Shown here piece by piece: positions 1 to 25,255 of a stretch of 25,255 bases of DNA. The stretch's first letter is position 1; every line of letters starts with the position of its first letter. The position numbers were made by a program, and so were the translations under genes. The notes under the pieces are model-generated. The model made no database searches and was not told the DNA's origin. It saw only the letters and a program-made list of their open reading frames with translations. The DNA lies in the IMG/VR virus record IMGVR_UViG_3300003324_000802, positions 1 to 25,255 of that record; one strand, 5' to 3'. This stretch comes from a virus.

Positions 1-7
1 TTAGTAA

Positions 8-886
8 ATGGCTGAGCCTTCCTGGATTCGAGAAGCTCAGAAACTCAAGAAACTCTATGACGAGAGTGCTCACCAACACTCATTTAAGTTGCTACTACTT
101 GGTGAAAAAGGTACAGGTAAAACGCACATTCTACAAACGGCACGTAAGCCAGTGCATGTGGATAGTTTTGATAAAGGAGGAACTAAGGTTCTTGCGGAAG
201 AGATTCGCAAAGGTAATGTCGTGGTTGATACTCGCTATGAACTTGAGGATGCTTTAAAGCCTAGTGCATTCGCATTGTGGAAACGCGAGTTTGAGTTGCG
301 TATGCTGGGTAAGTACTTTGACCACCTTGGCACTTATTGCTTGGATAGCTCCACCTACTGGTGTCAGGCAATTATGAACTGGCTTCTAGAGGGTAATCGA
401 CCTGGCGATGGCAAACAAAAGGTGCCTTCCCGTCTAGGTGAAGGGCCGATTTGGAATAAGGAGTATGTATTAGAGAAAATTGTGCAGCAAACTTACCTTG
501 AGTGGATTCTTAACCTGCCGTGTGATGTCGTGGTAACAGGTCACTTACGTGAGAACTATGAAAAACATACTGACAATGAAGGGCACGAAACGCAGAACTT
601 TATAGGTTACGAGTATTTTGCAGTAGGACAAAACAAGACGTTGATTCCCGGCAAGTTTGATGAGATGTATATAACACGGAGGATCCCAAGTCTTGGAAGT
701 AAGGCGGATAAATTCCAGCTGTTAACTGGCTGGGAGAAATGGTACAAAGCGTCTACGCGCATTGACAACGGAAAATTTGACAAATATGAGGAGCCGGACA
801 TTAAGAAACTGTTAACTAAGTTAGGATGGGATGTTAAGGACAAACCTTCCTTATTTAAGGTACCTGAGAATGAGGAAGTTTTATAG
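8..886 (+). CDS. Sak4-like P-loop ATPase (single-strand annealing/recombination)
   Basis: This 292-aa protein carries a clear Walker A motif, GEKGTGKT (residues 32-39), and a Walker B-like strand ending in CLDSST (D113). The small RecA-like core without a helicase or protease module fits the phage AAA_24/Sak4 family of ATPases, which act with a phage single-strand DNA-binding protein in homologous recombination. The tail after about residue 270 is charged and probably flexible. An in-frame TAA at 5-7 lies directly before the ATG, so the ORF cannot extend upstream and is complete. It opens a chain of overlapping + strand genes and is followed within 500 bases by a candidate SSB-like gene, the usual Sak4 context. 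The family call rests on the P-loop, the size and the context; another phage AAA ATPase is possible. Confidence 0.72.
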   Translation: MAEPSWIREAQKLKKLYDESAHQHSFKLLLLGEKGTGKTHILQTARKPVHVDSFDKGGTKVLAEEIRKGNVVVDTRYELEDALKPSAFALWKREFELRMLGKYFDHLGTYCLDSSTYWCQAIMNWLLEGNRPGDGKQKVPSRLGEGPIWNKEYVLEKIVQQTYLEWILNLPCDVVVTGHLRENYEKHTDNEGHETQNFIGYEYFAVGQNKTLIPGKFDEMYITRRIPSLGSKADKFQLLTGWEKWYKASTRIDNGKFDKYEEPDIKKLLTKLGWDVKDKPSLFKVPENEEVL

Positions 887-1187
887 AGTACTAATTGGTG
901 GAGTAGCAAGGATAAATGGAGGATTACATATACACTTTGACATAATGAGGGAGGACGATATATACGAAATTAGTTATAACCTACCTTTTCCTAGTTATGA
1001 AAAGATAGGAACAGAAGAGAATAGGGTGGCGGTTAAAGCAGTTAAGTTTTTCCTGGGATGTTTTGGCATTAAAGAGCAACTGCTTCAAGAACCACAGGAT
1101 TTAATAGATAAGGAGGGGTTGATAGAATTTAGTGATGAGGGATGGATAAGACTGGTACAACAAGGGGAGAATCTGAATGCCACCTAA
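870..1187 (+). CDS. hypothetical protein, 105 aa
   Basis: I do not recognise this protein. The ATG at 870 is preferred over an in-frame ATG at 831 because it shortens the overlap with the ATPase gene to 17 bases and has AAGG at 857-860. The protein starts MRKFYRVLIGGVARINGG and has alternating hydrophobic stretches in its first half that suggest a small beta-rich domain, followed by a charged helical part (EENRVAVKAVKFFLGCF). No catalytic motif or membrane segment is visible. Its 3' end overlaps the next small gene by 11 bases, so translation is probably coupled along the operon. A role in replication or recombination is guessed from position only. Confidence 0.6.
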   Translation: MRKFYRVLIGGVARINGGLHIHFDIMREDDIYEISYNLPFPSYEKIGTEENRVAVKAVKFFLGCFGIKEQLLQEPQDLIDKEGLIEFSDEGWIRLVQQGENLNAT

Positions 1188-1347
1188 GGATGAGGACTTT
1201 AGAGGTGAGGGAAGTGCATTACTAGAAACATTGCCAAAGGAGGTGAGGGACAGCGAGTTGAGAGTGAGACTAGGTGAGATTGAAATGCGTTTGGCAAGTA
1301 TTGAGATAGCCCTAGATCAAATTCTGCGTAAAATTAAGGAGAGTTAA
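1177..1347 (+). CDS. small hypothetical coiled-coil protein, 56 aa
   Basis: This short ORF begins at an ATG seven bases after GGGGAG (1164-1169), a strong Shine-Dalgarno sequence, and encodes MPPKDEDFRGEGSALLETLP followed by a regular amphipathic helix (LRVRLGEIEMRLASIEIALD, then QILRKIKES). Leucine and isoleucine recur at heptad-like spacing from about residue 27 to 53, consistent with a dimeric coiled coil. It fills the space between its neighbours exactly: it overlaps the preceding gene by 11 bases, and its stop lies one base before the next start codon. Function is unknown; an oligomerising accessory of the recombination cluster is only a guess. Confidence 0.6.
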   Translation: MPPKDEDFRGEGSALLETLPKEVRDSELRVRLGEIEMRLASIEIALDQILRKIKES

Positions 1348-1348
1348 A

Positions 1349-1762
1349 ATGCCCATGATAGACCCAACTGAACACAATTGGGACGATTTTGTTGATCCGT
1401 ACGCACTTCCTGACGGAAGTCCAGCAAGGCTTCGCATTATTGAAGTTACTCGGCAAGTAAAAACTTATGGAGACATAGAAGTAACTGGATACACGGTGAG
1501 AAAGGAGGTAGTAGATCACGACTATGCAAAGGAGATTTACACATACCTAGAGTTTCCCAACTCAAAGTTTCGCGGTAAAGATGATAAGCGATATAATCGC
1601 CAGGGTGCTCAATGGCGCAATTTTTGTAAGTGTTTTGATATACCACTGAATGAAGCAACTGATCCATTAACCGACTGGAAAGATCACGAGGGGGATGTAA
1701 TTCTCAGTAAAAATGATGATACGCAGTTTGGTGAGACCAATAGGATTCGCAAGTATCTATAA
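1349..1762 (+). CDS. possible ssDNA-binding protein (DUF669-like), tentative
   Basis: The 137-aa protein follows a Sak4-like ATPase by one operon step, where phages commonly place a DUF669 or OB-fold single-strand DNA-binding partner. The sequence alternates polar and hydrophobic residues (ARLRIIEVTRQVKTYGDIEV, TGYTVRKEVV), suggesting beta strands, and then has a basic and aromatic segment (YLEFPNSKFRGKDDKRYNRQ, GAQWRNFCKCF) of a kind seen in DUF669-type proteins. The tail (residues 107-137) is acidic. The start is supported by AAGGAG at 1336-1341, seven bases upstream; a second ATG at 1355 is possible. I see no diagnostic motif, so the DNA-binding role is an inference from context and composition. 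Confidence 0.45.
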   Translation: MPMIDPTEHNWDDFVDPYALPDGSPARLRIIEVTRQVKTYGDIEVTGYTVRKEVVDHDYAKEIYTYLEFPNSKFRGKDDKRYNRQGAQWRNFCKCFDIPLNEATDPLTDWKDHEGDVILSKNDDTQFGETNRIRKYL

Positions 1763-1768
1763 CACTAA

Positions 1769-1788
1769 GTTGAATTAGTTAACTCAAC
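1769..1788. promoter_or_regulatory. near-perfect inverted repeat, possible operator
   Basis: GTTGAATTA-GT-TAACTCAAC is a 20-base palindrome with one mismatched pair, located seven bases after the stop of the SSB-like gene and immediately before a second hairpin and the HNH gene. It has no T-tract, so it is not a typical terminator. A protein-binding site or an RNA hairpin at the edge of an inserted HNH cassette are both possible. Confidence 0.4.
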
Positions 1789-1814
1789 GGGGAGTGTGTG
1801 TATATTCCACTCCC
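1789..1814 (+). promoter_or_regulatory. hairpin masking a GGGGAG ribosome-binding-like sequence ahead of the HNH gene
   Basis: GGGAGTG (1790-1796) pairs perfectly with CACTCCC (1808-1814), leaving an 11-base loop. The 5' arm contains the only Shine-Dalgarno-like GGGGAG (1789-1794) upstream of the HNH reading frame, so the stem would hide it from ribosomes. RNA hairpins that silence early translation are established for phage homing endonucleases such as I-TevI of T4. The same role here is inferred from position. Confidence 0.4.
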
Positions 1815-1833
1815 TAAAACTGCGTGTGTGAGT

Positions 1834-2424
1834 ATGGCTCATCTCAACTTAGCATATAGTGAAGCGAAGTGTTCTAGCTGTAAAAGGAACGTAAGTTACG
1901 AAAACTGGTGCATGGGCAAACGAATTTGCCCACATTGTGGCACGTTGTTGGGTACAGTGATTATTAAGCCAGTAAAGGACAACTCTATGGATTTAGAACG
2001 CTTTACATACCAATACAAAAAGGAGGAAAATGGATGCTGGATCTGGCTCGGCACACAAAGTCCTAATGGGTATGGACGATTCTCGGTAAGAGGGAAATAT
2101 AGAACAGCTCACAGATGGGCTTATGAGCAGTTTGTTGGTAAAATTCCTGACGGATTAAGTATCCATCACAAGTGTAATAATAGACTGTGTGTCAATCCAG
2201 AACATTTAGAACCACTAACCAATAGGGAGAATTCTAAGAGAATAGTAATAAAAAACTTGCCGAATTATGCACTATATAATTTAGCAAAGACACATTGTCC
2301 CAACGGACACGAGTACAACCAAGAGAATACTTACAAGAAAGGAGGGAGAAGAATATGCAGGATTTGCGTGAGGGAAAGAGCAAGGAAGAGGCTGAACATC
2401 TCTCCACTAAATTATCGAGTATGA
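1834..2424 (+). CDS. HNH endonuclease with N-terminal zinc ribbon
   Basis: Phage HNH nuclease, probably a free-standing homing endonuclease. From ATG 1834 the product is 196 aa. Residues 13-35 form a zinc ribbon (C13, C16, C32, C35). The NUMOD-like entry GCWIWLG lies at 67-73, followed by YGRF, AHRWAYE and GKIPDGL. The HNH core is IHHKCNNRLCVNPEHLE (about 110-126), with the HH pair, the NP turn and the second catalytic-side His. A C-terminal Cys/His cluster, CPNGHE (155-160) plus CRIC (175-178), is typical of these proteins. The frame is open back to a GTG at 1798, but that lies inside a hairpin; ATG 1987, with AAGGA at 1976-1980, would give a protein without the zinc ribbon. The 3' end overlaps the next gene, and the cassette interrupts an otherwise tightly packed operon, consistent with insertion. 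Confidence 0.85.
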   Translation: MAHLNLAYSEAKCSSCKRNVSYENWCMGKRICPHCGTLLGTVIIKPVKDNSMDLERFTYQYKKEENGCWIWLGTQSPNGYGRFSVRGKYRTAHRWAYEQFVGKIPDGLSIHHKCNNRLCVNPEHLEPLTNRENSKRIVIKNLPNYALYNLAKTHCPNGHEYNQENTYKKGGRRICRICVRERARKRLNISPLNYRV

Positions 2425-2651
2425 ATAAGAGAAAAAGCTTGCGGATAGATATAAGTGAACAGCAACACAGTGAACTAAAGAAGTATCTTGAACACGGCCA
2501 AATCAAACAGGTTTTCACGGTTGCTGTGGATGATATGTTGAATATGTTGAAGGAGTATGGACAGCACTTTGTTGTTGCGATGCTCCAACGGCGAATTAGT
2601 TACAAGGAAATGATGGAGGAATACGAGAGAAGGAATTTAAGGGACAACTAG
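2355..2651 (+). CDS. small putative ribbon-helix-helix DNA-binding protein, 98 aa
   Basis: The ATG at 2355 has an excellent AAAGGAGGG (2338-2346) nine bases upstream, inside the HNH gene. An alternative ATG at 2421 overlaps the HNH stop as ATGA, the arrangement of translational coupling. The central part, KSLRIDISEQQHSELKKYLE followed by a second helix (VFTVAVDDMLNMLKEYG), has the strand-helix-helix layout of MetJ/Arc proteins: a beta strand with alternating basic residues, then two helices. The C-terminal third is a charged helix. A repressor or DNA-binding accessory is plausible; the fold assignment is by eye. The N-terminal 22 residues overlap the HNH gene and may not be part of the domain. 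Confidence 0.6.
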   Translation: MQDLREGKSKEEAEHLSTKLSSMNKRKSLRIDISEQQHSELKKYLEHGQIKQVFTVAVDDMLNMLKEYGQHFVVAMLQRRISYKEMMEEYERRNLRDN

Positions 2652-2653
2652 CA

Positions 2654-2887
2654 ATGGCTAACATTGATGATTTACCTATACCAAACTTTAGTGATCTAAG
2701 TGATGAGGAAGCATTAGAGCTAATCCTGCGTATTCGTGAAAGGAGAACGAGTAAAAATTTGCCGAAGCCGAGAAAAGTAGCTAAAACAGTGAAAGCTAAA
2801 ATAAGTAAAACGGAGAAGTTATTAGCGAAACTTACACCAGAACAACTACAGTTGTTACTCGATAGGATGAGAAAGAATGGGACATAG
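2654..2887 (+). CDS. small basic hypothetical protein, 77 aa
   Basis: I do not recognise this protein. It has an acidic N-terminal segment (DDLPIPNFSDLSDEEALELI), a very basic middle (KNLPKPRKVAKTVKAKISK, about residues 35-53) and a Leu/Gln-rich C-terminal helix (LTPEQLQLLLDRM). This acidic helix, basic linker, helix layout suits a small nucleic-acid-binding or bridging protein, but no family motif is visible. It starts two bases after the previous stop and overlaps the next gene by 11 bases, so it is embedded in the operon. Confidence 0.6.
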   Translation: MANIDDLPIPNFSDLSDEEALELILRIRERRTSKNLPKPRKVAKTVKAKISKTEKLLAKLTPEQLQLLLDRMRKNGT

Positions 2888-3170
2888 AGTTAGCTGGCAT
2901 GATTCCGGAAAATCACCCAGAGTAAAACCTAATCCGAATTACCCAAAAGGAATTGATCTTGATCTGACAGATGGTAAGCGAATATTTTGTACTGTGGAAT
3001 TACCCTATCCTGCTCGCCGTATAGGGTATTATCGTATAGAATGTGACGAATGTAAGATACGTGTAGCATGCACTACTGCAGGTAGGCCTGATGATCCACG
3101 CTCAGTTATGATCGCATGTAAAGGGAGACAAGGCAATGGACCTAGGAACACTTCGGCAAATTCCAATTGA
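2877..3170 (+). CDS. conserved phage-type hypothetical protein with cysteine cluster, 97 aa
   Basis: The protein contains IECDECKIRVACTTAGRPDD (from about residue 54) and then an IACKG segment. The CxxC pair plus two further cysteines, together with the TTAGRPDDPRS motif, resembles a small phage protein family of unknown function that I have seen beside replication genes. Zinc binding is likely from the cysteine pattern. The C-terminal tail is low-complexity (NGPRNTSANSN), and its coding sequence overlaps the start of the ParB-methyltransferase gene by 35 bases, so the tail may exist only because of the overlap. No enzymatic motif is visible. Confidence 0.65.
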   Translation: MGHRVSWHDSGKSPRVKPNPNYPKGIDLDLTDGKRIFCTVELPYPARRIGYYRIECDECKIRVACTTAGRPDDPRSVMIACKGRQGNGPRNTSANSN

Positions 3171-4542
3171 CCAAATTACTTATGACTTAGGAAATAGAGG
3201 GCGCTCATTTTACGGAGATATTCCTGAATTACAGGAGAGTATCCGTGAGTACGGGCTAATTACTCCAATAGCAGTATATTCACCTACTTTACAACCTCCG
3301 TATAGACTGCTAGGTGGTGGTAGAAGACTAATGGCGGTAATAGCACTTGGATGGACGGAGATAAGTTGTCGTATTTATGATCGCGAATTAACTGAGCAGC
3401 AGATGCTCGCAATTGAGTTGTTCGAGAACTTGAGAAGGGAGGATTTGACTTTCTATGATGAAGTAAATATGAAAGCTAAACTTCATAGAACACTGGTAGA
3501 AATGCGGGGGGAGAAAATCGGCAGAAAGCCTGACTCACCAGGACACTCACAAGCAGATACGGCAAAATTACTGGGAGTTAGTGCAGCAACAATCACACAG
3601 GATCTTAAGTTAGCGCAGGCAATCGTAGATTATCCACAACTAAAGCTTCAAGAGAACGCAAAGAATAAGTTACAAGCTATGCGTATTGTGGAACGCTTTG
3701 AAACTAGGTTACGTGATAGAGCACAAGCAAAAAAGATTCAGACGCAACTTGCTCCTACCATTCAAAAACCTAAACCAAAGGAAGTTGAATCACCAGTTAC
3801 CAAACCTGTTGAAAATCCTCCTGAACTATCCCAGAAAGTGTTAGACCTACTCGATTGCTACATACCTGGTGATTTTTTCGCGAATCAGCTACACGAATTA
3901 CAGTTCAGTTGCATTGAAGTGGACCCACCGTACGGTATCGACATTGCGAACTTAAGGAAATCTGGCTCTCTCGAGGAACTTAAGCATGACTACGTTGAGA
4001 TAGATGAGAAACATTACTTTGAGTTTCTACAGCGTTTATGTAAGGAATGCTATAAACTAGCGGCTGAAAACTCCTGGATTGTGTTGTGGTGCGGGCCACA
4101 ATACTACCAGGATGTGATGCTTGCACTTGAGGACGCAAGATGGGAGCCGAATATAGTTCCCGGAATATGGAAAAAGGGAAATTCACCAGGGCAAACATTT
4201 TCCCCTAGTACTAATTTAGGTAATAGCTACGAGATGTTTGTGTATGCTAGGAAAGGGAAAGCACAACTTAGGCAACTAGGGAGGTCAAATATCTTTGATT
4301 TTGCTGGTGTACCTAACAGTCAACGTATTCATTCTACAGAAAGGCCCAGGGAATTAATTAAGGAAATCCTCACTACTTTTGCATGGCCGAAAGCGAGGAT
4401 TCTTGTACCATTTGCAGGAAGCGGGAATACGATGATTGCAGCACATGAATTGGGGATGGAGTCAATAGGATATGACATTGCGAGAGGATTTCACGACGCT
4501 TATATCGCGCGTGTTATGAAGGAGTTTGGGTCAGCAAAATAA
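3136..4542 (+). CDS. ParB-like domain fused to beta-class DNA methyltransferase
   Basis: This 468-aa fusion has an N-terminal ParB/Spo0J-like domain (residues 1-110), with ELQESIREYGLITPIAVY and the ParB box LGGGRRLMAV (59-68). A helix-turn-helix follows, SQADTAKLLGVSAATITQDL (138-157), then a charged and proline-containing linker (about 195-230), then a DNA amino-methyltransferase. The methyltransferase has the catalytic DPPYG motif (263-267) before the SAM-binding FAGSGNT motif (426-432), the order of beta-class N4-cytosine/N6-adenine enzymes. Such ParB-methylase fusions occur in phages and probably modify a short site to escape host restriction or mark replicated DNA. No cognate restriction enzyme is next to it. 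The start is supported by AAGGGAG at 3121-3127. Target base and site cannot be read from sequence. Confidence 0.88.
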   Translation: MDLGTLRQIPIDQITYDLGNRGRSFYGDIPELQESIREYGLITPIAVYSPTLQPPYRLLGGGRRLMAVIALGWTEISCRIYDRELTEQQMLAIELFENLRREDLTFYDEVNMKAKLHRTLVEMRGEKIGRKPDSPGHSQADTAKLLGVSAATITQDLKLAQAIVDYPQLKLQENAKNKLQAMRIVERFETRLRDRAQAKKIQTQLAPTIQKPKPKEVESPVTKPVENPPELSQKVLDLLDCYIPGDFFANQLHELQFSCIEVDPPYGIDIANLRKSGSLEELKHDYVEIDEKHYFEFLQRLCKECYKLAAENSWIVLWCGPQYYQDVMLALEDARWEPNIVPGIWKKGNSPGQTFSPSTNLGNSYEMFVYARKGKAQLRQLGRSNIFDFAGVPNSQRIHSTERPRELIKEILTTFAWPKARILVPFAGSGNTMIAAHELGMESIGYDIARGFHDAYIARVMKEFGSAK

Positions 4543-4596
4543 GGATGAGGCAAAATGTTACTTTAATGTACCCTACAAATTTTCAGGAGAAATTGC

Positions 4597-4779
4597 ATGA
4601 GAAGTGTGGGACATCGCAAGGAACAACCAGTAAATTTGACCCTACGCATTCCACCTGATCTCATTAAGCGTGTAAAGCGCCTAGCGGAGAAGCGGGGCCG
4701 GTCGATGAACTACATGCTGGTGAAAATAATTCGTGAAGAGATACTACTGAAAGAGTTTGAAGCAGCTAGAGGTGAGTAA
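4597..4779 (+). CDS. Arc-like ribbon-helix-helix protein, 60 aa
   Basis: The 60-aa product has the classic ribbon-helix-helix pattern: a strand with alternating residues (NLTLRIPPDL), helix A (IKRVKRLAEKRG), the turn RSMNY and helix B (MLVKIIREEILLKEFE). Proteins of this type dimerise through the strand and insert it into the DNA major groove, so this is probably a small repressor or DNA-organising factor. AGGAGA lies seven bases before the ATG, and the gene starts 54 bases after the methyltransferase stop and two bases before the polymerase gene. It may regulate the operon it sits in; no operator was identified. Confidence 0.8.
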   Translation: MRSVGHRKEQPVNLTLRIPPDLIKRVKRLAEKRGRSMNYMLVKIIREEILLKEFEAARGE

Positions 4780-4781
4780 GT

Positions 4782-7475
4782 ATGGAAAATACCTACGTTG
4801 GCGGGACTGGACCTTTAGGTGCGAAAATAGCATTCGTAGGTGAACAACCAGCAAAATATGAAGCAAAATATGGCAAACCTTTCACTGGACCTGCTGGACA
4901 AAATCTCGACGAGTGCCTTCGAGAAGCACGTATTAGGAGAAGTGAGGTTTACCTAACCAATGTCGTGAAGGAATGTGGCTACGACATCAAAGCATACATT
5001 AAGATAACTAGCGGGACACGAGAATCAGCTAAACCTACTAATAAACTGTGGGGAATGTTTGTTGAGGAATTGCAGCGCGAGTTGATCGATGTTAACCCAA
5101 ACGTGATAGTGCCATTAGGTAACTCAGCATTGTGGGCTTTATGTGATCGCGCAAACATTACTATGTGGAGAGGGAGCGTAATTGAAAGTAAATTGTTACC
5201 AGGTAAAAAAGTAATACCTTGCCTGCATCCCGCAAGTTATACTCAGGATAAGTTGTTCAAGGCTCCTGAGGCTTACCTTAACAAATTCCTCATAATCATG
5301 GACCTGAAAAAAGTGAAGCGTGAAAGTGAGTACCCTGAGATTAGACTCACCAATCGCAAGGTTCACATGCGTCCGAGTTATCCTGAAGCACTCGAGTTTA
5401 TTGCCGATTGTATGCAGCGGGCTAAGGAAGGAGTGGCCATTGACTATGATATTGAACTTGACCCAGGATCGCAGGAACTAAGTTGTATAAGCTTTGCTAT
5501 TTCACCCACCGAAGCATTTTGCATTCCGTTTATGGACCAGACTGGTAATTATTTTACTCCAGAACAAGAACTCAAAATCATGCGTAGACTGGATGAGTTG
5601 TTTAGAAATTCTGGGTACGCAAAAGGAGGACAAAACATAGGATTTGATTCACACTATATGTTGCGGAAGTACGGCATACGCACGCGTAATATTGAGCGTG
5701 ATACTATGGTAGCACAACGGATACTTTACCCTGAATTCTCACGAATGCATGGTGGAGGAGCAAGGCTAAATTTTATCACCGCAATGTGGACGGACATTCC
5801 ATACTACAAAGCAGATGGGAAAATGTGGTTAAGTGGTATAACTGACTGGGAGAAAGGTTGGCAATACAATGGGCTGGATAGTATAAGTTGTGCTGATGCC
5901 TTCCCAAAACAACTCAACGAAATTGAGGAAAGGGGACTTCAGGAAACATATCAGCGTCAGGTAAGACTGATTCCAGCACTTACTTACATGATGGAGCACG
6001 GAATACGAGTTGATGTGAATGGCATTAAAGATGAGTATATCAAAAATCTGAACGCAGAGGTGCGGTTGGAAGAACAACTAAACAGACTTGTAGGAAGAGA
6101 GTTTAATCCGAGAAGTCCAAAGCAGGTAGCACAATTACTTTACAATGAAAGGGGATTTAAACCACGTGTAAAGGATGGCAAAGTTACTACCAATAGTGAT
6201 GCGCTGTTGTATATGATGAGTAAAGGATGCAAGGAAGCTGAGTTAATACTTAAAATTAGAAAGTCTAGAAAGTATGCGAAAACATTCCTCAATCCAGACA
6301 AAGTGGACAAGGACGGTAGAATTCGTTGTAGCTATAATCCGGTTGGTACAAAGTTTGGTAGGATTAGCTCTAGCCGTAATATTTTTGGCACTGGTATTAA
6401 CCTTACAAATGTGCCTCATTCCGTACTATCTCATTTCCTCGTTGATAAAGGATACGTGGGTTACTCCTTGGACATGAGTCAAATTGAGAACAGGTTTGTT
6501 GCGTACGTTGGCAATATTACTGAAATGAAGGAAGTCTATGAGAAAGGTCAGGATTCACATACCAAGACAGCGGCGCTTATTTTTCACAACGGAGACCTTA
6601 GTAAGGTCAAACTTGAGTACGGGTCATGCCCGTTGGGGGATGGCACTCACGATGAAAGGTTCTGGGGTAAAAAAGCTAATCATGGATTTAACTATGGATT
6701 TGGGCCGCAATCATTTAGCGACATGTATGACGTACCTCTCAATCAGGCGAAATGGATTCACTCAGCATATCACAAGGCATATCCGGCACTCGAAAAAGGT
6801 TACTGGGCCTATGTGCAGGATCAACTTAAGCGGACACGAACACTCACGAACTTACTAGGTAGAAAAACGTTGTTTTTAGGTAAGTGGGAACAGAATATGC
6901 TTAACGCAGCATACTCATGCATTCCGCAAGGATCAAACGCAGACCATATGAACGAGCGCGGAATTGAGTTTATCTACTACAACACGGATCCGTTGTTTAA
7001 GCCAGTAGAGTTACTCACTTACATTCATGACTCGTTAGAGTTTCAGTTGCCATTGTCACTACCACTCGTCGAGCATGCCAAAGTTATACTAAAAATTAAG
7101 GAGAGTTTGGAAACACCTTTTAGATGGCGCAATGAAGAGTTCGTGGTGCCTTGTGATCTGACGGTAAATTTCTGTTTGAATAAGGAATTAGGTGTAGAAA
7201 TTAAAGGTAAGGAGTTCAGCCAGCACCAAGAAATTTTAGCAGACAAGATTCTACTGTCTATAATTGACCTGGAATATGGATTACTAATTGAACATGAGAG
7301 TGATGGTAGGAAGTATACTACATTCCACTGTGGAGAATGTCGAGAAGAGATTAAGCGTAATTGGACAGGAAGACATGAGTTACTAGTTCATACAGTGAAG
7401 TATCACAGTGAACTTATTGATGCGGAAATGGCTAAGTTAATAGGAGTTGAGTTATGCGCAACGATAGGCCACTAG
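4782..7475 (+). CDS. uracil-DNA glycosylase / DNA polymerase I (family A) fusion
   Basis: The phage replicative polymerase, 897 aa. Residues 1-180 are a family-4/5-like uracil-DNA glycosylase: GEQPA (20-24), FTGPAGQNL (34-42), TNVVKEC (59-65) and LHPASY (149-153). A 3'-5' proofreading exonuclease follows with DYDIE (221-225; D223/E225), NIGFD (285-289) and YNGLD (362-366). The family-A polymerase has KFGRISSS (524-531), motif A LDMSQIE (563-569), motif B KKANHGFNYGFG (630-641), QGSNAD (716-721) and motif C YIHDSLEF (747-754). The usual Glu of motif C (HDE) is Ser here. A tail after about 815 contains CxxC (C850, C853) and HxxxxH (H865, H870), a possible zinc finger. UDG-polymerase fusions are known, for example in phage SPO1. 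The N-terminal CxxC expected for an iron-sulfur family-4 UDG is missing. The start lies two bases after the preceding stop. Confidence 0.93.
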   Translation: MENTYVGGTGPLGAKIAFVGEQPAKYEAKYGKPFTGPAGQNLDECLREARIRRSEVYLTNVVKECGYDIKAYIKITSGTRESAKPTNKLWGMFVEELQRELIDVNPNVIVPLGNSALWALCDRANITMWRGSVIESKLLPGKKVIPCLHPASYTQDKLFKAPEAYLNKFLIIMDLKKVKRESEYPEIRLTNRKVHMRPSYPEALEFIADCMQRAKEGVAIDYDIELDPGSQELSCISFAISPTEAFCIPFMDQTGNYFTPEQELKIMRRLDELFRNSGYAKGGQNIGFDSHYMLRKYGIRTRNIERDTMVAQRILYPEFSRMHGGGARLNFITAMWTDIPYYKADGKMWLSGITDWEKGWQYNGLDSISCADAFPKQLNEIEERGLQETYQRQVRLIPALTYMMEHGIRVDVNGIKDEYIKNLNAEVRLEEQLNRLVGREFNPRSPKQVAQLLYNERGFKPRVKDGKVTTNSDALLYMMSKGCKEAELILKIRKSRKYAKTFLNPDKVDKDGRIRCSYNPVGTKFGRISSSRNIFGTGINLTNVPHSVLSHFLVDKGYVGYSLDMSQIENRFVAYVGNITEMKEVYEKGQDSHTKTAALIFHNGDLSKVKLEYGSCPLGDGTHDERFWGKKANHGFNYGFGPQSFSDMYDVPLNQAKWIHSAYHKAYPALEKGYWAYVQDQLKRTRTLTNLLGRKTLFLGKWEQNMLNAAYSCIPQGSNADHMNERGIEFIYYNTDPLFKPVELLTYIHDSLEFQLPLSLPLVEHAKVILKIKESLETPFRWRNEEFVVPCDLTVNFCLNKELGVEIKGKEFSQHQEILADKILLSIIDLEYGLLIEHESDGRKYTTFHCGECREEIKRNWTGRHELLVHTVKYHSELIDAEMAKLIGVELCATIGH

Positions 7476-7864
7476 ATAATCCACGTATACAAAATGGACT
7501 GGACGTGTTTCACTATTTATGTATAGAGCAAGATTTAGCAGGAGGGATTTATTTGCTGGATGATAAGGAAATGGGATTTTCCTATCATATGGACGCAACA
7601 TGGAATGCGTTTGTAATGGATGCTGAGTTACCATCGGGATTTAGAATTAGAGTTAAACAGGATGAACTTGGCAGAGAAAGGGCAAAAGAGTTCCTGGAAG
7701 GGGCAGCATTTGTAATTGGCATGATGCAACAGTTTGGTTACCAAACTAGGTTATGGGGAAAGGATTTACAAAAACTTGTGGAAAAATCAGGAATGAAAAT
7801 CCACCACAATTATCCTAAGGTAGAACATTTGTACGGAGTAGATATGAGGAAAAAACGTAACTGA
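7454..7864 (+). CDS. hypothetical protein, 136 aa
   Basis: I do not recognise this protein. It overlaps the polymerase gene by 22 bases and has AGGAG eight bases before its ATG, so it is almost certainly translated. The sequence suggests a compact alpha/beta domain: LAGGIYLLDDKEMGFSYHMD, a strand region (LPSGFRIRVKQDEL), then helices (RERAKEFLEGAAFVIGMMQQ) and a short basic C-terminus. No cysteine cluster, membrane helix or catalytic motif is seen. Its TGA lies at the foot of a GC-rich hairpin, after which a structured non-coding leader begins. An association with the polymerase is a guess from coupling only. Confidence 0.6.
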   Translation: MRNDRPLDNPRIQNGLDVFHYLCIEQDLAGGIYLLDDKEMGFSYHMDATWNAFVMDAELPSGFRIRVKQDELGRERAKEFLEGAAFVIGMMQQFGYQTRLWGKDLQKLVEKSGMKIHHNYPKVEHLYGVDMRKKRN

Positions 7865-7903
7865 CTCCGCCGCTCCCGCGTCGAAGAGTCGGAGGCGTGG
7901 AGT
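7864..7903 (+). other. GC-rich hairpin at the stop codon of the 136-aa gene
   Basis: ACTCC (7864-7868) pairs with GGAGT (7899-7903), and the inner CTCC (7873-7876) pairs with GGAG (7891-7894), with small bulges between and a loop of about 14 bases. The stem starts on the last base of the TGA. It has no following T-tract, so it is not a standard terminator; processing, transcript protection or a pause are possible roles. Its composition stands out from the AT-rich genes around it. Confidence 0.45.
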
Positions 7904-8024
7904 TGTGGGTCTGTGCGCATTTTGGGTTACTCACAAGGAAGAGCGAGTCAAGATATCACTAGGGTAGAAAGGCTCTCCGACGGATTAGTAAGTCTATTTA
8001 CCCTTGCGTATCGGAGGGAATATC
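7865..8024 (+). promoter_or_regulatory. structured non-coding leader, copy 1 (riboswitch- or attenuator-like, unknown class)
   Basis: The largest non-coding stretch of the left arm. After the GC hairpin comes a domain related to the - strand leader at 14976-15131: a 24-nt block (7924-7947) containing the hairpin ACTC/GAGT, then TCACTAGGGTAGAAAG (7956-7971), then TTAGTAA (7985-7991). Downstream, CTCTCCGA (7973-7980) pairs over 8 bp (one G-T) with TCGGAGGG (8011-8018), which contains the ribosome binding site of the next gene. AGGGTA (7961-7966) pairs with TACCCT (7999-8004). The two helices interleave, so they form either a pseudoknot or two exclusive states. The GGGT at 7924-7927 can compete for the same ACCC. 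Translational control of the zinc-ribbon gene is inferred. No ORF, tRNA or promoter was recognised in it. Confidence 0.55.
7924..7991 (+). repeat. conserved core shared with the - strand leader (copy 1)
   Basis: Three ordered blocks match 14998-15095 on the - strand. Block 1 (7924-7947) is identical at 20 of 24 positions, block 2 is TCACTA...GAAAG (7956-7971), and block 3 is TTAGTAA, exactly 13 bases after GAAAG in both copies. This copy is shorter: 8 bases separate blocks 1 and 2, against 37 in the other. Confidence 0.65.
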
Positions 8025-8264
8025 ATGGCAGAGAAATGTGCTGTGTGTGGTGAAGTACTTACAGTGTACGGATGGACAAACGAGTACAAGGTAAGTCATT
8101 ACGTGTGCGTGAAATGTTCTGACGAGAAAGGAGAAACAGTAACATACGAACTGCCGACAGACGCAAGGATGGTTAGTTCACTCAAAATTTTGGAGGAGAG
8201 AGCTAAGTACCTTGAGGAGCATTGCCCTGAACTCAAAAGGGGGTTCTATAATGGAGAGGAGTAA
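8025..8264 (+). CDS. zinc-ribbon protein, 79 aa
   Basis: The ATG at 8025 is six bases after GGAGGG (8013-8018) and is preferred to an upstream in-frame TTG at 8004. The product begins MAEKCAVCGEVLTVYG and has a second pair, YVCVKCSDEKGE, so two CxxC knuckles (C5/C8 and C28/C31) make a small treble-clef or zinc-ribbon domain. A charged helix follows (MVSSLKILEERAKYLEEHC). The role is unknown; small zinc ribbons of this size in phages bind nucleic acid or protein partners. Its ribosome binding site lies inside the structured leader described above, so its expression is probably regulated. It overlaps the next gene by 14 bases. Confidence 0.75.
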   Translation: MAEKCAVCGEVLTVYGWTNEYKVSHYVCVKCSDEKGETVTYELPTDARMVSSLKILEERAKYLEEHCPELKRGFYNGEE

Positions 8265-8427
8265 TGAAGAACGGCGACAATTACTAGAGGAGGTGGATAC
8301 TGGAATAGCAGAAGTAACTGAATGGGAGGCTGATTTTATCAACAGTGTACTTTCACAAACGTATCCTTGGACACCTCGGCAAATTGAGTACATCGACAGA
8401 TTGCTGGATAAGTACCTACCGTTTTGA
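8251..8427 (+). CDS. small acidic hypothetical protein, 58 aa
   Basis: ATG 8251 has AAAAGGGGG (8235-8243) seven bases upstream, inside the end of the preceding gene; an in-frame ATG at 8212 would overlap far more and lacks such a site. The protein is mostly helical and acidic (NEERRQLLEEVDTGIAEVTE, WEADFINSVL) and ends in WTPRQIEYIDRLLDKYLPF. This short tail resembles the helical pieces seen in several phage proteins of unknown function. There is no metal site or membrane segment. It sits between the zinc-ribbon and MazG genes with a 14-base overlap and an 11-base gap. Confidence 0.65.
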   Translation: MERSNEERRQLLEEVDTGIAEVTEWEADFINSVLSQTYPWTPRQIEYIDRLLDKYLPF

Positions 8428-8438
8428 AAGGAGAGTGA

Positions 8439-8759
8439 ATGGACCTTTTCGAGCTTCAGCATGAAGTAGCAAACTGGTCAATGGTTAATTTTCCAAAGAA
8501 TCAGCCATATCATCCACTAGTAGGAATTATGGAGGAGGTGGGTGAACTAGCTCATGCACACTTAAAAATGGAGCAAGGAATTCGGGGAGATGAAATCGAG
8601 CATAAGGTGGCGAAGTTAGATGCAGTAGGAGATATAGTCATCTATCTTGCTGATTATTGTGCCCGAAATGACATTAGTTTGGGTTTAGCAGTTGAATCTA
8701 CCTGGCAAATTGTTAAGCAACGTAACTGGCGCAAAAACCCTACTACAGGGGGAGAGTAG
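8439..8759 (+). CDS. MazG-like nucleotide pyrophosphohydrolase
   Basis: This 106-aa all-helical protein carries the MazG metal-binding signature: EEVGELAHA (32-40; E32, E33, E36), then KLDAVGDIVIYLADYC (from about 59; D61, D65), where acidic residues coordinate magnesium and hydrolyse NTPs to NMP and pyrophosphate. The length matches a single-domain MazG/dUTPase-like all-alpha NTPase. Phage copies are thought to clear aberrant nucleotides or alter alarmone levels during infection. AAAGGAGAG lies directly upstream, and the following ATPase gene starts one base after its stop. With the UDG domain on the polymerase it may belong to a set guarding DNA against uracil or damaged bases; that link is inference. 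Confidence 0.85.
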   Translation: MDLFELQHEVANWSMVNFPKNQPYHPLVGIMEEVGELAHAHLKMEQGIRGDEIEHKVAKLDAVGDIVIYLADYCARNDISLGLAVESTWQIVKQRNWRKNPTTGGE

Positions 8760-8760
8760 T

Positions 8761-9969
8761 ATGGAAAAACGCAGGGCAGGAGACTGGTTAAACTCGTATT
8801 TGAGATTGACTGATCACTCGGAACCACCCGAACTCTTTAGAAAGTGGGTTGGAGTAAGTGTTATTGCCGCTGCGTTAGAAAGAAAGTGCTGGTTAACGTG
8901 GGGGGATGATATTACTGATTATCCCAACTTCTACATAATACTAATAGGCCCTCCAGGTAAAGCTAGAAAAGGCGTGGCAATGCGCCAGGGCAAAAAATTC
9001 CTCAAGGACAAAGACCTCGACATTAGACTCGGACCAAATCGCACCACTCCAGAGTCACTCATAAATGATCTAAGTAATTGTGGGAAACCTGCAAAGTACA
9101 CCGACAAGAATGGGAAGGAGTTAATATTCCTACACAATTCACTTACTGTATTCAGTGGTGAGTTGACAGTATTTTTGGGTGACCGTGATAAAAAGTTTAT
9201 GGATGATCTTACTGATTTGTATGACTGTGAAGACGACTGGGAATATCGTACGAAAAATCAAGGCCAGCATCATATTGATGCGCCGTTCCTTAACCTAGTT
9301 GGTGCAACCACACCTCGTCTAATTCAGACAAGTTTACCACAGGAGGTAATTGGTGGCGGGCTAACGTCACGAATGATTTTTGTGTTTTGTAATGAAAAGG
9401 GCAAAACTGTTCCTGACCCATTTCCGCAACCTGGGTCATACGAAACTCGACAACGGCTACAGGGAGACTTGTTTGATATTGCGGGGATGTGTGGGCCATT
9501 TTCATTCACGGAGGCATTTTTAGATGCATACATTGAGTGGTATGGAAACGACGGATCATCCCCGACGTTCGATGACGAGAAATTTGAGTATTATTTTGAG
9601 CGGAAACAAACGCTGACACGTAAACTCAGCATGATTATGAGTGCATCACGTAGTAACGGTATGGTGATTGATGAGCAGGACTTCTTTAGAGCACTCGAAT
9701 GGTTGGAGGAAGTGGAGAAACCTATGCGTGGTGCGCTAAGAGGATTCGGCCGTGTTCCTACCTCGGAGGTTATGTCGCGAATAATGCGAGAAGTATCCAT
9801 GATGAAGGAGACGAATTACCGGTACTTGTTGCGTAAATACCACGCTGACCTTGATCTTCACGAATTTCAGAACATCCTAACTGCATTAGAAAAAATGGGG
9901 TACATAACAATTTACGAGAATACAGGTAAGGTAGTATTTAACGCTGATTTTGACCTTAACTCACTTTAA
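8761..9969 (+). CDS. DUF3987-like P-loop ATPase, possible primase/helicase component
   Basis: From ATG 8761 (GGGGGAG at 8750-8756) the protein has 402 aa. EPPELFRKWVGVSVIAAALE (21-40) and YPNFYIILIGPPGKARKG (54-71) match the start of DUF3987-type phage and plasmid replication proteins, whose P-loop is an unusual GxPGxxRK form; here the residue after the lysine is Gly rather than Ser/Thr. Further family-like segments are the SGELTVFLGD stretch (about 137-146) and LVGATTPRLIQTSLPQEVIG followed by GGLTSRMIFVF. The C-terminus (about 340-402) looks like a winged helix (LHEFQNILTALEKMGYITIY). It probably acts on replication-fork or origin DNA with the polymerase. Helicase activity is not demonstrated by sequence. 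The stop overlaps that of the convergent 1669-aa gene. Confidence 0.72.
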   Translation: MEKRRAGDWLNSYLRLTDHSEPPELFRKWVGVSVIAAALERKCWLTWGDDITDYPNFYIILIGPPGKARKGVAMRQGKKFLKDKDLDIRLGPNRTTPESLINDLSNCGKPAKYTDKNGKELIFLHNSLTVFSGELTVFLGDRDKKFMDDLTDLYDCEDDWEYRTKNQGQHHIDAPFLNLVGATTPRLIQTSLPQEVIGGGLTSRMIFVFCNEKGKTVPDPFPQPGSYETRQRLQGDLFDIAGMCGPFSFTEAFLDAYIEWYGNDGSSPTFDDEKFEYYFERKQTLTRKLSMIMSASRSNGMVIDEQDFFRALEWLEEVEKPMRGALRGFGRVPTSEVMSRIMREVSMMKETNYRYLLRKYHADLDLHEFQNILTALEKMGYITIYENTGKVVFNADFDLNSL

Positions 9970-12900
9970 CGTGCGGACGAGGAGGAGCGGCTTCCACCAC
10001 CTGTCGTTCCTCCTTGTGTATACCAGCCAAGTAGTGAATCGTAAACATTCTCCCCTCTCACTCTGGCACGTCTGTATTTACTATATTGCTGTGTGCCAGG
10101 TACGCCAGCTACTTTAGCTAAACTTTCACTGATTGGAGGAGAAAGTGGATCACCTCTAAAGCTCCTGGCAACATCTCTAGTAATTTCAAGTGCAGGTCCA
10201 CCAACACCTCTCCCGTAACGTAGTGATCCTACAACTGGTAACAATTCCGCACCACTTGCTACGAGTCTCCCTGCTATTTGGAGCGCAGCATTTTGGTCAG
10301 GATCAAGTGGTTTCCTTACATCAGCAATAGGAGTGGGGAATGGTGATTGTAAGTGAACTACGTCCATTAAAGTATTGATTGCAAAAGTAGCCCCAAGGAA
10401 TCTGGTTACGTTAACAGCAATCTGTTTTGGCGTAAGTTTGGTTGCTTCACCAATGCCAAGAACGTCTTTCATTAGAAAATTGAAGTCACTAATCACAAAT
10501 GTTTGAAACTGGGTTACTGCTCTCCCTAAGTTACTCCGCTGTATACTTGCCAAATCCCCCGGCATTGCACTTCCTTGAGTCTTAATCACGATATCATCCG
10601 CATAACGTGCAGCCCATTTGTCGCTGGCAAATTTGCCATCAGTTTTAGAAAGCACTTCCTTAGCATGCCGGAATGCACCTCGCCACGTATACAATGCGGC
10701 TTGTTGGTCGAGGTATTCAAGCGGCTTGAGTCCAATATTAGCAATAGCACGCTGAGCTTCACCAATTCTTCCTTGTCCAATTACCCTGGCAAAATCACGA
10801 ACATTTAAACCAGCAAATGCATTCGCAATATCATTTTGGTAGGCATCCATTTTTCGCACATCAAGATGCTTGCTGAGTCGGTATGCTTCCTCGCGGTTAC
10901 TTGTACCCTTAACCACATCACTCATTATATCCTCAATACCTTTGAGTGTATACTTAAATCCGAGTGATTGGTAAGTGTTGCGAATGGTCGCGGTTTGAAC
11001 TAGTCCTGACCTAATAGTGCCTGACAGCATTGAGTAAACTAAGTTGTTGCTGAGCACCTTCAGTGCTTTGTCATATACAGTAGGAAGCTTGTACCACTCA
11101 CTCTGACCAGTGGCTACAAAGTCAATCCAATCACGCATCATGGAATACGTGTCGGGTTTCTTCGTTTTAAATTCCCAGTCAAGTTTACCCGTAATTGGGT
11201 CAGGCAGCTTGGTATCAATCAGCTCGTGTATTTTGGCAACAAATGGAGCCATATGAATTTGCCGGCTTGCACTCCTGCCATACGTGCCCAGCAATTTAAA
11301 TGCGTCAAGTTGTGCTGAGTAATTTGCTTTGGTACGCAACTTTTCGTAAGGAAAAGGTGTGTCAGCGTAACTGGAAAATCTCTTCTCAATTACTCTCGCA
11401 GAATCACTTATTAAGTTACCCGTAACCCCAAGCCGTTCCATTGCACTGAATGTACGCATGCGTGTAAAATAGTTCGGTACATGATTAAGTGGCTGTTGCC
11501 CGATAGATTGTCGTACTTCATTAATTTGCTGAAAAAAGTCCTCGTATATGCCTCGGATTGCGTTGTATGCTTCCATCTCGCGTGGCGAAAGTGTGGGTAC
11601 TTTAACTCCCATCCTGTTAAGTATTCGCATCCCATCAGTATCTTGTGAGATCCCGTATGCACCAATACGCTCGCGCGAATAGGAATCAAACTCACGCGAC
11701 ATCGAGTTGAGATCTTTACGCAAAGTATTAAACATTTGCGACGAGCGTTGCTCGGCAGTTCTGTAGGCGTACATAACCGGATCATACAATCCAGCACGTT
11801 GTAACCACCTGCCAGGATTTTCCAGTGAATTCAACATTCCTCGTGTGATATTGCGGGCATTCTGGAAGACATTCTTTTCACTCTCCCACACAGGGATAGC
11901 ATCTTGTGCTAAATTTATGCTGCGATGTTTCGCAACTTTGTCACCGGCATTAGCTTCAGTAATTCGAGTGTTGCGTGGTGTAAGAGCATCAGATGGTTCT
12001 GGCAAAGTTAGTGATTTAAGGTACTCCTCAAACAAAGGAATGTGTGGACGAGCTCGTGGGATTTTCCCCAATGCGTCAAGTATATTTGCTCCGACTCGAT
12101 TTGCTTGTACTGCGAGAAACGCAAGAGCATCTTTTTGTAACTGATTCAATTTCGCTGGATCAATTGCCCCGGCTTCATCACCAAGCAAATCCTTTAACTT
12201 ACCTAGTATATCACTATAATCTGCAGGCTCATTTGTTTCTAGTGCTCGTTGCCTACGCTCCAGCATATCTAGTATATGATCAGAGATTCTCTCGGAGTAT
12301 TGCCCAGTAATATCCTCACCACGATCGAGTTTGTCAAAAATTTGCTGAACTACGTCCGCACCAATATCCTCAGTTCCCTTCGCAATGTGTGATGTAGCTT
12401 CAGCTTTAGTAAGGTCAGGCGCATCTGGGACAATTCTACTAAGTTTATCTCCAGCGGACAATTCATCTGCCGATACTTTTTCGTAAACGAGCTCACCTTT
12501 AACCTTTTTTGCTCGGTACAATTCAAGTCCATTATCACTCGCAATTTGTTGTAACCTTTTCTCTAATGCTTCACCAGTAAAGTTATGTGCATCAGCAATA
12601 TCAACTCCGGCCATATCTGCTTGTCGTTGGAGTTGGCGCTTATTAAACTCGGCAATTTCAGGAGACATTCTTCCACTAGCAACTTGCTGGTCAATCTGTT
12701 CTAGTGAAAGTTGCGTATTCAGACCCGTTGTGTCATATAGAATTGCATTCGGCTTAGTCCCACTTGCTCTAACTTGAAGTGGTGCAATAGTGCTTTCCGG
12801 CGTGCCCTCAGTTACTCCACTCGTTAGAGTGTTTGTTAAGTCTGCTAAATTTGCCGAGGTTTTGTAGTTAGTGCGAGCTGTCTCAGCTGGAATTAGTGGT

Positions 12901-14975
12901 TCATCACCAGGCCTCACAACATCAGGTGCAGATTCTGCTGGCAATTTTTTCTCTAAACCTACTTGCCTTTTAGTGAGAAGGCGAATCTTTTCCGCAGTAT
13001 CTTCTACCTTCTTGAACAGTGAGAGTGGTGCTCCACCAGGATCATCCTGTATTTGCTTTTCTAATGCAGTGCGAATTCCAATCTGTTCTTGTATTTGCGT
13101 TTCTAGTTGCGCAATTTGTGTCGCAACATCGCTGCCTTCGGTGCTAACCGCACCACCTTCTACTGGTTTAATACGTGCAGCCCTAACGTTACGAAAGTCT
13201 TTCTCAGTAGCTTTTATTTGCTCATCCGTGAATCCTAACTTACGTAAGCCCACTGCTGTTGCTTCATTTTGTTTAAGTCCTTTACGCGCCTCTGCTTTCA
13301 CATCAGCAATAGCTTGCATACGAACTTTTGGGTCAGTACCCTCTGTAAAGATACTCTGTATTGACTGTTGTATTGGAGTTAATTCAACTTGAGTAGGTGC
13401 TGCTCCTACAGATTCTGTAGTAGTTGGCGTCACCCCCTGAACCGCACTTACTACAGTGGGAGGCTCTGTAGGAGCAGGCGTACTTTTTACTGAAATATCA
13501 ACAGTTCCAAGTGTGTGCGTGTTCTTGAAGCTTCTAATTGCTCCTGCTTCAATAAAGTTCCCATCTGCAAGCTGAATTCCTTGATTAGCTGCTGGTAAAT
13601 TGCTGGGAAACAAGCCAGCCTGAACTTTACTTCCATCTATTAGTGTAAGTTCTGCTCCTGGCTGAAGTCCTATTATATTTCCGTCAGTAGTTCTCTCGCC
13701 AAGTCTGGACAAGTCAAAATTTGCCACTACTCCATAGTCCTTATGTGTTGGCTCAGGTGGAGTTGGAGCATTCTCTTCACTTATTGTACGCAACGGACCT
13801 TTATATTGCTCACGAATTATTCTCGCATTGCGTGGCCCGGATGATTCCATTCGGTATCTGTAACCAGGTTCGGGATTTTTACTTAGTTCCTCAAGTTCTT
13901 TACGTGCTACACTCACAGCATCACGTGTTTTAATTTCCGTACTACTAACTTCCTGCCAATTTTCTGGTGCAACTTCCGCTGTTTGTTGTGTGAGTCGTGT
14001 TTTGAGGTCAGCAAAATACTTATTTACCCGTTGCGTGTATTGCTGCGTACTTTCTTTCGCGAGTTGTGATTCCGCACGTAACGTGTCTACCTCTGGCAGC
14101 ATTGCATCAAACTGTTCTCGAGTTAGTGGAATATTGTGGGCTGGTCTTTTAAGACGCTCGGCAATTTTTAACGCTAACTCATTCGTGCCACCAGGTAAAG
14201 TAGTTTTACCTTGCTGATATGCTTCCCAGAGTGCGTCAGGACGAACTAATTCACTCTGACTTGTCGCGAGTTCCTCAGCTGCTTTAGGTTTACCCACAAC
14301 AGTTTCGTGTAAATTTTTTGCAGCATCAATTGCTTCAGTTGAAGCAGGACCATTTTCCTTAACTATATCTAAATACTTACCCAGCCTAGCTTTTGCTGTG
14401 GGAGCGAGTGCATGTCCAGCTTTTCCCATTGCAGTAATAGTTGCAAAGGTAAAAACATCCTTGGCGATTGCAGCAATATTGTCACCGTATCCAGCATCAC
14501 GTACAGCCTTTTCCTGAATTTCACCCGCCTTTTCTGCTAACCAGAATGGTGTAGATGCTATACTTGTTAGGGCCGCACCTGATGCTGTTCTAGGTTGGTA
14601 CGTTTCACCCCCAGCACGTTCCTTCGCTGCATCCATAAACTCCTTGTAACCACGCGTATCTTCCATTCCCTTAGGACCGGTGAGGTTACGCAAACGCGAG
14701 TGTAGGTATTCACTAAATGGTGAGAGTGATGTTACCATACCTGATGCGAGTGAGGCAATTGGGTCAAGTACTTCTAATGCCGGAGTAGCTACCCCGTAAG
14801 GTGATGCTTTGGCAACTTCTTCATTTACTCCAGTTTGCCGTAACTCTGGTTGCCTGGCATCCCACTTGCTGGTAAGTGCATTTAGTTCTTGAAGCCTACG
14901 TTGCCTATCTGACTGATATGGTGTAAGTTCAGTTGAATCGCCTGTTCCCAGTGCAGTATTAATGTCGAAAGGCAT
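9966..14975 (-). CDS. giant internal virion (DNA-ejection) protein, 1669 aa
   Basis: By size and place at the end of the structural operon this is the likely counterpart of the large T7-type internal core protein gp16. No lytic transglycosylase signature is visible. Residues 1-330 are Ala-rich and helical with a hydrophobic stretch (DNIAAIAKDVFTFATITAMG, about 165-184). Residues 490-535 are a Pro/Thr-rich linker, 612-680 a Gln/Lys/Glu-rich coiled coil. The last 700 residues are a long helical region ending with AVTQFQTFVISDFNFLM (about 1486-1502) and hydrophobic FLGATFAINTLMDVV, a pattern I associate with large phage structural proteins of metagenomic podoviruses. The tail is Gly/Ser-rich. 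The start has AAGGAA six bases upstream. A structured leader with an intrinsic terminator precedes it. Function is inferred. Confidence 0.7.
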   Translation of the reverse strand: MPFDINTALGTGDSTELTPYQSDRQRRLQELNALTSKWDARQPELRQTGVNEEVAKASPYGVATPALEVLDPIASLASGMVTSLSPFSEYLHSRLRNLTGPKGMEDTRGYKEFMDAAKERAGGETYQPRTASGAALTSIASTPFWLAEKAGEIQEKAVRDAGYGDNIAAIAKDVFTFATITAMGKAGHALAPTAKARLGKYLDIVKENGPASTEAIDAAKNLHETVVGKPKAAEELATSQSELVRPDALWEAYQQGKTTLPGGTNELALKIAERLKRPAHNIPLTREQFDAMLPEVDTLRAESQLAKESTQQYTQRVNKYFADLKTRLTQQTAEVAPENWQEVSSTEIKTRDAVSVARKELEELSKNPEPGYRYRMESSGPRNARIIREQYKGPLRTISEENAPTPPEPTHKDYGVVANFDLSRLGERTTDGNIIGLQPGAELTLIDGSKVQAGLFPSNLPAANQGIQLADGNFIEAGAIRSFKNTHTLGTVDISVKSTPAPTEPPTVVSAVQGVTPTTTESVGAAPTQVELTPIQQSIQSIFTEGTDPKVRMQAIADVKAEARKGLKQNEATAVGLRKLGFTDEQIKATEKDFRNVRAARIKPVEGGAVSTEGSDVATQIAQLETQIQEQIGIRTALEKQIQDDPGGAPLSLFKKVEDTAEKIRLLTKRQVGLEKKLPAESAPDVVRPGDEPLIPAETARTNYKTSANLADLTNTLTSGVTEGTPESTIAPLQVRASGTKPNAILYDTTGLNTQLSLEQIDQQVASGRMSPEIAEFNKRQLQRQADMAGVDIADAHNFTGEALEKRLQQIASDNGLELYRAKKVKGELVYEKVSADELSAGDKLSRIVPDAPDLTKAEATSHIAKGTEDIGADVVQQIFDKLDRGEDITGQYSERISDHILDMLERRQRALETNEPADYSDILGKLKDLLGDEAGAIDPAKLNQLQKDALAFLAVQANRVGANILDALGKIPRARPHIPLFEEYLKSLTLPEPSDALTPRNTRITEANAGDKVAKHRSINLAQDAIPVWESEKNVFQNARNITRGMLNSLENPGRWLQRAGLYDPVMYAYRTAEQRSSQMFNTLRKDLNSMSREFDSYSRERIGAYGISQDTDGMRILNRMGVKVPTLSPREMEAYNAIRGIYEDFFQQINEVRQSIGQQPLNHVPNYFTRMRTFSAMERLGVTGNLISDSARVIEKRFSSYADTPFPYEKLRTKANYSAQLDAFKLLGTYGRSASRQIHMAPFVAKIHELIDTKLPDPITGKLDWEFKTKKPDTYSMMRDWIDFVATGQSEWYKLPTVYDKALKVLSNNLVYSMLSGTIRSGLVQTATIRNTYQSLGFKYTLKGIEDIMSDVVKGTSNREEAYRLSKHLDVRKMDAYQNDIANAFAGLNVRDFARVIGQGRIGEAQRAIANIGLKPLEYLDQQAALYTWRGAFRHAKEVLSKTDGKFASDKWAARYADDIVIKTQGSAMPGDLASIQRSNLGRAVTQFQTFVISDFNFLMKDVLGIGEATKLTPKQIAVNVTRFLGATFAINTLMDVVHLQSPFPTPIADVRKPLDPDQNAALQIAGRLVASGAELLPVVGSLRYGRGVGGPALEITRDVARSFRGDPLSPPISESLAKVAGVPGTQQYSKYRRARVRGENVYDSLLGWYTQGGTTGGGSRSSSSAR

Positions 14976-14997
14976 ACGTGCTTCCTTGGATATTAGG

Positions 14998-15095
14998 TTA
15001 CTAAAAAAGCCGGGTGTCTTTCACCCCTTAGTGACCATTCCATTGAGTAACAGATGTCAGAGGAACAACTCCTCACTCTTTCCTGTGAGTCACCC
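14998..15095 (-). repeat. conserved core shared with the + strand leader (copy 2)
   Basis: On the - strand, block 1 lies at 15095-15072, block 2 (TCACTA...GAAAG) at 15034-15018 and TTAGTAA at 15004-14998, 13 bases after GAAAG as in copy 1. The extra 29 bases between blocks 1 and 2 hold two additional hairpins. Confidence 0.65.
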
Positions 15096-15099
15096 GGCT
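15003..15099 (-). terminator. intrinsic terminator-like stem with large branched loop
   Basis: The 9-bp GC-rich helix AGCCGGGTG/CACCCGGCT ends directly in TTTTTT on the - strand (15008-15003). The 74-base loop is unusually long for a simple terminator and is itself structured, which suggests conditional termination before the 1669-aa gene rather than a fixed end of transcription. Confidence 0.55.
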
Positions 15100-15111
15100 G
15101 TTCGGGGGTTT

Positions 15112-15129
15112 GAGGGGGGTTTCCCCCTC
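15112..15129 (-). other. GC-rich hairpin just after the 551-aa gene
   Basis: On the - strand GAGGGGG-AAAC-CCCCCTC is a perfect 7-bp stem with a 4-base loop, two bases after the TAG stop codon of the 551-aa gene. A second C-run (AAACCCCC) follows and could pair with the same G-run. No T-tract follows, so it is not a canonical terminator. It may block 3' exonucleases or stall the polymerase ahead of the leader. Confidence 0.55.
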
Positions 15130-15131
15130 GA

Positions 15132-16787
15132 CTATTGTGCCCACGGTGGTTTTTGTCCGAGTTCTTTGTAAATATATTGCTCCATAAAAGTCGGAATATC
15201 TATTTGCTTAGCTTGTGCAGCATCCCATATGTCCCGTGCTGTATATTGCTTTCCATTAATGACTGGTATTGGAAAGCGTTCGAACCTCGCATTTTCTCCA
15301 AACGGATTGTACCACGAACCAGGCTTCCTCTCAATATATACATACGGATCATCTGAGTACTGGTGAAATGTCTGGTAATCCGACTGAAATTCAGCTGGTG
15401 CTCCACCTGTACTTTTTGCAACGCCAGGTTTGTGACGTAAAGTGAGTAACTTTTTCTCAGCTTCACGAGCTTTATCTATTTCTACTCTCCTATTGTCGGC
15501 CTCTTTCTCAGCCATACCTGTGAGAAACTTATTACGTGCTTCTTGTCTAGTTGCTCCTTGTGACAAGTAATCTAATACCTGCCCTGTTGTTGCGGTTGGT
15601 TTTTCATCTGGTGTAAGTCCAGGAATACCTTTGATGTCAACAAATCCTCTGGACTTTTTCTCAGCTTCAGTGACTGCGTATGGATGTAGTTCTTCCTCCA
15701 TTTTCAGTCTACGTTCGGCTAGTTGTCTGTTTGCCTGAGATTCACCTATTCTAGCTTGTGCTTCCGCAGCTTGTTGTGCAAGTCTACGTGCTTCAATATC
15801 CAGGTGACCTTTGCGTGTGGCAATTTCACTCCGAATGTTGTCAATAGTAGGTTGTAACAGTGACCTTGTACTGTCAGCATCTGCTTTGTATTTATCTGCT
15901 AAATTCAATTGCACTTGCAACTCAGCTGCCAATTTTTTCAGTGTTGGATCACGGAACGTTTGAATGTCCTTAATTTGCTCAAGCGTAAGCTCTCTCCTAG
16001 CTGCACGCTCTTCAATTTCACTCTGGACATTCGCAGCCTCAACAACTTGACCTATACTGCGTGCCATTACTGCCTGTCTATTTGTAGAGGCATTAGCTAT
16101 AGTGGCAATATCTTCCGGCCCGAGTCCAGCTAAACTACCTGGAGAGAAAGCTACACCCGGGCCGATGAGAAGAGGGAGTATACTCGCTAAATCAATTCGT
16201 GGTGATTTTGGTGCTGATACACTTGGCGTAGCTTGTGCTTGTGGTGCTACGGTTTGTTCTGCAGTCGGTGCGAGTACAGTACCTTCACCTACCTGCACTG
16301 GTTTAGTAGTAATGTCTAACTTATAACCCTCAGGAGTTGCCTCAACTTTTGTTATTCCTTCTTTTTCCCTCGGAGTGATACCAGCCTGTTTTTTGAGTAC
16401 GTTGAGTACCTCGTCCCTGTAAGTCTTATTTTCCGCTTCCTGTTTCTCGAAGGCTGATTGTGCTGCCTTGTTGCGAATTAACCCAGAAGCAGCTCGACCT
16501 ACAGCACCTCCAGGTCCTTCAGGATCTAGTGAGGCACTGAGGCCAGCAAGGAATCCGTGAAAATTTGGATCCTTGAACAAATTCGCGAAACTAAATCCGC
16601 CTAAAGCACTCGTCTTAGCTACTTCCGGTGTAGTTGGCGCAGGTTGTGTTGCGAGTCCTCCAGTAACTTGTGGTGTTGGAGTTGGCGTAGCTGGCCTAAT
16701 ATAATTGAGAAACATATTATGCCAGGGTGCATCTAGTGATGGCTGTCCCCCTACTGTCCATACAGGATCATATTGTTCACCGGCCAT
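15132..16787 (-). CDS. probable internal virion protein, 551 aa
   Basis: I do not recognise a family. The protein begins MAGEQYDPVWTVGGQPSLDA and has a Thr/Pro-rich stretch (about 33-55) and a long Ala/Gln/Glu/Lys-rich helical core (about residues 255-360, with RRLAQQAAEAQARIGESQAN), probably coiled coil. The C-terminal 80 residues are richer in aromatics and look globular (YSDDPYVYIERKPGSWYNPF). No signal peptide or enzyme motif is seen. Its position between the 405-aa and 1669-aa proteins matches T7 gene 15, the middle component of the ejectosome, so a role as an ejected core protein is likely. GAGGTGA lies seven bases before the ATG. Confidence 0.6.
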   Translation of the reverse strand: MAGEQYDPVWTVGGQPSLDAPWHNMFLNYIRPATPTPTPQVTGGLATQPAPTTPEVAKTSALGGFSFANLFKDPNFHGFLAGLSASLDPEGPGGAVGRAASGLIRNKAAQSAFEKQEAENKTYRDEVLNVLKKQAGITPREKEGITKVEATPEGYKLDITTKPVQVGEGTVLAPTAEQTVAPQAQATPSVSAPKSPRIDLASILPLLIGPGVAFSPGSLAGLGPEDIATIANASTNRQAVMARSIGQVVEAANVQSEIEERAARRELTLEQIKDIQTFRDPTLKKLAAELQVQLNLADKYKADADSTRSLLQPTIDNIRSEIATRKGHLDIEARRLAQQAAEAQARIGESQANRQLAERRLKMEEELHPYAVTEAEKKSRGFVDIKGIPGLTPDEKPTATTGQVLDYLSQGATRQEARNKFLTGMAEKEADNRRVEIDKAREAEKKLLTLRHKPGVAKSTGGAPAEFQSDYQTFHQYSDDPYVYIERKPGSWYNPFGENARFERFPIPVINGKQYTARDIWDAAQAKQIDIPTFMEQYIYKELGQKPPWAQ

Positions 16788-16800
16788 AAATCACCTCGAA

Positions 16801-18018
16801 TTACTGTGCTCCAAAGTAACCTAGTGCTCCACCTATTACTGCACCAGCTGCCGCACCATAACCCTGGTAACCAGCAGGTGCTACTGATGCTCCAGCTGCC
16901 GCACCACCTACAGCTCCACTTAGTGCACTTACAGCAGCACTAGGACGCTTTGTTGGATTAAGTGCAGTTCCACCGCCAATTGATCCGAGCACGTTTGCCC
17001 CGAATTGAAACATTTCAATATACCACTTCTCATCTGACTCATCTATGTTGAGTTGTTCGCTTTGTTCCTCCTTTTTGGATAGTATGGTGAATTTACTTAC
17101 CTCACCTGTTAGTGTAGCAAGGTTGCTTGTTAATTCTACCTTGCGAATTAATTCGCCCATCATAACGGCGCAGGCAGATTGTACTTGCTTTTTGCGCTCA
17201 AGTTTGAGTGCAGCTTCTTGCTCACTGTATTTTTTCTGCAAATCTGCCGTGATCTGACGGTAACTAGTTTGTAAACCAGCTGTAACCCTACGGTAATTTT
17301 GTTGATGCTCAGCAGTAATTTTCCTATAACTCAACGCGTGTTGTGCATCAAGTTCACGACGTGAGATTTTAAAACGCGCGTTAATTTCATCGTACAACTT
17401 CTCAAGTTCTACCCTCAAACCTGTCCCATATTTCGCAACCTCTCTATTCTTGTACGCCACAAGTAACGCATTACCGATTACGAATGCGGATGAATTTACC
17501 GCACCTATGTCCAGCATGCCTGCCTGAAATTTAGGTAAGTCAATATCAGTTATCTGGGCAGTTAGAAGTGCATCAAAGTTATCTATATCATCGTCAGTAC
17601 GTGTTTCATCAATACTTGCAGTATCTAGTGTCGATGTGTCCTGAGTTGTAGTATCGAGTGTTGAAGTGTCAAGTGTAGTAGTATACAAAGTTGTAGTGTC
17701 AAGTGAAAATAGTGAAAGTGCAGCAGTAACCATTGCCGAGTAATCAGTGGAATAACTTAACGCATCTACTAACACTTCAAAGTCATTTACCGCACTGGCA
17801 AAATCCGCAATATCTGAATCCGGATCATATGAAGTAATTCCAGTGTACGGTGAGCTAGAGTATAGCCTATTTAACTCATCTGTGACTGAGTGATCTAATG
17901 TGTCGTGAGTTGCTTGCCCTGACCATTCAGGATACCCAAATAGCCAATCGTAAAGTATACTCCGCATTCCCTGTGGGTAATCTACCTTTCCACTTGATCC
18001 TCCACCGCCTGCACCCAT
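16801..18018 (-). CDS. virion protein with hendecad repeats and glycine zipper (candidate ejection channel), 405 aa
   Basis: Features in order: a Gly-rich start (MGAGGGGSSG); seven tandem five-residue units of LDTTT type (residues 106-140, including LDTTT, LDTST, QDTST); a long helix with four 11-residue units (230-273: SYRKITAEHQQ, NYRRVTAGLQT, SYRQITADLQK, KYSEQEAALKL), the periodicity of a nearly straight coiled coil; and a C-terminal glycine zipper (360-405, with GAVGGAAAGAS and GAAAGAVIGGALGYFGAQ), a membrane-active pattern. This resembles in design, though not detectably in sequence, membrane-channel ejection proteins such as T7 gp14 or the tube-forming H protein of phiX174. AAGGAG precedes the ATG by five bases. 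The gene lies upstream of the two larger core-protein genes, as gene 14 does in T7. Confidence 0.62.
   Translation of the reverse strand: MGAGGGGSSGKVDYPQGMRSILYDWLFGYPEWSGQATHDTLDHSVTDELNRLYSSSPYTGITSYDPDSDIADFASAVNDFEVLVDALSYSTDYSAMVTAALSLFSLDTTTLYTTTLDTSTLDTTTQDTSTLDTASIDETRTDDDIDNFDALLTAQITDIDLPKFQAGMLDIGAVNSSAFVIGNALLVAYKNREVAKYGTGLRVELEKLYDEINARFKISRRELDAQHALSYRKITAEHQQNYRRVTAGLQTSYRQITADLQKKYSEQEAALKLERKKQVQSACAVMMGELIRKVELTSNLATLTGEVSKFTILSKKEEQSEQLNIDESDEKWYIEMFQFGANVLGSIGGGTALNPTKRPSAAVSALSGAVGGAAAGASVAPAGYQGYGAAAGAVIGGALGYFGAQ
17200..17331 (-). repeat. four 33-bp units coding for an 11-residue coiled-coil repeat
   Basis: Codes for residues 230-273 of the 405-aa protein. The first three units share the pattern (S/N)YR-(I/V)TA--Q; the fourth is diverged. 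The 11-residue period is seen directly in the translation. Confidence 0.7.
17599..17703 (-). repeat. seven degenerate 15-bp units coding for LDTTT-type pentapeptides
   Basis: Codes for residues 106-140 of the 405-aa protein: LDTTT, LYTTT, LDTST, LDTTT, QDTST, LDTAS, IDETR. The units differ at many third positions, so the array is old or kept under protein-level selection rather than a fresh expansion. Confidence 0.75.
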
Positions 18019-18028
18019 ACCTACTCCT

Positions 18029-18466
18029 TTAAAGCTTAAACATAATTAGTCGTGTATCTATGTTAGCACCAATACTCGTGCAAATCTCAAGCACTCTTTC
18101 GTTCTCAGAAAAAGCAAGAATGCTACGGCAATTATTTGCTATTGCAAATCGCGAAAGTGTTGCCAAGCAATCTCGCCACAAACTCGTAGGATGTGCTTCA
18201 GTTATAGTTACTGTGTATATGAGGAGGTTTTTCTCTCCACTCGTTTCATCACGGGTAAACCTCGTCGTGCATACCCCGTAAATTTGGCTATTCTCCATAG
18301 CTACCCAGCAATGCAAACTTTCTGTCAACATACTCTCTTGAATTATGAGGAAATTTTTCTCACTTGGCTCAACATAGGGTGGAAGTGCCGCAACAATACA
18401 TTCACGTATTTGGTACCAGTATTCCATTACTTTGTCTGGAGTTACTCGGACAAGTTGAATACTCAT
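18029..18466 (-). CDS. GNAT-like acetyltransferase-fold protein, 145 aa
   Basis: Length and layout fit a GNAT fold: an N-terminal helix pair (VMEYWYQIRECIVAALPPY), a strand region (LHCWVAMENSQIYGVCTTRF), a second strand (LLIYTVTITEA), a helix (LWRDCLATLSRFAIANNCRS) and the final ILAFSENERVLEICTSIGA with a C-terminal strand. The last segment matches the typical GNAT ending. The acetyl-CoA pyrophosphate loop (R/QxxGxG/A) is not evident, so the protein may be a degenerate, structural version. GNAT-like proteins of this length occur between tail and core genes of environmental podoviruses. Its ATG overlaps the preceding stop as ATGA, so translation is coupled to the tail hub gene. Confidence 0.6.
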   Translation of the reverse strand: MSIQLVRVTPDKVMEYWYQIRECIVAALPPYVEPSEKNFLIIQESMLTESLHCWVAMENSQIYGVCTTRFTRDETSGEKNLLIYTVTITEAHPTSLWRDCLATLSRFAIANNCRSILAFSENERVLEICTSIGANIDTRLIMFKL

Positions 18467-19734
18467 CTTCCCACCTCGAGTTGCCCAGGTACAGTTCCGC
18501 GTTTGAAGCGCTGATCGGAATACTTAACATTTGCCAGCATGTATCTAAATTCAGCGTTAGTGTAATCACTCAGAGTAAATCGTAATCTAAAATTCGCAGC
18601 AGCGACACCTATTCTAGATTCACCTGAAGGATTACACGGTTGATCTTGGAGTGAAGTAAATGAAGCACGTTGGTCGTAGCGAAAATCTACACTCAATGAC
18701 GCTTCAGCTTCACTATCCATGCTAAAATCAGCGGTAATTGATTCCACGGACTTTATCCCGCGTGAATTGAAGTCGAGTGTATCACTAACAATAAGCGCTG
18801 TTTCATCATCGTTGTCATCCCAGGTACCTAAAAGCTGCCCATCCCAAACTCGCGTAATTGAGCTGACCATTTGATGCGTGTGATAAGCACCGTAATCGTT
18901 AATTACTAAACATAATGCGCCGTTTGACACGTAAAATTGACGCTCTTTGCTAAGATAGGAAACAATAACGGGTAGTTCAGACTCAACAATCTCGGCAATA
19001 AATTCACTGTATCCACGTCTACTAATTTTGCCACCAGCCTCTACAATCCAGAACTCATTATCGCTACCTATAAATCCGTGAACACTAAAGTCACCGGCAA
19101 CATAGTTCGGATTACGTATTCCTACTCTAGTTAGCACGGATTCGCCAAAGGTAAACGAGTTCCCTACTACACTCGGCGTTAGTAGTAAGTTACCTAGATC
19201 AGTATATACCACCACTTGCTTACCAAGCATAGCCACACGGTGAATTTGTGAGTCCGAGTAATCCACTTTCTGGTACATTCCAGCTACAATTGCATTCGCG
19301 GGATTTAACTCGACACTTCCTATAGCACTCCATATCACGGATCGTTGTGAGCAATCATCCCACGGAGCACTTCCAGTTACATTTCCCGCAACTAACTGTC
19401 CGTTGAAATTACAAGCAGTGGCAAATGCAGGCTCACTTTGACTTACTAGGTATTCAAGTTCTGTCGTTTCTGAAAGGTCACGGTAATACGTATAAAATTC
19501 GTCCGTACTTGTTTTTACGCAAACCACATAAAACTCTCCAAAGTCAGCAAACTCGATAAAGCTAATCTCACCAAGTCCATACAAATTCGCAACTCCTACT
19601 ACGTCCCAATCACTGCCATCAAAAGCTGCTTCGTATATATAGTAAATATTATATCCAGCAAATTTTGTCACAAGGAAATGTCGGTACGGAGTAACAAAAA
19701 GCCTGGGCCATGGCCAGTCATTTATGTTTGCCAC
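18463..19734 (-). CDS. beta-rich tail hub / tail tubular protein, 423 aa
   Basis: The start is a GTG with AGGAG seven bases upstream. The protein is almost entirely beta strands with repeating aromatic-rich blades, for example WPWPRLFVTPYRHFLVTKF near the start, VIWSAIGSVELNPANAIVAG in the middle, MLGKQVVVYTDLGNLLLTP, and ITRVWDGQLLGTWDD later. The 'WPxP..LF' opening and the 'VIWSAIG' blade are features I associate with podovirus tail tubular protein B / beta-propeller tail hub proteins. It probably forms part of the tail nozzle that contacts the cell surface. The preceding gene encodes a LamG protein with a tail-hub-like N-terminus, so the two may be pieces of one ancestral hub. Exact equivalence to T7 gp12 is inferred from order. 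Confidence 0.65.
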   Translation of the reverse strand: MANINDWPWPRLFVTPYRHFLVTKFAGYNIYYIYEAAFDGSDWDVVGVANLYGLGEISFIEFADFGEFYVVCVKTSTDEFYTYYRDLSETTELEYLVSQSEPAFATACNFNGQLVAGNVTGSAPWDDCSQRSVIWSAIGSVELNPANAIVAGMYQKVDYSDSQIHRVAMLGKQVVVYTDLGNLLLTPSVVGNSFTFGESVLTRVGIRNPNYVAGDFSVHGFIGSDNEFWIVEAGGKISRRGYSEFIAEIVESELPVIVSYLSKERQFYVSNGALCLVINDYGAYHTHQMVSSITRVWDGQLLGTWDDNDDETALIVSDTLDFNSRGIKSVESITADFSMDSEAEASLSVDFRYDQRASFTSLQDQPCNPSGESRIGVAAANFRLRFTLSDYTNAEFRYMLANVKYSDQRFKRGTVPGQLEVGR

Positions 19735-19743
19735 AATTTGCTC

Positions 19744-20694
19744 CTACACAAATGGGTACGACTTACCCAGTCCAGTATTCCACAGGAACTGTAATTCCGT
19801 GTTACTCAATTCGCGTCCCCAAATGCCTATCTCGTCATAGGTGAAAAGTATGCTCCCCTCTGACAAGTAATTATTTGCCCCCAGTATTAAAGGACGCGTA
19901 CCAGTTACGAGTTGTGGAAATCCTGGTGATGAGTCAAGTGTAAATGCATTGTACCCGTGGGTAACTGAACTAGCTTTGGCTTTAAGCACTTGGGTTGTTT
20001 TGTTATACCCCAAGTACAACATATACCAGTTATTTAGTGCTGAAGTAACTGGAAGTTGCAACGAGTTCGTGATGGTCCCAGTGCCATTTGCTCGCTCGAA
20101 CCTGAATCCGAACGAACCTTCTGCATCTCCATACCAGCGAATTTTCCACTCCATATTAGTTGCGTTTTCTTCAGATTCCTCGATATATTCCTGCTTGCGT
20201 AATATGGAGTAACCGAAACTTGGCAACGCGTTAAACTTGGCCCATAACACTATTGCGTAGTCAGTATTATTGAGTACCAGTTGTGTGTTGTGCGTTGCAC
20301 TTGCACCTGGCGATGGTCCAAGTGATCCAACTGAACTAGCATTAACCTGACGAGTTTGTACTCCACCATTTACTCTACCTGTTGTAGGAGTAAGTTCTAG
20401 CTCAGTCAGATCAGGCAAATTGTTTGAGAAATGTGAAAATCCGAGTGAATCCCTATACGGAAAATCTGACTCGTCGAGTTTCCAGTATGCTCGCAACCCT
20501 TCTAGTTCTGGTGGCACATCGTCAGTAAGATCACTAAAACTTGTCTCGCCAATTCTCTCATGTGCAAGTAAACATGTAGGTGAAGGACGTAAGTTGTAGC
20601 ATTCTACGCACTCTTCCTTTCCTGGAACTGGATTGGGAAAAGCTCGTAGTCCCTTACGTAACCCTTCGTCAAATAAGTGTCCAAATTCTCGCAT
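19744..20694 (-). CDS. tail protein with LamG/concanavalin-like domain, 316 aa
   Basis: Residues 1-50 (EGLRKGLRAFPNPVPGKEEC, VECYNLRPSPTC) resemble the N-terminal arm of phage tail hub proteins, with 'PxPGKxxxxxNLRP'. Residues 55-316 are a LamG-type beta-sandwich: GLRAYWKLDESDFPYRDSLG at its start, DYAIVLWAKFNALPSFGYSI in the middle, and FTYDEIGIWGRELSNTELQF near the end, all hallmarks of LamG_3 domains that bind carbohydrates. A receptor- or surface-binding role on the tail is likely. The start ATG shares its A with the preceding TAA (TAATG), so it is coupled to the small basic protein. The next gene follows after nine bases. Confidence 0.78.
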   Translation of the reverse strand: MREFGHLFDEGLRKGLRAFPNPVPGKEECVECYNLRPSPTCLLAHERIGETSFSDLTDDVPPELEGLRAYWKLDESDFPYRDSLGFSHFSNNLPDLTELELTPTTGRVNGGVQTRQVNASSVGSLGPSPGASATHNTQLVLNNTDYAIVLWAKFNALPSFGYSILRKQEYIEESEENATNMEWKIRWYGDAEGSFGFRFERANGTGTITNSLQLPVTSALNNWYMLYLGYNKTTQVLKAKASSVTHGYNAFTLDSSPGFPQLVTGTRPLILGANNYLSEGSILFTYDEIGIWGRELSNTELQFLWNTGLGKSYPFV

Positions 20695-20894
20695 TAGTAT
20701 CCCACTTTCTTTGTGGCACGTTTACGTCGCTTAGGCTTACTCTCTTCTTCGTCAGGAGTCCATCCATGCTCCTTTGCGTTAAGTAATCTAATTTGCCGTT
20801 TCGCTTTCTCCTTGGTTGTGCTCTTTGATTTAACTCCTGATGGACTACTTACACTATACGAGCCATCCTTTTTCTTACGAAGCTTGTAAGGCAT
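20694..20894 (-). CDS. small basic protein, 66 aa
   Basis: MPYKLRKKKDGSYSVSSPSG and KSTTKEKAKRQIRLLNAKEH followed by GWTPDE match a small, very basic protein type common in environmental phages: a strand pair (KLRKKKDGSYSV), then the T-K-EKA-RQIRLLNA helix. The C-terminus is Lys/Arg-rich (KPKRRKRATKK). Function is unknown; DNA or virion binding is possible from the charge. Both of its ends form TAATG overlaps with its neighbours, so it is tightly coupled within the virion operon. Confidence 0.7.
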   Translation of the reverse strand: MPYKLRKKKDGSYSVSSPSGVKSKSTTKEKAKRQIRLLNAKEHGWTPDEEESKPKRRKRATKKVGY

Positions 20895-21385
20895 TAATTC
20901 TCTCCTTCTTCTAAACTGGCAAGCAGCAACTCTTGCTTCTGCGTTTCACCCATAGCTGGATGAATAAGTGCACCAATAAGGATATCACTGATGCTTTTCG
21001 GGTCCTTCGCATTAATGCGTAGAATGTCCCCTACCTCAACTGGAAGATCAGGTTTCAGTACCTCTACTTCACGTTTACATTCGAAGCCTTTGAGTAAAAT
21101 CGTCGAATCTCTTCGGACAATTGATAACTCAACAATTGCTCCCTTACCAGTATAGTTAGCAATTGAAAAGCAAACTGTTGTAACGATTCCATTAAGAGGC
21201 ATAATTCCTGCGAATATTCGTCCGTCTCCATCTATCACCCTCTTATTGTGGAGGATTACGACGGGCGGCATTAATCCTACTATTTTGTTGCCAAGTCTAC
21301 TTCTAAAGCTTGTAAGTATATGCTCAATTGAGTCAAGTTTTTCCTCGACAGTTTTACCTTTTATGAGCTTTCTGAGGATAGGCAT
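20894..21385 (-). CDS. hypothetical structural-module protein, 163 aa
   Basis: I do not recognise this protein. A short N-terminal helix (VEEKLDSIEHILTSFRSRLG) is followed by a beta-rich domain (IVTTVCFSIANYTGKGAIVE, LSIVRRDSTILLKGF, LPVEVGDILRINAKDP), which looks like a small beta-sandwich, and then an acidic helical tail. A coiled-coil base plus beta-sandwich is typical of trimeric phage fibre or decoration proteins, but no motif proves it. There is no membrane segment, so it is not the missing holin. AAGGAGA lies seven bases before its ATG, and it overlaps the lysozyme gene by 25 bases. Confidence 0.6.
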   Translation of the reverse strand: MPILRKLIKGKTVEEKLDSIEHILTSFRSRLGNKIVGLMPPVVILHNKRVIDGDGRIFAGIMPLNGIVTTVCFSIANYTGKGAIVELSIVRRDSTILLKGFECKREVEVLKPDLPVEVGDILRINAKDPKSISDILIGALIHPAMGETQKQELLLASLEEGEN

Positions 21386-21810
21386 TCTAGTATTCTCCTT
21401 TGTAAACGCTTAGCTCTATCGCCAACCTGATGCCACCAAAGAGACTGCTCCATTTCATTCGCTGCCACTTGCCAGTTACGTGATTTTACAGCGGATATGA
21501 ATTTCCTAAATCTATTAAACCGTGGTGCCCCTAAGTTGAACATCATATTTACTATAACTTCTTGCGCAGCTTCGGGCAAGTTATCAAAATTAGCGAATAC
21601 TCTTTTACTTGAATTTATAGCTTGATTTAAGTCCCAAAAGAAAAATGCTTCCATACGATCAGTAGAAATTGAATCCCCAGAACACAGCGTATCGTATTTC
21701 GTAACTAAATGTCCTACACCTACAGTAAGGTTGCCAAAGCTATCTCGATATACTTCGCGTGATTCGCCCTCATCTTCTCTAAGTTGTGCCATTAAACGCT
21801 CACGATTCAT
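21361..21810 (-). CDS. T4-type lysozyme endolysin (GH24)
   Basis: The endolysin cuts the glycan strands of peptidoglycan at lysis. From ATG 21810 it has 149 aa. LREDEGESREVYRDSFGNLT (10-29) continuing VGVGHLV aligns with the T4 lysozyme active site, giving the catalytic triad E14, D23, T29. Later conserved parts are the helix VIVNMMFNLGAPRFNRFRKF and RAKRLQRRILE near the end, normal for the family (T4 lysozyme is 164 aa). There is no signal peptide or SAR helix, so it would need a holin, and none is visible. An in-frame upstream start at 21864 would overlap the adaptor gene, so the shorter form is chosen. It sits inside the head-tail gene cluster rather than in a lysis cassette. Confidence 0.9.
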   Translation of the reverse strand: MNRERLMAQLREDEGESREVYRDSFGNLTVGVGHLVTKYDTLCSGDSISTDRMEAFFFWDLNQAINSSKRVFANFDNLPEAAQEVIVNMMFNLGAPRFNRFRKFISAVKSRNWQVAANEMEQSLWWHQVGDRAKRLQRRILECLSSESS

Positions 21811-21814
21811 AGCA

Positions 21815-22546
21815 CTAACCTTCCATCTGGGTAATTCCAGTAGATTCAGAATCCGCCAGGTCAAATTCGTGACCTAGCATAGTAGTTTTAATTGACTCTT
21901 CCCAGTCCTTGACTCCAAGAGTATTACGATAGGAAATTTCAAGCTGACGTGCAGCAGCCATACACAGCACCTCAGGTACTTCCGCACTCCACCAGTTCTC
22001 ATCTGTATCCTCAACAAGGGGCGGCTGGTAAAATAGGGCATTAATTTCAAGTAGTATGTCTACTTCATTCGGCGGTGCCCAAAGTATTCCATTATAAGTA
22101 AATATGTCGCCGGCAACAGTGTAAGCCAGATTGCCTACTTGATCTAAAGTAATTGTGTCCAGCACGGATGGAATCGTTCGCAAATAAAGTGGCGCGTAAA
22201 ATCTCGGGCGCTCCTGGTTAACTTGACTCAAATCACCTGGAAAAATTTGCCGAAGTGTTGGTAAGTTGCGTCTGTCAACTTCCCATCTCGCCTCACTCAT
22301 ATCACTCATCCAAACTGAGTAAACAACACGGCAACTCGGGATAAGTGAATACCAACCACCTGCACCTACATTAGCATAATATTTGCCACTAGACCTAGCA
22401 ACAAGGTATGTTACGTCAAGCCATTTTTGCCCAGCATGAATGAAAAAGTCTGCTCCATTGTCTTGCCAATCATCCGTATCAATAACCAGGTCGTAACGTC
22501 CTGAGTAATGTCTCACAAACATTTCTCGAATTTCTACGAGTGTCAT
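21815..22546 (-). CDS. head-tail adaptor / tail tubular A-like protein, 243 aa
   Basis: The ATG at 22546 (AAAGGA eight bases upstream) is preferred to a TTG at 22552. The opening, LVEIREMFVRHYSGRYDLVI followed by GADFFIHAGQKWLD, has the helix-turn-helix-like 'LxxxI-xx-F-xxSGRYDL... F(I/L)xxGQ-xLD' layout of phage adaptor proteins that dock under the portal. An inserted beta region with Tyr/Trp-rich strands follows, then a C-terminal helix (LCMAAARQLEISYRNTLGVK) which closes the fold, as in T7 gp11-like gatekeepers. The position directly after the capsid gene supports this role. The ring assembly is inferred from family knowledge. Confidence 0.7.
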   Translation of the reverse strand: MTLVEIREMFVRHYSGRYDLVIDTDDWQDNGADFFIHAGQKWLDVTYLVARSSGKYYANVGAGGWYSLIPSCRVVYSVWMSDMSEARWEVDRRNLPTLRQIFPGDLSQVNQERPRFYAPLYLRTIPSVLDTITLDQVGNLAYTVAGDIFTYNGILWAPPNEVDILLEINALFYQPPLVEDTDENWWSAEVPEVLCMAAARQLEISYRNTLGVKDWEESIKTTMLGHEFDLADSESTGITQMEG

Positions 22547-22578
22547 TCGCAAAGTCCTTTGGGGGTGGGAAATGCGTA

Positions 22579-23871
22579 TTACAGTGCGTTGTCCATTCCA
22601 ACGCCAGTCAGTAACCCGAATTTAAATGGGTGATGATACTCCAGCCCACATTCAGTCAACCACTCTTCCTTTGTTCCGTCAAGTCTTTCGTGTGAAGGAC
22701 TCACTTTCTTCTCATCCATTCCATAGAAATCAGTGTCATCTATGAAACGGTAGCGTAGCTCTTTCGGCTCAAAAATTACCATGGTGTTACGAGTTGTAGC
22801 CTCAAAGCTGAACAATGGGTGTGTTTGCAAGTAAATAATCCCAAAGGGAGTAATCCACTGCATAACTTTCAGCCCATAACTTACTGTAGTGGGTTGAAGC
22901 TGAATTTGTCCAGAAGCTTTCGCAATACGGTTGAGTCCAAGTACAGCGCCACTTCCAGCAAATACCATCTTCTCGCTACTTCCGTAGCGGAATATGAGTT
23001 CTAACATTGTATCCAACCACAACTCACCTGATTCGAGCCATGAATCACCCGTGAAATCAGTCTCCTTACTGAAATCACTAACATTCTGACTCGCACCAGT
23101 TTTAATAGCCTGAATAAGCCCCATCGTAGTACGCTCAGGCTTTCCATTACTTCCAGTATTCTCAGTACGAATACCCCAGAAGAATGCCTTTTCCATTTCA
23201 ATGCTGTGAAGCTCAAGTGATTCCCGCTTGGCTTCTTTGTAGGCATCTTCGGTACGCAATTTAGTTTTGCGTGCAGTGCGAGTAATATCCAATGGAGTCC
23301 TGAAAATCTGCGTGTAGTTATACCACTTATCAGGATCGTAGGCAATCGCGTCAGGAATTGCTGCACCTTCAGCGTTGATATTGCCAATAATCAACACAGT
23401 GTCTGCATTACTCAAATCACCTTCAGTTGAATTATCGTCAGCCTCCAACAATTTCACCGTAAGGTAAGAGTTAGCACCATTTTTAGTGACTGCAGTGACT
23501 TTCGCATTAACATCCACAGTCAGATCACTCGCATCACGCAGCAGCGCTTGATGCCCAGCACGAAACTCGTCCGCATTCGCCTCTGCTAGTTTAATGTACA
23601 GCGTGTCACCGGCAACTCCACCAGAGGCATATGCAGCACTGAGTCCAGCATTAGTGTAAACTCCAGTTACTGCCCCACCCTGTGCTGGTAACAGCTTCGT
23701 CCACCAGTTAAATTCAGGGTCTGTCACCTTTTCCTCAGCCATTTTGCTCAACAATCCAGTAAGTGGAGCTGTGCCATTAGGATAGAGGCGTAAAATTCCC
23801 TCACGCCAACTTTTCGGACGTTCGTCAGTTGCCCAATCGCCAGTACCACGCATTCCTAGAAAAGCTGTCAT
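22579..23871 (-). CDS. major capsid protein (SU10/DUF5309-like)
   Basis: The main shell protein, 430 aa. Features consistent with the HK97-fold SU10-type (DUF5309) family: an N-terminal arm with a WWTKLLP segment, a beta insertion (VTAVTKNGANSYLTVKLLEA), the spine-helix region RTEDAYKEAKRESLELHSIE followed by MEKAFFWGIRTE (about 208-240), TTMGLIQAI, and P/A-domain strands MVIFEPKELRYRFIDDTDFY. The C-terminal EYHHPFKFGLLTGVGMDNAL is also typical. No protease or scaffold is in view, and no long delta domain is present. GAGGAGA lies about six bases before the ATG. It is followed by the adaptor gene and preceded by the decoration gene. The family name is a strong impression from sequence, not a search. 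Confidence 0.85.
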   Translation of the reverse strand: MTAFLGMRGTGDWATDERPKSWREGILRLYPNGTAPLTGLLSKMAEEKVTDPEFNWWTKLLPAQGGAVTGVYTNAGLSAAYASGGVAGDTLYIKLAEANADEFRAGHQALLRDASDLTVDVNAKVTAVTKNGANSYLTVKLLEADDNSTEGDLSNADTVLIIGNINAEGAAIPDAIAYDPDKWYNYTQIFRTPLDITRTARKTKLRTEDAYKEAKRESLELHSIEMEKAFFWGIRTENTGSNGKPERTTMGLIQAIKTGASQNVSDFSKETDFTGDSWLESGELWLDTMLELIFRYGSSEKMVFAGSGAVLGLNRIAKASGQIQLQPTTVSYGLKVMQWITPFGIIYLQTHPLFSFEATTRNTMVIFEPKELRYRFIDDTDFYGMDEKKVSPSHERLDGTKEEWLTECGLEYHHPFKFGLLTGVGMDNAL

Positions 23872-23886
23872 GTGTTTCTCCTCGTG

Positions 23887-24357
23887 TTAGTTCTCAAACT
23901 TATGTACGCGATAAACTACTCGAATATCCATCGTAGCATCAGCTGCCGCATTACCACCATACTCACCATCACCCGTATTGTGCAACACTAGTCCCTTGTT
24001 AAGTACTGCAGTTTTCGCCACAATAGTGTTCAGTGCAGGTACGGCGTTAGTGAAAGTATCTACTGACTGGTCAATAAAACCAGTACACTCAATAGTTTCA
24101 CTCGCAGCAACCCCACTCCCATTGTTGTATTTAATTGCTAAATTGTCTGCGGATTCGGTAAGCACATTTGTTCCCGCGTTAAGGAACAAGATAGCACTTA
24201 CCAACTCGATATAACGATACGTACCTTGAGCTGCTACCAGAGTTATTGGTGTAGCTCTGAGTGCTTTAATTTGCGCATTCGTTAGAGTAACTTTAGCTAC
24301 TCGCTCTTGTCGCGCAAGATCAAGGCCTCTCACCAACAGTGCACCTTCTAGTGACAT
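23887..24357 (-). CDS. capsid decoration / head-stabilising protein, 156 aa
   Basis: AGGAG (24368-24364 on the - strand) is six bases from the ATG at 24357 but touches the upstream ATG at 24363, so 24357 is preferred. The protein has the pattern VTLTNAQIKALRATPITLVA, then IELVSAILFLNAGTNVLTES and ADNLAIKYNNGSG, closing with a beta strand (MDIRVVYRVHKFEN). This layout is common in small beta-rich proteins encoded directly upstream of phage major capsid genes; they bind the capsid surface. No enzyme motif is present. The role is a context inference supported by a recognisable pattern. Confidence 0.7.
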   Translation of the reverse strand: MSLEGALLVRGLDLARQERVAKVTLTNAQIKALRATPITLVAAQGTYRYIELVSAILFLNAGTNVLTESADNLAIKYNNGSGVAASETIECTGFIDQSVDTFTNAVPALNTIVAKTAVLNKGLVLHNTGDGEYGGNAAADATMDIRVVYRVHKFEN

Positions 24358-24385
24358 ATCCATCTCCTGTTAGAGTTAAACTACA

Positions 24386-25255
24386 CTAGTTCTGGTATCC
24401 AACCTCCCACTCTAAAATTGTTATAGCACCAGGTGAAGTTGTTGCATGCAGGAAGTAAAAGAAAGGAATCAACACTTCACCATTGTCGAAAGTAAATGCT
24501 GCAACGGTGTCCGGCACCGCATCATCATACTCGTAAGTGACAACTCCAGCTGAACTTACTTTCACAGTCAGCGAATGTGTTCCGCCATCTGCCCAGTTGT
24601 GAGTTGTATCAGTAGATGTTGTTGCTGCATTATTAAGTATTGTCTCAATGTACACATCTCCACTGATCACATTCATCACTGCCATTTCATCATAGTTATC
24701 AATTGCTGCCTGATTTGCTTCAAGCTTACGAAAACCAAAAGCACAATCATCAGTACCACTCACATCAGCAATTGTAAAACGACACCTGGCAAAAAATGCA
24801 GGATCAGTCCCAACCGTAAATTGAAATGGCGTGGATGTACTTACTCCGTGGTTAAGCTCTAACCCATCATTATCTGTTAAATCACAGGCAATATTAATTC
24901 CTGGATTTACCCAGATTGGTCCAAGAAGCGTCATCCCATCCCCTTTTGGGATGTAGTTAAAGTAATTGCCATTCGCCATAATCAGCGTATTAATTGAAGC
25001 TGCAGCTGAAGCAGGCCCACCGCCTACACTAGCACTTCCTACTGTGAATGGTACCTTAAACATTTCGTGAATATACTTCTCGTAAGTTATTGGGGCTCCA
25101 GAAACAACCTTTAGCTTGTGCCAGCGTTCTCCATCACTTACAAGTTGCACAAATTGGCCGACACGGAACAGCTGAATATTTCCCTGCCAATTCGAAGAGT
25201 CACGTTTGTGAGTAATCGTCAAAACGTAAGGAGTTGCAGCACTCCTATGAGCACT
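24386..25255 (-). CDS. partial fibre- or decoration-like beta-sandwich protein (5' end outside window)
   Basis: The reading frame is open to the window edge: upstream of a TTG at 25222 it continues in frame as SAHRSAATPYV without a stop, so this is the 3' part of a longer gene (at least 289 codons seen). The visible product has a strand-rich N-terminal part (WQGNIQLFRVGQFVQLVSDG) and a jelly-roll-like domain (FQFTVGTDPAFFARCRFTIA, CAFGFRKLEA, HSLTVKVSSAGVVTYEYDD, VLIPFFYFLHAT) ending in ILEWEVGYQN, the kind of LamG/concanavalin fold used by phage head fibres and surface decorations. It stands immediately before the decoration and capsid genes. The name is tentative. Confidence 0.6.
   Translation of the reverse strand, partial: SAHRSAATPYVLTITHKRDSSNWQGNIQLFRVGQFVQLVSDGERWHKLKVVSGAPITYEKYIHEMFKVPFTVGSASVGGGPASAAASINTLIMANGNYFNYIPKGDGMTLLGPIWVNPGINIACDLTDNDGLELNHGVSTSTPFQFTVGTDPAFFARCRFTIADVSGTDDCAFGFRKLEANQAAIDNYDEMAVMNVISGDVYIETILNNAATTSTDTTHNWADGGTHSLTVKVSSAGVVTYEYDDAVPDTVAAFTFDNGEVLIPFFYFLHATTSPGAITILEWEVGYQN

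Follow-up and report, generated by a model that had tools for sequence, protein, structure and literature searches.

What is the function of the only two large intergenic gaps in a stretch of phage DNA, and why do they resemble one another? The window analyzed here is an IMG/VR virus record of 25,255 bases that, judged by its content, represents part of a bigger, podovirus-like genome. The + strand carries the replication genes (Sak4-like, ParB-methylase, DNA polymerase, MazG-like, and primase) and the - strand the structural genes, and the two arms converge at 9966/9969. The large gaps, at 7865-8024 and 14976-15131, each contain an element, here E1 and E2, and an earlier note had proposed that these are two related structured RNA leaders founding a new cis-regulatory RNA family. 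Based on the evidence described below, we posit instead that E1 and E2 probably serve this phage as gene-control sites of its own. How would such sites work, at the level of DNA or of RNA, and do related phages have them?

Layout of the two elements

E1 (7924-7991, +) lies 5' of a small zinc-finger-like ORF (ATG at 8025), the MazG-like gene, and the primase gene. E2 (15095-14998, -) lies 5' of a 1669-aa gene (14975-9966, -), in the gap that separates it from a 551-aa gene (14976-15131, -). Both elements are oriented as the sense strand of their own operon. Block 1, with the consensus GGGTKACTCACARGRAAGAGYGAG, reads GGGTTACTCACAAGGAAGAGCGAG in E1 (7924-7947, +) and GGGTGACTCACAGGAAAGAGTGAG in E2 (15095-15072, -), the two being identical at 20 of 24 positions without a gap. 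Block 2 reads TCACTAGGGTAGAAAG in E1 (7956-7971, +) and TCACTAAGGGGTGAAAG in E2 (15034-15018, -), and its alignment takes one 1-nt gap. After block 1, both elements present the same order of words, namely, TCACTA (7956-7961, +, and 15034-15029, -), GAAAG (7967-7971, +, and 15022-15018, -), and TTAGTAA (7985-7991, +, and 15004-14998, -), and the spacing from GAAAG to TTAGTAA is exactly 13 nt in each; the distance between the blocks is some 25 to 30 nt longer in E2. TTAGTAA is an imperfect inverted partner of TCACTA in E1 (with a C.A mismatch) and the inverted partner of GGTCACTAA (15036-15028) in E2. A GC-rich hairpin stands at the stop of each preceding gene: for E1, at about 7866-7909 (+, without a T-run), at the end of ORF 7454-7864, and for E2, GAGGGGG-AAAC-CCCCCTC (15129-15112, -), at the end of the 551-aa gene. 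In all of these particulars, from the ordered blocks and the fixed spacing to the hairpins and the uniqueness of the two gaps, the earlier note was correct. In addition, the sub-motif GGTBACTMA, which was defined post hoc, has four exact copies in the 25-kb window, all of them inside the two gaps. For the iteron-like form GGTNACTMA, the count on both strands is matched by 3 to 6 of 200 shuffles, and we take an iteron-like role for it as suggestive only.

Is the likeness real? With three mismatches allowed, block 1 is found in the window at just the E1 and E2 sites, where 0.07 sites are expected. The similarity score of the two gaps was equaled by 3 of 20,000 dinucleotide-shuffled gap pairs, by 32 of 24,492 pairs of the window's own tiles (0.13%), and by 16 of 9,639 unrelated gap pairs from relatives (0.17%). 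About 0.15% of unrelated natural pairs do as well, which puts p near 1e-3 when natural sequence is the background. Judged from these sequence comparisons, the likeness is moderate and probably real, but not overwhelming.

Searches for further copies

Among named phages, Desulfofustis phage LS06-2018-MD01 comes nearest (major capsid, 56%), and the nearest records are the IMG/VR contigs G001 to G005, whose major capsid proteins are 71 to 74% identical to that of the window phage. Searching IMG/VR directly with individual proteins of the window returned zero relatives; relatives were recovered with alignments, their whole records were fetched, and the gaps were compared against each other inside each genome.

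No further copy of the pair was found by any route. An Infernal covariance model of E1 and E2, the search that the earlier note had proposed as the way to more copies, returned the two known copies only from 81 sources, as did a whole-record pattern search of 50 relative records. A profile of the pair found zero additional copies in about 160 relative loci, and exact and gapped patterns found zero sequences with both blocks in IMG/VR and the GTDB genomes. Block 1 has five matches in GTDB genomes, all in open frames of 188 to 584 codons, which we read as chance, and BLAST searches with each gap against phages, and with E2 also against plasmids, gave chance matches of about 20 to 45 nt only. Rfam yielded zero gathering-level matches in the window, nothing at E<=10 for the E1 gap, and sub-threshold noise only for the E2 gap.

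Tests at the RNA level

E1 is no better folded than its shuffles (z of -0.7 for the core and -1.6 for the gap), and it has no T-run. E2 is moderately better folded (z of about -2.5), and the source is a GC-rich stem in which GCCGGGTG (15098-15091) pairs with CACCCGGC (15016-15009), followed by T6 (15098-15003 in all, -); this terminator-like structure ends some 30 nt upstream of the start codon. The 3' strand CACCCGGC has two possible partners, GCCGGGTG in the long stem abutting T6 or GGGGTG in a local hairpin, GGGTG-AAAGA-CACCC (15026-15012, -), which overlaps the long stem. When checked against put/nut architecture, this 5-bp hairpin with its purine loop AAAGA was present in E2 and absent from E1. 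A small CTC/GAG hairpin around ACARGRAA is possible within block 1 of both elements, and the single altered stem position of that block (C/T opposite A) breaks the pair. No fold common to E1 and E2 was demonstrable, no sense-over-antisense folding bias was detected in either, no compensatory change separates them, and the structures downstream of the shared blocks are unlike one another.

Since there is no other copy, no common fold, no compensatory change, and no strand bias, the RNA-family proposal is left without positive support beyond the shared blocks. Thus, one part of the original description stands, that of two related intergenic elements, one per arm, each in the sense of its operon and behind a hairpin at the preceding stop; the structured RNA part does not, with E1 at the level of its shuffles and no fold in common. 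The new family, for which the note itself had looked to further homologues with covariation, falls for now: no homologue, no covariation, and no common fold were found.

Three RNA-level candidates were set aside along the way. A family of E2-like closing stems with a T-run gave 16 matches in relatives versus 10 in a reversed control. An open frame runs across E2 (GTG behind AGGAAAGA) and could suggest a leader peptide; a plasmid search gave no match for the peptide, and E1 lacks a comparable start. Pairing of CTCTCCGA with TCGGAGGG in E1, which would mask the ribosome-binding site, was dropped because it is equaled by 193 of 2,000 shuffles.

The E2 junction and inverted-repeat islands in relatives

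Is there a control point at the same place in related phages? In the four closest relatives (G001, G002, G003, and G005), the junction between the homologues of the 551-aa and 1669-aa genes is a gap of 249 to 279 nt, which in G002 sits behind a 67-aa ORF call. All four gaps open with a palindrome of the type GGTTARANTTTAACC, at or adjoining the upstream stop. We therefore regard E2 as lying at a control point whose position is conserved in the clade. The conservation is confined to these close relatives: more distant relatives have no gap at this junction, and none of the close relatives has one at the E1 position (the polymerase-primase interval).

The junction gaps of G001 and G005 contain an inverted-repeat island, a nested inverted repeat of about 130 nt described here by model R1, which is intergenic and has copies on both arms. 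Fourteen distinct copies were aligned (alignment A6): L177 (7854-7992, -, and 18979-19108, -), L178 (1034-1175 and 9407-9545), L179 (2046-2188, -), L185 (2246-2375), L186 (7042-7174 and 18868-18999, -), L187 (5586-5731, -, 6267-6398, 14645-14790, and 18104-18233), L188 (3772-3903), and L010 (1266-1396). Six of the 50 related records, each belonging to the closest group, contain the island, and Rfam does not. All 14 copies are more stably folded than shuffles (z from -2.6 to -9.8), and their helices covary, with 12 of 18 pairs altered on both sides and a covariation score of 0.39, versus 0.18 after shuffling and no more than 0.10 for slid controls. A promoter of the TTGACA-N17/18-TATAAT type (-35/-10 match of at least 9/12) occurs in 8 of the 14, the best at 12/12. 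The G001 junction island has TTGACA-N17-TAAACT (10/12, equaled by 1 of 200 shuffles), and the G005 junction copy has no sigma-70 match. In 13 of 14 islands, folding of the promoter-sense strand relative to its complement exceeds shuffle expectation, a weak hint of RNA-level selection via read-through transcripts.

In three of these four relatives (G001, G003, and G005), sense-oriented gaps on the two arms match each other; those of G001 and G005 are copies of the single island. In G003, the gap set differs from the island and, by eye, has no obvious sigma-70 promoter; its junction gap resembles a second gap on the other arm, and the mutually similar gaps (L184:2079-2555 and 9195-9860; L185:349-609, -) lie upstream of the ParB-methylase and of the homologue of the 1669-aa gene. 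In total, the junction and arm comparisons across the four relatives suggest that phages of this clade habitually carry islands in pairs, sense oriented and on both arms. The presence of the same kind of paired opposite-arm element in relatives counts toward the pairing that the earlier note had described.

What of this is present in the window itself? The palindrome GGTTARANTTTAACC has about ten copies per close relative with one mismatch allowed (reversed control, 0); in many cases AAAGGAG and a start codon come next, and an island often lies about 100 nt farther on. Examples in L177 to L188 (G001 to G005) are at L178:9290, L184:9307, and L186:6955. The window's sole copy, GGTTAGAGCTTAACC (24850-24864, -), has one mismatch and lies within an ORF. 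The best match of the R1 model in the window has an E of 0.56 and falls outside the E1 and E2 gaps, within which the best E is 8. With no island in the window and the palindrome only once, inside an ORF, the case for E2 rests on position and layout, not on homology. The layout that E1 and E2 share with the relatives is a hairpin at the stop, then the island, and then the ribosome-binding site.

Weighing the explanations

Our tentative preference, held at somewhat less than even confidence, is that E1 and E2 are a lineage-specific pair of promoter/operator-type intergenic control elements that act mainly as DNA. The blocks, with their positions and orientation, the hairpins, and the syntenic control gap of the relatives are observed; we infer promoter activity, a recognizing factor, and recognition of the blocks rather than of their flanks. 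In this model, the hairpin at the preceding stop would close off the transcript of the upstream gene, and the shared blocks (ACTCACARGRAAGAGYGAG and the dyad TCACTA...TTAGTAA) would serve as a promoter/operator for the host RNA polymerase and a phage or host factor. E1 would thereby restart transcription of the MazG/primase sub-operon on the replication arm, and E2 would do so, on the structural arm, for the ejection-type gene of 1669 aa. We count in favor of a promoter/operator pair the synteny of the E2 junction, the paired islands of the clade, the common layout, and the confinement of GGTBACTMA to the gaps; counted against it are the lack of an R1 match, the near absence of the palindrome, the lack of a gap at the E1 position in relatives, and sigma-70 scores not above shuffles. 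For -35/-10 boxes with a 16- to 18-nt spacer, E1 scores 9/12 (equaled by 21 of 200 shuffles) and E2 8/12 (123 of 200), neither beyond chance. A wider version, which we regard as possible but doubtful, is that the clade places control points ahead of key operons in which position and inverted-repeat architecture are conserved and sequence is not, each phage having its own homogenized two-arm island set, with E1 and E2 as the set of this phage.

Could the pair instead act in the transcript? A site acting in the nascent RNA of both operons to alter elongation or termination (put/nut-like), or else an attenuator, is rather unlikely, yet we rank it next after a DNA element, mostly because the E2 stem and T6 leave scant room for a promoter before the start codon. 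The folding of E2, the sense orientation of both elements, and the small hairpin around ACARGRAA agree with an RNA leader; the chance-level folding of E1 and its missing T-run, the absence of a strand bias, and the zero yield of covariation, further copies, or an Rfam match speak against one. We consider it less likely still that the likeness is trivial, with unrelated spacers or decayed, functionless duplicates happening to share about 24 similar bases and some short words. The blocks were chosen by eye, they are conserved in no other genome, and the natural tile and gap pairs counted above can be equally alike; however, shuffles almost never reach the score, several blocks recur in the same order with an exact 13-nt spacing, and the two gaps are the sole large-gap pair, both sense oriented. 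Most improbable, and disfavored, are promoters of a T7-like single-subunit RNA polymerase. TCACTAAGGGGTGA in E2 and TCACTAGGGTAGA in E1 are similar to T3/T7 promoter cores, and a T7-like pattern with two mismatches matches E2 at 15035, but it also matches coding DNA, and the spacing differs by 1 nt between E1 and E2. Moreover, a search for RNA_pol (PF00940) had no match in 19 related records or in the window, which is part of a genome; T7, the positive control, was found at an E of 1e-109.

Comparison with known systems

An analogue on the DNA/translation-start side is provided by the start-associated sequences and extended SAS (SAS/ESAS) of Cluster K mycobacteriophages, repeats that recur across the phage where some of its genes start and are mostly gene oriented. 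The SAS motif, 13 bp long, sits at the translation start and has 11 to 19 copies per genome; about half of the copies are immediately preceded by imperfect inverted repeats with a spacer of variable length (PMC3203893). E1 and E2 differ in having two copies within the window, a position farther upstream, and another sequence, and no SAS-like repeat at many translation starts was found, block 1 occurring only twice within the window. On the RNA side, the analogue is phage HK022, which has putL and putR, two cis elements of about 70 nt with similar sequence, one per early operon, each folding as two stem-loops that bind RNA polymerase (PMC9378689). E1 and E2 are likewise two similar cis elements, one per operon; unlike put, they have no demonstrable common fold and are located within operons instead of directly downstream of known early promoters. 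With T7/T3 class promoters they have the TCACTA-GGG word in common, and no single-subunit RNA polymerase was found in this phage group. With the R1 islands, the pair shares the junction of the 551-aa and 1669-aa genes (E2), the layout behind an inverted repeat at the preceding stop (a palindrome in the relatives), and copies on both arms; E1 and E2 have no sequence match to the model, no covarying helices, and no sigma-70 promoter such as most of the islands carry.

Taken by themselves, E1 and E2 carry modest stakes, as a phage-specific control element without homologues. The weightier observation is the many-copy island of the relatives, which lies outside Rfam and in which covarying nested inverted repeats surround sigma-70 promoters. 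If confirmed, the islands would offer a testable case of an uncultured phage clade coordinating its two arms, with control elements evolving in concert within a genome. If the wider, clade-level version is true, position-conserved island sets would constitute a class of self-matching phage control elements with fast turnover.

Two minor observations were made in passing. The window has an HNH endonuclease-like ORF (1798-2424, +), and the HNH genes of relatives vary in place, lying, for example, in the polymerase-primase interval of L165 and G005. A chance match of the block 1 scan, at L160:7786 (+), coincides with a long, internally branched GC-rich hairpin that GGACATAGTGTGGGG and CCCCACGCTATGTCC close and that a T-run follows.
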